Shown one piece after another: positions 1 through 64,000 of a stretch of DNA of 64,000 nucleotides. A program made the position numbers and the translations under genes. The notes beneath the pieces were generated by a model that had not been told where the DNA came from, ran no database searches, and saw only the letters and a list, made by a program, of their open reading frames with translations. The stretch covers positions 1-64,000 of the forward strand of contig CAMART010000007.1 of the NCBI GenBank assembly GCA_945860705.1. Direction: 5' to 3'. The DNA comes from Chitinophaga pinensis (GTDB lineage Bacteria; Bacteroidota; Bacteroidia; Chitinophagales; CAMDFR01). The number at the start of each line of letters is the position of its first letter. The stretch's first letter is position 1.

Positions 1-1
1 A

Positions 2-1501
2 TTAAATCTTAATCACAGTTGGTATAGTTCTAAAGACAAAGACACTATATATTGTTTGTTTGAAATGAAGCAAGAAACAAACTATGTCACACATCACATT
101 ACAAAAATTGCAGCTTTTTTTGCCTCTATGAGATGTTTTGCAGATACGCTGTCCAAAGCAGGTCATCAAGTAATATATTATCAAATAGACGATTCCAATA
201 ATTTACATACTTTAGAAAATAATATTGATTCTATTATTTCTTCACATCAAATAGAAAAATTTGAATATCAATATCCAGATGAATATAGATTGGATAAGCA
301 ATTAGAAATGTATTGCAAAAATTTAACTATTGCCCATTCTTCCTGCGATACAGAACATTTTTTTACCTCTAGATTTGAATTAAGAGATTTTTTTGAAGGT
401 AAAAATCAATTACTCATGGAAACTTTCTACAGGCACATGAGAAAAAAACATCAAGTACTACTAGAAGATAATAAACCAATAGGAGGGCAGTGGAATTTCG
501 ATAAAGATAATAGAAAAAAATGGACAGGAAGTCCCAAAGTGCCAGATGATTTCCCTATAAAAAATGATGTCTCTTCAATAATAAATTCAATACATAAACA
601 AGGTATAAAATACATAGGAACTAATATAGATAATCACATATTATTCCCTATCAATAGAGAGCAAAGCCTAGAAGTGCTCCATTATTTTTGCAACTATTTA
701 CTACCTAATTTTGGTACTTATGAAGATGCCATGCATAGTTCAGAATCTTTTTTATTTCATTCTAGACTATCGTTTTCACTCAATACCAAAATGCTTCACC
801 CTTCAGAAGTTATTTCAGCTGCTATAGATACATGGACAAATAATCCTGATAAAATAAATATTGCTCAATTAGAGGGATTTGTAAGGCAAATACTAGGTTG
901 GAGAGAATATATGAGAGGAATATATTGGGCTAAAATGCCAGAATATAAAACGCTTAATTTTTTCAATAATACCAATACTTTGCCTACATTTTTTTGGGAT
1001 GGAAATACACAATTGAATTGCTTGAGTATTTGTCTGAAAAATTCTCTAGATAATGCTTACGCACACCATATTCAAAGGCTTATGGTTATTGGTAATTTTT
1101 GTTTATTAGCAGGTATACATCCAGATGAAGTGGATCAATGGTATTTGGGTATATATATAGATGCTATAGAATGGGTAGAAATAACTAATACACGCGGAAT
1201 GAGTCAATATGCAGATGGTGGTATAGTAGCATCCAAACCATATATATGTGGCTCTAATTATATAGATAAAATGAGCAATTATTGCAAAGATTGCAAATAT
1301 GATAAATCTATCAAAGTAGGCGAAAATGCTTGTCCTTTCAACTCTCTATACTGGAATTTCATAGATAAAAACCAAGATATATTAGCAAATAATAATAGAA
1401 TGTCTATGATGTTCAATCTTTGGAATAAAAATTCTGATTTACATAAACAAGAAATAATTCTTCAAGCAGAAAAATATCTCAATAATCTCCATTTATTATA
1501 G
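2..1501 (+). CDS. FeS-type (6-4) photolyase / cryptochrome-like protein, 5' partial
   Basis: Deoxyribodipyrimidine photolyase-related protein (COG3046, FeS-BCP/PhrB group), which repairs UV lesions with FAD and light. The first ATG in the window is at position 56, but the same frame is open back to base 2 and reads LNLNHSWY...DTIYCLFEMKQET, typical of the family N-terminus, so the true start lies upstream. About 499 residues are visible. The C-terminal part carries the cysteines expected to hold a [4Fe-4S] cluster (YCKDC near nt 1280-1300, ACPF near nt 1330, with another candidate Cys upstream). The region just before them (GGIVASKPY) matches the FAD-domain end. An ECF sigma factor follows 217 nt downstream, which could fit light/oxidative stress control, but nothing in the sequence links them directly. 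Confidence 0.88.
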   Translation, partial: LNLNHSWYSSKDKDTIYCLFEMKQETNYVTHHITKIAAFFASMRCFADTLSKAGHQVIYYQIDDSNNLHTLENNIDSIISSHQIEKFEYQYPDEYRLDKQLEMYCKNLTIAHSSCDTEHFFTSRFELRDFFEGKNQLLMETFYRHMRKKHQVLLEDNKPIGGQWNFDKDNRKKWTGSPKVPDDFPIKNDVSSIINSIHKQGIKYIGTNIDNHILFPINREQSLEVLHYFCNYLLPNFGTYEDAMHSSESFLFHSRLSFSLNTKMLHPSEVISAAIDTWTNNPDKINIAQLEGFVRQILGWREYMRGIYWAKMPEYKTLNFFNNTNTLPTFFWDGNTQLNCLSICLKNSLDNAYAHHIQRLMVIGNFCLLAGIHPDEVDQWYLGIYIDAIEWVEITNTRGMSQYADGGIVASKPYICGSNYIDKMSNYCKDCKYDKSIKVGENACPFNSLYWNFIDKNQDILANNNRMSMMFNLWNKNSDLHKQEIILQAEKYLNNLHLL

Positions 1502-1718
1502 TTTGTTTAATGTATTTACTAAATAGTTGAACATTTTTTCTCCCTAATAATCAATGTCTTATATTCTGTTTAACAAATTTTAATAAATAATACTTGCACA
1601 GTATAAATATTCTGTTTAATATTGCTTATCAAAAGCTAAACAAAAAGTATTTAAATAAATTTTAAAATACAAAATGTATAAGCTTTGAAACCTAACTTTA
1701 AACATAAAAATTTATATT

Positions 1719-2249
1719 ATGAAAAAATCAGAATTTTTTACTCAGATTTCTAGTTTATCAAAATCTTTAAAACCTTTTGCTATGAATATGACTAAAAGTA
1801 CAGAAGATACTGAAGATTTAATACAAGACACTATGTTAAGAGCGATTACCAATTTTGAAAAATTTCAAGAAGGTACTAATCTAAAAGCATGGTTGTATAC
1901 TATCATGAAAAACATATTTATAAATAACTATAGAAAAAAATCAAAATTCAACATTGTTCGTGATGATTCTGATAATGGTTTTATGATTAATCTATCTACT
2001 CAAAAAACTTTTAATCTAGCAGAGAGAATGATACTAAATGATGAATTAACTAAAGTTATTGATATGGTAGAAAACAATTTAAGCAAACCCTTTGTTATGC
2101 ATTATGAAGGTATCAAATATGAAGAAATATCTGATAGATTAGATTTACCGTTAGGTACAGTAAAAAGCAGAATATTTTTAGCAAAAAAGAAAATGCAATC
2201 TTTACTTCAAGATAGAGGAATAGACGCAACATACAAAATAGCATCATAA
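1719..2249 (+). CDS. ECF-type RNA polymerase sigma factor
   Basis: 176 residues, the usual size of an ECF (group IV sigma-70) factor. Region 2 spans about residues 25-75 (DTEDLIQDTMLRA, then LKAWLYTIMKNIFINNYRKK), and region 4 has a helix-turn-helix at about 130-160 (YEEISDRLDLPLGTVKSRI). It should direct RNA polymerase to a small regulon. No anti-sigma gene lies next to it: upstream is the photolyase, downstream a methyltransferase. Control is therefore not obvious, as for many conserved stand-alone sigma factors in Bacteroidota. The start ATG gives the expected MKKSEFF N-terminus. A terminator follows. Confidence 0.9.
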   Translation: MKKSEFFTQISSLSKSLKPFAMNMTKSTEDTEDLIQDTMLRAITNFEKFQEGTNLKAWLYTIMKNIFINNYRKKSKFNIVRDDSDNGFMINLSTQKTFNLAERMILNDELTKVIDMVENNLSKPFVMHYEGIKYEEISDRLDLPLGTVKSRIFLAKKKMQSLLQDRGIDATYKIAS

Positions 2250-2282
2250 ATATAAAAAAGGTTATAGGGGTTTATATTAAAG

Positions 2283-2309
2283 GTCTGGTATTTATTACCG
2301 GACTTTTTT
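2283..2309 (+). terminator. Rho-independent terminator after the sigma factor gene
   Basis: An 8-bp stem, GTCTGGTA with TACCGGAC (one G-T pair), and a 5-nt loop are followed by a run of six T. It sits 33 nt after the sigma-factor stop and 23 nt before the next start, so it separates the two genes. Confidence 0.8.
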
Positions 2310-2331
2310 ATTTATACTATACCTTTACTCC

Positions 2332-3531
2332 ATGAGATTTCACAAAAACCAAATAGCACCAATAAGTGCCACACTAATAAAAATTTTTAATGATAATATA
2401 AAAGCTCACATGGCTGTGGCTTTGATGCTCGAGTCCAATAAAAAATGGGGAAGCAATGACCGTAAAACTGCCGCTAAATGTGTGTACGATATAGTCAGAT
2501 ACTGGCGTAGATATTGGTTTGCAATAGATGCAAAGCCTGATAACAATCTTGAAAATTATAGAAAAATTATTATACTTTGGTTGGCTTTAGAAGACGAATC
2601 TATAAATACTTGGGAAGAAATAGAAGAAGAATTAATTGTCTGGAAACAAAAGTTTTTAGAAGTAACAGAACCAATAATAAAAGAATCGGTAAGTGATGAG
2701 CTTAACGAGTTAGCCATAAAAGAACTTGGTGAGGAAATTTGGAATAGAGAATTACCTATATTAAATAAAGAGACTTCTCTAATTCTACGAATCAATACGT
2801 CAAAAGCTAGAATAGAAAAAGTACAAGATTCGCTTCGACAAGAAGGTATAGATACTACACTTATTGAAAATATTCCAACAGCTTTACTGGTGAGCAAAAG
2901 AGTCAATCTACAAAAAAGTCCTACATTCAATCAAGGAGTTTTTGAGGTGCAAGATGCTTCCTCACAACTGATAGTACCATTTATGGATATACAACCAGAT
3001 ACTGTAGTGATAGATGCCTGTGCTGGTGCAGGAGGGAAGAGCCTACATATAGCAGATGCATTGAGAAATAGCGGTAGAGTCATAGCTATGGATGTTGAGA
3101 TGAATAAGCTAAAAGAACTAAAACGTCGTGCCGAGAAAAACAGATTTAATAAAATAGATACACATCTTATTCAAAACGAAAAAGGCATACAACTCTATAC
3201 AGAAAAAGCAGATAGACTATTGCTAGATGTTCCTTGCACTGGGGTAGGAGTGCTCAGAAGAAATGCAGATGATAAATACAGAATCACTAAACCTACTTTT
3301 GCTGAAGTAATAAGAAAACAACAAGAAATATTGGAACAATATCCTTGTATGCTCAAGCGTGGAGGTGTGTTAGTATATGCTACCTGTAGTATTTTCCCTA
3401 GTGAAAATAGAAAACAAATAGATAAATTTTTGATGAAAAATCCGAATTACACACTCCTAGAAGATAAAACTATATACCCGTCTGAAAGTGGATTTGACGG
3501 ATTTTATATGGCTAAATTGCAGAAGAATTAA
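2332..3531 (+). CDS. RsmB/NOL1/NOP2-family 16S rRNA (cytosine-C5) methyltransferase
   Basis: 399 residues. The C-terminal half is the SAM-dependent m5C methyltransferase fold: SAM motif I DACAGAGGKSLHIA (about residue 227), the PC motif LDVPCTGVGVLRRN (about 300) and the catalytic TCS motif YATCSIFPSEN (about 352). Both cysteines of the family mechanism are present. The N-terminal 150 residues are helical and may correspond to a reduced RNA-binding region as in RsmB. It likely methylates rRNA, but whether the target is C967 or another site cannot be read from sequence. The start is 23 nt after a terminator, with a near-consensus -7 box (TACCTTTA) just upstream. Confidence 0.85.
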   Translation: MRFHKNQIAPISATLIKIFNDNIKAHMAVALMLESNKKWGSNDRKTAAKCVYDIVRYWRRYWFAIDAKPDNNLENYRKIIILWLALEDESINTWEEIEEELIVWKQKFLEVTEPIIKESVSDELNELAIKELGEEIWNRELPILNKETSLILRINTSKARIEKVQDSLRQEGIDTTLIENIPTALLVSKRVNLQKSPTFNQGVFEVQDASSQLIVPFMDIQPDTVVIDACAGAGGKSLHIADALRNSGRVIAMDVEMNKLKELKRRAEKNRFNKIDTHLIQNEKGIQLYTEKADRLLLDVPCTGVGVLRRNADDKYRITKPTFAEVIRKQQEILEQYPCMLKRGGVLVYATCSIFPSENRKQIDKFLMKNPNYTLLEDKTIYPSESGFDGFYMAKLQKN

Positions 3532-3532
3532 A

Positions 3533-3613
3533 CTATTTTTTAGTTTTAAAAGGCTTTTTTATTACTAACCAAGCTATAAAAATCAATATCCATATAATCC
3601 ATACATATATCAT
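3533..3613 (-). CDS. possible 26-residue single-pass membrane peptide
   Basis: A short minus-strand frame, convergent with the methyltransferase gene and 1 nt from its stop, would encode MIYVWIIWILIFIAWLVIKK plus a basic tail (PFKTKK). This is one hydrophobic helix with a positive cytoplasmic end, a common layout for small membrane proteins. There is no homology evidence, and AT-rich sequence gives hydrophobic short frames by chance, so support is weak. Confidence 0.3.
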   Translation of the reverse strand: MIYVWIIWILIFIAWLVIKKPFKTKK

Positions 3614-3749
3614 CTACAAATAAAAGTATTTTTTATAAAAAATTTACTTTTATCTTTATATAGATAAAATTTGGTATCATTTATGATACTCTAAATTCTT
3701 GTAAAATTTTTATTCAAAATTTTTAATTCAAAAATTCAAAATTAAGAAA

Positions 3750-4340
3750 ATGGCATTAACAGACTTATTCGGTGGAGCAATCAAACAACAACTTGTGGGT
3801 ATGGTAGCTCAAAAATTAGGTATCAATCCACAAATGGCTGCTACAGCAGTTGATTTTGCTTTACCTTTATTATTAAATGGACTTGCAAAAAACTCTAGTA
3901 CACAATAAGGTGCTAATTCACTTCATCAAGCAGTAACAAATGATCACGATGGTAGTATTTTAGACAATCTTGCAGGTTTTATGCAAAACTCTGAACAAGG
4001 TTCAGGAGCAGGAATACTAAAACATTTACTTGGTGCAAATCAAGGAATAGCTACTCAAGCAGTAAGTCAATCTTCAGGTCTAGATTCTAATCAAACCTCT
4101 CAATTAATGCAAATGTTAGCTCCAGTATTGATGGGTTCATTGGGTGCACAAACAAAAAATGAAAGATTAGATGCAACAGCTCTTTCAGGCTTACTAAGAA
4201 ATGCAACACAAGAGCAAGAACAACAAGCTCCAGATGCGATGAATATGATATCAAAATTACTAGATAGTAATGGTGACGGAAATTCTATGGATGATGTTAC
4301 TAAAATAGGTATGGGTTTATTAAATAATTTCTTGAAGTAA
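3750..4340 (+). pseudogene. DUF937 protein gene interrupted by one in-frame TAA
   Basis: The frame starts MALTDLFGGAIKQQLVGMVA and runs through residue 52, where TAA at 3906-3908 interrupts it (NSSTQ, stop, GANSLHQAV). The same frame then continues without a further stop to 4338-4340 for another 144 codons. The composition (Gln/Gly/Ser/Leu-rich, QLMQMLAPVLMGSLG, DSNGDGNSMDD near the end) matches DUF937/YidB-like proteins. CAA-TAA where CAA-CAA would be natural suggests a single C-to-T change. An internal ATG at 3981 could give a 119-residue product lacking the N-terminus. It could be a recent pseudogene, a readthrough site or a base-call error. Confidence 0.75.
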
Positions 4341-4361
4341 ACCGATTATATAAACTTATGT

Positions 4362-4400
4362 CGAGTAGATTTTTGCGTAGCAAAAATCTACTCGTTTTTT
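4362..4400 (+). terminator. strong Rho-independent terminator after the DUF937 gene
   Basis: A perfect 15-bp stem (CGAGTAGATTTTTGC with its complement), a 3-nt loop and six T follow, 21 nt after the DUF937 stop. The stem is A/T-flanked on both sides, so it may also work for minus-strand transcripts. Confidence 0.85.
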
Positions 4401-4494
4401 ATTTATAAAAAATTGTCATCAATTTTTTGAGCAAAACTCCTAGAGTAGCACTCATGATACCCGCACCGATTAAGACTATATTTTTTTGATTCAT
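4399..4494 (-). pseudogene. 5' fragment of a malate:quinone oxidoreductase gene
   Basis: On the minus strand an ATG opens a 31-codon frame, MNQKN then IVLIGAGIMSATLGVLLK, then KLMTIFYK and a stop. The block after residue 5 is the FAD-binding Rossmann start of malate:quinone oxidoreductase (Mqo), which begins almost identically and normally continues for about 490 residues. Here similarity ends after LLKKL and the frame stops in the terminator stem of the DUF937 gene. It looks like a leftover start of a deleted or partly duplicated mqo. The identification is from memory of the family N-terminus, not from a search. Confidence 0.65.
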
Positions 4495-4720
4495 TGATTT
4501 TATTTTAATAGATTTATGTGCGTAATAAGATTATATGTTTGAAAAATTATTAATAAGATTAAAGTTAATACAATTTGTCACGTATACTTTAGCTATATAA
4601 TGTATTTCTTTAGAACTGTGACAAAGTACACAAGCAAGTAAAAATGTAGAATTCTACCCTTTCATTTTATTAAAAATCATTTTTAATGCTCAATTGAAAT
4701 TACCTTCTCTATAATTTTGT

Positions 4721-4728
4721 TAACTTTG
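4721..4728 (+). promoter_or_regulatory. Bacteroidota-type -7 box upstream of the Mrr-like gene
   Basis: TAACTTTG fits the TAnnTTTG consensus of the primary sigma factor of this phylum. A TTG at 4694-4696 could serve as the -33 element, although the 24-nt spacing is a little long. Transcription would start near 4735, which argues that the downstream gene starts between about 4738 and 4798. Confidence 0.45.
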
Positions 4729-4797
4729 TAAAGTTAAATCAATATCATTATACCAACGAAAGAATTTCCTAAAAGAGAATATTTTTTTAAACCAGTA

Positions 4798-5574
4798 TTG
4801 CAAGCCCTTCAAGAACTTGGAGGTTCAGGCTCTAATGACGAAATTAATGACAAGGTTATTGAGATTTTGAAAATTTCAGAAGATTTATTATCTGTCATGC
4901 ACAAGAACACAAATCAAACTGAATTTGAATATCAAATGGCTTGGGTTAGAACAATGCTTAAAAGTCAAGGTCTTTTAGAAAATTCTAAAAGAGGTGTTTG
5001 GTCTATAAGTTCAACGGGTAATTTTTCTTTGGTTAATGTACATATGGATAAAAAGCTTGAATCTGAAATTAATCAAGAAGTAAATGAAGATGAGAACTGG
5101 AAAGAAAGAGTTATAAATGTCATTACAGAACATTTATCACCCGCTGCTTTTGAAAGATTAATTCAAAGACTTTTAAGGGAAAAAGGATTTACTCAAGTAG
5201 AAGTTAAAGGTAGAACTGGCGATGGAGGAATAGATGGTAGAGGTATCGCAAGAATTAATGGCATATTGAGTTTTCATATTATTTTCCAATGTAAAAGATA
5301 TAAAGGTGCTTCAAAAGTAGGATCAAAAGACATTAGAGATTTTAGAGGTGCCATGGTTGGCAGAACAGATAAAGGTTTATTTATTACAACTGCATCTTTT
5401 ACAAGAGATGCAATAGCAGAAGCTAACAGAGATGGAGCACCAACTATTGATTTAATGGATGGTGATAAGTTAGCAGATAAATTAAAGGAATTAAGCCTTG
5501 GATTGAAAGTAGAATTAAAAGAAATAATTAAGGTTGATGAAGATTGGTTTAAAAATTTCGAAAAGACAATTTAA
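4798..5574 (+). CDS. Mrr-type restriction endonuclease
   Basis: 258 residues from a TTG codon. Residues 1-85 form the winged-helix Mrr N domain (LQALQELGGSGSNDEINDKV). Residues 105-230 form the Mrr catalytic domain: FERLIQRLLREKGF at about 117, GDGGIDGRG at about 141 and FQCKRYKG at about 163, together the PD-(D/E)XK-like core with Asp and QxK. Such enzymes cut methylated or foreign DNA. In-frame sequence upstream (IPTKEFPKREYFFKPV from nt 4750) also looks native, so the real start may be a non-ATG codon near 4738-4750. No ATG is available. It overlaps the next gene by one base (TAATG) and lies in a patch of gene remnants, suggesting an acquired defence gene. Confidence 0.85.
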   Translation: MQALQELGGSGSNDEINDKVIEILKISEDLLSVMHKNTNQTEFEYQMAWVRTMLKSQGLLENSKRGVWSISSTGNFSLVNVHMDKKLESEINQEVNEDENWKERVINVITEHLSPAAFERLIQRLLREKGFTQVEVKGRTGDGGIDGRGIARINGILSFHIIFQCKRYKGASKVGSKDIRDFRGAMVGRTDKGLFITTASFTRDAIAEANRDGAPTIDLMDGDKLADKLKELSLGLKVELKEIIKVDEDWFKNFEKTI

Positions 5575-5918
5575 TGGAAGCAATAAAAATAAAATTTATA
5601 ACAGAAGAAGAATTTTATAAGAAATTCAATTGTATTAAGAATCATTTTGATATTAATGCAGGATTTGATGGTTGTATGTTTGAAACTTATGGCAATGAAT
5701 TCGATTATGTTTTTAATATGAGTAAAGAGAATCGTGTTATCACTATTATTGAAGGTGATGAAATACAGGAAAGAACATTTATTTGTGATAATGGTGTTAA
5801 AATTACCGAACCTATTCCCAATATGTATTATGTGAGTGGTTTTCATTTAGTTAATCGATTGGGATATTTAGTTTTAGATAAACCATACGAATACGAATTT
5901 GAAGTGAAAGTTGCTTGA
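5574..5918 (+). CDS. unknown small protein translationally coupled to the Mrr-like gene
   Basis: 114 residues with no family I recognise. The ATG shares its A with the stop codon of the Mrr-like gene, so the two are probably cotranslated. The protein is acidic and soluble, with no signal peptide or membrane segment. Features seen are an N-terminal EEEFYKKFNCIKNHFD and a beta-rich middle (RVITIIEGDEIQERTFICDNG). Its position suggests an accessory, inhibitor or immunity-like role for the nuclease, but this rests only on the coupling. Confidence 0.6.
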   Translation: MEAIKIKFITEEEFYKKFNCIKNHFDINAGFDGCMFETYGNEFDYVFNMSKENRVITIIEGDEIQERTFICDNGVKITEPIPNMYYVSGFHLVNRLGYLVLDKPYEYEFEVKVA

Positions 5919-5920
5919 AT

Positions 5921-6052
5921 TTAAAAAAAACTTCAAACAACATTATTTGCAGTGAAGAAAGAAGTGGAGACGGAAAAGAAATTAGATTTGTTAGAACATT
6001 TGAAAATGGTTCTTTTGAAGTTTAAAAAAAAGTAAAATATAGCTTTGAATAG
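5921..6052 (+). pseudogene. eroded coding remnant, C-terminal piece of an unknown protein
   Basis: Directly after the coupled gene, a frame without a start reads ICSEERSGDGKEIRFVR then TFENGSFEV before a stop at 6023. Moving one base in the following run of A restores KKVKYSFE and a stop. The protein-like composition and the frameshift in a homopolymer suggest the tail of a broken gene. I do not recognise it. Confidence 0.35.
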
Positions 6053-6090
6053 ATTCATTTATTCTTAAAATATATTTTCAGTACAAATAA

Positions 6091-6282
6091 GTTGAGCATA
6101 CTAAAAAGCCTATAGTCTCACAGTTCGATATTTTGTTAGAACAAGGAATTGTTACACTTGACCATTTAATAAAAAGAAAGTCAACAGGAAGTGTTGTCGA
6201 GAAAGTTCCTTTATTTAAGATAAAACCGAATGCGCTGTATTTATCGTTTCCACCAAGCAATAAGTATGATTTAATATATTAA
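6091..6282 (+). pseudogene. eroded coding remnant, possibly a restriction-enzyme tail
   Basis: An open stretch of 63 codons with no start, ending at TAA, includes KPIVSQFDILLEQGIVTLDH, KRKSTGSVVEKVPLFKI and a terminal SFPPSNKYDLIY. It reads like the conserved end of a real protein, and the wording reminds me of type II restriction endonuclease C-termini, but I cannot name the family. The 5' part of the gene is missing. With the Mrr gene and the preceding remnant it forms a decayed defence-like patch. The gap from 5919 to 6286 holds nothing else I can support. Confidence 0.4.
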
Positions 6283-6286
6283 TTGT

Positions 6287-7669
6287 TTACCAAAACAACT
6301 CAATCACTAAGCTAGGGAAGATACCGATAGCTATAATAGCGATGCTAGTAATAGATAATACCAATGTATATAGTGGCACATTAGTGAGTTCAAATGCATG
6401 ATGATCGCTTTCTTTAAACCACATATTGATGATCACTCTAAAATAGTAATAGATACTAATAGCTGAGTTAAGAATCGCTATTATCACCAATGGTTTGTAT
6501 TGTGCAAATGCAACTGTAAATAAATAATATTTACCAAAAAATCCTGCTGTAAGTGGAATCCCTGCTAATGAGAGCATACCAAGTGTCATCACCACCGCTA
6601 ATAATGGATTTCTTTTTCCTAAGCCGTTGAATGCATCAAAATCACTACGTTGAGTTTGTTTTTGTACTAATATAAAAATAGCAAATACTGCAATACTCGC
6701 TACACAATATGCCGTAAGATAAAGTAATAATGCACTTTGACCTTGTTGCGCATTGGTACATAAAAGTGCCATCAATAAATATCCTGCATGAGAGATACTC
6801 GAGTAAGCCATCATACGTTTAAAACTGCTTTGATATATAGCAGTGATATTAGCTATAAACATAGTCATTGCACTCACTACAGCGATTACTATTTTCCAAT
6901 CTGAGCCTATATTTTGAAAACAGAAAACAAACAAATTGAAAAATGCTGCGAAGCCAGCAGTCTTTACAACCGTGCTCATAAATGCGGTAAATAGGGTAGG
7001 AGAACCATCATACACATCTGGACTCCAGAAATGGAACGGTGCAGCACCTACTTTGAATAAGAGTGCTATCATCAACATAAAAGTACCCAATATCATTAGA
7101 TTAGTATTGAATGAACCATTGAGCATTTTTGTCCAAATGATATTGATTTCGGTACTTCCTGTAGCACCATAAATCAATGCCATACCAAATAACATGATAC
7201 CTGTTGCAAAAGCACCCATTAAAAAATATTTCATACCTGCTTCATTGCTATGCAAGTCATCTTTTTGACTAGCAGCCAAAATATATAATGGAATAGAAAG
7301 TATTTCTACCCCTAAAAATAACATCAATAAATTTTGAGATGAAACCATAGTGATAGCACCAGATAATGAGAATAACATCAATGCAAATTTGTCTGCTTTG
7401 TAGTTATTGTCTTCACTAAGAAAATAAGAACCTAATAAAAATACTAGTATAGTACTGAAAATAAGTAAAGCAGAAAAAGCACGAGCATATTCCGTAAACA
7501 AAAACATATTTTTATATCCTAAGAACAAGGTATCTATATCTTGAAAACAAAATATAAGTGCAAAAGCAAGGCCTAAAACTCCAATAGGCATTGCAGATTT
7601 ATGCATATTGAGCACGCCTGCAAAAAGCAGTAATACTCCAAAAAAAACTAATATAATTATTGCAATCAT
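6287..7669 (-). CDS. nuoN: NADH-quinone oxidoreductase subunit N
   Basis: 460 residues, about 14 hydrophobic helices, proton-antiporter family (Mrp/complex I). Key blocks are FLGVEILSIPLYILAA (about 117), FKVGAAPFHFWSPDVYDGSP (about 206) and MAYSSISHAGYLLMAL (about 290), with the functional Lys and His of the transmembrane proton path. It is the last gene of the nuoA-N operon, 15 nt after nuoM, and forms part of the membrane arm that pumps protons. The length is normal. Confidence 0.96.
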   Translation of the reverse strand: MIAIIILVFFGVLLLFAGVLNMHKSAMPIGVLGLAFALIFCFQDIDTLFLGYKNMFLFTEYARAFSALLIFSTILVFLLGSYFLSEDNNYKADKFALMLFSLSGAITMVSSQNLLMLFLGVEILSIPLYILAASQKDDLHSNEAGMKYFLMGAFATGIMLFGMALIYGATGSTEINIIWTKMLNGSFNTNLMILGTFMLMIALLFKVGAAPFHFWSPDVYDGSPTLFTAFMSTVVKTAGFAAFFNLFVFCFQNIGSDWKIVIAVVSAMTMFIANITAIYQSSFKRMMAYSSISHAGYLLMALLCTNAQQGQSALLLYLTAYCVASIAVFAIFILVQKQTQRSDFDAFNGLGKRNPLLAVVMTLGMLSLAGIPLTAGFFGKYYLFTVAFAQYKPLVIIAILNSAISIYYYFRVIINMWFKESDHHAFELTNVPLYTLVLSITSIAIIAIGIFPSLVIELFW

Positions 7670-7684
7670 TCTTTTTCTTTAATC

Positions 7685-9136
7685 TTAACTAGTGATTCCT
7701 AATGCTATTTGTAAAGTATTAAATACACTACTATTCGTCAATTCAAAAATAATATTTGGAAAAAATCCTAATACTATCACTAGTATAGAGATGATACTTA
7801 ATACTATTATTTCTTGTGTATTTAAATCTTCAAATTTCTCTGTGATGTGATTGGTTTCTCCAAACATGGTAAGTTGGTATACTCGAAGCATATATACTGC
7901 ACAGAATATAATGCTCGTACCTGCTACGATACACATCCACATATTTGCATTATAGATACCTTTTAGTAATAAGAATTCACCAACAAATCCGTTCGTCAAA
8001 GGCACTGCCATAGAGCCAAGCATCACTATCATAAAAAATACTGCAAATTTTGGTGCTACTTTAGCTATACCTCCAAGTGTAGTAATATCTCTAGTTTTCA
8101 TTCTATCTTCTATGATATAGGCAATAAAAAATAAGCCTACTATATTGATACCATGAGCGATCATTTGAAAACTGGCACCTTGCCATCCATCGATATTCAA
8201 AGCAAATAATCCAGCGGCAATCATACCTACGTGAGCTATAGATGAGTAGGCAAATATTCGTTTAATATCTTTCTGAGTGATAGCTATAAATGAAGCATAT
8301 ACGATACCTATAATAGACAACAACATCATCCAAGGTGCTACTGTACTTGATGCTTCTGGTGCCAAAGGCAACATCCAACGCATCACTCCATAAATACCCA
8401 TTTTGAGCATAATACCTGAAAGGAGCATTGTACCCTGTGTAGGTGATGTGGTGTAAGTATCTGGTTGCCATGTATGAAAAGGGAAAATAGGCATCTTGAT
8501 AGCAAAACCTAAAAATAATGAACCATATACAAAGTATAAACCAGTACCAGATAAATTGGCGTTATATAATGATTGTAAAGCAAAACTATGGTCAGGTGTT
8601 TGCATAAAAGTATAAATCAATGCAAGCAACATAAACAAAGAACCAAAGAATGTATAGATGAAAAACTTAAGTGTGATTTTGATTCTGTCTTCACCTCCCC
8701 AAGTAGCACAAATCAACCAAATAGGTATCAACGTGATTTCCCAAAACATATAAAACAAAATACCATCTAAAGCCATAAATACTCCATTTAATCCAAACTG
8801 CATCATCAATATCATTGCATAAAATACATGCGAATCTTTTCTATCAGTTCTGAATGAAGAATAGATAATGATAGGAATAAGCACATTCGTCAAAAGCAAC
8901 ATCAGCATACTTAATCCATCAATACCTAAATCAAATGAAATACCTAAATCATGTATCCAAGGTGTATGATTGAAGAAATTGAATTTGCTATTTGCATCAA
9001 ATTGTGTAAGCAAAAATATATTCATTCCAAGAATAATCAAGGAAGATACCAAAGCAGTTTTTTTAGCAATATCTCCTTTGATGAAGAACTGCATCAATGC
9101 AAAAACTAGAGGTAAAAAAAGTAGTATTATAGCCAC
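7685..9136 (-). CDS. nuoM: NADH-quinone oxidoreductase subunit M
   Basis: 483 residues, about 14 membrane helices, antiporter-like proton pump of complex I. Diagnostic segments are YMFWEITLIPIWLICATWGG (about 128; the Glu is the conserved helix-5 acid), FAIKMPIFPFHTWQPDTYT (about 210; Lys and His) and FAYSSIAHVGMIAAGLFAL (about 293). It lies between nuoL (7 nt upstream) and nuoN (15 nt downstream). Confidence 0.96.
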   Translation of the reverse strand: MAIILLFLPLVFALMQFFIKGDIAKKTALVSSLIILGMNIFLLTQFDANSKFNFFNHTPWIHDLGISFDLGIDGLSMLMLLLTNVLIPIIIYSSFRTDRKDSHVFYAMILMMQFGLNGVFMALDGILFYMFWEITLIPIWLICATWGGEDRIKITLKFFIYTFFGSLFMLLALIYTFMQTPDHSFALQSLYNANLSGTGLYFVYGSLFLGFAIKMPIFPFHTWQPDTYTTSPTQGTMLLSGIMLKMGIYGVMRWMLPLAPEASSTVAPWMMLLSIIGIVYASFIAITQKDIKRIFAYSSIAHVGMIAAGLFALNIDGWQGASFQMIAHGINIVGLFFIAYIIEDRMKTRDITTLGGIAKVAPKFAVFFMIVMLGSMAVPLTNGFVGEFLLLKGIYNANMWMCIVAGTSIIFCAVYMLRVYQLTMFGETNHITEKFEDLNTQEIIVLSIISILVIVLGFFPNIIFELTNSSVFNTLQIALGITS

Positions 9137-9143
9137 GTATTTT

Positions 9144-11039
9144 TTATAATATCAGTTTTAAAATAAAAATAAAAATAATCCCAATTGTCATTCCTAATAC
9201 ATAGTATTCAATATTTCCATTTTGTAAATATTTGAATATATTGCTTCCGTAATTTACAGTTTGACCCACGCCATTTACAAAACCATCTATCACTTTATTT
9301 TCAAGCACACTATGAAACATTCTACCACACCAAGCGATAGGGTTTACAAATACTTTATCATAGATTTCATCTATATAAAATTTGTGAGCAATAGTTTTTT
9401 CTAAACCTACGACTTCATGATCTTCTTTAGGAAGATTTGATTCTTGAGTATAAAATTTATGACATAAAAATATAACAGTGAGCACTCCAAGTGTAGTCAC
9501 TGCCATTAAAATTAATTCAGTAGTATGATCAAGACCCAAATGAGAAATGGTACTATATTTAAAAGCAGGATGTAAGAAATTAGCCAATTTTTGTGAAGCA
9601 CCTTCACCCATCAAATGTGGTAGATTTAAAAAACCTCCAACTACAGAAAGAAAAGCTAGAACTATCAAAGGAATAGTCATATTGCTTGGGCTTTCATGAA
9701 GATGATGTTCTTGTTCGTGAGTACCTCTGAATTTGCCCCAAAACGTAACAAAATACAAACGGAACATATAGATACCGGTAATCATTGAACTAATAAAAGC
9801 TAATGCCCAAAGAATTGGTGAATGTTCAAAAACAGATGCTAGTATTTCATCTTTTGAGAAAAATCCTGATAATAAAGGGAACCCAGCTATAGCAAGTGTA
9901 CCGATTAAAAATACCGCATGAGTGATTTTTATTTTATCTTTTAGTCCACCCATTCTACGCATGTCTTGTTCGCCACTCATAGCATGTATTACAGAACCTG
10001 CTCCTAAGAATAAAAGTGCTTTGAAAAAAGCATGCGTCATCAAGTGAAACATTGCACCAGTATAGGCACCAACACCTAAAGCAAGAAACATTAAGCCAAG
10101 CTGTGATACAGTAGAATAAGCCAATACTTTTTTAATATCATTTTGTCTAAGCCCAATAATAGCTGCAAATAGGGAAGTAGCTATACCTACTAATGCAACA
10201 AAGTGTAAAGTATCTGGACAAAGATTATACAATACATTTGAACGAACAATCATATAAATACCAGCAGTAACCATCGTAGCTGCGTGTATCAATGCAGAAA
10301 CTGGAGTAGGGCCAGCCATCGCATCTGGAAGCCATGTGTATAAAGGAATTTGAGCAGATTTACCCATTGCACCAATAAACAAACAAAAGGTAGCTATAGT
10401 CAATGCAGTGCTTCCACTTCCTGTACTAGCTATTTTGAAAACTTCTTTATATTCAAAAGAACCATATTGATTCCAAATAATAAATATACCTATCAATAAA
10501 CCTAAATCACCAATTCTATTCATGATAAAAGCCTTACGAGCTGACTTGCCATAGTCTTTGTTTTTGTACCAAAAACCAATCAATAAATAAGAACAAAGAC
10601 CAACACCTTCCCATCCAAAAAACATTACGATATAATTTGCTCCCATTACTAGAAGCAACATAGAAAATATAAATAAATTTAAGTAAGCAAAGAATTTATA
10701 AAAACCTTCATCATCATGCATATATCCCATAGAATAAATATGTATCAAAGTTCCTATTCCAGTAATAATCATCATCATCATTACAGACAATGGATCTACC
10801 AAAAATGAAAAATTGATATTGATACCATTAAATTTTATCCAAGAAAATACATTTTGGTAAAATTCGGTATGCTCATGACCAAGATTCATAAAAAGCATAA
10901 CAGATATTATAAAGGGAACAAATACCATAGTAGTACCAAGAGTACCCACTATTGTTTTAGATAATGATTTACCAAATAAGCCTATGATAGCAAATCCTAA
11001 AAAAGGCAAAAGTGGTATTAAGTATAATAATTGTTCCAT
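9144..11039 (-). CDS. nuoL: NADH-quinone oxidoreductase subunit L
   Basis: 631 residues. This is the largest antiporter-like subunit of complex I and carries the long lateral helix at its C-terminus (about 560-631, ending in a hydrophobic anchor). Motifs are FFGWEGVGLCSYLLIGFW (about 140), KSAQIPLYTWLPDAMAGPTP (about 227), HAATMVTAGIYM (about 252) and THAFFKALLFLGAGSVIH (about 337). It is the distal proton channel of the membrane arm. It lies 35 nt after nuoK in the operon. Confidence 0.96.
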   Translation of the reverse strand: MEQLLYLIPLLPFLGFAIIGLFGKSLSKTIVGTLGTTMVFVPFIISVMLFMNLGHEHTEFYQNVFSWIKFNGININFSFLVDPLSVMMMMIITGIGTLIHIYSMGYMHDDEGFYKFFAYLNLFIFSMLLLVMGANYIVMFFGWEGVGLCSYLLIGFWYKNKDYGKSARKAFIMNRIGDLGLLIGIFIIWNQYGSFEYKEVFKIASTGSGSTALTIATFCLFIGAMGKSAQIPLYTWLPDAMAGPTPVSALIHAATMVTAGIYMIVRSNVLYNLCPDTLHFVALVGIATSLFAAIIGLRQNDIKKVLAYSTVSQLGLMFLALGVGAYTGAMFHLMTHAFFKALLFLGAGSVIHAMSGEQDMRRMGGLKDKIKITHAVFLIGTLAIAGFPLLSGFFSKDEILASVFEHSPILWALAFISSMITGIYMFRLYFVTFWGKFRGTHEQEHHLHESPSNMTIPLIVLAFLSVVGGFLNLPHLMGEGASQKLANFLHPAFKYSTISHLGLDHTTELILMAVTTLGVLTVIFLCHKFYTQESNLPKEDHEVVGLEKTIAHKFYIDEIYDKVFVNPIAWCGRMFHSVLENKVIDGFVNGVGQTVNYGSNIFKYLQNGNIEYYVLGMTIGIIFIFILKLIL

Positions 11040-11074
11040 ATATACGACTAGTTTTATCTAGTTATTTTAATCTT

Positions 11075-11395
11075 TTAATTTTTCAATTTATCTAACAAAC
11101 TTACATCTACAGATTTGGTATTTCTATACATCATTACTAGTATAGCCAAACCTACTGCAACTTCTGCAGCTGCAACTACCATAATAAAAAACACAAATAA
11201 TTGTCCGTTGGCATCACCCATATATGATGAAAATGCCACAAACAATAAATTTACAGAATTGAGCATAAGCTCTATACACATAAAAAGTATAATAGCATTT
11301 CTACGTAATAGTACACCCATTACTCCTATAGAGAATAGTAATACGCTTAAGTATACGTAGTAGCTTATATCAACATGTTTTATTACTTCAGTCAT
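11075..11395 (-). CDS. nuoK: NADH-quinone oxidoreductase subunit K
   Basis: 106 residues, three membrane helices, normal for NuoK (Mrp C/MnhC-like). The two functional glutamates are in [13 protein letters not shown] (about 36) and [13 protein letters not shown] (about 73). It belongs to the proximal membrane arm with NuoJ, NuoA and NuoH. A 110-nt AT-rich gap with repeats of the type TTCAACATTCAAAATT separates it from nuoJ, one of several such filler stretches in the operon. Confidence 0.95.
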
Positions 11396-11505
11396 CTTTT
11401 TTTTAAGTATAAAGTATATAGTATAAAGTACAAAGACTATAGAAACTATATTTTATATAATATTTTTTAATTTAAAACTTAACATTCAAAATTCAACATT
11501 CAAAA

Positions 11506-12018
11506 TTAATTAATGTCTTCAGCATCTTTTTTTCCAATCATTACAGCACCTACCATCCCACTCAAAAACAATACAGAACTCAATTCAAAAGGAATAACAT
11601 ATTTTGAAAACAATAATTGTCCAAGATTTTTCACTAACCCAATTTGACTATCAGGAGATGCAGGCAAATTCATATTTCCTATACCTTTTAGCATAGCTAT
11701 CATTGATATAAATAGTAAACCACCAGCTACAACACTTATTATTTTGAAAACATTGTCTTTTTGAGGTTCTGTATCACCACTCAAATTGAGTAGCATCAGT
11801 ACAAATAAAAACAAAACCATAATAGCTCCTGAGTATACTATTATTTGTACGATGAATAAAAACTGTGCATTGAGTATCACATATTGACCAGCAATACTAA
11901 AAAAAGTAAGTATCAGATATAGTACGCTATGAATAGGATTTTTTGAAAACACTACTAATAGAGCAGTAGTAATAGATACTACACCTAAAGAATATGCTAA
12001 TATTTCACTTAATCCCAT
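11506..12018 (-). CDS. nuoJ: NADH-quinone oxidoreductase subunit J
   Basis: 170 residues from the chosen ATG, five membrane helices, NuoJ/ND6 family. Conserved features are SVLYLILTFFSIAGQYVILN and the pi-bulge helix region VQIIVYSGAIMVLFLFVLML. A longer frame from 12054 exists but would overlap nuoI by 35 nt and add a polar LNVKNTSQKNN lead. The ATG at 12018 gives MGLSEILAYSLG, the usual N-terminus, and starts one base after the nuoI stop codon. Confidence 0.92.
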   Translation of the reverse strand: MGLSEILAYSLGVVSITTALLVVFSKNPIHSVLYLILTFFSIAGQYVILNAQFLFIVQIIVYSGAIMVLFLFVLMLLNLSGDTEPQKDNVFKIISVVAGGLLFISMIAMLKGIGNMNLPASPDSQIGLVKNLGQLLFSKYVIPFELSSVLFLSGMVGAVMIGKKDAEDIN

Positions 12019-12019
12019 A

Positions 12020-12556
12020 TTATTTTTCTGTGATGTGTTTTTGACGTTTAGCAAAATTGTATCTATGATTCATATCTTCTACTAATTTATCTTTTCCATA
12101 TATAAAGTTCTCTCTTAGGTCACTTGGTTTTACTATTTCATCAGTAAGGAAAATTGCCTCTTTTGGACAAGCTTCTTCACAAAGACCACAGAAGATACAT
12201 CTTAGCATGTTTATTTCATAAATTGCTGCGTATTTTTCTTCTCTATATAAATTTTCTTCACCTTTTTTTCTTTCTGCCGCTACCATAGTGATAGCCTCAG
12301 CAGGACAAGCTACAGCACATAGACCACAAGCAGTACAGTTTTCTGCACCATTTTCATCTCTTTTGAGTATATGCTTTCCTCTATAGACAGGTGCCATTGG
12401 TTTAGTCATTTTTGGATAATCCAAAGTGACTTTTTTCATGAATAAATGCTTAAGTGTAATCATCATGCCTTTTAATATTGGAATGATATAAGTACGCTCA
12501 GCAAAACTCATTTGCTTATTGGATACTACTTTACTTCTATTTGTTAATGACTGCAT
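12020..12556 (-). CDS. nuoI: NADH-quinone oxidoreductase subunit I (2x[4Fe-4S] ferredoxin-type)
   Basis: 178 residues. Two ferredoxin motifs, CTACGLCAVACP (about 75) and CIFCGLCEEACPKEAI (about 121), bind clusters N6a and N6b, which pass electrons from NuoG to NuoB. The N-terminal amphipathic segment (ILKGMMITLKHLF) is the part that lies on the membrane. It is 28 nt downstream of nuoH and nearly abuts nuoJ. Confidence 0.96.
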   Translation of the reverse strand: MQSLTNRSKVVSNKQMSFAERTYIIPILKGMMITLKHLFMKKVTLDYPKMTKPMAPVYRGKHILKRDENGAENCTACGLCAVACPAEAITMVAAERKKGEENLYREEKYAAIYEINMLRCIFCGLCEEACPKEAIFLTDEIVKPSDLRENFIYGKDKLVEDMNHRYNFAKRQKHITEK

Positions 12557-12584
12557 TATTTTCGGAGTGCAAGTTTACGATTTA

Positions 12585-13631
12585 TTAATATTCTTTCAAA
12601 ATTAGAAAACCAGCGGTTACTAACAAGTTAATAATAGCTATTGGTATTAATGATTTCCAGCCAAGGTGCATTAATTGGTCATATCTAAATCTAGGTAGTG
12701 TCCATCTCACCCACATATATAAAAATATAAAGAATAATATTTTAACAAAGAACACTAAAAAACCTACAACTGCAAGAGTATTTGGATCAGTTATAAATCT
12801 TCCAATTAGTGGTAAATTATATCCACCAAAATATATAGTAGCAATGATAGCAGAAGAAACAAACATATTGATGTACTCAGCAAAAAGAAATAATCCTAAT
12901 TTCATTGAAGAATATTCTGTATGATATCCGCCTACAAGTTCAGTTTCACATTCAGGTAAATCAAAAGGTGCTCTATTCGTTTCTGCAAAAGCACAAATTA
13001 AAAATACTAAAAAACCTACAGGTTGTTTGAATACATTCCAGTTTGGTAAAAAACCAAATAAAGAACCTTTTTGATGATCCACTATTTCGTTTAATCCTAG
13101 TGAACCAGTCATCATGATTACAGCAAGTAATGCAAGACCCATAGCAAGTTCATATGAAATCATTTGTGATGATGCTCTGATAGCACCCATTAATGAATAC
13201 TTATTATTAGACGCCCATCCACCAATCATGATACCATATACACCCATAGACACAAAACCAAATACATATAAAATACCTACATCAATATCAGCCAATTGCA
13301 CTTGGTATGGAATACCTGCAATAACGATAGCAGACGTCCAAGGAATCACTGCACTAGTCATTAATGCGGTGAACATAGCTATACCTGGTGCAATGATAAA
13401 TAAGAATTTTTCAGATGCTGCAGGAATAAAATCTTCTTTAAAAAACATTTTTCCTCCATCAGCTAAAGGCTGTAAAAGTCCCCAAGGACCTGCATTATTT
13501 GGTCCAAATCTATCTTGAAATAGACCAGCTATTTTTCTTTCGCCATAAGTTGCATATGCTGCTACTCCTAGTGAAATAGCAAAAACTATAATAGCTAATG
13601 CAAACTTAAATATTAATATAGGTTCTATCAT
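12585..13631 (-). CDS. nuoH: NADH-quinone oxidoreductase subunit H
   Basis: 348 residues, about eight helices, the quinone-site membrane subunit (ND1 family). Recognisable motifs are YGERKIAGLFQDRFGPNNAG (about 29), the loop FAETNRAPFDLPECETELV (about 215) and HTEYSSMKLGLFLFAEY (about 236). It links the hydrophilic arm (NuoB, NuoD, NuoI) with the membrane arm. It lies 3 nt after nuoG. Confidence 0.96.
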   Translation of the reverse strand: MIEPILIFKFALAIIVFAISLGVAAYATYGERKIAGLFQDRFGPNNAGPWGLLQPLADGGKMFFKEDFIPAASEKFLFIIAPGIAMFTALMTSAVIPWTSAIVIAGIPYQVQLADIDVGILYVFGFVSMGVYGIMIGGWASNNKYSLMGAIRASSQMISYELAMGLALLAVIMMTGSLGLNEIVDHQKGSLFGFLPNWNVFKQPVGFLVFLICAFAETNRAPFDLPECETELVGGYHTEYSSMKLGLFLFAEYINMFVSSAIIATIYFGGYNLPLIGRFITDPNTLAVVGFLVFFVKILFFIFLYMWVRWTLPRFRYDQLMHLGWKSLIPIAIINLLVTAGFLILKEY

Positions 13632-13634
13632 ATT

Positions 13635-14606
13635 CTATTGTTTTGCAGTATTTTCCAATACTTTGAAATTATGTTTTGGTTTGAGTTCATAATGGTTTTG
13701 AGATATAACAGAATTTCTTTCTATATGTCTTGGTCCTTCTACTGTCCAATCAGTGATTTCTTTTTTCTCAAATCTGCAGGTATTGCAAATAAATTCTTTT
13801 ACTTCATTATTCTCATCTTTACGTGCTGTGATTCTTAGTATGTTATTTTCGCTCATCCAAGCTACTGCTTTACCACAGCATTTTGGATTTTCACATTTTC
13901 GAGAGATATTCATTGGGTTAGTAAACCATACTCTACTTTTAAATCTAAAAGTTCTATCGGTAAGTGCACCTACAGGGCATACATCTATTACATTTCCAGA
14001 GAAATCATTATCAATAGATTTTTCTAAATAGGTAGATATTTCAGCATGGTCGCCTCTACCAATTACTCCATGACATCTTCCTTCGCTTATTTGATCAGCT
14101 GTATATACACATCTATAACATAGTATACAACGATTCATGTGTAGTTTTACATGTTCACCAATATCGGTATTTTCAAATGTTCTACGTTTAAATTCGTAAC
14201 GAGTTTTTGCAAGTCCATGTTCATACCCTAAATCTTGAAGTGAACATTCTCCTGCTTGATCACATACTGGACAATCAAGAGGATGATTGATTAAAAGCAT
14301 TTCTACAATAGATTTACGAGCATCTAATACTTCTTGATTAGAAGTATTTTCTACTATCATGCCATCCATTACTGGAGTAGAACAAGATGCTACTAATTTT
14401 GGCATTGGTCTTGGATCTTTTGTAGAGCCAGCCGCTACACGCACTAAGCAAGTTCTGCATTTACCACCACTTCCTTTCAGAGATGAGTAATAACACATAG
14501 CTGGAGGTACTATTTTACCACCTACTTGTCTAGCAGCATTGAGAATAGTAGTACCTTCTTCTACTTCTATTTCAATACCATCTATTGTTACTTTTATCAT
14601 ACCCAT
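13635..14606 (-). CDS. nuoG: NADH-quinone oxidoreductase subunit G, short form
   Basis: 323 residues. The order is a [2Fe-2S] ferredoxin domain (Cys in CYYSS, GGKCRTC and VASCS), the His-Cys [4Fe-4S] N5 motif HPLDCPVCDQAGECSLQDLG (about 103), the N4 motif CILCYRCV plus a later CPVGAL, and a final four-Cys zone (CENPKCC and ICNTCR) like the Fe4S4 start of molybdopterin enzymes. The large molybdopterin-fold domain of E. coli NuoG (about 900 residues) is absent. A short NuoG is, as far as I know, usual in many Bacteroidota, so this is probably a complete protein. It carries electrons from NuoE/F to NuoI. Confidence 0.93.
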   Translation of the reverse strand: MGMIKVTIDGIEIEVEEGTTILNAARQVGGKIVPPAMCYYSSLKGSGGKCRTCLVRVAAGSTKDPRPMPKLVASCSTPVMDGMIVENTSNQEVLDARKSIVEMLLINHPLDCPVCDQAGECSLQDLGYEHGLAKTRYEFKRRTFENTDIGEHVKLHMNRCILCYRCVYTADQISEGRCHGVIGRGDHAEISTYLEKSIDNDFSGNVIDVCPVGALTDRTFRFKSRVWFTNPMNISRKCENPKCCGKAVAWMSENNILRITARKDENNEVKEFICNTCRFEKKEITDWTVEGPRHIERNSVISQNHYELKPKHNFKVLENTAKQ

Positions 14607-14645
14607 TTTAAATCTTTTATCTTTTAATTTTTAACTTATTATAAA

Positions 14646-15995
14646 TTAATTAAAACTCATTTCTAATGTTGATTTTTTCAACCCATAATTTCTAGTTAAA
14701 CATTCCTTAGGATTTTTTACATGCCATTCAAACTCTTCTCTAAAATGTCTAATAGCTGCTGCAACTGGCCAAGCTGCTGCATCACCCAATGGACAAATCG
14801 TATTGCCTTCTATTCGTCTTTGTATATCCCAGAGCAAATCTATATCTTCCATACTTCCTAGACCATGTTCAAGTTTATGAAGTACTTTTAGCATCCAACC
14901 TGTTCCTTCTCTACAAGGTGAACATTGCCCACAACTTTCGTGATTATAGAATCGTGTGAAGTTCCATGTATTTCTCACAATACATTGATCCTCATCATAT
15001 ACGATGAATCCACCTGAACCAAGCATTGAACCTGTAGCAAAGCCACCATCAGATAGACTTTCATAGCTCATAAGTCTTGCTTCACCATTTGCAGTTTTAT
15101 AAAAAAGTTCTGCTGGTAAAATAGGCACTGAAGAACCACCTGGAACAACCGCTTTAAATTTTTTACCATTTGCTATACCTCCGCAATACTCGTCACTATT
15201 TAGAAACTCGTCAACAGGCAAGCCTAAATCTATTTCATATACACCCGGTCTATTTATATTTCCGCATGCAGATATCAGTTTAGTACCAGTACTTCTACCA
15301 ATACCGATTTTTGTATATTCATCTCCAGTATTATTTACTATCCAAGGAGTTGCAGCTATAGTTTCCACATTATTTACTACTGTAGGACATTGCCATAATC
15401 CTTTAACAGCTGGGAATGGTGGTTTTATACGTGGATTTCCTCTTTTACCTTCTAAAGATTCTAAAAGAGCAGTTTCCTCACCACATATATATGCACCTCC
15501 ACCAGTTTGTACATAAAGTTCTAAATCATATCCAGAACCTAAAATATTTTTACCTAAAAATCCATTTGCTTTTGCTTCTGCAATAGCTTTTTCGAGTATA
15601 GCCACTATCCACATATATTCACCACGAATATATATATATGATGTATTTGCGCCTAATGCAAAACTAGATACAATCATGCCTTCCACTAATAAGTGAGGAA
15701 TTTTTTCCATTAAATATCTATCTTTAAATGTACCAGGCTCACTTTCATCAGCATTGCAAACAAGATAACGAGGTACACCTTCGGGTTTTGCAAGAAAACT
15801 CCACTTCATACCAGTAGGAAAACCAGCACCACCACGACCACGTAGACCAGATTTTTTCACTTCTTCTACCACAGCATCTGGACTCATCGTTTTGAGTGCT
15901 TTTTCTACAGAAGTATAGCCACCTTTGCTACGATAAGCCTCATATCCAAGTATATTGGGTACATTTATATGTTCTAATAGTAATTTTTTACTCAT
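14646..15995 (-). CDS. nuoF: NADH-quinone oxidoreductase subunit F (NADH/FMN-binding)
   Basis: 449 residues, normal for NuoF. The NADH- and FMN-binding glycine-rich block is GLRGRGGAGFPTGMKWSF (about 50) with CNADESEPGTFKDR. GGGAYICGEETALLESLEGK (about 165) follows, and the [4Fe-4S] N3 motif is ESCGQCSPCREGTGWM (about 350). It takes the hydride from NADH and starts the electron chain. It is separated from nuoE by one base. Confidence 0.96.
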   Translation of the reverse strand: MSKKLLLEHINVPNILGYEAYRSKGGYTSVEKALKTMSPDAVVEEVKKSGLRGRGGAGFPTGMKWSFLAKPEGVPRYLVCNADESEPGTFKDRYLMEKIPHLLVEGMIVSSFALGANTSYIYIRGEYMWIVAILEKAIAEAKANGFLGKNILGSGYDLELYVQTGGGAYICGEETALLESLEGKRGNPRIKPPFPAVKGLWQCPTVVNNVETIAATPWIVNNTGDEYTKIGIGRSTGTKLISACGNINRPGVYEIDLGLPVDEFLNSDEYCGGIANGKKFKAVVPGGSSVPILPAELFYKTANGEARLMSYESLSDGGFATGSMLGSGGFIVYDEDQCIVRNTWNFTRFYNHESCGQCSPCREGTGWMLKVLHKLEHGLGSMEDIDLLWDIQRRIEGNTICPLGDAAAWPVAAAIRHFREEFEWHVKNPKECLTRNYGLKKSTLEMSFN

Positions 15996-15996
15996 A

Positions 15997-16524
15997 TTAT
16001 TTATTTCTCAATTCACTGATTAATGAATCTACTTTTTCTTCTGTCAAATGTTCTACAAAACTATCTCCTAGTTGGAGCATTGGAGCATAGCCACAAGCAC
16101 CCAAACACTCTACTGCTTTTATTGTAAATAATCCATCTGCACTATTTTCGCCTACTTTACAATTCGTTTTTTTCTCAATATACTCTATCATTTGTTCTGC
16201 ACCTCTCGTACAACATGGGCCTGTTCTACAAACTTCCAATACATATTTTCCTACAGGTTTAAGATTGTACATAGTATAAAAAGTGGCTACTTCGTATACT
16301 TCAATAGAGGTGATTTTCAAAAGTGATGCAACATAATCCATTACAGGTATACTCAACCATCCATCATTATGTTTTTGTGCTATATGCAATACAGGAAGTA
16401 AGGCAGATTTTTGTTTGCCTGCCGGATATCTTTTTGTTATTTCTTCTACTTTATCTAAAATCTCTTGTGGGAAAGGGATTTTAGCAGTGACTTCAGTAGT
16501 TCGTGTATCGTATGTATGTGCCAT
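15997..16524 (-). CDS. nuoE: NADH-quinone oxidoreductase subunit E ([2Fe-2S])
   Basis: 175 residues of the thioredoxin-like [2Fe-2S] family. The helical N-terminal half includes TSIEVYEVATFYTMYN. The four cluster N1a cysteines are in CRTGPCCTRG (about 109) and ECLGACGYAPM (about 142). It partners NuoF in the NADH dehydrogenase module. A 158-nt gap to nuoD holds the AT-rich repeat filler seen elsewhere in the operon. Confidence 0.96.
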   Translation of the reverse strand: MAHTYDTRTTEVTAKIPFPQEILDKVEEITKRYPAGKQKSALLPVLHIAQKHNDGWLSIPVMDYVASLLKITSIEVYEVATFYTMYNLKPVGKYVLEVCRTGPCCTRGAEQMIEYIEKKTNCKVGENSADGLFTIKAVECLGACGYAPMLQLGDSFVEHLTEEKVDSLISELRNK

Positions 16525-16682
16525 TTTCTTAATTTTAAGTTTTGAGTTTTGAGTTTTGAATGTTATTTCAATTCTACAAAATCAAAAAATATATTTTCAA
16601 TCAATTTTAATATTTCAATTATTTTTTTATTAACTAATTCCTTTTTATAATTTATAACTCAACATTCAACATTCAACATTTA

Positions 16683-17921
16683 TTATGCATCTAGTTCTCC
16701 TGCTATTACATTCATACTACTCATGGTCAAAATGGCATCTGATAATAATGAGCCTTTGATCATTTCTGGGTATGCTTGATAATATATAAAACAAGGTCTT
16801 CTGAAATGCAATCTGTAAGGTGTTCTACCACCATCACTGATTAAATAGTAACCCAATTCGCCATTACCACCTTCTACACTATGGTACACTTCGCCTGCAG
16901 GTATTTTTGTTTCGCCCATTACTATTTTGAAATGATAAATCAAAGCTTCCATATTGTGATATACTTCATCTTTTGCTGGAAGATAAAAATCTGGCAAATC
17001 TGCATGATAGTCTCCTTCAGGCATATTTTCGTAGGCATTTTTTATTAGTTTCAAACTCTCCCACATTTCTTGCTGACGCACCATAAATCTATCGTAAGTA
17101 TCACCTTGTGTACCGAGTGGTATTGTGAAATCAAAATCATTGTATGAGCAATATGGATTCATGACACGTACATCATAATCAACTCCAGCTGCTCGTAAGT
17201 TTGGTCCAGTAAATCCATAAGCCAATGCTCTATCTGCACTGATAGGTCCTGCACCAATTACTCTATCCATAAATATTCTATTTCTTTCTAAAAGATTAGA
17301 GAATTCGGTAAGAGCTGCAGGAAAATCTTTGATAAATGCTTTAAGTCTTTTATGTAACTCAGGTGTAAAATCTCTTTCAAATCCTCCGATTCTACCTACG
17401 TTTGTGGTAAGTCTTGCTCCACAAAGTTCTTCATAGATATCATATATTTTTTCTCTCCATTGGAAGATGTATAAGAAACCTGTCATAGCTCCAGTATCAA
17501 CACCAATAACCGAGTTGCAAATAATATGATCTGCAATACGTGCCAACTCCATCACAATGATACGCATATAATCTACTTTCTTAGGGATTTCTGCTTGTAT
17601 AAGTTTTTCAACGGTAAGATGCCAACCAATATTATTAATAGGTGAGGAGCAGTAGTTGAGTCTATCTGTGATAGGGGTTACTTGAGTATATGGTCTTCGT
17701 TCAGCTAGTTTTTCGAATGCTCTGTGTATGTATCCAATAGTTTGTTCAGATGAGTGAATACGTTCGCCATCCATTTTCAAGATATTCTGAAAAATACCAT
17801 GAGTGGCTGGGTGAGTAGGTCCAAGATTCAGTGTAGTAAACTCACCAGAAATACTTTCTTTAGAAGTTTCACCAGTTTTGGCTACTTTATTATTGTCAAA
17901 TATGTTTGCTATGTTACTCAT
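16683..17921 (-). CDS. nuoD: NADH-quinone oxidoreductase subunit D (49 kDa-type)
   Basis: 412 residues, separate from nuoC. Family blocks are LGPTHPATHGIFQNILKMDG (about 33), GYIHRAFEKLAE (about 64), TDRLNYCSSPINN (about 84) and the C-terminal GELDA. The quinone-binding His of the HPATHG motif is present. It forms the quinone site with NuoB and NuoH. It begins 9 nt after nuoC. Confidence 0.96.
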   Translation of the reverse strand: MSNIANIFDNNKVAKTGETSKESISGEFTTLNLGPTHPATHGIFQNILKMDGERIHSSEQTIGYIHRAFEKLAERRPYTQVTPITDRLNYCSSPINNIGWHLTVEKLIQAEIPKKVDYMRIIVMELARIADHIICNSVIGVDTGAMTGFLYIFQWREKIYDIYEELCGARLTTNVGRIGGFERDFTPELHKRLKAFIKDFPAALTEFSNLLERNRIFMDRVIGAGPISADRALAYGFTGPNLRAAGVDYDVRVMNPYCSYNDFDFTIPLGTQGDTYDRFMVRQQEMWESLKLIKNAYENMPEGDYHADLPDFYLPAKDEVYHNMEALIYHFKIVMGETKIPAGEVYHSVEGGNGELGYYLISDGGRTPYRLHFRRPCFIYYQAYPEMIKGSLLSDAILTMSSMNVIAGELDA

Positions 17922-17930
17922 TCTATATTA

Positions 17931-18437
17931 TTATCTTCCAAAAAATTTATCTTCTTTATCTTCTCTAGTAGCATCTTCAAGTGGGTATTCTTTTCTCAAT
18001 GGATGATAAGTCATGCTATCCATATTTAGTATTCTAGTTAGGTTAGTGTGTCCTTTAAATTTAATTCCATAAAAATCAAAAGTCTCGCGCTCCATCCAAT
18101 TTGCAGTAGGGAATTCTATAGAAGCAGTATCTATTATTTGTTCTGTTTCGGGCATAAAACATTTGATACGCAGTCGAATATTATTGACTAAACTATGCAT
18201 ATGATAGATAACAGCTAGTTCTTTGTTTTTATTTTCTGGAAAGTGCGCGCCACATAGGTCTGTCATAAAAGCCATTTGCAGTTCTTTATGATCTCTCAAA
18301 AATGTGAGAAGTTCTATGTTTTTGTGTCTATTGATTTCTACTGTAAGCACCCCGAATGACTCTGCTGCATGATGCAAATCATCGCCAAGTTTTTCTTGCA
18401 CGAGTTGTAGAAGATATGTATTATCTATAGAAGTCAT
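17931..18437 (-). CDS. nuoC: NADH-quinone oxidoreductase subunit C (30 kDa-type)
   Basis: 168 residues. The signature of the 30-kDa subunit is at the C-terminus: ERETFDFYGIKFKGHTNLTR (about 115) followed by LRKEYPLED. It helps assemble the peripheral arm with NuoD. It starts 3 nt after nuoB. Confidence 0.95.
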   Translation of the reverse strand: MTSIDNTYLLQLVQEKLGDDLHHAAESFGVLTVEINRHKNIELLTFLRDHKELQMAFMTDLCGAHFPENKNKELAVIYHMHSLVNNIRLRIKCFMPETEQIIDTASIEFPTANWMERETFDFYGIKFKGHTNLTRILNMDSMTYHPLRKEYPLEDATREDKEDKFFGR

Positions 18438-18440
18438 AGC

Positions 18441-18977
18441 TTATTTTATTTCGTATTTTTCCATTAATGCTTGGTATTCAGGAAGATTTCTTCTTCTCAA
18501 ACTTTCATTTTTTGCTAAATCTTGTATTTGCATAATGCCATCTAAGATTTGTTCTGGACGTGGAGGACAGCCTGGTACATATACATCTACAGGAATGATA
18601 TGATCAATACCTTGTAATACAGAATAGGTATCAAAAATACCTCCACTACTGGCACAAGCACCTACAGATATCACCCAACGAGGTTCTGCCATTTGTTCGT
18701 ATACATGTTTTAATACTGGCCCCATTTTTTTTGCGATAGTACCCATAACCATCAATAAATCTGCCTGACGAGGAGAGAAACTTAGACGTTCCATACCGAA
18801 TCGAGCCAAATCATAGTTGGAAGCCATAGTAGCCATGAATTCAATACCACAACAAGAAGTTGCAAACGGAAGTGGCCATAGTGAATTAGCACGAGCAAGT
18901 CCAATGGTTTTGTCCATTGTAGTAGCGAAAAATCCAGGTCCTTCGTATCCTGGGGGCATTGCAGCTTGTTTTACCAT
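18441..18977 (-). CDS. nuoB: NADH-quinone oxidoreductase subunit B (cluster N2)
   Basis: 178 residues. The cysteines for cluster N2 are in [11 protein letters not shown] (about 40), [10 protein letters not shown] (about 105) and [11 protein letters not shown] (about 135). This cluster hands electrons to quinone. A 150-nt gap towards nuoA contains tandem AT-rich filler (TTCAAAATTC types). Confidence 0.96.
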
Positions 18978-19127
18978 TTTTTATTTTTTAGAATCAAGAT
19001 ATAAGTATCAAGTATCAAGATTTTTATTAACTAACAATTATCAATTTTCAAATTCCAATTTTCAATATATAATTTTGAACTTTTAAAATAGAGAATTCAA
19101 AACTCATAATTCAAAATTCAAAACTAT

Positions 19128-19493
19128 TTATTTGTCCCACTCCAATGCACCTTTTTTCCATACATAGACAAAGCCAAGTAGGAAGAAAGTTACAAACATG
19201 AACACCGCTAAAAATCCTTCTAAACCAAATTGTTTTACATTGACAGCATAAGGATAGAAGAATATAACCTCTACATCAAATAATACAAATAAAATAGCTG
19301 TGAGAAAATACTTTACACTAAAAGGAACTCTAGCGTTTCCTACTACTTCAATACCACACTCAAAAGTTTCGTCTTTTCTTTTACCTTTTCTTATTGGACC
19401 TAATAGGTGAGTAGCTACTAAAGTCACTCCTACAAAGCCCAACGCTACCATTATTTGGAATATCAAAGGGAAATAATTATGTGGTGTACTCAT
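19128..19493 (-). CDS. nuoA: NADH-quinone oxidoreductase subunit A
   Basis: 121 residues, three membrane helices, NuoA/ND3 family. The conserved loop FECGIEVVGNARVPFSVKYF (about 44) contains the Cys that reports the active/deactive state in relatives. It is the first gene of the nuo operon, preceded by a -7-type promoter box. The operon order A-B-C-D-E-F-G-H-I-J-K-L-M-N is complete. Confidence 0.96.
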   Translation of the reverse strand: MSTPHNYFPLIFQIMVALGFVGVTLVATHLLGPIRKGKRKDETFECGIEVVGNARVPFSVKYFLTAILFVLFDVEVIFFYPYAVNVKQFGLEGFLAVFMFVTFFLLGFVYVWKKGALEWDK

Positions 19494-19524
19494 ACAATTT
19501 TTTATTGGTTTCGAAAAAGCATTG

Positions 19525-19532
19525 CAAATCTA
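19525..19532 (-). promoter_or_regulatory. candidate -7 box for the nuo operon
   Basis: On the minus strand the bases read TAGATTTG, matching TAnnTTTG, 31 nt before the nuoA start. I do not see a convincing TTTG -33 box at 19-21 nt. It is the best promoter candidate for the 13-kb operon. Confidence 0.45.
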
Positions 19533-19613
19533 TAACATAAAAACATACTAAGATGTTTTTGAAGAATTTTTTCTATACAATTTAATGTGCATATTGTGGA
19601 TTACTGATATTAT

Positions 19614-20597
19614 TTATATAGACAAAACTTTTGCTAAATTTAGTAAATCCTTACCAATGCTATTGTGTTGCATCTTTATGGCTTTTTCAAATTCTGTATA
19701 TGATATTTTACCATTAATCTCACCTATAGCAATATTTGTTTTGCCTTCTAGTAGAGCTTCTACAGCACCTGCACCAAGTTTTGAAGCTAAGACTCTATCC
19801 CTGCAAGATGGATTTCCACCTCGTTGCATATGTCCAAGAATAGATACTCTAGTTTCTAAATCTGGATATTTTTCTTTAAACATCTCGGCTACTTTGAAAG
19901 CTCCACCGCTTTCATCACCTTCAGCTATCATTATTATTGAAAAAAGCTTGGTATCTCTTTTATTTTTTTCAAATCTTTTTACAAATTTTTCATAGTCTTT
20001 GGTCTGTTCTGGAATGAATATCGCCTCTGCACCGCTTGCTATTCCACTATTTAAAGCGATAAATCCTGCATCTCTACCCATTACTTCTACAAAAAACATT
20101 CTATTATGTGATGAGGCAGTATCTCTGATTTTGTCTACAGCATCTACTACTGTATTTAGTGCAGTATCATACCCAATCGTAAAATCAGTTCCAAATAAAT
20201 CATTATCTATAGTACCTGGAGTGCCAACTACACTTATACCAAATTCTTCATTGAGAATTTTTGCACCAGTATATGAGCCGTTTCCACCACAAACTACTAA
20301 ACCATCAATTCCTAGTTTTTTTAGATTATTAAAGGCGGTTTCACGATATGTTTTCTCCATAAAACGTTTACTTCTAGAAGTCTTCAGCATGGTACCTCCT
20401 CTTTGTATAATATTACTTACACTCGAATGGTCTAGAGGTTTTATATGATTATCTATAAGACCTTCAAATCCACTTTCTATTCCAAATACTTCTAGATGGT
20501 GAAAAATGCTTGTTCTTACTACTGCACGAATATTGGCATTCATACCAGGAGCATCACCTCCAGAAGTCATAATAGCTATTTTTTTTACTTTTTTCAT
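19614..20597 (-). CDS. pfkA: ATP-dependent 6-phosphofructokinase
   Basis: 327 residues, the size of bacterial PfkA, which phosphorylates fructose 6-phosphate in glycolysis. Motifs are TSGGDAPGMNA (ATP site, about 11), GGNGSYTGA, the catalytic TPGTIDNDLFGTDFTIG (about 129; Asp of TIDND), VEVMGRDAGFIA (about 170) and GHMQRGGNPSCRDR (about 255). The Gly after GGDAPGMN and the GTPGTIDND form favour ATP rather than pyrophosphate use. It is divergent from the barrel gene at 20693. Confidence 0.95.
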   Translation of the reverse strand: MKKVKKIAIMTSGGDAPGMNANIRAVVRTSIFHHLEVFGIESGFEGLIDNHIKPLDHSSVSNIIQRGGTMLKTSRSKRFMEKTYRETAFNNLKKLGIDGLVVCGGNGSYTGAKILNEEFGISVVGTPGTIDNDLFGTDFTIGYDTALNTVVDAVDKIRDTASSHNRMFFVEVMGRDAGFIALNSGIASGAEAIFIPEQTKDYEKFVKRFEKNKRDTKLFSIIMIAEGDESGGAFKVAEMFKEKYPDLETRVSILGHMQRGGNPSCRDRVLASKLGAGAVEALLEGKTNIAIGEINGKISYTEFEKAIKMQHNSIGKDLLNLAKVLSI

Positions 20598-20662
20598 ATT
20601 ACAAATATTCTATGGTGTAAAAATACTTTAATATCATAGATAATTTATTTTTCATTAAGTAG

Positions 20663-20670
20663 TATCTTTG
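20663..20670 (+). promoter_or_regulatory. -7 box upstream of the outer-membrane barrel gene
   Basis: TATCTTTG fits TAnnTTTG and lies 22 nt before the ATG at 20693. The -33 region is A/T-rich without a clear TTTG. Confidence 0.5.
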
Positions 20671-20692
20671 TTATCTATTTTTAGTATTTATT

Positions 20693-22414
20693 ATGAAAAA
20701 AACACTGATATTAATATTAGTTTTGTCTAGTGCTGTATTCTTATTTGCTCAATCTACCTATGCACCACTAGGTTTTGAAACCTATGAATATATGGATAGA
20801 TTTGATATTAAATATGGTAAAATATTACCAGTTTTTCATACTGCTAATAAACCATATGATATGAAATTTATCGCTCATCATAATGAAGTGCTAAGAGCAT
20901 CCAATCTTACTTTGGGCAAAACAGATAAATTTAATTCAGATTATTTATTAAATGATAATAGTGAATGGTATGATTCTTTGAAAAGTATTAGTAAAAAACC
21001 ATTTCTAAGATATTTTTACAGAGAACCAGCAAATTTGTATTCTATAAGAACAAAAAAAGATGAATTTGTTTTACGAATAAATCCAATATTAGATTTAGGT
21101 ACTGGAACTGAATTTGGTAATAATATGCTTGTAAAAAATGGAAGAGGTATTTCATTGAGATTTAGCATTAAAAAAAGGATAAGTGTATATTTTATGGCTT
21201 ATACCAACCAACTATTAGTTCCTCAGTATATAGATTCTATGACTAGATCGAGTTTTCCCCAAGCGCATGTGCCTGGATTTGGATATTATAAAGAATATAC
21301 ACCTGCATTACTAAATCGTAATGGAAAAGTAAATAAAGGGATAGATTTTTTTGATTACAGAGGATATGTCACTTTTAATATTCTTAAACATATTGATGTC
21401 CAATTTGGACATGATAAAAATTTCATAGGTGATGGAGTTCGCTCCTTATTTTTGAGTGACAATAGCGCACCATATTTATTTCTAAAAATCAATACAAGAA
21501 TATGGAAAATCAACTATCAAAATCTTTTTACAGAGTTTCAAGGACAATATAAAAGAGGAGCAGATCAGTTGATAGATAAAAAATATGGAGCTTTTCATCA
21601 TTTGAGTATACAGCCAACACATTGGTTAAATATTGGTGTTTTTGAAGGTGTAATCATGAGTAGGAAAAAAGGATTTGATATTCAATATTTAAACCCGCTT
21701 ATTTTTTATAGATCTATAGAGCAGAGTTTGGGGTCGCCAGACAATTCATTAATTGGGGTTAATTTTAAAGCAAACTTTGTTAGACATGGGCAAGTTTATG
21801 GTCAGTTTGTATTAGATGAATTTCAGTTTGCAAAATTTAAAAATAAATGGTGGGGAAATAAATATGGAATACAACTAGGAGCGAAATATATAGATATTGG
21901 AGGTATTAAAAACCTAGATGCACAAATAGAATTTAATATGGTTAGACCCTATACATATACGCATTATAAAAATGGGGTAGCTTCATTAGCAAATTATTCT
22001 CATTACAATCAGCCTTTAGCACATCCTTTTGGGGCTAATTTTAGAGAATTTATTTTTGTAGCTAGATACCAACCAATTCCTAGACTTAATTTTACATTTA
22101 AATATCTTTATACGGCTATTGGATATGATACATCTGGTGTAAACTGGGGAGCAAATATATTTTTGCCAAATGACCCAAAAACTCAACCATTAGGAGGTGA
22201 ATTTGGATTTGGTAATAAAACTATTCAAGGGGTGAAAAATAGCTTTAGTATTGTTCACCTTTTAGCTACATATCAATTGAGACATAATGTTTTTTTTGAT
22301 TTTCAATTCAGTATAAGAGCTAGAAATAGTGTATTTGATGATGAAGATCATACAACACAATATTTTTATATAGGAGCTCGAGTAAATTTACCAAGAAGGA
22401 CTTACGATTTTTAG
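20693..22414 (+). CDS. outer-membrane beta-barrel protein, Wzi/RemB-like
   Basis: 573 residues with a Sec signal peptide (MKKTLILILVLSSAVFLFAQ). The rest is rich in alternating aromatic/polar strands (QLGAKYIDIGG, NFTFKYLYTAIGYD, FFDFQFSIRAR), ending in a strand with an aromatic last residue (RRTYDF), as expected of a barrel. Blocks such as DVQFGHDKNFIGDGVRSLFL (about 235-254) recall capsule-assembly Wzi-like proteins and the gliding protein RemB of Bacteroidota. The surface role is inferred. No polysaccharide genes are nearby, so a capsule link is not supported by context. Confidence 0.65.
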   Translation: MKKTLILILVLSSAVFLFAQSTYAPLGFETYEYMDRFDIKYGKILPVFHTANKPYDMKFIAHHNEVLRASNLTLGKTDKFNSDYLLNDNSEWYDSLKSISKKPFLRYFYREPANLYSIRTKKDEFVLRINPILDLGTGTEFGNNMLVKNGRGISLRFSIKKRISVYFMAYTNQLLVPQYIDSMTRSSFPQAHVPGFGYYKEYTPALLNRNGKVNKGIDFFDYRGYVTFNILKHIDVQFGHDKNFIGDGVRSLFLSDNSAPYLFLKINTRIWKINYQNLFTEFQGQYKRGADQLIDKKYGAFHHLSIQPTHWLNIGVFEGVIMSRKKGFDIQYLNPLIFYRSIEQSLGSPDNSLIGVNFKANFVRHGQVYGQFVLDEFQFAKFKNKWWGNKYGIQLGAKYIDIGGIKNLDAQIEFNMVRPYTYTHYKNGVASLANYSHYNQPLAHPFGANFREFIFVARYQPIPRLNFTFKYLYTAIGYDTSGVNWGANIFLPNDPKTQPLGGEFGFGNKTIQGVKNSFSIVHLLATYQLRHNVFFDFQFSIRARNSVFDDEDHTTQYFYIGARVNLPRRTYDF

Positions 22415-22664
22415 AATTTGCAATTAAATTTATTTCATTACTTATGTATATAATTTTATATTATTCAAATGAAATATTTAATTTAAATTTATAAATGTAC
22501 TTTATATATATGTTTTTAAAGTATCAAAATTGATAGATAAATTTAACAATATATTTAATTCTATAATATACATAGGTGTAGATAGGATTCACCTCTTATA
22601 AAATAGAGTAAAGACTCCGTCGAAACAATAGTAATCACATAGGATTTACAGGCAGAACAAATGA

Positions 22665-22811
22665 TTAGGAATTTTTTATCATGAAGATTTTTTGTTAAAG
22701 TCTGATGCTTTAAAAATAGAGAAAGAAATAAAATCATGGAAATCAAGAAGAAGGATAGAAGCATTACTACTACAAAAAATGGAAAATGGTTCGGAGCATC
22801 CCGACTCATAA
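22665..22811 (+). pseudogene. remnant of a GIY-YIG-type endonuclease gene
   Basis: The frame after a stop at 22662 reads IFYHEDFLLKSDALKIEKEI, then KSWKSRRRIEALLLQK, and ends NGSEHPDS before a stop. This is the C-terminal helix region of small GIY-YIG nucleases (UvrC N-domain family), which in Bacteroidota often end in GSEHPD followed by tRNA-like sequence. The N-terminal GIY-YIG half is not recoverable; the sequence before it has several stops. It is a dead copy. Apart from this remnant, its tRNA-like tail, a terminator and a promoter box, the gap 22415-23029 shows nothing I can name. Confidence 0.6.
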
Positions 22812-22862
22812 GTCGGGAGTGGTCATAGGTTCTCACACCAAGGCGTGACTATAACTCCCACT
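22788..22862 (+). other. tRNA-3'-like remnant interrupted by a palindrome
   Basis: After the nuclease remnant comes GGTTCGGAGCAT, then CCCGACTCATAAGTCGGG (7-bp stem, 4-nt loop, like an anticodon arm containing CAT), then GGTCATAGGTTC and finally CTATAACTCCCACTA. Together these look like the D-arm end, anticodon arm, T-arm and acceptor end of a tRNA. The T-loop is split by the 16-nt palindrome at 22833-22848, and no 5' half is present, so it cannot be a working tRNA. Confidence 0.5.
22833..22848. repeat. 16-nt palindromic repeat, copy 1
   Basis: TCACACCAAGGCGTGA, an imperfect palindrome (one mismatch in the 7-bp arms) with loop AA. It sits between GGTTC and CTAT, where the T-loop of the tRNA-like remnant should be. 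Related copies are at 42214 and 60601. Confidence 0.7.
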
Positions 22863-22870
22863 ACAAATAA

Positions 22871-22898
22871 AGGGTTTCAGCAATGAAGCCCTTTTTTT
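22871..22898 (+). terminator. Rho-independent terminator after the tRNA-like remnant
   Basis: AGGGTTTC pairs with GAAGCCCT (one G-T pair) over a 6-nt loop, followed by a run of T. It probably once ended the tRNA transcript and survives with the remnant. Confidence 0.75.
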
Positions 22899-22969
22899 AT
22901 TTAATATCATAAGAATATAGATTTAAATTTATTTAAACTAGATTAATTTTATTGTTATTTATCAAATAT

Positions 22970-22977
22970 TACCTTTG
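22970..22977 (+). promoter_or_regulatory. -7 box upstream of the histidine kinase gene
   Basis: TACCTTTG fits TAnnTTTG, 52 nt before the ATG at 23030. A TTTT at 22947-22950 is at the right distance for a weak -33 element. Confidence 0.45.
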
Positions 22978-23029
22978 AAATCATAAGTATAGTTTTATGA
23001 TATTAATAGCTTAAATTTGTTCATTATAA

Positions 23030-23377
23030 ATGATGAATTTTTTGCAGTCTAAATTAAATAATTTAATAAATCTAATTACCAATATTGGTGCAGACGAAAC
23101 AAATCTGGATACACATAGTTATATAAAAACTAATAATATTTTATGGTTGTGTTATACATCTGTAATGTTTTTCATGTTTTTAATTGAGTTGTTTACAGGT
23201 ACACCATATGCTGCAATAATATTATTATCAGCAAATCTTGTTTTTTTAATACCGATATTTCTTTCTTATAATAAGCATCATCTGTTTTCAAAAAATTTCA
23301 TTATCACATTTTTGATAATTGTCATTTTTGCAAATTCTATTATTTGGGGTAAAGAATCTTTTTTAATATTTTTTTAA
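23030..23377 (+). CDS. N-terminal membrane part of a frameshifted sensor histidine kinase
   Basis: 115 codons encode the first membrane helices (ILWLCYTSVMFFMFLIELF, AIILLSANLVFLIPIFL, FIITFLIIVIFANSII) of a sensor kinase. The frame stops at TAA directly after seven T (23369-23375). The other frame continues the membrane domain without a gap (IPVVIQLFVIYSKN...) into the kinase at 23461, so adding one T, or a -1 slip, would give one protein of about 563 residues. Alone this piece would be an isolated membrane domain. The split may be a mutation, phase variation, programmed slippage or a base-call error. Confidence 0.7.
   Translation: MMNFLQSKLNNLINLITNIGADETNLDTHSYIKTNNILWLCYTSVMFFMFLIELFTGTPYAAIILLSANLVFLIPIFLSYNKHHLFSKNFIITFLIIVIFANSIIWGKESFLIFF
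23369..23375 (+). other. T7 run at the frameshift point (possible slippery site)
   Basis: ATTTTTTTAA: seven T followed directly by the TAA of the upstream frame. A -1 shift on TTT-TTT reads TTA ATA CCA and enters the downstream kinase frame. The heptamer T-TTT-TTT fits the X-XXY-YYZ pattern of -1 slippage sites. I see no strong stem-loop directly downstream. Confidence 0.55.
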
Positions 23378-23460
23378 TACCAGTAGTTATACAATTATTT
23401 GTAATATATAGCAAAAATGAGCTGAAATATATAATCATTTACTATATAATTATTTTTGTA

Positions 23461-24720
23461 TTGTTTATAGTATATCAATTTAGATTTGATTTATTTGAGC
23501 CATATGCTATTCTGAAAGAATATGGTTTGAGAAATAGTTATTTGAATTTACCAGTATTATCGATACTATTATTTTTGATGATGATATTAACATTTAGAAT
23601 TAATAATTTGAATGAAAATAAAATAGCTTACCAAAAAAAATATTTTGAAAAAATATTGAATTCTTTGCCATTTGATATCGTAGTAATCGATGCAAATTTT
23701 AAATACCAATTTATCAATAAACATGCAATAAAAGATGATAAAATAAGAGAATGGATAATAGGGAAAGATGATTATGAATTTATGAATCTAAAAGGAAAAG
23801 ATTCAAAATTAGCTGATGCTAGAAGGAGTTTATTAAAACAAGTTTTAGAATCTGGCAAGACAAGTCAGATGGAAGAGATTATTGAAGTAGAAAATGGTAA
23901 AAAATATTATTCAGATAAAATAATAATATCACTTAATGATAATGAATTAGGTGAAGCCATGAGATTTATAGGTTATTCAAAAGATACAACTAAAAAAAGA
24001 GAAGCAGAAATATTACTCAAACAATATATGCTAAAATTAGAAAAATCTAATGAAGAAATAAAACAGTTTGCATATGTAACTTCGCATGATTTAAAATCAC
24101 CACTAAGAAATATTTCTTCACTTTTACAATTAGCAAAAAAGAAGAATGAGCATATAATTACTGAAGACTCAAAAGAGTTGATAGATATATGTATTAAGTC
24201 TGCAAATAGTTTGTATAATATAGTAAATGATGTGCTTTTATATACAACTTCTGAAGTAGATATAGCTTCATTTAGTAAGATAGATGTGAACGAGGTAGTT
24301 TATGATGTATTAAATAATATCAATAGTTTCGTAGATGAAAATAATGCTCGTGTAAATGTAAAAAACAAACTTCCTTTTGTATTTTCTCATAAAACAATGA
24401 TTTTTAATTTATTTTTAAACCTTATTCAAAATGGTATCAAGTATAATAAATCAGAGGTGCCTCAAGTAGATATAGATTTTGTAGAAGATGATTTTAATTT
24501 TATATTTTCAATATCGGATAATGGAATAGGAATAGATGAAAAATATAAAGAGCAAATATTTGTAGTTTTTAAGAGACTCCACACTCAACAAAAATATGAA
24601 GGTACGGGTATAGGCTTGTCTATTTGCAAAAAAATAGTTGAAAACTTAAATGGAAAAATTTGGATAGATTCTACAGTAGGTGAAGGAAGTACCTTTTTTA
24701 TATCTTTACCAAAGGATTAG
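23461..24720 (+). CDS. sensor histidine kinase (PAS-HisKA-HATPase), C-terminal part of a frameshifted gene
   Basis: 419 codons from a TTG, but coding sequence in this frame begins at least at 23376. The order is remaining membrane helices (to about residue 55), a PAS domain (about 60-175; FDIVVIDANFKYQFINKHAI), a HisKA domain with the phospho-acceptor His in YVTSHDLKSPLRNISS (about 206), and a HATPase domain with the N box LFLNLIQNGIKYNKS, G1 ISDNGIGID and G2 GTGIGLSICKKIVE. A membrane-bound two-component sensor is clear; no response regulator is adjacent. Its last bases overlap the convergent hutI stop by 4 nt. Confidence 0.88.
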   Translation: MFIVYQFRFDLFEPYAILKEYGLRNSYLNLPVLSILLFLMMILTFRINNLNENKIAYQKKYFEKILNSLPFDIVVIDANFKYQFINKHAIKDDKIREWIIGKDDYEFMNLKGKDSKLADARRSLLKQVLESGKTSQMEEIIEVENGKKYYSDKIIISLNDNELGEAMRFIGYSKDTTKKREAEILLKQYMLKLEKSNEEIKQFAYVTSHDLKSPLRNISSLLQLAKKKNEHIITEDSKELIDICIKSANSLYNIVNDVLLYTTSEVDIASFSKIDVNEVVYDVLNNINSFVDENNARVNVKNKLPFVFSHKTMIFNLFLNLIQNGIKYNKSEVPQVDIDFVEDDFNFIFSISDNGIGIDEKYKEQIFVVFKRLHTQQKYEGTGIGLSICKKIVENLNGKIWIDSTVGEGSTFFISLPKD

Positions 24721-25952
24721 TTGTATATATTTCCATTTATATATACAGATTCAATACAGTTTTCTCCAAATGAATAAGGTATATAAGTAAGTGAAGGAAT
24801 TTCTTTAGTAATAATAAAATTTGCTAATTTATTTTTGGTAATACTGCCCAACTTATATTCGAGTTCCATAGCATGAGCTCCATTTATAGTCAGGGCATTT
24901 AATGCTTCATTAGGTCTCATTTTTAATTTTATACAAGCAAGTGAGAATAAAAAAGACATATTTCCGCTTGGTGTACTTCCAGGATTATAATCGCTTGCTA
25001 GAGCCACAGGTATATTATTCTCCATCAGCGCGCGTGCAGGAGCAAACGGAATACCTAAAAAGAATGAACATGAAGGCAATAAGGTAGCAATAGTATTGCT
25101 ATTCTTTAAGTTTGAAATAGCTTCATCATCCATACATTCTAAATGGTCTACAGATATTGCATTATTTTTAACACCTACTTGAACACCTCCAGAAATATTT
25201 AATTGATTGGCATGTATTTTTGGTTTTAAACCATTTTTTATTCCTGCCTGTAATATTCTATCAGTTTCTATAGTAGAGAAAAATCCATCTTCACAAAAAA
25301 CATCTATGTATTCAGCTAATTTTTCAGAAGCTATTTTTGGAATCATTTCATCTATTATTAACTTTATATATGCCTCATGATTATTTTTATACTGTTGAGG
25401 ATATGAATGAGCTCCTAAAAATGTAGCTTTTATGGGTATAGGAAATGCTTCATTAAGCCTTTTTATTACTCTCAGCATTTTTAATTCTGCTTCAGTACTT
25501 AATCCATAGCCACTTTTTATTTCTATTGCTCCAGTTCCTTGTTTTATCAATCTATGCAGTCTTTCTGATGCGCTTTGAAATAATTCTTCTTCACTAGTTT
25601 CATGTATTTTTCTAGCAGAATTTAATATACCTCCACCTGCATTGGCTATATCTTCATAACTTTTGCCTTCTATTTTCATCAAAAATTCTTCTTCTCTACT
25701 TTTCGCAAATACTATATGAGTATGCGAATCACACCAAGTAGGGAATATCATCTTTCCACTACAGTCTAAAATATTTTCAATGTCAGTAGGACATTCATCC
25801 ATTTTTCCATATGAATGTATCAGATTATGTTCTACTACTAAGTATGCATTTTCTATTTTAGGCATATAATTCATGTTTAAACCTTTGATTACATCTGTAT
25901 TAGCATCTCTAATTTGAAGCAATTCCTTAATATTTGTAAATAGAGTTTTCAT
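24717..25952 (-). CDS. hutI: imidazolonepropionase
   Basis: 411 residues, the third enzyme of histidine degradation (imidazolonepropionate to formiminoglutamate), amidohydrolase fold. Metal and substrate residues are in FPTWCDSHTHIVFAKSREEE (about 70), EIKSGYGLSTEAELK (about 150), KIHANQLNISGG (about 242), SVDHLECM (about 264) and ALASDYNPGSTP (about 313). No other hut gene is in the window. It is divergent from aroC, with 74 nt between. Confidence 0.94.
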   Translation of the reverse strand: MKTLFTNIKELLQIRDANTDVIKGLNMNYMPKIENAYLVVEHNLIHSYGKMDECPTDIENILDCSGKMIFPTWCDSHTHIVFAKSREEEFLMKIEGKSYEDIANAGGGILNSARKIHETSEEELFQSASERLHRLIKQGTGAIEIKSGYGLSTEAELKMLRVIKRLNEAFPIPIKATFLGAHSYPQQYKNNHEAYIKLIIDEMIPKIASEKLAEYIDVFCEDGFFSTIETDRILQAGIKNGLKPKIHANQLNISGGVQVGVKNNAISVDHLECMDDEAISNLKNSNTIATLLPSCSFFLGIPFAPARALMENNIPVALASDYNPGSTPSGNMSFLFSLACIKLKMRPNEALNALTINGAHAMELEYKLGSITKNKLANFIITKEIPSLTYIPYSFGENCIESVYINGNIYN

Positions 25953-25970
25953 TCAATTGTTATTATTTTA

Positions 25971-25978
25971 CAAAAATA
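25971..25978 (-). promoter_or_regulatory. -7 box upstream of hutI
   Basis: Minus strand TATTTTTG fits TAnnTTTG, 18 nt before the hutI start. The sequence around it is A/T-rich, so a chance match is possible. Confidence 0.4.
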
Positions 25979-26026
25979 TAAGTTTTATAAGCATGAAAAG
26001 TAGAATACTTCGTAAATTCGCACTTC

Positions 26027-27106
26027 ATGGCAGGCAACAGTTTTGGAAAAATATTTACTATTACATCTTATGGCGAATCTCATGGAATTGGGATTGGAGT
26101 TGTAATAGATGGATGTCCTTCTGGACTAGAAATAGATCAAGATTTTATTAAGCAAGAACTTGATAGAAGAAAGCCTGGTCAATCAGATATCACTACATCT
26201 AGAAATGAAGATGATTCTTTTGAAATACAATCAGGAATATTAAATGGAATATCAATAGGAGCTCCTATTTCATTTTTTGTAAAAAACAAAGATTCAAAAA
26301 GTAAAGATTATAGCTCTCTTACATATACATATAGACCTTCGCATGCAGATTTTACTTACGAAAAAAAATATGGGATAAGAGATATAAATGGAGGTGGGAG
26401 GTCAAGTGCTAGAGAAACTGTAGCAAGAGTAATAGCAGGTGCTGTGGCTAAATTAATTTTAAAAAAATACAATATACATATCACAGCATACGTTTCTTCT
26501 ATTTCGGATATTAAGTGTACAAAATCATATGAAGAATTGGATATGTCAACTACAGAATCAAATAAAGTGAGATGTCCAGATAAAGAAACTAGTGATAAAA
26601 TGATATTAGCGATTGAGAATGCAAAAGATGCAGGTGATTCGCTGGGTGGTATTATCACTTGCGTAGTCAAAAATACACCAATAGGTTTAGGTGAACCTGT
26701 ATACGATAGGATAGAAGCAGATTTGGCAAAAGCGATGCTAAGTATTAATGCTACAAAAGGATTTGAGATAGGTAGTGGATTTATAGGTACACAAATGAAA
26801 GGTAGCGAACATAATGATGTATTTGAAAATGTAGATGGAAGTATTAAAACTAAAACTAATTTTTCAGGAGGTGTGCAAGGAGGAATTACAAACGGAATGG
26901 ATATATATTTCAATGTAGCATTTAAACCAACTTCAACAATCTATAAAGAACAAGATACTATAGATAAAGAGGGAAATAATGTAAAATTAAAAATGGATGG
27001 AAGACACGATCCATGCGTAGTACCTAGGGCAGTGCCTATTGTAGAGGCTATGTGTGCATTAGTTTTAGTCGATCATCTACTTAGAAATAAACTTACAAGA
27101 ATTTAA
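26027..27106 (+). CDS. aroC: chorismate synthase
   Basis: 359 residues, the last step of the shikimate pathway (EPSP to chorismate, with reduced FMN). Signatures are [21 protein letters not shown] (about 10), [10 protein letters not shown] (about 104), [13 protein letters not shown] (about 125), [13 protein letters not shown] (about 283) and [14 protein letters not shown] (about 325). It heads a compact plus-strand set with the short-chain dehydrogenase, a D-Ala-D-Ala peptidase and an amidohydrolase. Confidence 0.96.
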
Positions 27107-27132
27107 ATTAATTATAAAAACAAAGGAAGAAA

Positions 27133-27846
27133 TTGGATTATTATTTTATTACAGGAACAAGTAGTGGCTTAGGATATGCACTAGCAAAACAACTGACTAA
27201 CGACAAAAATAATTTTGTAGTCGGATTTGCTAGACATCTAGAATTAGAAAGATCGAACTATAGTCATAAACATATAGACTTATCTTCGATTGATAACATT
27301 TTGGATTATGATTTTCCAAATATGAATAACGCATCGAGTATTACTTTGATAAACAATGCAGCAACACTTGGAGAGATAGCCTACATAGGGAATTTATCAG
27401 ATGAAAGACTCGCTTCTACACTTACTATAGATATAATAGCTCCAGCTATATTTTGCAATAAATTTATGCGCAAATACAAAACTATAGATGTACCAAAAAC
27501 TATTATTAATATAGGTAGTGGTGCTTCTAAATCACCCTATGATGGCTGGGGAGCATATTGTACAGCAAAAGCTGGACTTGAAATGCTTTCTGATATTATA
27601 GAAAAAGAACAAGAAATAACGGATACAGGTTTTAGAGTGCATAATATAGCTCCAGGTATTATAGATACAAAAATGCAAGAAGATATTAGAAATTCAAAAC
27701 ATGCAAACTTTAGTAGGCTTGATAAATTTGTAGAACTTAAAGAAGAGAATAAATTATATTCTCCAGATGATGTAGCTATAGAGCTTATTAGATTGATAAA
27801 AGACTCAAATTCACTACAAACAGTATCACATAGAATAGCTCTATAA
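27133..27846 (+). CDS. short-chain dehydrogenase/reductase
   Basis: 237 residues from a TTG, preceded by AAAGGAAG, one of few Shine-Dalgarno-like sequences in the window. NAD(P)-binding TGTSSGLG (about 8), NNAA (about 75) and the active-site Ser (GSGASKS, about 133) with YCTAK (about 146) are all present, followed by IAPGIIDTKM. The overall pattern is close to benzil/sepiapterin reductase-like enzymes; the substrate is unknown. Its stop overlaps the ATG of the next gene. Confidence 0.88.
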   Translation: MDYYFITGTSSGLGYALAKQLTNDKNNFVVGFARHLELERSNYSHKHIDLSSIDNILDYDFPNMNNASSITLINNAATLGEIAYIGNLSDERLASTLTIDIIAPAIFCNKFMRKYKTIDVPKTIINIGSGASKSPYDGWGAYCTAKAGLEMLSDIIEKEQEITDTGFRVHNIAPGIIDTKMQEDIRNSKHANFSRLDKFVELKEENKLYSPDDVAIELIRLIKDSNSLQTVSHRIAL

Positions 27847-29303
27847 TGAAAAATATTTTTTTAGGAATTAGTTTTATAATATGTTTTGTAGCTCATGCAC
27901 AACTCACTAAAACGCTTGAAGAAATAGAAAGACTCAAAATAGATAAAGATTTATCAAATGCTAGTTGGGGGGTTTGTATTATAGATAACACAGATGGAAG
28001 TTTACTTCTAGATAAAGACAAAGACAAATCACTCATACCAGCATCTTCTACAAAAACAATTACTACTGCTACAGCATTAGCTTTATTAGGAGAAGATTAT
28101 AAATATACCACACAAGTATATTATTCTGGTACTATATCTGATTCAATATTAGCCGGAGATATTATTATCAAGGGAAGTGGAGACCCAACTCTGGCTTCTC
28201 TAAAAATGGAGAATACTATTGATGATGCCCAATTTTTTAATACCATCATTTTAGCCTTAAAAAAACTTAGTATAAAAAAAATTGAAGGAAGAATCATTTG
28301 TGATGCTTCTTGTTTTAAAGAATTACCTATCCCAAGTACATGGAATTGGTCAGACATAGGCAATCATTTTGGTTCGGGCTCATTTGGTATCAATTTTTCT
28401 GATAATGAATTTGTACTAAAATGTAATCCTACTAAACCAAGTAAAGCGCCAGAAATTGAACTAAATCCAGCTATACCTTCACTCATACTTCATAATAATT
28501 TTGTATGTAGTGAAGCAACATATGATGGTGATGATGCATATATATATGGAGCACCATATTCCAATCATCGTTTTCTTGTAGGTCCAGTTCCGCTTGCTTC
28601 TGCTATAAAAGTAAAAGGAAGTTTACCTGATGCACCTATGTATCTTGCACAATTACTTACTGAAAAAATAGCACTTTCAGGGATTTCTATTACTAAATAC
28701 CCAACTACTGATAGAATATTAGATGAAGACAGAGATATATTGCCTTCAAGTAATTTACAAAATATTACTTCTTTTTCATCTCCTAGTTTAAAAGAAATCA
28801 TAAAAGCGACAAACCAAAAAAGTTTAAATCTTTATGCAGAAACTATCTTAAAAACCATTGCGAAAGAAAAATCATCTAGTGCGTCTACTGAAAATGGATT
28901 GAAAATTATTAATGATTATTGGTCCCAAAAAGGAGTTAATCTTACTGGTTTTTATATGAACGATGGTAGTGGTCTTAGCAGGCATAATGCTATTAGTCCA
29001 TATCACTTCACACAAATCATGTTTGCTATATCAAAAGAAAATTATTATACTACTTTTAAAAATTCATTAGCAATAGCAGGTGTTTCTGGTACATTGAAAA
29101 GCTTATGTGTAGGTACAGATGCTTCAGGTAGAATCATTGCAAAAAGTGGAACTTTAGAGAGAGGTATTTCATACACTGGTTATGTAAAAAGTAGCTCTGG
29201 AAAAATATTGTCGTTCTCCATGATTTTTAATAACTACAATTGTACAAATACTATACTTAGAAAAAAGATAGAACAATTGATGATTTATATGAGTAAAATA
29301 TAA
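27846..29303 (+). CDS. dacB: D-alanyl-D-alanine carboxypeptidase/endopeptidase (PBP4 type)
   Basis: 485 residues with a signal peptide (GISFIICFVAHAQ). Penicillin-binding motifs are SSTK (SxxK, about 63-66, with the active Ser), SGLSRHN (SxN-like, about 374-380) and AKSGTLERG (KTG box as KSG, about 433). The large insert between the first two motifs is typical of class C PBP4/DacB. It trims or cuts peptidoglycan crosslinks in the periplasm. It starts inside the stop codon of the dehydrogenase gene (TAATGA), so it is cotranslated. Confidence 0.92.
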   Translation: MKNIFLGISFIICFVAHAQLTKTLEEIERLKIDKDLSNASWGVCIIDNTDGSLLLDKDKDKSLIPASSTKTITTATALALLGEDYKYTTQVYYSGTISDSILAGDIIIKGSGDPTLASLKMENTIDDAQFFNTIILALKKLSIKKIEGRIICDASCFKELPIPSTWNWSDIGNHFGSGSFGINFSDNEFVLKCNPTKPSKAPEIELNPAIPSLILHNNFVCSEATYDGDDAYIYGAPYSNHRFLVGPVPLASAIKVKGSLPDAPMYLAQLLTEKIALSGISITKYPTTDRILDEDRDILPSSNLQNITSFSSPSLKEIIKATNQKSLNLYAETILKTIAKEKSSSASTENGLKIINDYWSQKGVNLTGFYMNDGSGLSRHNAISPYHFTQIMFAISKENYYTTFKNSLAIAGVSGTLKSLCVGTDASGRIIAKSGTLERGISYTGYVKSSSGKILSFSMIFNNYNCTNTILRKKIEQLMIYMSKI

Positions 29304-29307
29304 AGAT

Positions 29308-30867
29308 ATGAGTAGCACACTATTTTATAATGCAAAGATATATTCTGTAAATAATACATTTGATATTTTCAAATATATGCTTGTAGATAATGGAATAATC
29401 AAATATATTGGAAACGAAATTCCTACTGAATCAATTGAAATTATTGATAAAATAGACTGTGAAGGTGTCACAATTTATCCAGGTTTCATCGACCCACATT
29501 GTCATTTTATAGATTTAGGTAAAACATATTTCACTGCAAAGCTACTTGATGCAAAATCGTTTGATGAGGTTATTGATATATGTTTAGAATTTCAAAAAAC
29601 GAATGATTCATCATGGCTACTAGGTAGAGGTTGGAATCAAAATAATTGGAGTGATAAAAAAATACCAACAAAAGAATTACTTGATAAATATTTCCCCGAT
29701 AATCCTGTACTTTTAATAAGAATAGATAGTCATATGGCTTTGGTCAATCAGAAAGCAATAGAGTTGACTGATTTACTAAATACATCATTTATAGAAAGTG
29801 GAGAAATAGAAATTAGTAAAAATATACCTACAGGTATCATTTTAGATAAAGCACTCTATCATGTTTTAGATTTTGTAAAACCAGATATATCTACTAAAAC
29901 TCAATACATTCAAAAAGCAACTGATGTTTGTTTTTCTTATGGACTCACCAGTGTAGGTGATGCATTTATGACTTATGAAGACTTTTTATTGTATTCAAAA
30001 ATGAATGAAAATAATGAGTTAAGAATAAATGTATATGGCATGTTAGTGCCTAGTATTGAAAATAAAAACTATTTAAAACAAAATGGTATATACAATACAA
30101 ATAAACTACATATTCATGCTGTAAAACATTTCGCTGATGGTGCTTTAGGTTCTCGAGGCGCAGCATTATTAGAACCATATACAGATGCGTCTGAAAACTA
30201 TGGAATGCTTTTAGAATCAGATGAATATTGGGATAACGAAGCACAATTTTGTATAGATAACAATCTTCAAATGGTCACACATGCAATCGGTGATGCAGCA
30301 AATAAACGAATCATAAATTTATACCATAAATATACAAGCAAAAGCAAAAACCTATTGCGTTGGAGAATAGAACATTTGCAAATGATAGATGAGGATGATT
30401 TGCAAAAGATAGTAGATGCGAGTATAGTGCCAAGTATTCAGAGTACTCATGGTACAAGTGATTATAGCTGGGCACCTAATAGAATAGGAGATGGGCGCAT
30501 GAAAAAATCATATAGGATAAAAGATATTTTAGATGCATGTGGATATATTGTCAATGGTAGTGATTTTCCAATAGAAAAACCAAATCCATTAAGAGGGTAT
30601 TATTCGTCAGTTGCAAGAAAAGATGATAATAAAAAACCCGAAAGTGGATTTTCCCCTGAACAAAAAATTGATAGGGTAGATGCATTAAAAAGTATGACTA
30701 TTTGGGCTGCATATGCTCAATTTGAAGAGCAGATAAAAGGAAGTTTGGAAGTAGGAAAGCATGCAGATTTTGTATTGACAGACATCGATATTATGGATTG
30801 TAAAGAAGATGAGATTTTAGATACTAAAGTTTTATCTACTTATGTAAGGGGGATTAAAGTATTTTAA
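29308..30867 (+). CDS. amidohydrolase, YtcJ-like
   Basis: 519 residues of the amidohydrolase-3 family. Metal-site motifs are FIDPHCHFIDLG (about 60), FADGALGSRGAALLEPY (about 274), HAIGDAAN (about 322), RIEHLQMI (about 347) and NGSDFPIE (about 420). The substrate cannot be read from sequence; relatives include exoenzyme regulators and N-substituted amide hydrolases. It starts 4 nt after dacB. Confidence 0.88.
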   Translation: MSSTLFYNAKIYSVNNTFDIFKYMLVDNGIIKYIGNEIPTESIEIIDKIDCEGVTIYPGFIDPHCHFIDLGKTYFTAKLLDAKSFDEVIDICLEFQKTNDSSWLLGRGWNQNNWSDKKIPTKELLDKYFPDNPVLLIRIDSHMALVNQKAIELTDLLNTSFIESGEIEISKNIPTGIILDKALYHVLDFVKPDISTKTQYIQKATDVCFSYGLTSVGDAFMTYEDFLLYSKMNENNELRINVYGMLVPSIENKNYLKQNGIYNTNKLHIHAVKHFADGALGSRGAALLEPYTDASENYGMLLESDEYWDNEAQFCIDNNLQMVTHAIGDAANKRIINLYHKYTSKSKNLLRWRIEHLQMIDEDDLQKIVDASIVPSIQSTHGTSDYSWAPNRIGDGRMKKSYRIKDILDACGYIVNGSDFPIEKPNPLRGYYSSVARKDDNKKPESGFSPEQKIDRVDALKSMTIWAAYAQFEEQIKGSLEVGKHADFVLTDIDIMDCKEDEILDTKVLSTYVRGIKVF

Positions 30868-31652
30868 ATAGACAAATTAGTAGCAATACCTAGCATCATA
30901 TGTTTTAAAATAGGGGTGCATTTTTCCTCACAACAAGCATAATATTTTTTGTGTTTCCTTTTTATTGATTTTGGAGAAATTCCCCACCAAAATTCAGCTA
31001 TAGCTAGAGGTTTCATTTCATTTTGAAATGCATATTGAAGCAATTTTGGTCCGGCACATTCACCAGTACCACTTGGAGGATTTTTATATAGAGTTTTTGG
31101 AAATAACTCATATACACCTTTCATCTCTTGATATTGATTAGTGAAATAATAATTATCAAAAAGTAATTTTTGTAATTGATTTGAATGTTTTTTTCTTTCT
31201 GATTTTAGTTGATTTATAAGAACTTTATTTTCTTTGTTATCTATATTATATAATGTAGCAATTCGTTCATTTATTTTTGATAGTTCTATCATGCCTGTAT
31301 TTAAAAATCCCTCTTCTGTTAGTGCATCATATATAGCTGGTACAAATAAGTCGTGAATATTTTTGCCTGCTAACTTTCCAGAAAATGCTACTAAAAAACC
31401 AATTTCTTTTTCTTTATTTTCTACTATAAGTACCCCAAACATTTTACCAATTGATGGCTCTATGTTATTTTTTTCTAATCCAAAATTATGTATCCAATCT
31501 TGCTGAGTTAATAAATAATCTTGTAATTGATGACTTGCTTCTATACATAATGGATGAGGTATTTCATCTTGTATATAGTTAAATATTTCAGGTATAAGGG
31601 CATTAGAAATTTCCTTATTGAATTTAATAAAATAAGAATTATTATTTATCAT
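30864..31652 (-). CDS. stand-alone N-terminal domain of an RluA-type pseudouridine synthase
   Basis: 262 residues from the chosen ATG. The sequence (IGKMFGVLIV, LVAFSGKLAGKNIHDLFVP, NPPSGTGECAGPKLLQYAF, IAEFWWGISPKSIKRKHKKY, and CCEEKC near the end) matches the extra domain found in front of RluA-type pseudouridine synthases in many Bacteroidota. The synthase domain itself (HRLD active site) is absent, and no second half is next to it. A start at 31679 would add MWRFFLIDT, but those bases are the terminator stem of the upstream gene, so MINNNSYF is preferred. The function of this domain is not established. Confidence 0.7.
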   Translation of the reverse strand: MINNNSYFIKFNKEISNALIPEIFNYIQDEIPHPLCIEASHQLQDYLLTQQDWIHNFGLEKNNIEPSIGKMFGVLIVENKEKEIGFLVAFSGKLAGKNIHDLFVPAIYDALTEEGFLNTGMIELSKINERIATLYNIDNKENKVLINQLKSERKKHSNQLQKLLFDNYYFTNQYQEMKGVYELFPKTLYKNPPSGTGECAGPKLLQYAFQNEMKPLAIAEFWWGISPKSIKRKHKKYYACCEEKCTPILKHMMLGIATNLSI

Positions 31653-31662
31653 AGTATCAATT

Positions 31663-31694
31663 AAAAAAAAACGCCACACAAAGTGTGACGTTTA
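31663..31694 (-). terminator. Rho-independent terminator after the CAP/OmpA-like gene
   Basis: Minus strand: AACGTCACAC, loop TTT, GTGTGGCGTT (one G-T pair), then eight or more T. It ends the gene at 31721-34114. Confidence 0.85.
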
Positions 31695-31720
31695 AGCTTT
31701 ATTAGGGTTTTGGGAGAGAA

Positions 31721-34114
31721 TTAATTACATGAAGCACAGTAAGATTCTTTAATCAAAGGATTTTCTAAATATTGGAAACTCAATTTTGGAGCACCAAATA
31801 ATTTACAAAATCTTGATTGATCAGCAGCTTTTGCTTTATCCATTGCTATTCTAAAATCTTTTGTAAAGATATTTTTTTCATCAGCTGCAGCTGCAGTTAA
31901 GTAAACAAAATATAACTCTGGATTTACATCTTTAGTTTCTAAGTATGGTGCAAGTATTTTGGTAGTATATTTCAAGTCATTATTAGCAGCAAATATATAA
32001 CCTAGTTTCAAAGCATTTTGCCAAGAAGCACCTTCTACATTAAATATTTTTTTGATTCTCTCCATACTTTCAGCTATCATAGGATTTCTATTATCTACAG
32101 AATCAAAATGACCCATGATTTTAAATTGGAACTCGAGATTTAATGCATCATTATACTTCTGTGGTACTTTGGTAGCATACAAAGCATCGATTCCTTTTTG
32201 GGTTTCACGTATTTGTTTTTCGTCTTTAAAGTCACCAAATCTAACATCATACATAAATTTATTGAATGCAGCAAAACCATTATCTGGAGATTTTTTATAT
32301 AGCTCTTCAAATTTAGCTCTTACAGATGGTGTCAATTCTCCACCAGCATTCAAGTAATTATCTAAGAATAATTGATTTATAATTAAAGAGGTAAAGTTTG
32401 GATTAGTAGGTATTTGCATAGTTAAGAATGGCGTTGCATCATATTTTTTGTCAAGTATTTTTCTAAATGCAAATTGCTGTATTTTTAGGGCTTTAGCACC
32501 ATCTTTTGCTTCTATTGCTTTTTTCAATTGAGAGATTACAAATGGTTGTTCGTTAGCACCTGATGCATCATATGTTACATTCATTTTTACACCTGCAAAT
32601 CTTTGTGCTTTTAGTATTGTATCTAATTTTTTGAATACTTCAGGATCACTAAGATTAGATCTTACCTCATCAAAAGTCATTGATTTAAAATAAGCCAAGT
32701 CTTTATTGTTTTTCACTTGTTGTTGCCATATATCCCACCCGTTAGAAGTAGTAACGTTTTGTGGTTTTACTAGATTACTATCATTTTTACCCATCTCTTG
32801 TATAGCACGCATGATGCTTTCAGATCTTTTTTGTTGAAGTCTAGTATTATTAGTAGTATCACCTTCTAGTGAAGAGTGAGCATCAATAAAGATATCATTG
32901 ATTTTATATTTAGGTTCATTTAAAGCGTCCATCATAGGTTTGATATCAGCCATTTTATAGTCAGATTTATTTACTTCAAAAGGTACTTTGAAATTTATAG
33001 AACCTTTTTCATTTGTAGGAACCCAACCACCAGGATTTAATATTGCTGTATCTGGGAAAATTGAAAGAATAGTTAAAGATTTTTGACCTCCATCTTCTGC
33101 ATATGAGCGTTTGATAGATTTACATACAGTACCATTTTGAACTACTAATAAGTTTATTTCATTATCTTCTGGTAGTTTTTTAAGTATAGAACCTTTGATT
33201 TTGCCTATGATACCATAGTATGATTTTGCTTTATCTCCACCTTCAGCTAAGTTTTTCTTTGGGCCAATAATTTTTGCAGAAGTATATGGTTTTACTACTG
33301 CACCTCTTGATGGTAATGAGGCGTTTAAGATATTTTCGCCTTCACATCTGTATTGTTTTCTCATTACAAATTCAATACTCAATGCATCATTATCTCTTTT
33401 TAAAAGGTTTTTTAGTTCTTTAAGATTGTCATAAGTTAAGTATACATACTTACCTTTTACTTCTATTCCATTATAAAGTTTTTTAAAATTACTAAATTTC
33501 TCACAAGCTTTACAATCTCTATCATTAGCAGTAGTACCTATAGCTTTTTTAGTGATTTTCATTGGTAATGTTTTCATTAGTTTCTTTAAGTCACCACCTG
33601 CTACGTCTATTCCTCCTAGTGTTTGAGAAACATATACTTTTTTCTTTTCAGCATCTAATACTATTGAATAACCTGAATAAAAATAATTAGCCATCAATAT
33701 TTTCTTTTGAGAAGCTTTACCAGTAGTAAGTTTTGATGCTATTTCTTTAGCAGCATCTTCATAAGTCATGATATCTTTTCCTTTAGCTATTCCTAGAATT
33801 ATTGCATTCCAGTCAGCCTTACTTTTAGAGCCTAGTTTTTTAAGACGAGCACTGATATCATCATCTATCTCTATTTTCATACCTTCTTTAAAATCGCTAG
33901 CTTGTGCTAATGCCGCCTTATCCAAAAGTGTATTTCTAGTAAGGTTTTCTAGTTTCATACTAGTTCTATATTCGTTTACTTTATCATTTACTAGATTTTC
34001 TAGTAATGTATTGTCAAACTCATTCAATACAATTGCTTCATTTTGAGCAAATGCGAAATTTGTAGACAGAATTAATGTAATTGATGCAATGAAGTGAAAT
34101 AAATGTTTTTTCAT
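31721..34114 (-). CDS. envelope protein with CAP-like and OmpA-like segments
   Basis: 797 residues from MKKHLFHF, which gives a clean signal peptide ending in NFAFAQ; a start 21 nt upstream adds a polar lead. Residues about 25-160 look like a CAP/SCP domain (VNEYRTSMKLENLTRNTLLD then KAALAQASDF). At about 400-440 there is an OmpA-like peptidoglycan-binding motif (INDIFIDAHSSLEGD then RLQQKRSESIMRAIQEMG). The last 250 residues are helical and repeat-like (TPR type). The C-terminus ends in CASC. A cell-wall-linked periplasmic role is inferred. A strong terminator follows. Confidence 0.65.
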   Translation of the reverse strand: MKKHLFHFIASITLILSTNFAFAQNEAIVLNEFDNTLLENLVNDKVNEYRTSMKLENLTRNTLLDKAALAQASDFKEGMKIEIDDDISARLKKLGSKSKADWNAIILGIAKGKDIMTYEDAAKEIASKLTTGKASQKKILMANYFYSGYSIVLDAEKKKVYVSQTLGGIDVAGGDLKKLMKTLPMKITKKAIGTTANDRDCKACEKFSNFKKLYNGIEVKGKYVYLTYDNLKELKNLLKRDNDALSIEFVMRKQYRCEGENILNASLPSRGAVVKPYTSAKIIGPKKNLAEGGDKAKSYYGIIGKIKGSILKKLPEDNEINLLVVQNGTVCKSIKRSYAEDGGQKSLTILSIFPDTAILNPGGWVPTNEKGSINFKVPFEVNKSDYKMADIKPMMDALNEPKYKINDIFIDAHSSLEGDTTNNTRLQQKRSESIMRAIQEMGKNDSNLVKPQNVTTSNGWDIWQQQVKNNKDLAYFKSMTFDEVRSNLSDPEVFKKLDTILKAQRFAGVKMNVTYDASGANEQPFVISQLKKAIEAKDGAKALKIQQFAFRKILDKKYDATPFLTMQIPTNPNFTSLIINQLFLDNYLNAGGELTPSVRAKFEELYKKSPDNGFAAFNKFMYDVRFGDFKDEKQIRETQKGIDALYATKVPQKYNDALNLEFQFKIMGHFDSVDNRNPMIAESMERIKKIFNVEGASWQNALKLGYIFAANNDLKYTTKILAPYLETKDVNPELYFVYLTAAAADEKNIFTKDFRIAMDKAKAADQSRFCKLFGAPKLSFQYLENPLIKESYCASCN

Positions 34115-34148
34115 ATTAGATATTGTATTAAACAAAAAAATTAAGTGT

Positions 34149-34156
34149 CAAAAGTA
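34149..34156 (-). promoter_or_regulatory. -7 box upstream of the CAP/OmpA-like gene
   Basis: Minus strand TACTTTTG fits TAnnTTTG, 34 nt before the MKKHLF start. No clear -33 element is seen. Confidence 0.4.
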
Positions 34157-34264
34157 ATCAATTTGCCATATAGATAGCTATTCAATTTTATTAACAATTT
34201 GTGTCTATAATCAACATTTTTGATTTCAGTTATTTCTTACTTATTATTCATAACTTAATTTTTA

Positions 34265-34272
34265 TAACTTTG
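34265..34272 (+). promoter_or_regulatory. -7 box almost touching the guaA start codon
   Basis: TAACTTTG is a full match to TAnnTTTG and ends only 4 nt before the guaA ATG at 34277. With the usual spacing, transcription would begin at or within a few bases of the ATG, giving a leaderless or near-leaderless mRNA. Confidence 0.55.
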
Positions 34273-34276
34273 CGAC

Positions 34277-35818
34277 ATGCAGGAAAAAATACTCATTTTA
34301 GATTTCGGATCTCAATATACTCAATTAATAGCTAGGCGTGTAAGAGAACAAAATATATATTGTGAAATCCAACCATATTCTAAAGAAATACAATGGGATG
34401 ATACTATAAAAGGTGTAATATTATCAGGTAGTCCTTTTTCGGTAATGCAAGAAGACGCACTCGATATAGATGTGTTTTCTATTTTTGCAAAAAAACCAGT
34501 ATTGGCTATATGTTATGGTGCTCAGCTGATAGCTAAAAAATGTGGTGGTAAAGTAGAAAAAAGCGCTACCAGAGAATACGGTAGAGCTCATTTAGACATA
34601 TTAGTAGATAATGATAAGCTTTGTAAAGATATACCTCAGGGCTCACAAGTATGGATGTCTCATGGAGATACTATTACGGCTATCCCATCTGATTTTGAAC
34701 TAGTTGCAAAAACAGATTCAATACCTACTGCTATTTATCGTTCTAAATTAAGCGCCTTTTCACATGTAGTATATGCACTTCAGTTTCATCCAGAAGTATA
34801 CCATAGCACAGATGGTGCTACGATGCTCAAAAATTACTTAGTAGATATATGTGGATGTAAGTGTGATTGGACACCAGCATCGTTTGTAAAAGATACAGTT
34901 GAGAACTTAAAAAATCAATTGAAAGAAGATAAAGTAATACTTGGTTTATCTGGTGGTGTAGATTCATCTGTAGCAGCACTTTTGCTTCAAAAAGCTATAG
35001 GAAATAATCTTTATTGCATATTTGTAAATAATGGATTGCTCAGAAAGAACGAATATGAAGAGGTGATGAATACATATGAAGGTCTTGGACTTCAGGTAAA
35101 AGGAGTTGATGCTTCTGAATTATTTTTAGGAGAACTTGAGGGAGTGAGTGACCCAGAAAAGAAAAGAAAAATAATAGGTAAAATATTTATAGATGTATTT
35201 GAAGCAGAATCTAAAAAAATAGAAAATGCAAAATGGCTTGCTCAAGGTACGATATACCCAGATGTGATTGAGAGTGTGAGTGTACACGGTCCATCCGTCA
35301 CCATTAAATCACACCACAACGTAGGTGGACTTCCAGATAAATTAAACTTAAAGATAGTAGAACCTTTGCGTTATTTATTTAAAGACGAAGTAAGAAAAGC
35401 AGGAAAAGAAATAGGTTTGCCAGCAAATATTTTAAATAGGCATCCTTTTCCAGGACCAGGATTAGCAATAAGAATACTTGGAGATATCACTAAAGATAAA
35501 GTGAAAATATTGCAAGAGGCCGATGCCATTTTTATTACTAATTTAAAAGAAAGTGGCTACTATGATATAGTATGGCAAAGCGGTGTAATACTTCTTCCTG
35601 TACAAAGTGTTGGAGTGATGGGTGACGAACGAACATACGAAAATGCTGTAGCGCTCAGATGTGTACAAAGTACTGATGGTATGACTGCAGATTGGAGTGA
35701 TTTGCCACATAGTTTATTAGCAAAAGTCTCTAATGAGATAATCAATAATGTACGAGGCATAAATAGAGTGGTTTATGATATCAGTAGTAAGCCACCTGCT
35801 ACTATAGAATGGGAATAA
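34277..35818 (+). CDS. guaA: GMP synthase (glutamine-hydrolysing)
   Basis: 513 residues; converts XMP to GMP. The N-terminal class I glutamine amidotransferase domain has the nucleophile in [15 protein letters not shown] (about 77) and the His/Glu pair in [10 protein letters not shown] (about 168). The ATP-pyrophosphatase domain has [16 protein letters not shown] (P-loop, about 223). The C-terminal dimerisation domain ([14 protein letters not shown], about 390) ends in PPATIEWE. The length is normal. A likely promoter sits directly before the start. Confidence 0.97.
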
Positions 35819-35873
35819 TATTTTTTGGACTACTATTTGCTATCGTAATTAATATCAACATACAAAATTTAAT

Positions 35874-37262
35874 ATGAAGTTTTTTACACTTATTTTTTTA
35901 ATTCTATTTACTACTTTTTCTGCTTCTGCACAAAGAGATAGAAATCTATATAACTCTCCAGATGTAATAAAATTTGAAACAACAGACTCTATTCCTTCTA
36001 TGAAAGTTAAGGACAAAGAATCTGAAAATATTAATACAAAAACTGATAAAGTAAAAGACGCTATAGAATCTATCCCTACTGATAATATTCCAGAATTAGA
36101 TACTCAGATAATAAGAAAAGAAGTATATAGAGTTGCACTTATTTTACCATTCAATGCAGGAGCAGGATGGGGTTCTATGAATAAAGCAATCTCTATGATC
36201 AGAGATAGTAGTGCTAAAAAAGGAAATATTCCAAGAGAAACAAAAATATCAATCGAGTTTTATAATGGTATAAGAATAGCTATAGCAGAGGCATCAAGAG
36301 CAAAAGTAAAAATAGAGTTTTATGCTTATGATGATTTGAAAAATGAAGAACAGGTTAAAAAGCTTTTGGCAGATTCTATCATGAAAACAATGGATATCAT
36401 CATAGGACCAGCTCATACACAAAATGCTATACTTGTCGCAGACTTTTGTAAGAAAAATAAGATTTATAATTTCTCACCTTTATCTCCTTCTATATATATT
36501 GCCACATCAAATCCTTATCATTTTAAACTCAACCCATCTATCGAAATGCTTTGCAAATCGATGGTAAATCATCTAGTAGAAAAATATGAATATGGTAGTG
36601 TGCTTGTGCTAGGTAGAGCTACAGAAGATGATAGGCATTATGCTTCTATTGTATATGATTATGTACAAGAATTAAACAAAACACTTCCAATAGATAAACA
36701 ACTATTTTGTGATACACTTATAAGCGGAAATGCTTCAAATAAAAAATCGCTTTCATCGATGTATACTGGAAATCACAATATTGTTATTTGTCCATCATTT
36801 AATGAAGGATTTATAAGCAGTTCTTGTGGAAGAATATCGAGTGGTTCAAATGTATCTTTTTACGGAATGCCTACATGGCTAGACTACGATGCTGTAAACT
36901 ATAATGGAATGAATGGTGCTCGTCCTTTTATTCTAAAAGTAAGCTATGCAGATACAAGCCAAGCAGAGGATAAAGCATTTGTAAAAAATTTTAGAGAAAA
37001 TCATGGATTCCCTGCAGAAGACAATACATTGCTTGGATATGATATTATGAAATTTACTATATACGCATTAGAAAATTTTGGACTTAGTATGAAAGATCAT
37101 GTAGAAGAAATGTATTATGAAGGTTTATTTACTAAATTCAAATTTCAACCTGTAAAATATATTAAAGAAGACAAAGAATTGCCATTTGATTTATATGAAA
37201 ACAATCAAGTGAATTATCCTCAATTTGAAAATTTCGAATTGACAGCTCCAGATGATAATTAA
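35874..37262 (+). CDS. exported periplasmic-binding-fold (type 1) protein
   Basis: 462 residues with a signal peptide (FLILFTTFSASAQ). After a low-complexity linker (about 20-85) comes a type-1 periplasmic-binding/LpoA-like fold: RVALILPFNAGAG (about 88), FYNGIRIAIAEA (about 126), MDIIIGPAHTQNAILVADFC (about 170), INFSPLSPS-like core, FHFKLNPS. Relatives that follow guaA in Bacteroidota often carry LysM repeats; I see none here. It may act in amino-acid uptake or in activating cell-wall synthases; this cannot be decided from sequence. Confidence 0.7.
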   Translation: MKFFTLIFLILFTTFSASAQRDRNLYNSPDVIKFETTDSIPSMKVKDKESENINTKTDKVKDAIESIPTDNIPELDTQIIRKEVYRVALILPFNAGAGWGSMNKAISMIRDSSAKKGNIPRETKISIEFYNGIRIAIAEASRAKVKIEFYAYDDLKNEEQVKKLLADSIMKTMDIIIGPAHTQNAILVADFCKKNKIYNFSPLSPSIYIATSNPYHFKLNPSIEMLCKSMVNHLVEKYEYGSVLVLGRATEDDRHYASIVYDYVQELNKTLPIDKQLFCDTLISGNASNKKSLSSMYTGNHNIVICPSFNEGFISSSCGRISSGSNVSFYGMPTWLDYDAVNYNGMNGARPFILKVSYADTSQAEDKAFVKNFRENHGFPAEDNTLLGYDIMKFTIYALENFGLSMKDHVEEMYYEGLFTKFKFQPVKYIKEDKELPFDLYENNQVNYPQFENFELTAPDDN

Positions 37263-37326
37263 CATTTCTTAGATTTAACTTAAAGTAATATTATTTTTAT
37301 TTGCATTAAAATTTAAAAATAACATC

Positions 37327-37800
37327 ATGAAAAAAAATACGATTCTAGTTTGTTTTATTTTATCAATTATCGCTATTACATATTCTTGTACCAAAGTAGA
37401 AAAACCTACTACGTTTAGTTTTAAAGCAGATGGAACTGATATAGTAGTAGATTCTACTTATGCTAGACTTTATACCTATACTGGCTCATCAGTAGCTAGA
37501 AGACAGCTTGAAATTATAGCTTATAGCAATGGCAAACAAGTAATAGAAATTCAAGCCTTACCAAAAACAGGTTCTCAGCAAGCAGTGATAGATTGTTTTA
37601 TTACTTATTTTGTAAATGGAGGATACAATTCCTCTGATGTATATGTTGCTGCACTAGGAGGGGTTAATTTTACAGTTTGCGATACAGCTTCAAATCTAAT
37701 TCAAGGTACTTTTAGTATAGAAGATGCGGTAAATTCAGATTCTATGTCTAGAGTAATAACTCAAGGTAAAATATATATAGAGAAAATAGAGAAACAATAA
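37327..37800 (+). CDS. putative lipoprotein of unknown function
   Basis: 157 residues with a lipoprotein signal (MKKNTILVCFILSIIAITYS-C, cleavage before Cys21). The mature part is a beta-rich domain (TTFSFKADGTDIVVDSTYAR) with no family I recognise. It is probably anchored in the outer membrane or its periplasmic face. It converges with the lipoprotein gene at 37803 with only 2 nt between stops. Confidence 0.7.
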   Translation: MKKNTILVCFILSIIAITYSCTKVEKPTTFSFKADGTDIVVDSTYARLYTYTGSSVARRQLEIIAYSNGKQVIEIQALPKTGSQQAVIDCFITYFVNGGYNSSDVYVAALGGVNFTVCDTASNLIQGTFSIEDAVNSDSMSRVITQGKIYIEKIEKQ

Positions 37801-37802
37801 GA

Positions 37803-38351
37803 TTATCTTACGTTTCTTAGAAAGTCATTTTCGAAATCACCCACTCTAAAAATTTTGCTAAGTGTTTTGTTTCTAGGATTTACATCATCAATACTGGATA
37901 TATTTTCTTCCAGACCTCTATCCCAGCTTTTTGGTATAAATATACTATCAGCTTTTATCAGTTCTAAATTACCGTAATAAGTAAAATCATTTATAATAAC
38001 AGATTTCTTTTTGTTATCTTTTGTGGTGGTGTTTTCAAAATTATTAAAAATACAATGTTCTATCACATATTCAGAACCGCTGATATTGAGTATTCCATCA
38101 CTTTTAATAGCTAAATCTTTCCAAATAAATTTCTCTATTTTGCTACTATCCTCTATTACTCTCACTTGATGTTTTCCATGCGATACACTTATCTCTATTG
38201 AGTTTTTTGGTGCTAAAATAAAGGTCTCCTCGTCTAAAAACACAGATAATTTATAGTTGGATGGATTGTCTATCACTACATCATGACTCATTAAAAAGCA
38301 AGATGATAAAAATAAACACAATACAATAACACTTAATGAAAGTATTCTCAT
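37803..38351 (-). CDS. putative lipoprotein of unknown function
   Basis: 182 residues with a lipoprotein signal (LSVIVLCLFLSSC). The mature N-terminal part (VIDNPSNYKLSVFLDEETFI, then LAPKNSIEISVSHGKHQVRV) has a PEGA/S-layer-like beta motif, often seen in envelope proteins. The C-terminal part is unknown. It starts 21 nt after purC and may be cotranscribed with it. Confidence 0.65.
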   Translation of the reverse strand: MRILSLSVIVLCLFLSSCFLMSHDVVIDNPSNYKLSVFLDEETFILAPKNSIEISVSHGKHQVRVIEDSSKIEKFIWKDLAIKSDGILNISGSEYVIEHCIFNNFENTTTKDNKKKSVIINDFTYYGNLELIKADSIFIPKSWDRGLEENISSIDDVNPRNKTLSKIFRVGDFENDFLRNVR

Positions 38352-38372
38352 CTAGCTAAGATAATGAAAAAA

Positions 38373-39341
38373 TTAAAGAGATGATAAGATATTCTCTTCT
38401 ATAGTTTCTTGTATGTGGTTGTAATCCCTTTTAGTAAAGGGTTTTCCAGTCACTTTTTCATAAAGTTCTATATATCTATTGGAGATATTTTCTACCACTT
38501 CATCTGTCATTTCGGGTACTTGTTGCCCTTCTTTACCCATAAAATTATTTGCAATGAGCCATTCTCTTACAAACTCTTTACTGAGGTGTTTTTGAGCATT
38601 ACCATTTTTTTGATTTTCCTCATAAGTATCTGCATAAAAATATCTAGAAGAGTCGGGAGTATGTATTTCATCTATTAAAATAACCTCATCATTATAAATT
38701 CCAAACTCATATTTAGTATCCACTAAAATCAAATCTCTATCTTTTGCTATTTGAGTACCTCTTTCAAATAATTGATACGTATATTTTTCCATTGTTTCAT
38801 ATACGTCTTTTGGCACTATGTTTTTAGATAGTATATCTTCTCTGCTGATATCTTCATCATGTCCTTCATCTGCTTTAGTAGCCGGAGTGATGATAGGAGA
38901 GGGCAGTCTATCATTTTCTTTCAATCCTTCTGGCAATGCTACTCCACAAAGACTTCTCAATCCAGAGGAATAGGTGCGCCATGCATGTCCAGTCAAATAA
39001 GCTCGTATCACCATTTCTACACGTATAGGGTCACATTTTTTGCCAATAGCTACATTTGGATCTGGAGTACTCAATAGCCAATTGGGGCATATTTCTTTAG
39101 TAGCTTCTAGAAAAGTAGCTGCTATTTGATTGAGTACTTGACCTTTGTATGGTATTGGTCTTGGAAGTACTACATCAAAAGCCGAGATTCTATCAGAGGC
39201 AATCATAATTAGTTTATCTTGTACTGTATATACATCTCTTACTTTCCCTTTGTAATAGCTGTCAAATTTAAGTTTTTTGAAATCTGTTTTAACAAGTCCG
39301 AGCATAATAGTAGATATTTCTTGCAAAGCTAATCTAGTCAT
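38373..39341 (-). CDS. purC: phosphoribosylaminoimidazole-succinocarboxamide synthase
   Basis: 322 residues; the SAICAR synthetase step of purine synthesis (CAIR plus aspartate). Motifs are [20 protein letters not shown] (about 29), [19 protein letters not shown] (about 50), [19 protein letters not shown] (about 104) and [15 protein letters not shown] (about 208). The length fits the longer eukaryote-like PurC group common in this phylum. A start at the internal ATG (MLGLVKTD, 39305) is also possible. Confidence 0.94.
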
Positions 39342-39380
39342 TTACTATTGTAAGATATTTTTTTCAACTTAAAGTTGACA

Positions 39381-39893
39381 CTATAAGCCAAAAGAAATTG
39401 GAGCTTCTATTTTTGAGAATACAGATTCGGAGTAGGGTATTTGCCATTTTGTTAAATGACCAAGTTTTGTAGAATGTACATTGAAAACGAGGATGTTTTT
39501 TTCTAATAAATCAGCATCTATTTTACTTTTAAAATCAGCTAATGTGGTAGTTTCTATTTGATTATTTAATTCATAACTTATCAAGAATCTATCAAATAAA
39601 TTCGTTTGATATTTAGTAGCAATTTCTCTTAATAGTGCAACTGTTTTATCTATAGAGCATCCACTTACTCCACTAGCTTTTTCATCAGCTACAAAAATGA
39701 TGAATCTATTATGTAGTATAGTTGAGTAACCTTTTACTTTAGCTCCGTGTGAGCTCCAGTTGGTATAAAAATTTGTAAGTAGTTCTTTTATTTCACAGGT
39801 TTCTTTTTCATCAAAAACTTTACTGCTAGTATATATCCACACTTTACTTTCTTTATCAAAAGTGCTCAATTCATTATTTAAAATATTAGTCAT
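39381..39893 (-). CDS. conserved Bacteroidota protein of unknown function
   Basis: 170 residues, no signal peptide or membrane segment. The pattern WIYTSSKVFDEKE, FYTNWSSHGAKVKG, FIIFVADEKASGVSGCSID then KTVALLREI is that of a conserved protein often mislabelled as an ABC transporter ATPase; it has no Walker motifs. The Cys in SGCSID looks conserved and could be functional. It overlaps the upstream lipoprotein gene by 8 nt, so translation is coupled. Confidence 0.7.
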   Translation of the reverse strand: MTNILNNELSTFDKESKVWIYTSSKVFDEKETCEIKELLTNFYTNWSSHGAKVKGYSTILHNRFIIFVADEKASGVSGCSIDKTVALLREIATKYQTNLFDRFLISYELNNQIETTTLADFKSKIDADLLEKNILVFNVHSTKLGHLTKWQIPYSESVFSKIEAPISFGL

Positions 39894-40569
39894 CTGAATA
39901 TGATTTAATGTTTACTAATTCTGCTCCACCAGCTTTTATACTATCAAGTAACTCATAGAATGCTTTTTGGTCTGCACCACCAAAATCAATATTTACTCGA
40001 GCAGTATCAGTAGGAGAAACAAAATTTATTGAATGTATAAAGGTTGACTTAGCTAGATTGTGTTCTTCATCTGTAGGATTGAGCCATTTGTATGCCCAAT
40101 GTTCTATAGGCAATGTGTTTATTTTGTTTTTAGCTATCAAATCTATCTCTGCCTTATGCCATACAAAAGGAGCTACACTTACAAAAAAATTAGGTGAGTA
40201 TTCAGTTATCACTTTGTCATAGCTTAGTGATTTGTATGATATATGAAAATCTTTCAATTGCATTTTTGCATCCTTTTCATCTTTTTTAATACATGCATCC
40301 CATCTTTTATACGAACTTATATCATTATATGTTTTTTCACCTCTTGGTGCATTTTTGAATAGCTCACCAATAAATATAAGATTACTGTCCTTCTCTAGTT
40401 TAGCATTCAACTTTATAATACTAGAATCATAGTATATCTGATATCTATCATGTTCATTTTGTATGAGTTGTTTTACTTCATCTTTACTTACTTTTTTTGC
40501 TTTATCTGTTGAACAAGATAAAATAGATAATAGTAAAGCTATATATATAGAAAGAGTCATTTTTTTCAT
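39886..40569 (-). CDS. putative lipoprotein of unknown function
   Basis: 227 residues with a lipoprotein signal (MKKMTLSIYIALLLSILSC). The mature part is charged, with no known motif; the middle contains AEIDLIAKNKINTLPIEHWA and the end VNIDFGGADQKAFYELLDSI. It belongs to a tight minus-strand set (membrane protein, this gene, the SGCSID protein, purC, lipoprotein). Confidence 0.65.
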   Translation of the reverse strand: MKKMTLSIYIALLLSILSCSTDKAKKVSKDEVKQLIQNEHDRYQIYYDSSIIKLNAKLEKDSNLIFIGELFKNAPRGEKTYNDISSYKRWDACIKKDEKDAKMQLKDFHISYKSLSYDKVITEYSPNFFVSVAPFVWHKAEIDLIAKNKINTLPIEHWAYKWLNPTDEEHNLAKSTFIHSINFVSPTDTARVNIDFGGADQKAFYELLDSIKAGGAELVNIKSYSDD

Positions 40570-40576
40570 GTTCTAA

Positions 40577-41206
40577 TCAATTTGATTTGATATATTTTTT
40601 TTGCCAAATAAAAATTAATGGAATAAGAATAATGCTTGGTCCAATCCATTTTATAATACTTGGTATATATGGAATATCATTTACTACAATAAAAGCGGTA
40701 AGCGCTGTTATATAGCTTCCAATCATTCTACCAATATGAGATTTTAGAAAATAGTTAGGTTCATATTTTTTTGTAATGAAAACATACATTTCTCTACAAG
40801 CCAATAAAAATGACAATAAACCAAAAAAAGCATAGATTAGATTTTGATGAATAATGCTATAAGTAACTAAAGCTAATCCAAATAGTGCCATAGTTCCACT
40901 GAGTATCCAATCATACAACATAGCATCTTTTTGTATAGTAAATATTTTTACTTTTAAATGTCTTCTGCCTGTGATAGCAAGGTATATAGAAAATATACCT
41001 ATGGTAAATAAAAATAAATTTGGACGAAAATAGGCAAGTACTAAAGAGCATATAGCATTGATGATCATACTTATAAAAAATAAGAAACCGATTTTTTTAT
41101 GTGTTATATCAGCTTTTCTAATTATCATAATAATAGTACCTAGAATCAGTCCTGTAGCACCAAATACGATATGAATTACTAATAATATATTAAAAAGGGT
41201 TTCCAA
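40577..41206 (-). CDS. integral membrane protein, DUF2306-like
   Basis: 209 residues with six to seven hydrophobic helices. The pattern (LLVIHIVFGATGLILGTIIM, ADITHKKIGFLFFISMI, SHIGRMIGSYITALTAFIVV) fits small DUF2306-like membrane proteins with conserved His residues in helices 1, 2 and 6, possibly haem or metal ligands. The function is unknown. It is 7 nt upstream of the lipoprotein gene and 27 nt after the Fe-S protein gene, on the same strand. Confidence 0.65.
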   Translation of the reverse strand: METLFNILLVIHIVFGATGLILGTIIMIIRKADITHKKIGFLFFISMIINAICSLVLAYFRPNLFLFTIGIFSIYLAITGRRHLKVKIFTIQKDAMLYDWILSGTMALFGLALVTYSIIHQNLIYAFFGLLSFLLACREMYVFITKKYEPNYFLKSHIGRMIGSYITALTAFIVVNDIPYIPSIIKWIGPSIILIPLIFIWQKKYIKSN

Positions 41207-41233
41207 TAGAAATTAAGATTACTTTGTTAAATA

Positions 41234-42031
41234 TTACAAAATGCTTTCCAATCCTTGACCGTGAGCAATAAGCTCTGCTAAATCAAACACTTTTACATCT
41301 TGTTGCTTACCTTTGCTGGTAATACCATCGCTCATCATAGTCATACAAAACGGACAACTACTAGCAATGATATCTGGATTTACTTCGAGTGCTTGTTCAG
41401 TTCTCACTGTATTGATACGTGCATCGCCTGGCTCATCTTCTTTAAACATCTGAGCACCACCAGCACCACAGCACATTCCATTTTTTTTGCTCTTTTTCAT
41501 TTCTACCAATTCTGCATCAAGTATAGCTAATACTTCTCTTGGTGCTTCATATACATCATTGGCTCTTCCCATATAGCACGAATCATGGAAAGTAATACGT
41601 TTGCCTTTGAAACTACCACCACCTGCTATAGTTATTTTACCAGCATCTATTAGTTCTTGTAAATACTGAGAATGGTGCACTACTTCATAGTTGCCACCCA
41701 ATTCTGGATATTCATTTTTGAGTATATTAAAACAATGCGGACAAGTAGTCACGATTCTTTTTACTTCGTATGCATTGAGTATTTCTATATTAGTATGTGC
41801 TGCCATTTGATAAGCAAACTCATTTCCAGCTCTTTTTGCTGGATCACCTGTACAACCTTCCTCTTTGCCCAATACAGCAAAATTGATTTTCAAGTGTTGA
41901 AGTATCTTGGTAAATGCTCGAGTGATTTTTATAGCTCGTGCATCAAAACTTCCTGCACATCCTACCCAAAATAAAATCTCTGGTTTTTCTCCGTTTGCAG
42001 TCATTTCTGCAAGTGTTTTTATCTTTTCCAT
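41234..42031 (-). CDS. (Fe-S)-binding protein, HdrB/GlcF-like (CCG domains)
   Basis: 265 residues with two cysteine-rich CCG domains: the first has CPHCFN (about 100) and a preceding WVGCAGS (about 22), the second TFHDSCYMGRAND, GMCCGAGGAQMF and SSCPFCMTMM (about 150-240). This architecture holds a [4Fe-4S] cluster, possibly non-cubane, in heterodisulfide-reductase B-like and glycolate-oxidase F-like subunits. Its partner is the membrane ferredoxin protein at 42235. The two probably form an electron-transfer complex; the donor and acceptor are unknown. Confidence 0.85.
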   Translation of the reverse strand: MEKIKTLAEMTANGEKPEILFWVGCAGSFDARAIKITRAFTKILQHLKINFAVLGKEEGCTGDPAKRAGNEFAYQMAAHTNIEILNAYEVKRIVTTCPHCFNILKNEYPELGGNYEVVHHSQYLQELIDAGKITIAGGGSFKGKRITFHDSCYMGRANDVYEAPREVLAILDAELVEMKKSKKNGMCCGAGGAQMFKEDEPGDARINTVRTEQALEVNPDIIASSCPFCMTMMSDGITSKGKQQDVKVFDLAELIAHGQGLESIL

Positions 42032-42085
42032 ACTTATTATTAATTAGCAAATTACTCTATTAGCAGATTTATTTATGTTTTATTT

Positions 42086-42175
42086 TAATTTTCAATTACC
42101 AAATTACAATTTTCAAATTACAATTTTCAAATTACAATTTTCAATTATCAAATTCCAATTTTCAAATTATTATAT
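42086..42175. repeat. AT-rich tandem repeat, 14-nt unit
   Basis: Three exact copies of AAATTACAATTTTC run from 42101 to 42142, flanked by degenerate copies. The array lies between the two iron-sulfur genes. Similar non-identical filler (CAATTTTCAAATT, TTCAACATTCAAAA) occurs in several other gaps of the window. Confidence 0.8.
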
Positions 42176-42213
42176 TTTCAAATTTTCAAATCATTTTTTT
42201 ACTCACAACTCAA

Positions 42214-42229
42214 TCACGCCAAGGCGTGA
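42214..42229. repeat. 16-nt palindromic repeat, copy 2 (perfect)
   Basis: TCACGCCAAGGCGTGA: perfect 7-bp arms around AA. It lies directly after the AT-rich tandem array, 6 nt from the end of the downstream gene at 42235. It has no tRNA-like flanks, unlike the other two copies. Confidence 0.75.
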
Positions 42230-42234
42230 CAAAT

Positions 42235-43569
42235 TTAGTTCTCTTCCCATTTCAATCTGTCTTGTTGTGAAAACTGCCATGGCGCACTATTGTTTTCAAT
42301 ATTTGCAAACATACCGTTCCACTCATCAGGAGAATTACTTTCTTCTAGTATCAAATGTCTACGTAGTTCCATGATAATATCCAACGGATTGATCAATACT
42401 GGACATTCTTGCACACATGCATTACAAGTTGTACAAGCACGCAGTTCTTCTACACTGATATAGTCGAGAAGCGATCTTGAATCATCTACAAATTTACCAG
42501 CATTAGCATCTATATTTCTTCCTACTTCTTCCAATCTATCTCTAGTATCCATCATTATTTTTCGAGGAGAAAGTTTTTTACCAGTTTGGTTAGCGGGGCA
42601 TGCGCTCGTACACCTTCCGCACTCAGTGCATGTATATGCATCTAGTAAACTTTTTTGGCTCAGATCAAAAACATCTTTAGCGCCAAATTTGACAGGTGCA
42701 GCATCAGCTTCAGCAGGAGCTACAAATGCAGTGTCTGGATTCATCATTATTTTTATTTCCTTAGTTACAGCTTCTAGATTGCTGAGTTGTCCTTTAGGAG
42801 TGAGTTTTGCTAAATAAGTATTTGGAAATGCTAGAAGTATATGCAAATGTTTTGAATGCGGCAAATACAACATAAAACCAAATACACCAATGATATGACC
42901 CCACCAGCCAAGTCTTTTCCAAATTTCTAAAACAGTATTAGGAAGATTTTGAAACATAGGCGCTAAAAATCCACTTACTAAAAATCCATATCCATGTCCA
43001 TTTTCATTCATATACATAGCTTGGTCTGCTATATTCATAGAAAAAATACAAGTGATTAAATAGATTTCAAATATCAAAATCAAGTTCGCATCTTTAGTTG
43101 GCCATCCTATCATTTCAGGCTTAGTAAAACGTGGGAGTTTCAATAAATTTCTTCTAGATAAAAAGGCAATAGTAGCGATAAATGCAAGTACAGAGCCTAT
43201 TTCAATAAATGATATAGTAGTTGTATAGATGAAATTGAAAATACTATTTTCATGAAAAGTATGATATAGGATTCTATGAGAGCGAAATGCACCGTCCATA
43301 AATATTTCTATCAACTCTATTTGTGTAATCACAAATGCAATATATAAGCATAAATGCAATAGTGCAGGTATCATGTTTTGAAACATCTTTTGCTGACCAA
43401 AAGCAATCAATAACATGTTTTTTATTCGTTCACCTGTATTGTCATCACTTTTTGATTCCCTCCCTAGCTTTATATTTTGATATATTTTTTTAGCTTTTTT
43501 AAATGCTAAATAAAATGTACCTATCATTAATATATTGAAAGTAGCTATTTGTAATATTTTAAACACCAT
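42235..43569 (-). CDS. membrane-anchored [4Fe-4S] ferredoxin protein (HdrC/NarI-like)
   Basis: 444 residues. The N-terminal half has about five or six hydrophobic helices with several His residues (possible haem ligands, NarI/HdrE-like), e.g. MIPALLHLCLYIAFVITQIE. The C-terminal half has two ferredoxin motifs, CTECGRCTSACPANQTG (about 315) and CTTCNACVQECPVLINP (about 380). It likely moves electrons between the quinone pool and the HdrB-like partner encoded just downstream at 41234. Confidence 0.85.
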   Translation of the reverse strand: MVFKILQIATFNILMIGTFYLAFKKAKKIYQNIKLGRESKSDDNTGERIKNMLLIAFGQQKMFQNMIPALLHLCLYIAFVITQIELIEIFMDGAFRSHRILYHTFHENSIFNFIYTTTISFIEIGSVLAFIATIAFLSRRNLLKLPRFTKPEMIGWPTKDANLILIFEIYLITCIFSMNIADQAMYMNENGHGYGFLVSGFLAPMFQNLPNTVLEIWKRLGWWGHIIGVFGFMLYLPHSKHLHILLAFPNTYLAKLTPKGQLSNLEAVTKEIKIMMNPDTAFVAPAEADAAPVKFGAKDVFDLSQKSLLDAYTCTECGRCTSACPANQTGKKLSPRKIMMDTRDRLEEVGRNIDANAGKFVDDSRSLLDYISVEELRACTTCNACVQECPVLINPLDIIMELRRHLILEESNSPDEWNGMFANIENNSAPWQFSQQDRLKWEEN

Positions 43570-43670
43570 ACAATTATATTTAATAGTTTATACACACAAA
43601 AATACTTGAAAAATGATGAATCAATATATTTTTTAATAACTATATTTATGTTTAAATATATGTCGAAATA

Positions 43671-46001
43671 ATGAAATATAAATTACTTGCTTTTATTATT
43701 GCTTTTAGTTTTATAAAATCTAGTATAGCCCAACAAGCTACTACTTCTATTGGTATATGGAATGAACAGATATTATCAAAAGAAACAAGTGAAACAAAAA
43801 TCGAAATTTTAGTAAAAGGAAATAAGAAAAATATACTTGATATATGTAAAAAGTATGATGCAAATTTTCTATACAATATCAATGATTTGTGTAGAGTAAG
43901 TATATCTAAAAAAAATCTGGAAGCTTTTGCCAAAGAATCATCCATTCAACGAATAGGACAAATGAGTAGAGGAGGAGTCAATCTGATGGATACAGCTCGT
44001 ATACTCAATAATGTAGATAGTGTGTATATAGGATATGCACCACTTACTAGGTCATATGCAGGCTCAGGCATAGTGATGGGTTTGATAGATGATGGTATAG
44101 ATTTTAAAAATTTTGATTTTAAAAATGCAGACAGTACTACACGCATCAAATTTATTTGGGATCAAAATTTTGCTCCCTCTGCTTTAAGCCCATTACCTTA
44201 TAATTATGGGAAAGAATGGAATTTTATGGACATCAATAATGGACTTTGTACACATGTAGAACAAGGCAGTGCAGGACATGGAACTCATGTCACTGGTATC
44301 GCAACAGGTAATGGCAATATAAATCCGAATTTTAGAGGTAATGCGCCGAGTTGTGATATTATAGCTGTTTCTATTAAATATGGTACTAGTTTTTTGACGA
44401 ATGTAATAGATGCAGCCGATTATATATTTAAAAAAGCAGACGCTATGGGTAAACCATGTGTAATCAATACTAGTTTGGGGGATTATTATGGAGCTAGAGA
44501 TGGAAAAGATTTGACTTCACAAGCATTGGAGTTTTTAATGAATGAGAGACCTGGTAGAATCATAGTAGCTGCAGCAGGTAATGCAGGAAATATACCTTAT
44601 CATGCTCGATACAATTTCACCGGTACAGATACAGTTTTTAGTTTCTTTAAAGACAGATATACTGGTACAAAATATTATTTTGATTTTTGGGCAGATACTT
44701 CATCTTTCAAAAATGCTTATTTTACAGTGGAAGCAAGAGATGATTCTACTTACGATAAACTTGGAAATACAGGTTATATAAACATCCTTAGAGATATGCC
44801 TACTTTGCCTTTTATAAGTACCGTAAATATTACTAGAAACATAATAAGTCCTCTTGGGTTTTTTATGGGACAGGTAAAATATGTAACTAGCCTTGATGGT
44901 ACTAGATATCATGTAGAATGTGAAGTGACTCCTGATTCTATTAATAAAGTTTGGGCACTTAATTTTTGTGGACAAGGAAGAGCAGATGTATGGGCAAGCA
45001 AAACGGTGATTGGTACAAGTAATTTTGTAAATGATAGTATGGTGAGTATTTTTCCAAATTATGTGTATCCAGATTATAGCCAAACAATGGTGAGTCATTG
45101 GCAGTGCAGTGATCAAGTAATAACAGTAGGAAACTATGTAGCTCGTAATGCCTATCTAAATTATGATAGTACCATCACTTATAATACTGAAAATGCAGGA
45201 ACAATTGCGCTCAATTCTAGCTGGGGACCTACACGTGATGGAAGAGTAAAGCCAGATATCACTGCGCCTGGCAATTTTATTTTAGCTTGTGGAAATACAC
45301 GTTGGGTGCCTGTACTTATTAGCACAGGACAAGGAAATAAAGTGGCTTATGGAGGAAGTTATGTCAGAAATTCAGGCACGAGCATGGCATCGCCCCAAGT
45401 AGCTGGAGCTGTAGCATTGCTTTTAGAACAATATCCAGATTTGAAACCACTTCAAGCTAGAGAAATATTGAGAAGAACAGCTAGATTGGATACTTTTACT
45501 ACTAATTCAATTCCAAATAATACGTGGGGATATGGCAAATTGAATACTTTTCAAGGAATGACATATCCTGCGGTTTTTGGATGTATGGATAGTACTGCAT
45601 ATAATTATAACTCGCTAGCTAATATCAGTGATGATAATTGCATAGCAAAAGTATATGGCTGTATGGACAGCTCTGCACTTAATTATAATCCAATGGCAAA
45701 TACTCCAAGTATTACCGATACTTGTGTTTATGCTACAGAAGTAGGACTAATAGATATCATACCAAATAATATCTTAAAAGTATTTCCAAATCCTGCATCT
45801 GATAAAGTCAATTTTCAATTGACATTTGGTTTTGGTACAAAATCTATTTTGATTTTAGACCTACAAGGTAGAACAGTATTAACTGATACTTTTACCAGTA
45901 AAAATTATGTATGGAATTGCAACTTAGTTGCAAGAGGTGTATACTTCTATAAAGTTAGTATAGGTAGTAGAACATACAATGGTAAAATAATTCTTAATTA
46001 A
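43671..46001 (+). CDS. subtilisin-like serine protease with T9SS sorting domain
   Basis: 776 residues. A signal peptide (AFIIAFSFIKSSIAQ) is followed by an S8 peptidase domain: catalytic Asp in IVMGLIDDGIDF (about 140), His in SAGHGTHVTGIA (about 204) and Ser in NSGTSMASPQVAG (about 570), with the oxyanion Asn in VAAAGNAGN. A large insert separates Asn and Ser. Two repeats GCMDSTAYNYNSLAN / GCMDSSALNYNPMAN (about 640-680) follow, and then a type A T9SS sorting domain (LKVFPNPASDKVNF ... GVYFYKVSIGSR). It is exported to the cell surface or medium by type IX secretion. Confidence 0.93.
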   Translation: MKYKLLAFIIAFSFIKSSIAQQATTSIGIWNEQILSKETSETKIEILVKGNKKNILDICKKYDANFLYNINDLCRVSISKKNLEAFAKESSIQRIGQMSRGGVNLMDTARILNNVDSVYIGYAPLTRSYAGSGIVMGLIDDGIDFKNFDFKNADSTTRIKFIWDQNFAPSALSPLPYNYGKEWNFMDINNGLCTHVEQGSAGHGTHVTGIATGNGNINPNFRGNAPSCDIIAVSIKYGTSFLTNVIDAADYIFKKADAMGKPCVINTSLGDYYGARDGKDLTSQALEFLMNERPGRIIVAAAGNAGNIPYHARYNFTGTDTVFSFFKDRYTGTKYYFDFWADTSSFKNAYFTVEARDDSTYDKLGNTGYINILRDMPTLPFISTVNITRNIISPLGFFMGQVKYVTSLDGTRYHVECEVTPDSINKVWALNFCGQGRADVWASKTVIGTSNFVNDSMVSIFPNYVYPDYSQTMVSHWQCSDQVITVGNYVARNAYLNYDSTITYNTENAGTIALNSSWGPTRDGRVKPDITAPGNFILACGNTRWVPVLISTGQGNKVAYGGSYVRNSGTSMASPQVAGAVALLLEQYPDLKPLQAREILRRTARLDTFTTNSIPNNTWGYGKLNTFQGMTYPAVFGCMDSTAYNYNSLANISDDNCIAKVYGCMDSSALNYNPMANTPSITDTCVYATEVGLIDIIPNNILKVFPNPASDKVNFQLTFGFGTKSILILDLQGRTVLTDTFTSKNYVWNCNLVARGVYFYKVSIGSRTYNGKIILN

Positions 46002-46016
46002 ATTTTATAAATATTT

Positions 46017-46391
46017 ATGACAATAGCGGTAGACTTTGATGGGGTGATACATGGATATAGCAAAGGTTGGAATGGGGGCGAGATATATGATGAACCAGTG
46101 CCTGGCACCAAAGAAGCACTTGAAAAACTAAGAGCTCAAAAACACAAGATATATATATTCACTACTCGAACTAACAAAACTTTTGGTAGAAAAGAAACTG
46201 AACCAGATCAAAAGAAAATGATAGAAGAATATATGGCAAAACATGAAATACCATACGATAAAATTTGGACTTTTGGTAAACCTATGGCTGATATTTTTAT
46301 AGATGACAGAGCCATATCATTTGTTGGTGATTGGGAAGATACTGTAAAACAAGTGGAGAATTTTAAAGTGTGGAATAGGAGTGAGGAGTAA
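46017..46391 (+). CDS. small HAD-family phosphatase-like protein
   Basis: 124 residues. Motif I VDFDGVIHGYS (about 5) has the two catalytic Asp, motif II is the Thr in YIFTTRTN (about 48) and the acidic motif is MADIFIDDRAI (about 92). This matches compact HAD hydrolases of the BT0820/phage type without a large cap. The substrate is unknown. It follows the protease gene by 15 nt and may share its transcript. Confidence 0.85.
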   Translation: MTIAVDFDGVIHGYSKGWNGGEIYDEPVPGTKEALEKLRAQKHKIYIFTTRTNKTFGRKETEPDQKKMIEEYMAKHEIPYDKIWTFGKPMADIFIDDRAISFVGDWEDTVKQVENFKVWNRSEE

Positions 46392-46398
46392 GTTTTTT

Positions 46399-46424
46399 AA
46401 GTTAAAAGTTAAAAGTTAAAAGTT
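46399..46424. repeat. short tandem repeat, unit AAAAGTT
   Basis: About three and a half copies of a 7-nt unit directly after the HAD gene. It is of the same filler type as other gaps and shows no sign of function. Confidence 0.6.
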
Positions 46425-46559
46425 CAAAGATTAGAGTTGAATTTAAATAATCATAAATTTGATTTTTTGTCAATATTAATTTTTTACTATCTGAGCTCTG
46501 TATATTGGATATTAAATAATTTAAACAAACCTCCATTTCTTATTTTCCTAAATGCATAC

Positions 46560-46567
46560 TACCTTTG
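46560..46567 (+). promoter_or_regulatory. -7 box upstream of gpmA
   Basis: TACCTTTG fits TAnnTTTG, 23 nt before the ATG. TTTC at 46536-46539 is 20 nt upstream and could be the -33 element. Confidence 0.55.
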
Positions 46568-46590
46568 CACTCTCTAAAAAATAAAAATAT

Positions 46591-47202
46591 ATGTCACATA
46601 CTACATTAGTCTTGATTCGTCATGGTCAGAGTCAGTGGAATCTTGAAAATAAATTTACAGGTTGGGTAGATGTACCTTTGACACCTAAAGGAGAAGAAGA
46701 AGCTAAAGATGCAGGTAAAAAATTGGCTAATTATACATTTGATTTGGCATATACTTCTAAGCTTCAAAGAGCTCAAAACACCTTGAAAATGGTACTTGAA
46801 AATAGCAATAATATTGGAGTGCCTACTACTGAGGATCTAGCACTTAATGAACGTATGTATGGCGATTTGCAAGGTCTTGATAAAACGGAAACTGAACAAA
46901 AATTTGGGGTAGAGCAGGTAAAAATCTGGAGAAGAAGCTATGATATAGCACCACCGAATGGAGAGAGTCTAAAAGATACTGCCGCTAGAGTGATACCATA
47001 TTATGAATCTGAAATTCTTCCTAAACTAAAAGCAGGTAAAAATATTATAGTTGCAGCACATGGCAATAGTCTTAGAGCATTGATTATGGATATAGAGAAA
47101 ATGTCTCCAGAAGAAATACTTGCATTTGAAATACCTACTGCCACTCCTAGAATCTATGTGTTTGATGAAAATATGAATATTCTAGAAAAGAGATTTTTGT
47201 AG
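46591..47202 (+). CDS. gpmA: 2,3-bisphosphoglycerate-dependent phosphoglycerate mutase
   Basis: 203 residues; interconverts 3- and 2-phosphoglycerate. The phospho-His motif LVLIRHGQSQWNLENKFTGW (about 6), TSKLQRAQNT (about 57), ERMYGDLQGLDK (about 87; catalytic Glu) and the second His in VAAHGNSLRALI (about 154) are all there. It is shorter than the 250-residue E. coli enzyme; the missing part is a loop near the C-terminal half, a shortening also seen in other bacteria. Confidence 0.92.
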   Translation: MSHTTLVLIRHGQSQWNLENKFTGWVDVPLTPKGEEEAKDAGKKLANYTFDLAYTSKLQRAQNTLKMVLENSNNIGVPTTEDLALNERMYGDLQGLDKTETEQKFGVEQVKIWRRSYDIAPPNGESLKDTAARVIPYYESEILPKLKAGKNIIVAAHGNSLRALIMDIEKMSPEEILAFEIPTATPRIYVFDENMNILEKRFL

Positions 47203-47289
47203 ATAAAAAATTATCAATTTTCAAATACCAATTTTCAATTTAACTAGTATCTAGAGTCTTATATCTTAATACTTTTTACTTGATTCTTT

Positions 47290-47886
47290 TTAAGGGATAA
47301 ACAATTTCCCTTGTATTAGCTTTTTATTATTTTCTTCAGATAACACAAAGAAATAAAAACCATGATGTAGTGCATCATTTGCAAAAGTGATTTTGTCTTC
47401 TATTATATCTTGTATATTTTGTAAAAGCTTACCACTAGAGTCATACAAATCAAATTTCATTTTTTTCAAGGTGATATTTGAATTGATGAATAAGGTAGTT
47501 TGATTAGATTCATTAAATATTGAATATCCATAATCATTATATGAAGCATAATATATAGAATGAGTTTTTGAATCTTGTCTTCCTCCAAAAACAATTTTAT
47601 AATAATTTATTGTATTTGGTACTGGATTGATATCTGTAAATTTATAATCTTGATTAAAATCAACACTACCACAAACCCCAAAAATATTTCCTATTTTATC
47701 AAATCCCAGAAGTGTATCAGTACTTCTATAAATATCCATACCATTGCAAGTGCTTCCTTTATTTATGGTTATACTGATGAAAATTTCTTTATTGTTTTGT
47801 ATCAAATCAATATTATGCCCTACTTCCTGAGCTATTAAGCTAGTAAGTGGTATTGAAAGTAGAAAATACACAATTAAAGATTTCAT
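47290..47886 (-). CDS. secreted protein with degenerate T9SS-like C-terminal domain
   Basis: 198 residues with a signal peptide (LLSIPLTSLIAQ). Residues 30-115 look like a fibronectin-type/Ig-like fold (IYRSTDTLLGFDKIG, FTDINPVPNTINYYKI). The last 75 residues (LKKMKFDLYDSSGKLLQNIQ ... HHGFYFFVLSEENNKKLIQG) follow the pattern of a type A sorting domain but lack the YPNP motif. It is probably exported by T9SS; the function is unknown. Confidence 0.6.
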   Translation of the reverse strand: MKSLIVYFLLSIPLTSLIAQEVGHNIDLIQNNKEIFISITINKGSTCNGMDIYRSTDTLLGFDKIGNIFGVCGSVDFNQDYKFTDINPVPNTINYYKIVFGGRQDSKTHSIYYASYNDYGYSIFNESNQTTLFINSNITLKKMKFDLYDSSGKLLQNIQDIIEDKITFANDALHHGFYFFVLSEENNKKLIQGKLFIP

Positions 47887-47932
47887 ATAATAAAACTAAC
47901 GCTTTTTATTATTTTTTTATTATTTTTAACTT

Positions 47933-48151
47933 ATGAAATCATTAAAATATTCTGTAGAAACTAAAATATTTGGTGTTTGTACTTATCTAGGCGAATTGCT
48001 AAAAATGCCTAAGAAAAACATACGATTATTTTTTGTTTACTTATCTTTTGTCACTGTAGGATCGCCTATTATTATTTACTTGATTTTAGCTTTTTGGTTC
48101 AAAATGAATGACTATATACATAGCGAAAGACAAGCAGTGTGGGACTTATAA
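47933..48151 (+). CDS. PspC-domain membrane protein
   Basis: 72 residues. The PspC pattern is clear: FGVCTYLGELLKMPKKNIRL followed by one membrane helix (PIIIYLILAFWFKM). Such proteins act in envelope-stress sensing near the phage-shock system, but no pspA-like gene is nearby. It is convergent with the transporter gene at 48234. Confidence 0.75.
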   Translation: MKSLKYSVETKIFGVCTYLGELLKMPKKNIRLFFVYLSFVTVGSPIIIYLILAFWFKMNDYIHSERQAVWDL

Positions 48152-48236
48152 TTTAGTTTTGAGTTATGAGTTAATAGTTTTGAGTTATATATATACTTAT
48201 TCAAATTCAAAACTCAACATTCAAAACTCATAACTA
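48152..48236. repeat. AT-rich inverted-repeat filler between convergent genes
   Basis: GAGTTATGAGTTAATAG and TTTTGAGTTAT on the left are matched by CAAAACTCAACATTC and AAACTCATAACTAA on the right, so the segment can fold into a long A/T-rich hairpin. It may stop transcription from both sides. The sequence is related to the filler in the nuo operon gaps. Confidence 0.5.
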
Positions 48237-49031
48237 ATTTTGGTGTGCTTTGTCTTTCAATTCCTTTGCTAAAGTAGGACCTAAATATTTATTTATCATT
48301 GCATGAACTAAATAAATCAATGGTGTGAGTAATAAAGCCATCAAAAATTTATAGATATAATTTACCGTACCTACAGCAAGTACAAGTGGAACAGACCATT
48401 GCCCTAATTTACCGATTTTAGCAAAATAAAATGCATAAAATAATACTACAAAACTATCTATAAACTGTGAGAACAGCGTTGAGCCAGTACTTCTAAGCCA
48501 AATATACTTGTCTCCAGTCCTTTTTTTGATAGCATGAAATACATATACATCGAGCAATTGACCAATAATAAAAGCTAATATTGAGCCAATGATGATATTA
48601 TTTCCTTGACCAAATACAGCTAAGTAGGCTTCTTGAAAATTGAGTTTGTCTCCATAGCTTGAACTATGAATCCACCAGCCTGCAGGAGCTACATTCATAC
48701 CTAGATTGAGCATAACGAATGAATAAGCTATCATCACTGCGGCTACAATAGAAAGAAAACGTACACCTTTGATTCCAAAATATTCGTTGATAATATCTGT
48801 CATGATAAAAACAAATGGCCAAAGCAAAACTCCACAAGTAAGACTAAAGCCAGTGATTTCTTGACCAAAAAAATGAAATACAAAAGGTTTTGTACCAAGT
48901 GTATCATCAAGAGAAAAGATCTTTACCCCCATAAACTCTGCTACCAAAGCATTGCACAAAAAAAACGCTCCTAAAACTATAAATAGTCTAAGTGCTTTAT
49001 TCTTTAAATCGAAACTATTGTTTGGATGCAT
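48234..49031 (-). CDS. queuosine precursor transporter (YhhQ/QPTR family)
   Basis: 265 residues with six to seven hydrophobic helices. It carries the family pattern FVFIMTDIINEYFGIKGVRF (about 73), QLLDVYVFHAIKKRTGDKYI (about 158) and STLFSQFIDSFVVLFYAFY (about 183). It imports preQ0/preQ1 for queuosine in tRNA. It overlaps the small upstream gene by 17 nt. Confidence 0.88.
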   Translation of the reverse strand: MHPNNSFDLKNKALRLFIVLGAFFLCNALVAEFMGVKIFSLDDTLGTKPFVFHFFGQEITGFSLTCGVLLWPFVFIMTDIINEYFGIKGVRFLSIVAAVMIAYSFVMLNLGMNVAPAGWWIHSSSYGDKLNFQEAYLAVFGQGNNIIIGSILAFIIGQLLDVYVFHAIKKRTGDKYIWLRSTGSTLFSQFIDSFVVLFYAFYFAKIGKLGQWSVPLVLAVGTVNYIYKFLMALLLTPLIYLVHAMINKYLGPTLAKELKDKAHQN

Positions 49032-49221
49032 GATTATCTTTTTGATTGTAATACCTAATTAAAATTACCGCTAAATATATAAATCCAATTACTTTTAAAC
49101 CTGTAGATATAATAAGCAACTCATTTGCCATAGGCAAATACAAGATTTTAAAAAGCGTACCAAAAAAATCGATAAAATAAGCAATAGCTAAAATGATAAT
49201 TGGTGCAATTGTTTTCCTCAT
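49015..49221 (-). CDS. small membrane protein of unknown function
   Basis: 68 residues with two hydrophobic helices (IAPIIILAIAYFIDFFGTLF and VIGFIYLAVILI) and a basic tail. It is sandwiched between fbp (adjacent, no gap) and the transporter gene (17-nt overlap), so it is likely coexpressed. No family recognised. Confidence 0.6.
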   Translation of the reverse strand: MRKTIAPIIILAIAYFIDFFGTLFKILYLPMANELLIISTGLKVIGFIYLAVILIRYYNQKDNHASKQ

Positions 49222-50235
49222 CTAAGCTTTAGCTTCGCTTTTCATAAATGTAGGAATCTTTTCTACCATGTTTTTTGAACCGATAAATACTGGCACACGC
49301 TGATGTAACTCCGTAGGTTGTATATCTAATATTCTATTCGTAGCGTCTGTTGCTTTACCACCTGCTTGTTCTACCAAAAATGCCATGGGATTACATTCGT
49401 AGAGCAATCTCAATTTTCCTTTTGGAGCTTTTGTAGTAGGCGGATAAATGAAAATCCCTCCTTTTATCAAGTTTCTATGAAGGTCTGCTACCATAGAACC
49501 TATATATCTCAATGAATAAGGTCTATTTTCTTCTTTTACATTTTCTTTACAATACTGCACATATTCTTTAACGTATTCTGGCCAATTATTGTTTTCTCCT
49601 TCATTGATAGAATATATTTTACCATTCTCTGGTGTCATAATATTTGGATGAGATAAGCAAAACTCTCCTATGCTTGGGTCTAGCGTAAAACCATGAACAC
49701 CATTGCCTGTAGTATATACCAGCATGGTACTACTTCCATATATTACATATCCTGCAGCTACTTGATGTTTACCTGCTTGTAATAAATCGTCTATTGTAGG
49801 AGTTCCAGTACTCACTCTTCTATAAATAGAAAATATAGTTCCGATTGATGCATTTACATCTATATTGGATGAGCCATCTAATGGGTCAAAAAGCACTACA
49901 TAATGTGCATCTTTTGCATGTTCTTCATTCACTATGATAAAATCTTCTTCTTCCTCGCTACCCATTGCACAGCACTGTCCACCTGCTTTCATGTATTTGA
50001 TCATTTGCTCATTGGCATATTCATCGAGTTTTTGTACTTCCTCGCCTTGTACATTTCTTGCACCAGTCATTCCCAATATTTCTCCCAATCCAGCTTTGTT
50101 TACTTCTCTATTGATTACTTTTGAAGCTAGTGCTATATCTCTTAATAGTTTAGATAAGTCGCCAGAAGCCGATGAAAAATCTTTTTGTTTGATAATAACA
50201 AATTCATCAAATGTGATTCCTTTTAAATCTTGCAT
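49222..50235 (-). CDS. fbp: fructose-1,6-bisphosphatase, class 1
   Basis: 337 residues, normal for class 1. It removes the 1-phosphate in gluconeogenesis. The metal site is in [20 protein letters not shown] (about 115), with SEEEEDFI (about 93). Substrate binding lies in [20 protein letters not shown] (about 235) and [17 protein letters not shown] (about 275). With pfkA and gpmA it is one of three glycolytic/gluconeogenic genes in the window, though they are not linked as an operon. Confidence 0.95.
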
Positions 50236-50301
50236 AGTATTTATTTTATTTAATAATTATCTTCGTATTTGGTATAAATATTTTACAAAAATAAGCAAAG
50301 C

Positions 50302-51498
50302 ATGTCGAATCCTTTATATAATAGATATAAAAATGCAACTTTAGGCTTGGAAATGCCTTTTTTATTGCTAGATAAGTTGCTTTTTGATAAAAATATTGAA
50401 GCAATAATACATAGAGCAAAAGGAAGACCCATTCGTATTGCTAGTAAATCTATTAGATGTAACGCACTCATCAAGTCGCTTCTAGACCAACATAAAGAAT
50501 TTATAGGCGTGATGAGTTATAGCGCATTAGAGACTTTATTTTTATTAGAAAATGAAATAGATAATATTTTGCTGGGTTATCCTATTACTAATAAAGAACA
50601 TATCAAACTTCTTTGCAATAAAATAGCTAGAGGTGCTAGAATAACCTTCATGGTAGATTGTATCGAACATATTCGATTGATACAAGAACAAGCAAAGTTG
50701 TATGATATAAAAGCACCAATCTGTATAGATATTGACATGAGTTCTAAATTTCCATTTATCTATTTTGGGGTATATAGAAGTAGTGTGAAAGGAGTTGATG
50801 ATTTGAAACATTTAATAAATCAAATCTCCAATTTTGATAACATATCTATAGAAGGCATTATGGGCTATGAAGCTCAAATAGCAGGACTTGGAGATAATAT
50901 AGCTGGCGCAGGATTGATGAATAGTATTATTCGTTTTTTGAAAAAGAAATCTATAAAAGAAATAGCTCAAAGAAGAAAAGCTTGCATAGATTTTTTACAA
51001 GCAAAAGGTTTTGAATTAAAGATAATAAATGGTGGAGGAACAGGTTCTATAGAAAGTACTTTTGATGAATCTTATATCAATGAAATAACTGTTGGTTCGG
51101 GATTTTTCAGTTCGCATTTATTTGACAATTATAAAAATTTTAAACATGAGTCTGCGCTGATGTACGCTATTGAATGTACTAGAAAACCAACTGATAATAT
51201 CATCACTTGCACTGGGGGAGGCTATGTAGCAAGTGGTGCTGTAGGACTCAATAAACAAGCTATTCCGCATCTTCCACAAGGATTGACGCTACTCAAAGAT
51301 GAAGGTACAGGCGAAGTGCAAACGCCATTTGATATAAGTGAATGCGTTGAAAATTTACAACTTGGTGATCCCATTTTTATGAGACATAGTAAAGCAGGTG
51401 AGGTATGCGAGCGTTTTAATAAAATCCATATTTTAGTGGATGAAAAAAATATATTATCTGTAAATACATACAGAGGAAATGGAAAATGTTTTATGTAA
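50302..51498 (+). CDS. alanine-racemase-fold (D-threonine-aldolase-like) PLP enzyme
   Basis: 398 residues. The N-terminal PLP barrel begins MPFLLLDKLLF; the PLP Lys is in IRIASKSIRC (about 50). IEGIMGYEAQIAGLGDN and IINGGGTGSIES are phosphate-binding loops. The C-terminal beta domain (TCTGGGYVASGAVGLNKQ ... LGDPIFMRHSKAGEVCERFN) is of the D-threonine aldolase/D-serine dehydratase type with metal-binding His and Cys. The substrate, a D-amino acid or beta-hydroxy amino acid, cannot be fixed from sequence. Confidence 0.85.
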   Translation: MSNPLYNRYKNATLGLEMPFLLLDKLLFDKNIEAIIHRAKGRPIRIASKSIRCNALIKSLLDQHKEFIGVMSYSALETLFLLENEIDNILLGYPITNKEHIKLLCNKIARGARITFMVDCIEHIRLIQEQAKLYDIKAPICIDIDMSSKFPFIYFGVYRSSVKGVDDLKHLINQISNFDNISIEGIMGYEAQIAGLGDNIAGAGLMNSIIRFLKKKSIKEIAQRRKACIDFLQAKGFELKIINGGGTGSIESTFDESYINEITVGSGFFSSHLFDNYKNFKHESALMYAIECTRKPTDNIITCTGGGYVASGAVGLNKQAIPHLPQGLTLLKDEGTGEVQTPFDISECVENLQLGDPIFMRHSKAGEVCERFNKIHILVDEKNILSVNTYRGNGKCFM

Positions 51499-51509
51499 AA
51501 ATAAATTTT

Positions 51510-51863
51510 ATGAATAACAAAGAAATTGCGATAAAATGGTTTGAGGCATTCAATGAGCATGATGTAGAAAAAATATTGGAATTGTATGATGATAATGCAA
51601 CGCACTATAGCCCAAAACTAAAAATTCGTCAACCTGAAACTAATGGTTTAATAAAAGGTAAAGATGTATTAAGAGCTTGGTGGGAGGATGCTTTTGAAAG
51701 ATTGCCATCACTCAATTATGAAGTGATAAAACTTACAGCAGATGATGAGCAAGTTTTTATGGAATATATACGTCATACTCCTGGTGAAGAGGACTTACAA
51801 GTAGGAGAGGTGTTAGTTATAAAAAATAATAAAATCGTTGCGTCCAGAGTCTATCATTCATGA
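51510..51863 (+). CDS. SnoaL/NTF2-like protein
   Basis: 117 residues from MNNKEIAIKWFEAFNEHDVE. The alpha-beta pattern (LELYDDNATHYSP ... GLIKGKDVLRAWWEDAFERL ... GEVLVIKNNKIVASRVYHS) is that of a SnoaL-like NTF2 fold, which holds small hydrophobic ligands or acts as a polyketide-type isomerase in relatives. A longer frame from 51486 would overlap the previous gene and adds a weak MFYVKINF lead. Confidence 0.8.
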   Translation: MNNKEIAIKWFEAFNEHDVEKILELYDDNATHYSPKLKIRQPETNGLIKGKDVLRAWWEDAFERLPSLNYEVIKLTADDEQVFMEYIRHTPGEEDLQVGEVLVIKNNKIVASRVYHS

Positions 51864-51866
51864 TGT

Positions 51867-51897
51867 TTTGTATTATACAAATTATATTGTACATTTG
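51867..51897 (+). promoter_or_regulatory. full Bacteroidota promoter: TTTG-N19-TACATTTG
   Basis: TTTG at 51867-51870 and TACATTTG at 51890-51897 are separated by 19 nt, the best -33/-7 match in the window. It drives the cytochrome lipoprotein gene that starts at 51917. Confidence 0.75.
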
Positions 51898-51916
51898 AAT
51901 ATAAGAAATTAATAAT

Positions 51917-52309
51917 ATGAAATATCTATCACTTAGCTTATTTACTGCATTGACTATTTTTATAGCTACATCATGTAGTACCTCTAAAAAAGTTAGTACG
52001 ACAACAACAACAACTACAACTACTACCACAACAAAATCAACAGGCATTACTCAAGCAGATGCAGATTATATTTCTGCTAAGATGGGTGCAACTACAATTG
52101 CAGAGTTGACTGAAGGAAATACAATATATACAGCTGAATGTGGAGTATGTCATGGACTAAAAAAACCATCTGCACGTACTGAGGATGAATGGAAATCAGT
52201 AGTTCCTCGTATGGTAGTAAAAGCAAATGCAAAAGCAGGTAAAACGCAAATCAATAGCAAACAAGAAGCTATGATTTTGAAATACTTGGTTGCTATGTGC
52301 AATAAGTAA
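51917..52309 (+). CDS. c-type cytochrome lipoprotein with poly-threonine linker
   Basis: 130 residues. A lipoprotein signal (LFTALTIFIATSC) is followed by a run of twelve Thr (about 28-39) and a small cytochrome c domain: haem motif CGVCH (about 75-79) and a likely axial Met in VVPRMVVK (about 94). It ends in VAMCNK. It should sit lipid-anchored with the haem in the periplasm and carry electrons. The Thr run is coded by mixed ACA/ACT/ACC/ACG codons. It has a strong promoter. Confidence 0.85.
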   Translation: MKYLSLSLFTALTIFIATSCSTSKKVSTTTTTTTTTTTTKSTGITQADADYISAKMGATTIAELTEGNTIYTAECGVCHGLKKPSARTEDEWKSVVPRMVVKANAKAGKTQINSKQEAMILKYLVAMCNK

Positions 52310-52373
52310 AATGTCTAGCGATTTCGATTACTTTTTCATCGGGTCTATTAGTAAATGATTATTGTTTATATAG

Positions 52374-52399
52374 TCACACGCGACACGCGTGCGCTAGCT
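52374..52399. repeat. GC-rich hairpin after the cytochrome gene
   Basis: CACGCG-ACA-CGCGTG forms a perfect 6-bp stem, flanked by a short GCGCTAGCTGA. It stands out as GC-rich in an AT-rich gap of about 100 nt. There is no U run, so a simple terminator is unlikely. Confidence 0.5.
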
Positions 52400-52410
52400 G
52401 AGGATATTTT

Positions 52411-52959
52411 CTACTTTTTAAAACCAATTTTATTTCTTGGTACTGATGATTTTTCTTCCTTTGCTATCAATTGATTTATAGCATCAAAAACATCTTCTAT
52501 ATCTTTCTCATTTAATTCGGTTCTCCTATCTAACATTAATACTTGCTTCTCTATTTTTGCCAACTTTATCATAATATCTTTATTGTCTATAAATGCTTGT
52601 CGCATTTTTGTAAATATTTTAATTATACTAATATTTACTTGTATTGCTGTTGGACTATTTAATACACTTGATAACATTAATACTCCGTGTTCAGTAAAAG
52701 CATATGGCATATACTTTGAATGTTTACCTTGCTTTAAGGTGCCAAATTGGCTCCTTAAAGCTTCATATTCTTCTTTAGTTAATTCAAACATAAATTCTTC
52801 TGGAAAACGCTCAATATTACGCTTTACTTGCCTTTTTAATTGCTTAGTTTCTACTCCATACATTTATGCTAAATCTCTATCTAGCATTACTTTCTGTCCA
52901 CGTATATGATAGATTTTATTTACAATCAATTCTTCTGATATACCAATACTTTTTGCCAT
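52411..52959 (-). pseudogene. ORF6N-domain protein gene interrupted by one in-frame TAA
   Basis: The full frame starts MAKSIGISEELIVNKIYHIR and reaches GQKVMLDRDLA before a TAA at 52866-52864. The next codons continue MYGVETKQLKRQVKRNIERF to the end for another 150 residues. Intact ORF6N proteins read DRDLAEMYGVET or DRDLAALYGVET at this place, so GAA-to-TAA (one base) is the likely change. The C-terminal part has the KilA-N/ORF6N core (YMPYAFTEHGVLMLSSVLNS) and a coiled coil. A product from the internal ATG at 52863 would lack the first helix. The family is phage-derived DNA-binding. Confidence 0.75.
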
Positions 52960-53112
52960 CTATTTTTTTTCTTTGTATACAAAATTATTACAATTTTAGA
53001 AATAGATATAATTAGCATCTACATTATATGATCATTATATACATACTTACTATTCAAAATACTATTGCTTCATGTAAGATAATATTTCAAAACGAGTCGA
53101 AGAGCTAGTTTG

Positions 53113-53484
53113 CTAATTCTCTTCTTTCCGTCTTACCAAGAAATAGTATTCATTTTCTAATGGTAAATATCCCATATCATAGCAGAAGTAATAAATTGTG
53201 CCTTTTTTGTTGGTATACGTATGTGTATAGTAGTTAAAATTAAAACCTTTCTCGTTTAATTTATTCCGTGTTGCTTTTGCAGTTTCTTCTGGTATGAGTT
53301 CATCGAGTATTCTTCTGTTTTTACGTAATATATTATTGATATTACGCATCAGATTAGTACTATCACTATTCGCTTTATTATTATGCTGATTTCTGCATTG
53401 GTCACTACAGAAAACCTTATCCGCTCTACCTCTTATGATTTCGCCACACTCTGGGCAAGTCTTTTGATTATTTTGTTCAAGCAT
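53113..53484 (-). CDS. small zinc-ribbon protein of unknown function
   Basis: 123 residues. A four-Cys zinc ribbon lies at the N-terminus, CPECGEIIRGRADKVFCSDQC (positions about 10-30). A helical linker (RNINNILRKNRRILDELIP) and an aromatic C-terminal half follow. The pattern is common in Bacteroidota hypothetical proteins and suggests nucleic-acid binding, without proof. Confidence 0.7.
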   Translation of the reverse strand: MLEQNNQKTCPECGEIIRGRADKVFCSDQCRNQHNNKANSDSTNLMRNINNILRKNRRILDELIPEETAKATRNKLNEKGFNFNYYTHTYTNKKGTIYYFCYDMGYLPLENEYYFLVRRKEEN

Positions 53485-53496
53485 TTTATTACGATT

Positions 53497-56283
53497 TTAA
53501 TACTTAAATAATTTCAATACTTTTTTGTCTCTATTATTACTATTGATAACTACAAAATAGTTTCCATTGGATACTTCTGCACCTTTTTGGTTTTTGCCAT
53601 TCCAAGTTATTTCATGTTTTCCATCCATCATATTTTCATTCTCTACTAATGTGTTTATTTTTTCACCATAAATATTATAAACTGCAATAGTGATAGCAAC
53701 ATCATTTTTTAAACTAAATTTTATGGTACAATTATCATTCATAGGATTCGGATAAATACTAGCATCGATAGAATTTTGGTTATTTATGTTTTCAATTCCC
53801 ACTGTACTTTTTAGTTGCATAGCATATACACCATTGCCATGTGTAGCTATCACTATAGAGCCATCATGTGTTCTAGAAGTAATCATATCTACAGATACAT
53901 TTCCAATAGTACTTGGTCCTTCTTGAGTCCATATGGTACTAGTACCATTGAGAAGCGAAGTAGAAAATAAACCCACACTTGTTCCAGCTAAGTAGATCAC
54001 TGTATCTGCATCATGATAAATATGTATCCAATTTATAGATGGCCCATCACCAGATCCATCAGCATTTTGTTCTAGATTGCCACTCACATCTTGCCAGCTG
54101 GTACCTGCATCACTACTATAAAAAATACTTTTCACACCATAGTTTGAAAACGAAGCCATCACTTTATCCGAATTGGTATTATCTACAGATATAGCACTTA
54201 CATTAGCACCTACTGGCATAGTAGTATTTGAAATCAATCTTTTTGGACAAGTATTGCTTCGTGCTGTATCTACAATATATATTTGACCTCCATCCGTACC
54301 ATAGTATAATTTTTGATTATTGCTTTCGCCCATAGCCAAGCAAGATGTAGAAGGAGAACTAACACCAATACCAGTATTTGTATTATTTAATCTTTTCCAT
54401 CCTTTTGATATACTATTGTATTCATTATCTATCATAGGTATATCATTGAGGCTATCATTTCTCCATATATATTTACCTGCACAGATATACATTTTATTAT
54501 CATCTGTAGGATCAAGAATAAATGGATTTATGAATTGATAACCACTTCCACCAGTAGGATCTATTCTAGTGAGTTTATCTACAGTTCCGTCATCTTGTAT
54601 TTCAAATTTAAAAGTTTTGCCACCTTGCCAAGAAAGATAATAATTACTTCTGTTTCTTGTGATAGCGCAATAAGCTCCATCTCCATAAAATACATGTTTC
54701 CAATCTACGGACTCATCTTTGGTAGGAGAGAACCAAGTTCCATTATCTTGAAGTCCACCTACTACTATTTCGCTACTCGTATTTCCAGGTTCTATAGCTA
54801 CTGTATAAAATTGAGTTGACTTATGATTTTTACTTAAGTTTTGCCATATAGGGATACTAGCGTTTATATCTTGAGTAGAGAAAATACCTCCATCATTTAC
54901 ATTATACAAAATATTATTATTACTAGGTTTATACAGGAATTGATGTTGGTCAGGATGTTGATTGGGCCATATATAGTTAGATGGTTTTAGAGTATCGCAT
55001 TGGTAGCCACCTATCCATTTATAGTTATCTGTAGTAAATCCGTCAGTACTTCTATAAATATTTGTACCACCCAATAAGACAAAATTTGGGTCATTTGGTT
55101 TTACTTCTATACACATATCATAGCCACTTTGAGAAGAATAATATGCAAAATCAAAAGTATAAAAACCAGTACAACTTTCATTTGGTAAATGTGTAGTTCT
55201 GTTTTGCCAGGTACCACCAGCACCACTTCCACTGCCACTTAAGTATTGATAGTGCCAGAGTTGATGATTATTAGAACCCGACCCAGGAGTATTGGCTATC
55301 AAATATATTTGTGATTCGTCGCTTGGTGCATAGGCGAGTTCTAATCTATCATAGGTACTAGCAAATCCAGCAGGAGTTATGCTTGTCCAAGTGATACCAT
55401 CTGTACTTCTCCAAATTCCTTTGTCTTGTGATGTACTACTAAGTGCCGCATAAAATACTCCTGAAGGAGTTTGTTTGATATCTACATATTCTGCATTACC
55501 ACCAGTGATATCCAGTCCTAAAACTGCTGTCCATGTAAGGCCTCCATCATCACTTCTATAAATACCACCATAAACTGCTACTAATATAACATCTTGAGAT
55601 GTGTTGGTTTTGTCTACTACTATATCCCACACTACATCAAAATCGCCTAATGTAAGATGTGTAGTAGGTGTATTAGAAACTGTAGAAGGCATCAAAGTCC
55701 ATGTGATACCATTATCCGTAGATTTATAGATACCATTTCCACTTCCTAGATTTGAGAATGAAGCCATGCTATTGATTCCATAAAATTCTCCAGTGCCACA
55801 ATACCAAGTATTTGTTTTACCAGAGCGAGTATCTTGTGCAAGACAGGTAGCAGATTTCATTTGAGTAGAGCTGAGCATTTGAGCAAAACTAGCACCAGCA
55901 TTGGTACTTCTATAAATACCACCGGTGACACTTGCTACTATTATTATGTTTTCATTGTTTATATCTATGGCTATAGCTCTCGTTCTTCCTCCAAAATTAT
56001 TCGGACCTCTACTAATCCAAGTGCTGGTTCTACTTCCATCATATTTTTTAGGTAAAGTTTTTGCAAAATTCAATTCTCTATCTCTTATATCTTTTGGAAT
56101 AGTGCCAGAAAAAGGATTTACTTTTCGCAAATATTCATACATTGCTCTTTCGTTCGATTCGCCTATACCATTTGGTGCACTGCTTAATTCATTTGATTTT
56201 TTAATTTGTATATTTTTTTTAGAAAAAAAAATGCAACAAGCACTAAGAGCTACAGATAGAGTAATTATGGAAAAATATTTCAT
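53497..56283 (-). CDS. secreted beta-propeller (BNR/sortilin-like) protein with T9SS sorting domain
   Basis: 928 residues. It has a hydrophobic signal anchor (IITLSVALSACCIFF) that may be lipoprotein-like. Repeated BNR/Asp-box-like blades are seen as GGIYRSTNAGASF, NGIYKSTDNGITWT, GGIYRSDDGGLTWT, KGIWRSTDGITWT and KSIFYSSDAGTSWQD. The C-terminus has ASIYPNPMNDNCTIKFSL and a FlgD-like motif (GKHEITWNGKNQKGAEVSNG), a type A T9SS signal. It is a large surface or secreted propeller; the binding target is unknown. It is divergent from the DUF3667 gene. Confidence 0.88.
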   Translation of the reverse strand: MKYFSIITLSVALSACCIFFSKKNIQIKKSNELSSAPNGIGESNERAMYEYLRKVNPFSGTIPKDIRDRELNFAKTLPKKYDGSRTSTWISRGPNNFGGRTRAIAIDINNENIIIVASVTGGIYRSTNAGASFAQMLSSTQMKSATCLAQDTRSGKTNTWYCGTGEFYGINSMASFSNLGSGNGIYKSTDNGITWTLMPSTVSNTPTTHLTLGDFDVVWDIVVDKTNTSQDVILVAVYGGIYRSDDGGLTWTAVLGLDITGGNAEYVDIKQTPSGVFYAALSSTSQDKGIWRSTDGITWTSITPAGFASTYDRLELAYAPSDESQIYLIANTPGSGSNNHQLWHYQYLSGSGSGAGGTWQNRTTHLPNESCTGFYTFDFAYYSSQSGYDMCIEVKPNDPNFVLLGGTNIYRSTDGFTTDNYKWIGGYQCDTLKPSNYIWPNQHPDQHQFLYKPSNNNILYNVNDGGIFSTQDINASIPIWQNLSKNHKSTQFYTVAIEPGNTSSEIVVGGLQDNGTWFSPTKDESVDWKHVFYGDGAYCAITRNRSNYYLSWQGGKTFKFEIQDDGTVDKLTRIDPTGGSGYQFINPFILDPTDDNKMYICAGKYIWRNDSLNDIPMIDNEYNSISKGWKRLNNTNTGIGVSSPSTSCLAMGESNNQKLYYGTDGGQIYIVDTARSNTCPKRLISNTTMPVGANVSAISVDNTNSDKVMASFSNYGVKSIFYSSDAGTSWQDVSGNLEQNADGSGDGPSINWIHIYHDADTVIYLAGTSVGLFSTSLLNGTSTIWTQEGPSTIGNVSVDMITSRTHDGSIVIATHGNGVYAMQLKSTVGIENINNQNSIDASIYPNPMNDNCTIKFSLKNDVAITIAVYNIYGEKINTLVENENMMDGKHEITWNGKNQKGAEVSNGNYFVVINSNNRDKKVLKLFKY

Positions 56284-56348
56284 ATATATATAAATTGGAA
56301 AATAAATATAAGTAAAATTTACTTATCCGCACTCAGAGCTTTTTTAAT

Positions 56349-56356
56349 TAGCTTTG
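56349..56356 (+). promoter_or_regulatory. -7 box directly before the DUF3667 gene
   Basis: TAGCTTTG fits TAnnTTTG and ends 9 nt before the ATG at 56366. It overlaps the TTG at 56354, so that TTG cannot be the start. A leader of only a few bases is implied. Confidence 0.5.
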
Positions 56357-56365
56357 CTTTTGATT

Positions 56366-57196
56366 ATGAGTGAAGATTTAAAAGTAACTATTTGTCCAAA
56401 TTGTAAAGTAGAACGCAGTGGTAGTTTTTGCAATGTTTGTGGCAATGAATTAGATCTAAAAAGATTAGATATCTTAGAATTGTTAAAAGAATTTTCTAAA
56501 AGATTATTTCTATTAGAATCTATCTATTGGCAAACATTTCTTACTCAACTAAAGCATCCCGGTATCGTATCTGTAGCATATATCAGAGGCAATAGGAAAA
56601 AATATGCCAATCCGTTGAGTTATATGATTAGTCTAACTATTGTTACTTGGATAATTCATACTTTACTAGTTTATCTTGGTCCCAAAACAAGTTCGCTAGA
56701 GTTGATGTTAGAGACTTCATTTCTCAATGAATATATAGGATTTAATACTAATAATCTTCCACCTAGAGCATCAGAAATATTTAATCTTATATTTGGTAAA
56801 GCGGTGGTTACAAATATTATATGTGTTATGCCTATAGCTATTTATATGCGTTTGTTATTTAGAAATGCGGGATATAATACTGCCGAACATATAGTGATAG
56901 CCATGTATGGACTTACATTTGCCAATATTCTTACAGTTATATTCTCTATTGTACTACTTCCATTTATTTTATTTCAATGGATTAATATTTCAAATTTGGC
57001 AAGTTTATTCAATTTCAGTATACTTATTTTATCTTCTATTTATGGAGCTCGACAGATGTATAAAATTGGGATAAAGTCTGTTGCATGGAGAGTAATAACG
57101 GTGATATTTCTATCAACGATTACTTTATTTTTTATTCTATTTGTAATGATGTTGCTCTTACTAAAAATTACAGGTGAAACAGCAAATACTATATAA
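56366..57196 (+). CDS. DUF3667-like membrane protein with zinc ribbon
   Basis: 276 residues from MSEDLKVTICPNC. The N-terminal zinc ribbon is CPNCKVERSGSFCNVCGNE (about 9-27). The helix LKRLDILELLKEFSK is followed by a conserved FLTQLKHPGIVSVAYIRGNRK (about 63) and four to five hydrophobic helices. This is the DUF3667 layout; the function is unknown. The ATG is preferred over an upstream TTG that lies within a promoter box. It overlaps the convergent aldolase gene by 8 nt. Confidence 0.8.
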   Translation: MSEDLKVTICPNCKVERSGSFCNVCGNELDLKRLDILELLKEFSKRLFLLESIYWQTFLTQLKHPGIVSVAYIRGNRKKYANPLSYMISLTIVTWIIHTLLVYLGPKTSSLELMLETSFLNEYIGFNTNNLPPRASEIFNLIFGKAVVTNIICVMPIAIYMRLLFRNAGYNTAEHIVIAMYGLTFANILTVIFSIVLLPFILFQWINISNLASLFNFSILILSSIYGARQMYKIGIKSVAWRVITVIFLSTITLFFILFVMMLLLLKITGETANTI

Positions 57197-58208
57197 ATGC
57201 TCTTATAAGAGAAATACTTCGCTCAATCATTTCTCTGCTAATATCAATATGTGTAACAAATCGAATACTATTGCCACCAAAAGGCACTGCTTTTATATTG
57301 TTATCTGCTAAATAAGTAACAAATCTATCTGTAGTATTTTTGTCTATCATAGAAAAGATAACAATATTCGTTTCTACATTTCTGATGCTACTTACTAAAG
57401 TATTTTTACCTAATGCTTCTGCTAACATTTGTGCATGAGTATGATCATCTGCAAGTCTATTTATATTATTATCTAGTGCATACAAACAAGCACTGGCAAG
57501 GTATCCAGCTTGTCTCATGCCGCCACCCATTACTTTTCGTATTTTTCTAGATTTTTTTATAAATGATTTTTCACCTATCAAAATAGAGCCAATTGGTGCT
57601 CCAAGTCCTTTTGAAAAACAAATAGAAATACTATCAAAAATTCCCGACAAATCTGTTGTTGAATAATTTTTTGCAATCAATGCATTAAATAGTCGAGCAC
57701 CATCTAGATGATATTTTAGTTGGTATTTTTCGCATACTGGCTTCAGTGCTTTCATTTCTTCTAGTGTGTATACACTTCCTCCACCTCTGTTTACTGTGTT
57801 TTCAATACATAGCAAACTAGAATTTGGTAGCCAGTCAAAATCTGGTTGTATAGATGCTTCAACTTCATGTGGTAATAAAATACCACGTTCTGTAGGGATG
57901 AGTTTGATAGATACACCACTATGAAAAGCCCAGCCACCAGTTTCATAATTATAGATATGAGCTAGTTGATCACAAATGATTTCATCAAGTGGCTGTGTAT
58001 GAGCTTTTATAGCTATTTGATTGCTCATAGTGCCACTAGGGCAGTATAGACCTGCTTCCATTCCAAACATGGAAGCAACACGTTCTTCAAGTTTTTTTAC
58101 TGTTTCGTCTTCTGCAAAAACATCATCGCCTACAGGAGCATTCATCATAGCATCAAGCATGGCTTTGTTAGGCTTACTTACTGTATCACTTCTTAAATCT
58201 ATAATCAT
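57189..58208 (-). CDS. L-threonine aldolase (low specificity)
   Basis: 339 residues of the PLP-dependent threonine aldolase family, which cleaves threonine to glycine and acetaldehyde. Motifs are IDLRSDTVSKPNKAML (start), VGDDVFAEDETVKKLEERVA (about 27), CPSGTMSNQIAIKAH (about 56), YHLDGARLFNA (about 165), the PLP Lys in ISICFSKGLGAPIGS (about 198) and KVMGGGMRQAGYLA. It is probably coexpressed with the rhomboid gene 6 nt upstream. Confidence 0.92.
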   Translation of the reverse strand: MIIDLRSDTVSKPNKAMLDAMMNAPVGDDVFAEDETVKKLEERVASMFGMEAGLYCPSGTMSNQIAIKAHTQPLDEIICDQLAHIYNYETGGWAFHSGVSIKLIPTERGILLPHEVEASIQPDFDWLPNSSLLCIENTVNRGGGSVYTLEEMKALKPVCEKYQLKYHLDGARLFNALIAKNYSTTDLSGIFDSISICFSKGLGAPIGSILIGEKSFIKKSRKIRKVMGGGMRQAGYLASACLYALDNNINRLADDHTHAQMLAEALGKNTLVSSIRNVETNIVIFSMIDKNTTDRFVTYLADNNIKAVPFGGNSIRFVTHIDISREMIERSISLIRAFI

Positions 58209-58214
58209 AATATA

Positions 58215-58835
58215 TTAGTGTAAAAAATTGGTAATTGAATTGATGAAATGAGGTATTATTTTTGGATATATAGCTATAGTGAAAATAATACCATAAATAC
58301 TTCCAAATAAATGGGCATTATGTCCAACGTTATCCGTTCCTTTTTTTGACATATAAAACGTATAAGCTAAATATAAAACACCAAATAAAATGGATGGAAT
58401 AGGTAAAAAATATAAATAAATAGTACCAAATGGATTGAAGAGTATCGCAGAAAAAATAATAGCGGCTACACCACCAGATGCTCCCAATGCAGCATATCGT
58501 CCATTCTCTTTATTTTTAAAATAATCAAACAAACTTGCAATTGGAATAGCACTTATGTAAAATAATAAATAGTAGAGTTTGCCAGTAATGCCAAATAATT
58601 CTACAAATAAAGATTCTACGTGAGTACCAAAAGAATAAAGAGCTATCATATTGAAAATAAGATGCGTGCTATCTGCATGTATAAATCCACTGGTGATCCA
58701 TCTGTAAAATTGATTTTGCTCATTTATAGCAATAGGATAAAAAAGTAGTTTTTTACCTAGTTCTTGATTTTGAAATACAATGAATGATATAATTGAAGTA
58801 ATTGCTACTAAAATTAGTGTGATAGTAATAGTCAT
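58215..58835 (-). CDS. rhomboid-family intramembrane serine protease
   Basis: 206 residues with six hydrophobic helices. The catalytic Ser is in ALGASGGVAAIIF (GASG, about 121) and the catalytic His in GHNAHLFGSIYGIIFTIA (about 172). WITSGFIHADSTHLIFNMIA (about 47) is the typical first loop. It cleaves membrane proteins within the bilayer. The gene follows the structured intergenic region at 58893-59046. Confidence 0.9.
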   Translation of the reverse strand: MTITITLILVAITSIISFIVFQNQELGKKLLFYPIAINEQNQFYRWITSGFIHADSTHLIFNMIALYSFGTHVESLFVELFGITGKLYYLLFYISAIPIASLFDYFKNKENGRYAALGASGGVAAIIFSAILFNPFGTIYLYFLPIPSILFGVLYLAYTFYMSKKGTDNVGHNAHLFGSIYGIIFTIAIYPKIIPHFINSITNFLH

Positions 58836-58892
58836 GTATATATTTTATTTGGTAAAAGTATAATTTTTCTTGAATTCGTTTCGTTAATATTA

Positions 58893-59046
58893 TTAACCCA
58901 AATTACGCGATAGGATTTGAGGAACGAGAATTCTAGCTTGTTAGTTGGGTTAATCCCGTATTAGTGTTTGTTTCAATAATTTTTAATTTATTGAAATACA
59001 AACACTTTGACGATTCAGTATTTCTAATGCTGAATATGGGATTAAC
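58893..59046. other. nested inverted repeats with two competing stems between rlmH and the rhomboid gene
   Basis: Perfect stem A: GTTAATCCC (58949-58957) with GGGATTAAC (59038-59046). It encloses hairpin B: AGTGTTTGT/ACAAACACT plus TTCAATAA/TTATTGAA (58963-59006, 17 bp with a 2-nt bulge), and hairpin C: ATTCAG/CTGAAT (59013-59035). Together they form a three-way junction. Alternative stem D: TTAACCCAA (58893-58901) with TTGGGTTAA (58945-58953) uses bases of stem A, so A and D exclude each other. There is no gene in it. It could be an RNA switch, a small mobile palindrome or a site-specific recombination remnant. Apart from this, the gap 58836-59182 holds nothing I can name. Confidence 0.65.
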
Positions 59047-59182
59047 TAAAATAGTTGTAGATGGAAGATTTCGTAGTTAATTGAAATATATAATGATAGA
59101 TATTGATTTAATTCAATAAAATTGGTATTTCTATTATAATAATATAAATAATAAAGCAACATCAAATTTGTATTTACAATAT

Positions 59183-59656
59183 CTATTCATGATGATAAGG
59201 TTCATTATTCAGGATAGAATAAGCTCTATATAATTGCTCTAAAAATACAACACGTACCATTTGATGCGAAAAGGTGAGTTTTGAAAGGCTCATCTTTTCG
59301 TTTGCTCGTTTATATACTTCATCAGAAAATCCATAAGCGCCTCCTACAACAAATGCAATAGATTTCAATGATTGATTTTGGTTTTGCAATATATAATTGG
59401 AAAACTGTAAAGAAGTAAATTCTTTGCCTTTGTCATCTAGAAGGACCACTTTTTCATTGGGAGCTATTTTTGATAATATCAGTTCACCTTCCTTTGTTTT
59501 TATGGTCTTTTGATCCATATTTTTAGTGTTTTTCAAGTCAGGTATTTCAATTACTTCTATTGAGCAATAGTTTTTTAGCTTCTTCTCATAGAACTTCATG
59601 GCTTCTACCCAATGATTTTCATTAGTTTTTGAACAGAGTATGCATTTGATTTTCAT
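59183..59656 (-). CDS. rlmH: 23S rRNA (pseudouridine1915-N3)-methyltransferase
   Basis: 157 residues, standard RlmH (SPOUT fold). KVVLLDDKGKEFTSLQFSNY (about 68), IAFVVGGAYGFSDEVYKRA (about 100), MSLSKLTFSHQMVRVVFLEQ (about 122) and the C-terminal YRAYSILNNEPYHHE are complete matches. It modifies helix 69 of 23S rRNA. Confidence 0.96.
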   Translation of the reverse strand: MKIKCILCSKTNENHWVEAMKFYEKKLKNYCSIEVIEIPDLKNTKNMDQKTIKTKEGELILSKIAPNEKVVLLDDKGKEFTSLQFSNYILQNQNQSLKSIAFVVGGAYGFSDEVYKRANEKMSLSKLTFSHQMVRVVFLEQLYRAYSILNNEPYHHE

Positions 59657-59691
59657 AGGCTATTTTTCAATAAAAAGTGTGTAGAATAGTA

Positions 59692-59699
59692 TAATTTTG
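59692..59699 (+). promoter_or_regulatory. -7 box upstream of the paired lipoprotein genes
   Basis: TAATTTTG fits TAnnTTTG, 31 nt before the first lipoprotein ATG. No clear -33 box. Confidence 0.45.
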
Positions 59700-59730
59700 C
59701 AGTCCTAAAAATAAGCTAAATAAAATTTTT

Positions 59731-60144
59731 ATGAAAAAGAACATTTATATATTTTTATTCATTGCTGTTGTTATTCTTTTAAATGCATGCAAGAAAAAAC
59801 CGGAGAGTAAAATGATTGGGTTATGGCAATTGGTAGAATATACCAACAACGAACAAGTACCACCTGAACTAAAAGAACTATACAAGAAAAATATAGATGA
59901 TTATGTAAAAAGTACTTCCTTTTATTTTAAAGAAGATAGTGTATTATATTCAATTCAAAAAATGGATACAGCAAAGGGTAAATGGAGTGTAGATAAGAAT
60001 CTTACATCTCTTGAAATGTATGACGATCTTCAAAATTCTAAAGCTAAAGTGGACATAATATCAGTAGATGATAAAACCCTTAAACTAAGAAGTAAAAATG
60101 AAAATTTTGAAGTAAATATGAAATTAGAAAAAGTAAATAAATAA
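59731..60144 (+). CDS. lipocalin-like lipoprotein
   Basis: 137 residues with a lipoprotein signal (IAVVILLNAC). The mature start MIGLWQLVEYTNN, the pattern STSFYFKEDSVLYSIQK and KGKWSVDKN recall lipocalin-like proteins (G-x-W motif). It pairs with the similar gene 2 nt downstream; both share the G-x-W opening and a W-x-(V/A) strand in the middle, so they may be an old duplication. Confidence 0.7.
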   Translation: MKKNIYIFLFIAVVILLNACKKKPESKMIGLWQLVEYTNNEQVPPELKELYKKNIDDYVKSTSFYFKEDSVLYSIQKMDTAKGKWSVDKNLTSLEMYDDLQNSKAKVDIISVDDKTLKLRSKNENFEVNMKLEKVNK

Positions 60145-60146
60145 GT

Positions 60147-60551
60147 ATGAAAAATAAATTAACGTTGATTCTAGTATTTTGCGTAACACTAATACTTACA
60201 TCTTGCGAAAATAAAGTTGCTGAAAAATTAGAGGGTAGTTGGAGGCTAGTAAGTATGGAAACATCAGGATTTACTATATCTGGAAGAGAGCTGAATGACC
60301 CAGTGCTTACTATGACTAAAGATAATAAATACATGATTTTTATAGATGGTAAACTTGAAAATGGCACATGGAAAGCAAAAGGAAATGAATTCTTTTTGAT
60401 AGGAGATAAGGGAAAAGAAGAAACGGCATTGAAAATAGATTCACTTACAGATAATACCCTTATCTATCATAATAAGGCTGGAAAAGACGATGTAAAAGTA
60501 TATTATACAAAAATACATTCGGAAGAAGAGGAAGAGGAAGAAGGTCATTAA
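60147..60551 (+). CDS. lipocalin-like lipoprotein with acidic tail
   Basis: 134 residues with a lipoprotein signal (VFCVTLILTSC). EGSWRLVSMET at about 30 and NGTWKAKGNEFFLIGDKG repeat the lipocalin-like pattern of its neighbour. The protein ends in HSEEEEEEEGH, coded by a GAA/GAG run, an acidic and His-flanked tail that could bind metal. It is cotranscribed with the preceding gene. Confidence 0.7.
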   Translation: MKNKLTLILVFCVTLILTSCENKVAEKLEGSWRLVSMETSGFTISGRELNDPVLTMTKDNKYMIFIDGKLENGTWKAKGNEFFLIGDKGKEETALKIDSLTDNTLIYHNKAGKDDVKVYYTKIHSEEEEEEEGH

Positions 60552-60587
60552 TACAAATATTTTTCATATATTTGCAGAAGAAATAAA

Positions 60588-60626
60588 GTTTCTGTAGCTC
60601 TCGCGCCAAGGCGTGAGGATAGAGCA
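60588..60626 (+). other. partial copy of the tRNA-Arg 5' half, interrupted by a palindrome
   Basis: GTTTCTGTAGCTC and GGATAGAGCA are identical to the first 13 nt and the D-arm end of the tRNA-Arg gene that starts 49 nt later. In the real tRNA these blocks are joined by AATT (the D-loop); here they are separated by the 16-nt palindrome 60601-60616. The copy ends before the anticodon. Confidence 0.75.
60601..60616. repeat. 16-nt palindromic repeat, copy 3
   Basis: TCGCGCCAAGGCGTGA, one mismatch in the 7-bp arms relative to the perfect copy at 42214. It occupies the D-loop position of the partial tRNA-Arg copy. Confidence 0.7.
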
Positions 60627-60636
60627 GATAAAAAAT

Positions 60637-60710
60637 GTTTCTGTAGCTCAATTGGATAGAGCATCTGACTACGGATCAGAAGGTTTGGGGTTCGAATCCC
60701 TACAGGAACG
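60637..60710 (+). tRNA. tRNA-Arg (anticodon ACG)
   Basis: The cloverleaf fits throughout: acceptor GTTTCTG/CAGGAAC (one G-T pair), D-stem GCTC/GAGC, anticodon stem TCTGA/TCAGA with loop CTACGGA (anticodon ACG at 60671-60673), variable AGGTT, T-stem TGGGG/CCCTA with loop TTCGAAT, and discriminator G. CCA is not encoded. The ACG anticodon would be read as ICG after deamination and decode CGU/CGC/CGA. Confidence 0.97.
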
Positions 60711-60714
60711 CACT

Positions 60715-60749
60715 AATAGCGAATTAGAGTAATCTATTTCGCTATTTTT
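60715..60749 (+). terminator. terminator of the tRNA-Arg transcript
   Basis: AATAGCGAA pairs with TTCGCTATT, extended inward by TAGA/TCTA around a short loop, followed by TTTA. It begins 5 nt after the tRNA. Confidence 0.75.
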
Positions 60750-60838
60750 ATTAAAATACCTTATCAAACATCTACTGTTTATAAATAGCATATATGATAC
60801 CTATTGCTATATTTATCTTAGTGCTTTAATACTTTACT

Positions 60839-61825
60839 ATGAAAAAGAAAATAGGTGTACTTACAGGAGGATATACTGCAGAAATAGATATTTCACTTAA
60901 AAGTGCTGTGAATGTGATGAATCAACTAGATAAGGATAAGTTTGATACTTATCTGATTTATATTGATCCTCTAAAATGGGTATATATAGATGAACAAAAA
61001 AACGAAAAGCCTATTAATAGAAATGATTTCAGTATTGAACTAGACGGTCAAAAAATTAAATTTGATTGTGTTGTATTTTTTCCTTTACATGGCTCGCCAA
61101 CAGAAGATGGTAAAATACAAGGATACTTCGATATGATAGGTCAGAAATATGTAGGATGTGGTGTTTTAGAAGCTTCACTTACATTTGATAAAGCAGCTAC
61201 GAAAAAATACTTAGCCAATTCGGGGGTGCTTATGGCAAAAAGTAAACTCTATTTCAACCATGAAAAAAGAGAAGATATATTAGCTCACGTAAAACAAGAT
61301 TTGACGTTACCACTTTTCGTAAAGCCAAACAAAAACGGCTCTAGCTATGGAATAAGTAAGGTAAATGATTGGTCTGATTTAGATACAGCTATAACAAAAG
61401 GATTTGAATTTGACAATGAATTAATTATTGAGGAATTTATATCTGGTAGGGAAATGTCTATTGGAGTATATAATATTGGAGGAGTGGTTCGTTCATTGCA
61501 TCCTACTGAAATCAAAAGTCAAAATGATTTTTTTGACTATAAAGCCAAATATCTTGGAGAAAGTGCTGAAATCACTCCCGCTGAAATCAGTGAAGAATTG
61601 ACTAAAAAGCTACAAGAAATAAATATAAAAGCATATATAGAATTAGGGCTGAAAGGCTATGCACGTATAGATTACATCATGAAAGGTGAAGATTTTTATA
61701 TGCTAGAAGCTAATACTACTCCTGGATTTACAAGCGAAAGCTTATTGCCACAGCAACTTAGATATGCTCAAATTGAAGTAAAAGGATTTTTCACACAACT
61801 TATTGAGGAAGCATTGGATAGGTAA
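60839..61825 (+). CDS. ddl: D-alanine--D-alanine ligase
   Basis: 328 residues, ATP-grasp enzyme of peptidoglycan synthesis. Motifs are VLTGGYTAEIDISLKSA (about 7; Glu of the first D-Ala site), FPLHGSPTEDGKIQGYFDM (about 82), the ATP-site LPLFVKPNKNGSSYGISKV (about 160), GYARIDYIM (about 276) and FYMLEANTTPGFTSESLLPQ (about 290). The opening GGYTAE replaces the more usual GGxSxE, an ordinary variant in this phylum. Length is normal. Confidence 0.94.
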   Translation: MKKKIGVLTGGYTAEIDISLKSAVNVMNQLDKDKFDTYLIYIDPLKWVYIDEQKNEKPINRNDFSIELDGQKIKFDCVVFFPLHGSPTEDGKIQGYFDMIGQKYVGCGVLEASLTFDKAATKKYLANSGVLMAKSKLYFNHEKREDILAHVKQDLTLPLFVKPNKNGSSYGISKVNDWSDLDTAITKGFEFDNELIIEEFISGREMSIGVYNIGGVVRSLHPTEIKSQNDFFDYKAKYLGESAEITPAEISEELTKKLQEINIKAYIELGLKGYARIDYIMKGEDFYMLEANTTPGFTSESLLPQQLRYAQIEVKGFFTQLIEEALDR

Positions 61826-61934
61826 CAAATACTTAGTAATTATTTAATCTCCTTATATTAAAATTTAACAAAACAATTTACATAGAATTTTGTAATAGAT
61901 TGTAACTTTACACTCTATTAATTCCATTTATTTT

Positions 61935-64000
61935 ATGAAAAAATTTGTAATATTAGTTTTACTATTTACAATTATTATCATTTCAAGTTTTGCCAACTCT
62001 TATACCTTAAGTGGATATATAAAAGATGCAAAAACCGGTGAAGGACTCATAGGTGCTAGTGCCTATATCAAAGAATTGAAAAAAGGAATTGCTGCAAATA
62101 ATTTCGGTTTTTATTCTATTACATTGCCTGAAGGAAAATATACCATCTCATTTACATATATAGGTTATACACAACAAGACTTTGAAGTACAAGTATCTAA
62201 AGAAATAAGACTCAATGTAGATATGATATCTGCAGATAAACTTATCAATGAGGTAACGGTTTCATCCAAACGATCAGACAAGAATGTAGAAAGTTCTGAT
62301 ATGGGAAGAATAGAATTGAGTATGGATGATGTAAAAAAACTACCTGCACTTTTTGGTGAAGTAGATATCATGCGTACCATACAGCTCCTACCAGGTGTGA
62401 TGAGTGCAGGCGAGGGGAATAGTGGTTTTTATGTGCGTGGTGGTGGTCCTGATCAAAACTTAGTATTACTAGACAATGCAGTAGTATATAATCCTGGTCA
62501 TTTATTTGGTTTCTTTTCTATTTTCAATAGCGATATCATTAAAAACACAACACTTATCAAAGGCGGTATGCCAGCCAACTATGGTGGTCGTTCATCTTCC
62601 GTTTTAGATATCTCTATGAAAGAAGGTAATATGAAAAAATGGCAAGCTGATGGAGGTATAGGTTTGCTTGCTTCTAGACTTACAATTCAAGGTCCAATAA
62701 AAAAAGAAAAATGTTCGATAATATTATCTGGAAGAAGAACCTATGTAGATTTGATTTCAAAACCTATTTTGAAAAAAGTAAGAAATGGTGCATTAGCTGG
62801 AAACACTTATTATTTCTATGATTTGAACGGGAAAATCAATTATAAATTTTCAGATAAAGATCGATTATTCATAAGTGGATATTATGGTAAAGATGCGTTT
62901 AAGTTTTCACCTGAAGGTGGCTCTTTTAATGCAGACCTTAGATGGGGAAATGCAACTGCAACTATTAGATGGAATCACTTGTTTAGTGATAAATTATTTA
63001 TGAATACATCCTTAATATATAATCAATATAATTTTGACGCAACAGCAGGATTTTCTGATATTGAATTTAAGTTAAAAAGTGGGGTGAGAGATTTAAATGC
63101 CATGCTTGATTTTGATTATTTCCCATCCATACTTCATGCAGTAAAGTTTGGATTTAACTATACCAATCATACTTTTACACCAAGCACTACATCAGGTAGG
63201 GCTGGTGAAACAACCTTCAATGCTCAACTAAACAAAAAGAAATATGCTCACGAATACGCTGCATATTTACTAGATGATATAGCTGTGAATGATTGGATAA
63301 AAATAAATGTAGGTGCAAGAGTTTCAGGTTTTACGCTTACAGGTCCGTATAAAAAATTGTATAAAAACAATGGTGGCGTAGATACTGTTATATATCAAAG
63401 AAAAGATATTATACAAAATTATGCAGGTTTTGAACCTCGAATTTCAGCTCGTTTTAGAATCAATAAAAATATATCTATCAAAGCTGGTGTCACAGTTAAT
63501 AAACAATACATGCACTTAGTATCACGTTCTACAACTACATTGCCATTTGATGTATGGGTTCCTAGTACTGACAGAACTAAACCTCAAACAGTGATTCAGT
63601 ATGCATTGGGGTATTTTCAAAACTTCAAAGAAGATATGTTTGAGGCAAGTATAGAAGGATATTACAAAGACCTGAGAAATCAAGTAGAATATGGAGAAAG
63701 TTATGTATCTCAAATAGACCAAGATGAAGAAAATGGATTTACATATGGAAGTGGACAAGCATATGGAGTTGAGTTTTTCTTTAAAAAAGCAAAAGGTAAA
63801 TTTACAGGTTGGGTAGGATATACTCTAGCATATACTTGGAGAAAATTTCCTGAGTTGAATGGTGGAAATAGATTCCCTGCAAAATTTGATAGAAGACATG
63901 ATATATCTGTGGTACTTCAATATGATATCACTAAAAAACTGAATATATCAACTGTGTTTGTATATGGTACGGGCAATACTACTACAATGCCTATTGGTAG
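61935..64000 (+). CDS. TonB-dependent receptor, 3' partial
   Basis: 688 codons are visible; the frame is open to the end of the window. It has a signal peptide (LFTIIIISSFANS). An N-terminal carboxypeptidase-regulatory-like domain (YTLSGYIKDAKTGEGLIGAS then AYIKE) is followed by the plug domain with IMRTIQLLPGVMSAGEGNSG and YVRGGGPDQNLVLLDNAVVY, then barrel strands. No SusD-like gene is visible within the window. It imports a substrate across the outer membrane that cannot be inferred here. Confidence 0.93.
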   Translation, partial: MKKFVILVLLFTIIIISSFANSYTLSGYIKDAKTGEGLIGASAYIKELKKGIAANNFGFYSITLPEGKYTISFTYIGYTQQDFEVQVSKEIRLNVDMISADKLINEVTVSSKRSDKNVESSDMGRIELSMDDVKKLPALFGEVDIMRTIQLLPGVMSAGEGNSGFYVRGGGPDQNLVLLDNAVVYNPGHLFGFFSIFNSDIIKNTTLIKGGMPANYGGRSSSVLDISMKEGNMKKWQADGGIGLLASRLTIQGPIKKEKCSIILSGRRTYVDLISKPILKKVRNGALAGNTYYFYDLNGKINYKFSDKDRLFISGYYGKDAFKFSPEGGSFNADLRWGNATATIRWNHLFSDKLFMNTSLIYNQYNFDATAGFSDIEFKLKSGVRDLNAMLDFDYFPSILHAVKFGFNYTNHTFTPSTTSGRAGETTFNAQLNKKKYAHEYAAYLLDDIAVNDWIKINVGARVSGFTLTGPYKKLYKNNGGVDTVIYQRKDIIQNYAGFEPRISARFRINKNISIKAGVTVNKQYMHLVSRSTTTLPFDVWVPSTDRTKPQTVIQYALGYFQNFKEDMFEASIEGYYKDLRNQVEYGESYVSQIDQDEENGFTYGSGQAYGVEFFFKKAKGKFTGWVGYTLAYTWRKFPELNGGNRFPAKFDRRHDISVVLQYDITKKLNISTVFVYGTGNTTTMPIG

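Follow-up and report, generated by a model that had tools for sequence, protein, structure and literature searches.

This locus raises the question of why sequence resembling the 3' half of a tRNA, with a short palindrome lodged in it, should lie at the end of a dead nuclease gene. The window, by which we mean the whole stretch of 64,000 nucleotides under analysis, had been the subject of a preliminary description that placed the palindrome in the T-loop position of such a fragment, downstream of the wreck of a GIY-YIG gene, and read the segment CCCGACTCATAAGTCGGG as its anticodon-like arm.

A damaged tRNA-Val copy and a nuclease remnant

The argument starts from the following features of the window.

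22582..22665, + strand: N-terminal half of the GIY-YIG remnant, frame 2, containing a stop (tblastn against GIY-YIG proteins of relatives, 50% identity to L093)
22671..22769, + strand: C-terminal half of the GIY-YIG remnant, frame 1 (E 3.3e-7 with a profile built from relatives; 51.5% identity to L093, L076 and L084)
22787..22798, + strand: tRNA-Val copy, 3' side of the D-arm, TGGTTCGGAGCA (92.9% identity to tRNA-Val over 22787-22800)
22799..22818, + strand: palindrome TCCCGACTCATAAGTCGGGA, replacing the anticodon arm (nt 27-43)
22821..22832, + strand: tRNA-Val copy, variable region and 5' side of the T-stem to C56, GGTCATAGGTTC (100% identity, 12 nt)
22833..22848, + strand: palindrome TCACACCAAGGCGTGA in the T-loop after C56, a 16-mer between GGTTC and CTAT
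22849..22890, + strand: tRNA-Val copy, 3' acceptor end and terminator (92.9% identity over 42 nt to the 3' end and flank of tRNA-Val on contig C13)
42214..42229, + strand: dispersed palindrome TCACGCCAAGGCGTGA, outside tRNA parts, with a 3-nt direct repeat (CAA) on each side
60588..60626, + strand: 5' copy of tRNA-Arg(acg) with a palindrome in the D-loop
60601..60616, + strand: palindrome TCGCGCCAAGGCGTGA, replacing AATT of the D-loop
60637..60711, + strand: intact tRNA-Arg(acg) (ARAGORN and Rfam)

Window 22787-22890 is the damaged 3' part of tRNA-Val(tac) followed by its terminator, with two arms altered. The parent tRNA that the preliminary description had supposed does exist: an intact tRNA-Val(tac) on another contig (C13:74358-74432, minus strand) matches every tRNA-like piece of the fragment, down to the terminator. 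The 16-mer is found between GGTTC and CTAT as reported, and five T-loop bases (GAATC) are missing at this second palindrome of the copy. The supposed anticodon arm CCCGACTCATAAGTCGGG, by contrast, is not tRNA, and a foreign palindrome stands in its place; the same replacement is seen in 3' tRNA-Met copies on contig C19 and in relatives. A genuine tRNA-Met fragment, suggested by CTCATAA in the anticodon-like loop, is ruled out because all other segments match tRNA-Val. The fragment folds better than shuffled sequences (-25.9 kcal/mol, z -2.57) but not into a cloverleaf, and the Rfam tRNA covariance model finds no match in it at the gathering cut-off or at E<=5, as expected because two arms are altered.

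A search with the 16-mer at up to 3 mismatches returned five matches in the window on either strand against 0.08 expected, which amount to four places: 22833, 42214 (both strands), 60601 and 25729. The last of these, with 3 mismatches, was rejected as a repeat copy, being non-palindromic and inside the open reading frame 24717-25952. Two of the three real copies do lie in broken tRNA parts, 22833 in the T-loop of the Val copy and 60601 in the D-loop of the Arg copy, so that the proposed tie between palindrome and broken tRNAs is real, whereas the anticodon-like arm has to be given up. The palindrome that belongs to the element in the window is probably the one in the anticodon arm, and the one in the T-loop is probably an additional palindrome that came from a dispersed family.

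The dead nuclease gene upstream (22582-22769) was also correctly recognized: it has lost its N-terminus and carries one stop and a change of frame. Small GIY-YIG genes of Bacteroidota run into tRNA-like tails, and the proteins of the units described here are chromosomal and about 75-100 aa long, with the Pfam GIY-YIG domain (PF01541) above cut-off in all five tested, from this genome or relatives. Y5, Y16, G18, R26, H30, E64 and K68 are invariant in 26 GIY-YIG proteins, and we take several of them to be the catalytic residues; the broken remnant in the window does not retain the catalytic set. A phage search with one member protein gave no match, and a plasmid search with one protein gave a single weak match.

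A sister species and a further genome bear on how the remnant and its parent came to lie apart. In the sister species (G002), tRNA-Val is followed by a decayed copy, GTCACAGGTTC|TCACGCCAAGACG, with the palindrome type and the T-loop point of the window (GGTTC|TCACGCC), and the ortholog of window gene 20693-22414 is convergent with gene Y and a second gene, which from their proteins we take to be peptidase-family-like and hutH-like. In our genome, gene Y and the hutH-like gene adjoin the intact tRNA-Val on C13, and the nuclease remnant and tRNA copy stay in the window. The presumed hutH-like gene beside tRNA-Val (L068 882-2414) is kept by the sister species near the window's left gene, and window 24717-25952, which presumably encodes a hutI-like product, has remained where it was. 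In G003, tRNA-Val lies about 1.2 kb upstream of a homolog of window 24370-24714. A rearrangement probably took place between the terminator of tRNA-Val and the nuclease gene. Also beside the intact tRNA-Val, L068 (G000:C13:70000-78357) contains at 4753-6995 genes that resemble part of an integrative element.

The arrangement elsewhere in the genome and in relatives

On contig C2 of the same genome, an intact GIY-YIG gene comes after tRNA-Phe, and behind it lies a 3' tRNA-Phe copy with terminator and TTCCGAAGCTTCGGAA in its T-loop; tRNA-Met and two tRNA-Arg loci have a comparable anatomy without a nuclease. Among 59 genomes from this order, 33 contain a homolog of the C2 nuclease. The merged set held 82 nuclease hits, two loci repeating L091 and L092 being excluded, and 62 were usable, having a length of at least 180 nt and flanks of 200 nt or more. 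For 40 of the 62 there was a same-strand tRNA no more than 200 nt away (32 upstream, 8 downstream), and in none was a tRNA solely on the opposite strand within that distance. No tRNA lay within 200 nt of the remaining 22, some of which are later members of tandem arrays; the others probably belong to a different subfamily. The same probably holds for the GIY-YIG gene of L009 (G000:C1:155244; 1486-1779), which is intact, has no adjoining tRNA and is followed by arrays of GTCATTGCGAG-type repeats.

Where a tRNA lay no more than 200 nt upstream (37 hits), a copy of it was sought downstream. Four of these hits were set aside, the second hit of L216 and that of L232 for lying at contig ends, and the second hit of L084 and that of L093 for having as upstream tRNA what is itself a broken copy. 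A partial copy of the same tRNA was present downstream in 30 of the 33 left, L088, L217 and L236 being those without. A foreign segment is present at one arm of each of these copies; partly as read by eye, it forms a perfect stem of at least 6 bp in 26 and, by the rule used, an imperfect one in L087, L092, L097 and L245. The copies are broken at the anticodon arm, the T-loop or the D-loop, and the points recur: the breakpoint C56|G57 in the T-loop is sharp in L092, L096, L097 and L245, nt 27-43 are replaced (26|44) in L077 and L219, and the right edge at 44 is shared by L076, L212 and L223. A mirror-image 5' type, in the order copy, nuclease, intact tRNA, occurs at L089, L220, L221, L224 and L226, and units of about 400 bp are repeated in tandem at L091 and L092. 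Beside the nuclease gene, a spare tRNA copy is altered at fixed loop points while the intact tRNA persists. This recurring pattern of nuclease, tRNA copy and palindrome is well supported. In the tRNA copies of L071, L073 and L215, palindromes are nested in or lie next to other palindromes, whether of their own type or of a different one.

To follow the spread beyond the order we searched 84,980 species genomes with a DNA pattern for a tRNA with an overlong TCCCG..CGGGA anticodon arm; the pattern demands TCCCG, so its 111 stretches are silent on other palindromes. Of 80 examined, 67 were titled Bacteroidota, 12 came from other phyla (Neomarinimicrobiota, Desulfobacterales/Desulfobacteraceae, Patescibacteria groups, Ignavibacteria, Nitrospirae) and one was unassigned. 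Since the set includes isolates, for example Pontibacter sp. 172403-2 and Marinifilum breve, the TCCCG-arm arrangement is not an artefact of metagenome assembly. A GIY-YIG match lay within 1.5 kb at 35 of the 80 loci and none did at 45, many of these at the ends of the examined stretch; tandem arrays of tRNA copies, upstream or downstream of the tRNA, were common. In the open-access literature, searched by titles and the starts of abstracts, we found no paper on this arrangement of nuclease, palindrome and tRNA copy.

Palindrome families and the nuclease tree

Both palindromes of the window have kin across the genome. At up to 3 mismatches TCACGCCWWGGCGTGA occurs at 42 places (84 rows, each palindrome being counted on both strands) against one in the reversed control. 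With at most one mismatch there are 23 places, 20 of them dispersed; the other 3, at window 22833, window 60601 and C19:19167 (upstream of tRNA-Arg(tct)), occupy loops in partial copies of tRNAs. Both 5' tRNA-Arg copies, (acg) and (tct), carry a palindrome of the TCACGCCWWGGCGTGA type in the D-loop. The pattern TCCCGN{2,14}CGGGA is found at 36 places against none in the control; one is the anticodon palindrome of the window, two are in tandem 3' tRNA-Met copies on C19, where they replace the anticodon arm, and most others are TCCCGAANNTTCGGGA. Many dispersed palindromes (flanks of L002, L004, L047, L049 and L050 and similar sites) lie within short arrays of 7-12 nt words, including TTGAATG, TAGATAC and AATTAAG. 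At G000:C34:2275-2528 (L057 871-1124), GATGCTTC[TCACGCTATGGCGTGA]CAGCAT occurs three times in near-tandem, with longer arms around the palindrome core, and similar arms occur at L051, L053, L059 and L064. At L250 and L256 (about 1501-1516) a TCCCGAA palindrome lies within a longer dispersed repeat that looks structured (CCTGC[..]CGCTTGTATC...GCAGAGGATACCGC), and another such repeat is found in L252, L253, L255 and near L262/L263.

The dispersed TCACGCC palindromes look mobile. Identical 3-mers flank them on both sides at 15 of 26 distinct sites (TTG/CAA, TAG, CTT; tRNA sites included), against a permuted mean of 3.15 with none of 2000 permutations as high, and at slid offsets the count was 0; we read these repeats as pointing to insertion that duplicates 3 nt of the target. 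The dispersed TCCCGAA family showed a 3-nt repeat in the same register at 0 of 13 sites and at a one-base offset at 5 of 13, and the palindromes in tRNA copies are without the 3-nt repeats of the dispersed sites.

Genome-wide counts of lineage palindromes in carriers and non-carriers of the nuclease cover TCCCG and TCCGCCA. The median ratio of TCCCG palindromes to control is 4.19 in 32 genomes with GIY-YIG and 1.11 in 26 without (p 2.2e-4), a comparison in which phylogeny is only partly controlled and the few palindromes within tRNA copies are counted too. The ratio is higher with GIY-YIG in 7 of the 8 families that have both states, and within the genus of the window carriers have 36 and 25 TCCCG places and non-carriers 2 and 8. 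A further family, TCCGCCANNTGGCGGA, has 10 places in G011, three of them in tRNA copies, and none in 14 other genomes including our own. Samples of 100 kb from each of four relatives were too small to reveal palindrome families.

The type of palindrome follows the nuclease. On a tree of 41 loci (77 columns, 15 of 38 inner branches starred), palindrome types, assigned by a simple rule after the data had been seen, need 7 changes, where the minimum is 5, the shuffled mean 19.0 and none of 200 shuffles as low. Three types each form one starred clade: CCNGCC, with 7 loci from 6 host families, TCCGCC and GCTGAC. Position class (anticodon, T or 5' type) needs 7 changes against 15.6 shuffled, isotype 14 against 24.7, and host family 25 against 29.1. 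Palindrome sequence, position and isotype follow the nuclease tree across host families, and host family does so much less. Over 661 pairs from different host families, nuclease identity correlates with shared palindrome 5-mers (r 0.283, 0 of 2000 permutations as high), and in G011, G026 and G038 different nuclease lineages within one genome keep different palindromes. The dispersed palindromes are cognate to the nuclease lineage in this sense of co-variation, as distinct from binding. Placed later, the remnant from the window falls with L219, L222 and L093 (a starred set of four rows, 95/81), nucleases of the Val, anticodon and TCCCG kind. L219 and L222 are found at tRNA-Val, and the anticodon arm contains TCCCG in each of the three loci, which is the window's own arrangement.

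A probable minimal element at tRNA genes and its alternatives

Altogether these results make it likely that 22582-22890 is what remains of a tiny selfish element that consisted of a free-standing GIY-YIG gene with a palindrome and was lodged at tRNA-Val. Such units are best read as minimal GIY-YIG elements with a cognate palindrome that target tRNA genes, part homing endonuclease and part REP/RAYT-like. The original order would have been intact tRNA-Val, terminator, GIY-YIG gene, and a partial tRNA-Val copy with a palindrome for its anticodon arm, followed by a terminator. The nuclease gene would then have decayed, a second palindrome, of the TCACGCC family, would have invaded the copy's T-loop, and the intact tRNA-Val would have come to lie next to other genes through a rearrangement. 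We infer cutting and mobilisation by the nuclease: it would cut tRNA genes at the loop that bears the palindrome, and repair would duplicate tRNA sequence beside the cut. An intact tRNA would thereby be preserved, while the spare copy would keep the palindrome where it was broken. Most likely the palindrome marks the cut of the nuclease and travels with it, and as the cognate part of the element it could also be dispersed in the genome by a transposition-like process. Several observations speak against this explanation: the intact tRNA adjoining each element still holds the supposed target; several broken copies (Met and Arg in our genome, and the 45 of 80 pattern loci noted above) have no nuclease nearby; the 3-nt repeats are absent from palindromes in tRNA copies and, in the same register, from the TCCCGAA family; and 22 of the 62 usable nuclease hits have no tRNA within 200 nt. 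The assignment of palindrome types after the data had been seen is a further weakness.

The first of these points also weighs on classical homing, in which a free-standing GIY-YIG homing endonuclease sits beside tRNA genes and the palindrome, with no cognate role, merely destroys the target in the spare copy. We consider this unlikely, although it has a precedent in SegB, the GIY-YIG homing endonuclease of phage T6, which has the cleavage motif RAWTSGAAC, peaks of cleavage inside tRNA genes and a role in driving tandem amplification of a tRNA segment (PMC13096335). By our own comparison the reverse complement of the motif, GTTCSAWTY, corresponds to the tRNA T-arm, and the T-loop palindromes sit inside it; SegB counts in favour of the preferred explanation too. 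SegB (phages T4/T6) shares with the present units a free-standing GIY-YIG nuclease, adjacency to tRNAs, the T-arm motif and amplification of tRNA segments (PMC13096335), whereas the units here are chromosomal and pair a putatively cutting GIY-YIG protein of only some 75-100 aa with a palindrome-bearing partial tRNA copy. The fixed loop points of the palindrome in each nuclease lineage and the tandem units of L091 and L092 also fit homing, and physical linkage of gene and palindrome could still account for their co-variation. Target destruction alone, however, predicts neither that a palindrome is conserved within a nuclease lineage across tRNAs nor that the same palindrome is dispersed. A different mover is conceivable, a Y1 (RAYT) transposase that carries REP-like palindromes into exposed hairpin tips, with tRNA copies as tolerant targets and GIY-YIG as a bystander, and we judge it improbable. 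REP/RAYT (TnpA-REP) systems resemble the present units in that a single nuclease gene goes with each family of short dispersed palindromes, the two co-vary, and the palindrome families are genome-specific (compare PMC6006769); the units here differ in encoding GIY-YIG only and not the Y1/HuH transposase, in having palindromes in tRNA copies, and in the 3-nt direct repeats at dispersed TCACGCC sites. Y1_Tnp genes are present in 40 of 58 genomes, with 6 matches in our own, palindromes of the same type are dispersed in genomes, and the nested palindromes at L071 and L215 would fit. Flanks of dispersed sites form stems of at least 4 in 14 of 40 cases against 16.6% in the control, but at 5 or more the excess is unclear (5 of 40 against 5.1%), and a hairpin-tip insertion rule is only weakly supported by these counts. 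The palindrome type, moreover, tracks the GIY-YIG tree across host families, and the TCCCG excess follows GIY-YIG presence more than Y1 presence (2.93 against 1.00, p 0.012; 7 of 10 families); G056, G031 and G006 have 64, 42 and 21 TCCCG places, yet no Y1 match. RAYT as the sole mover of the palindromes is disfavoured.

Selection of the broken copies as RNA decoys or regulators, that is, as tRNA-like transcripts with a replaced anticodon arm, seems to us very improbable. Copies do retain a terminator or leader, the replacement of nt 27-43 is exact in several, and the Phe copy of G002 has TCCCGAAGCTTCGGGA where ours has TTCCGAAGCTTCGGAA, a paired change of T-A to C-G. However, copies are without one acceptor strand, are cut at differing points and decay freely (window, G002), the 5' and 3' types have only the palindrome in common, and conversion by a dispersed TCCCGAA copy would also yield the paired change. 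Least probable of all is an origin as displaced tRNA ends left by integrative elements, the palindromes being unrelated, although it could apply at single loci. The 3' ends of tRNAs are common att sites, integrative elements there keep the tRNA intact and leave a displaced part behind, as is seen here, and one gene beside the intact tRNA-Val on C13 (L068) is, by our reading of its sequence, presumably excisionase-like. The present units, in contrast, are about 400 bp long, have no integrase, hold a host terminator and come in both 5' and 3' types, with 5' copies upstream of the tRNA; displaced ends should also be free of palindromes, yet a foreign segment is present in every one of the 30 copies. 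Replacement of a stem-loop rather than its interruption is reportedly also the outcome of inverted-repeat-replacing transposition by IS1272, an insertion sequence that, unlike the units here, has a transposase and is not tied to tRNA genes.

Our preferred reading, of a small selfish GIY-YIG element at tRNA-Val, can be extended to a bolder proposal, which we offer tentatively: a single-domain GIY-YIG nuclease may recognise its own palindrome and one fixed arm of certain tRNA genes, swap the palindrome into that arm, duplicate enough of the tRNA for the cell to survive, and spread the 16-20 bp palindrome over the genome with short target duplications. This would be a new minimal class of mobile element, a GIY-YIG counterpart of RAYT/REP with essential tRNA genes as safe harbours. 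It predicts that the sequence of a nuclease alone tells the adjoining palindrome and tRNA arm, as it did in the one case of the window remnant. If true, it would account for the small GIY-YIG genes that adjoin tRNA genes and have tRNA-like tails in Bacteroidota, give an origin for the short dispersed palindromes of these genomes and show how the host survives when an element strikes essential tRNA genes. Palindromes of 16 bp moved by such a nuclease would, in our judgement, be among the smallest mobile DNA units known.

Follow-up and report, generated by a model that had tools for sequence, protein, structure and literature searches.

Why should a tRNA gene be preceded by a fragment of itself in which the D-loop has been exchanged for a palindrome, and are tRNA loops what such a palindrome seeks out? 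The question is raised by the 64,000-nt stretch of the Chitinophaga pinensis genome (G000) that was analysed, hereafter the window. Nucleotides 1-26 of tRNA-Arg(ACG), comprising the 5′ strand of the acceptor stem and the D-arm, are present twice in it, the spare copy lying directly upstream of the intact gene (Table 1). The sole difference between the two is that the D-loop bases AATT are replaced in the spare copy by a 16-nt palindrome, which as RNA would form an 8-bp stem with one G-U pair; the 49-nt stretch of duplicate and linker has a folding z-score of -3.7. This arrangement had been given in a preliminary description of the DNA, and it was found to be correct to the base. A match to TAnnTTTG, the consensus of the Bacteroidota promoter element, lies just upstream, and motifs of this type also precede most tRNAs of the genome. 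Because of this position, the half copy is probably part of the transcribed 5′ leader of the tRNA, if the motif is used.

Table 1. Features of the window that bear on the palindrome and its tRNA-derived surroundings.
Feature	Position	Strand	Basis or remark
TAnnTTTG promoter element match of the tRNA-Arg(ACG) unit, TATATTTG	60567..60574	+	Sequence; consensus of Bacteroidota
Copy of tRNA-Arg(ACG) nt 1-13, GTTTCTGTAGCTC	60588..60600	+	Identical to 60637-60649
16-nt palindrome replacing D-loop AATT, TCGCGCCAAGGCGTGA	60601..60616	+	One mismatch to family consensus TCACGCCNNGGCGTGA
Copy of D-arm 3′ part up to tRNA nt 26, GGATAGAGCA	60617..60626	+	Sequence
A-rich linker, gataaaaaat	60627..60636	+	Final bases agree with those of the congener's tRNA leader
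Intact tRNA-Arg(ACG) gene	60637..60711	+	ARAGORN; Rfam RF00005, 66.1 bits
Partial duplicate of tRNA-Val 3′ part (GGTCATAGGTTC...CTATAACTCCCA) and downstream terminator	22819..22900	+	94% identity over 52 nt after the palindrome
Family member replacing T-loop GAATC in the tRNA-Val 3′ piece, TCACACCAAGGCGTGA	22833..22848	+	Sequence comparison
Family member, TCACGCCAAGGCGTGA	42214..42229	+	CAA...CAA flanks; lies in an AT-rich tract about 5 bp beyond where the next gene (- strand) ends

The palindrome belongs to a family with the consensus TCACGCC-NN-GGCGTGA, whose copies are dispersed across the 2.94-Mb genome. With three mismatches allowed, 3 copies were found in the window against 0.00 expected by chance, and a genome-wide search gave 69 matches compared with 0 for a reversed control pattern. 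The search of the genome and its relatives that had been proposed at the outset collected 35 copies in G000 and 24 in a congener, G002, each with at most two stem mismatches. When one mismatch was allowed, 26 and 22 copies were found in these two carriers; two other congeners (G001 and G003) were without a copy, and counts in 56 further genomes of the order were 0-2. Most of the loci collected belong to one of the carriers alone. The family is thus a dispersed repeat that turns over between species and has lineage-specific copies. The earlier idea of a small mobile palindrome agrees with this dispersal; mobility itself is deduced from the turnover and from the empty ACG locus of the congeners, and no mobilising enzyme was identified. 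As to the surroundings, many copies (L093, L102, L104, L019 and others) sit in AT-rich tracts with a period of about 7 bp, built of AATTAAG in G002 and of AATTCAA/TTGAATT in G000. One locus on contig C34 of G000 (L066) holds three family members in tandem over about 240 bp, which alternate with GTCATTCCGAGG-type repeats.

A second tRNA gene of G000, tRNA-Arg(TCT) at C19:19167, shows the same half-copy arrangement with AGCT replaced by the palindrome, and this arrangement is also found in G002. A misassembly, which had been named as a possible cause, is argued against by this recurrence of a D-loop case at a different tRNA-Arg, both within G000 and in a congener that was assembled independently. 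In G001, G002 and G003, the locus of tRNA-Arg(ACG), syntenic in G002, contains neither duplicate nor palindrome, so the ACG arrangement probably arose in the C. pinensis lineage. The TCT arrangement is common to G000 and G002 and missing in G001 and G003; by parsimony, the TCT event would be the older one and the ACG event specific to G000, with loss, including in G002, as an alternative cause of the absences in principle. Apart from the tRNA loci, no strictly matched pair of occupied and empty sites was found, and in the intergene corresponding to position 42214 the tract is missing in G001 and G003.

Such half copies could also have arisen by a tandem duplication followed by a local template switch (quasipalindrome mutation) at the D-arm, independently of all other copies. 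A duplicate that ends at nt 26 fits that origin, which is nevertheless very improbable, as the insert matches the genome-wide family in place of being derived locally, and would have had to arise in two tRNA-Arg genes and in a tRNA-Val piece. In that tRNA-Val piece, the third case, it is the T-loop that is replaced. The stretch before it (22561-22820) has no long + strand ORF listed, and resembles the terminal part of a gene for a GIY-YIG-type endonuclease that is followed by a tRNA-like tail. Matches to the D-loop form in a wider search were limited to three in GC-rich genomes, a count that leaves out a contig matching that of the congener; no tRNA was present in the fetched stretches and they were taken as chance. 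The AATT-flanked form was absent from the viral contigs searched, and a viral source was rejected.

Copies within tRNA-like fragments amount to 3 of 35 in G000 and 1 of 24 in G002, and the suggestion that tRNA loops are the target therefore did not hold. The precision of the exchange did, and it extends beyond tRNAs. Besides two D-loops and one T-loop, the palindrome takes the place of a loop hexamer in two unrelated REP-like families, both of which have palindrome-free copies in the same genomes: plain GAAATGCTG-AGGTAG-GAAGCATC compared with GAAATGCTG-palindrome-GAAGCATC in the first, and plain GGTTGGTGTTG-TATTTT-TCACCAAC compared with TTG-palindrome-TCACC in the second. It is also found at the tip of an imperfect inverted repeat of about 110 nt (GCACAGGA...TCCTGTGC; L011, G000:C12:14910), for which an assignment as tmRNA was unsupported by ARAGORN and Rfam. 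In a genome from another family of the order (G053), some copies of a REP with the outer stem ATTGCTTC...TCGCAATGAC contain the family palindrome in the loop. REPs with that outer stem have inner hairpins in which a near-constant A-rich loop of 7 nt (mostly AGAAAAA) closes a 6-bp stem that varies in sequence and is complementary throughout (for example C17:23129-23165, C82:6420-6456 and C170:9375-9411); a plain-loop REP in inverted orientation often lies at a distance of 40-170 bp and forms a pair with them.

Across the 59 sites, the best perfect flanking stem had a mean length of 4.14 bp, compared with 3.38 bp for swapped flanks and 4.10 bp for the highest of 2000 swaps; the copies within AT-rich tracts, which form the majority, have a short outer stem of about 4 bp, which makes an apex position weak there. 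The palindrome marks hairpin loops in general and not tRNA loops specifically. We believe, with a probability of about one half, that a small hairpin repeat, dispersed in the genome, has the palindrome as its conserved tip, is REP-like in size and placement and GC-cluster-like in anatomy, occupies the loops of pre-existing hairpins and was captured at the loops of extruded DNA hairpins.

Direct repeats of 3 nt lie flush with the palindrome at 29 of 59 copies, against 4.2 expected from swapped flanks (maximum 12; P < 0.0005), and the excess is still significant within each genome and after orientation was normalised. The check for target-site duplications that had been called for thus gave flanking triplets at about half of the family but not at the tRNA copies, which have lost loop bases instead. 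The main triplet is TTG in G000 and AAG in G002. Since it differs by species, the triplets might belong to the element itself, the alternative being target duplications within species-specific repeat tracts.

Selection, rather than spread, could also place one sequence at many sites. The palindrome would then be an RNA or DNA motif, such as a protein-binding site or a 3′-end element (a stabiliser, a pause or a translation brake, as with stop-proximal REPs), and the copy in the tRNA leader would regulate tRNA-Arg processing. Consistent with this, 19 of 52 copies lie no more than 17 nt beyond a stop codon (8.7 expected), and none of the copies, most of which are intergenic, was called within a gene. 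The excess after stop codons, together with the scarcity of copies between divergent genes (4 of 52), also counts for the hairpin-repeat reading above. One intergenic place has the palindrome in both species (L032/L101), with TTG...TTG flanks in one and AAG...AAG in the other. The TCT half copy is identical at 39 of 40 bases between G000 and the divergent G002; because it differs at this single position while the flanks do not align, constraint is suggested, and the copy may be functional. Alternatively, its tRNA-derived part might have been maintained by gene conversion, with the neighbouring tRNA as donor. An RNA switch, in which the half copy pairs with the 3′ end of the tRNA and refolds the precursor, was predicted in G000 (P 0.96 and 0.89) but lost in G002 (P 0.0), and was rejected. 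We regard a selected motif as somewhat unlikely, given also that G001 and G003 do without the palindrome, that the majority of loci are not common to both carriers, and that one sequence in the loops of unrelated hairpins is left unexplained.

Known repeats of similar size are the REPs (PU, BIMEs), hairpins of 20-40 bp between genes, often just after stops, in which a given outer stem can bear different loops (PMC3733652, PMC12306157); in REP superfamilies, one of the ends has GTAG or CGTC as an unpaired tag (PMC3733652). The palindrome might be a REP that owes its spread to a RAYT, a REP-associated transposase of the Y1 (HUH) type. As short, imperfect, multicopy and extragenic palindromes, the copies resemble REPs in size, in intergenic and stop-proximal placement and in loop variation, and their outer and inner stems recall the anatomy of E. 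coli REPs. RAYT-like proteins are encoded in both carriers, and in G002 a RAYT-like gene (C152, L149; L110:793) is preceded by a family copy at a distance of about 115 bp, whereas its other flank has different hairpins (GTTGGCGCAAGCGTG...). Among the Y1 transposase genes inspected whose flanks were resolved, this was the only one with a family copy nearby, and several are flanked by other hairpins. Y1_Tnp matches also occur in the palindrome-free G001 and G003. Most copies have neither GTAG nor CGTC beside them, the flanking triplets being mostly TTG, AAG, TAG and ACG; GTAG precedes the palindrome solely in the tRNA-Arg(ACG) half copy, and there it belongs to the tRNA-derived sequence. A RAYT origin thus seems quite unlikely to us. 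A separate REP family of G000 is represented on contig C14 (L156), where a RAYT-like gene lies between TCGATGCGTG...CACGCATCGA hairpins.

Palindromic elements of Rickettsia and Wolbachia are inserted in pre-existing genes or RNA genes; they share this habit with the present family but are of greater length and situated in coding genes, whereas no copy was called in a gene here. REPs differ from it as well, since a single inner hairpin is found here on outer stems of several unrelated kinds, tRNA arms among them, and no dedicated RAYT was found among the Y1 genes inspected. Because the REP tag is absent, we file the family as a variant that works like REPs or GC clusters and not as a member. 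The GC clusters of yeast mitochondria, together with the double-hairpin elements of Allomyces, are short palindromes, rich in GC although the genome around them is AT-rich, with direct repeats of 2-3 nt and rapid turnover (PMC4478555). The present family is alike in all these respects, the short repeats being lacking at the tRNA sites, and has sites that are empty in close relatives (the ACG locus in three congeners and the 42214 tract in two). It differs in being on a bacterial chromosome, in being shorter (16 nt), and in replacing the loops of known hairpins. IS1397 and other REP-targeting insertion sequences also use hairpin repeats as insertion targets (PMC1525189); here, in contrast, the element is 16 nt long and gene-less, also hits tRNA arms, and replaces loop bases rather than only duplicating them.

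Under capture at extruded hairpins, the reading we prefer, nt 1-26 of tRNA-Arg(ACG) would have been tandemly duplicated into the gene's own leader, the intact gene being retained, and the D-loop of the spare copy then swapped for the palindrome. A hairpin extruded on single-stranded DNA may be opened at its loop, by being nicked or recognised, and a short hairpin captured there at the cost of 4-6 loop bases or with duplication of 3. Candidate activities are a single-strand-DNA transposase, or cleavage of hairpin loops followed by repair. Structure at the DNA level would be the target, and for this reason tRNA arms, REPs and inverted repeats would have a common tip. Copies after stop codons or in a tRNA leader may persist because an RNA hairpin is tolerated or useful there. 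A bolder form, which we consider unlikely, is that of a gene-less mobile mini-hairpin with a structural target: a dedicated activity that recognises hairpins, of a kind not yet described in bacteria, would put it in place of the loop wherever a hairpin is extruded, be it a tRNA D- or T-arm, a REP or an inverted repeat.

One tip common to unrelated hairpins is unusual among bacterial palindromic repeats, the spread of which in bacterial genomes is still poorly understood. Insertions that can be read against known hairpins, such as tRNA arms and plain-loop REPs, reveal the loss and gain at each junction, and such readable junctions make hairpin-loop capture directly testable.
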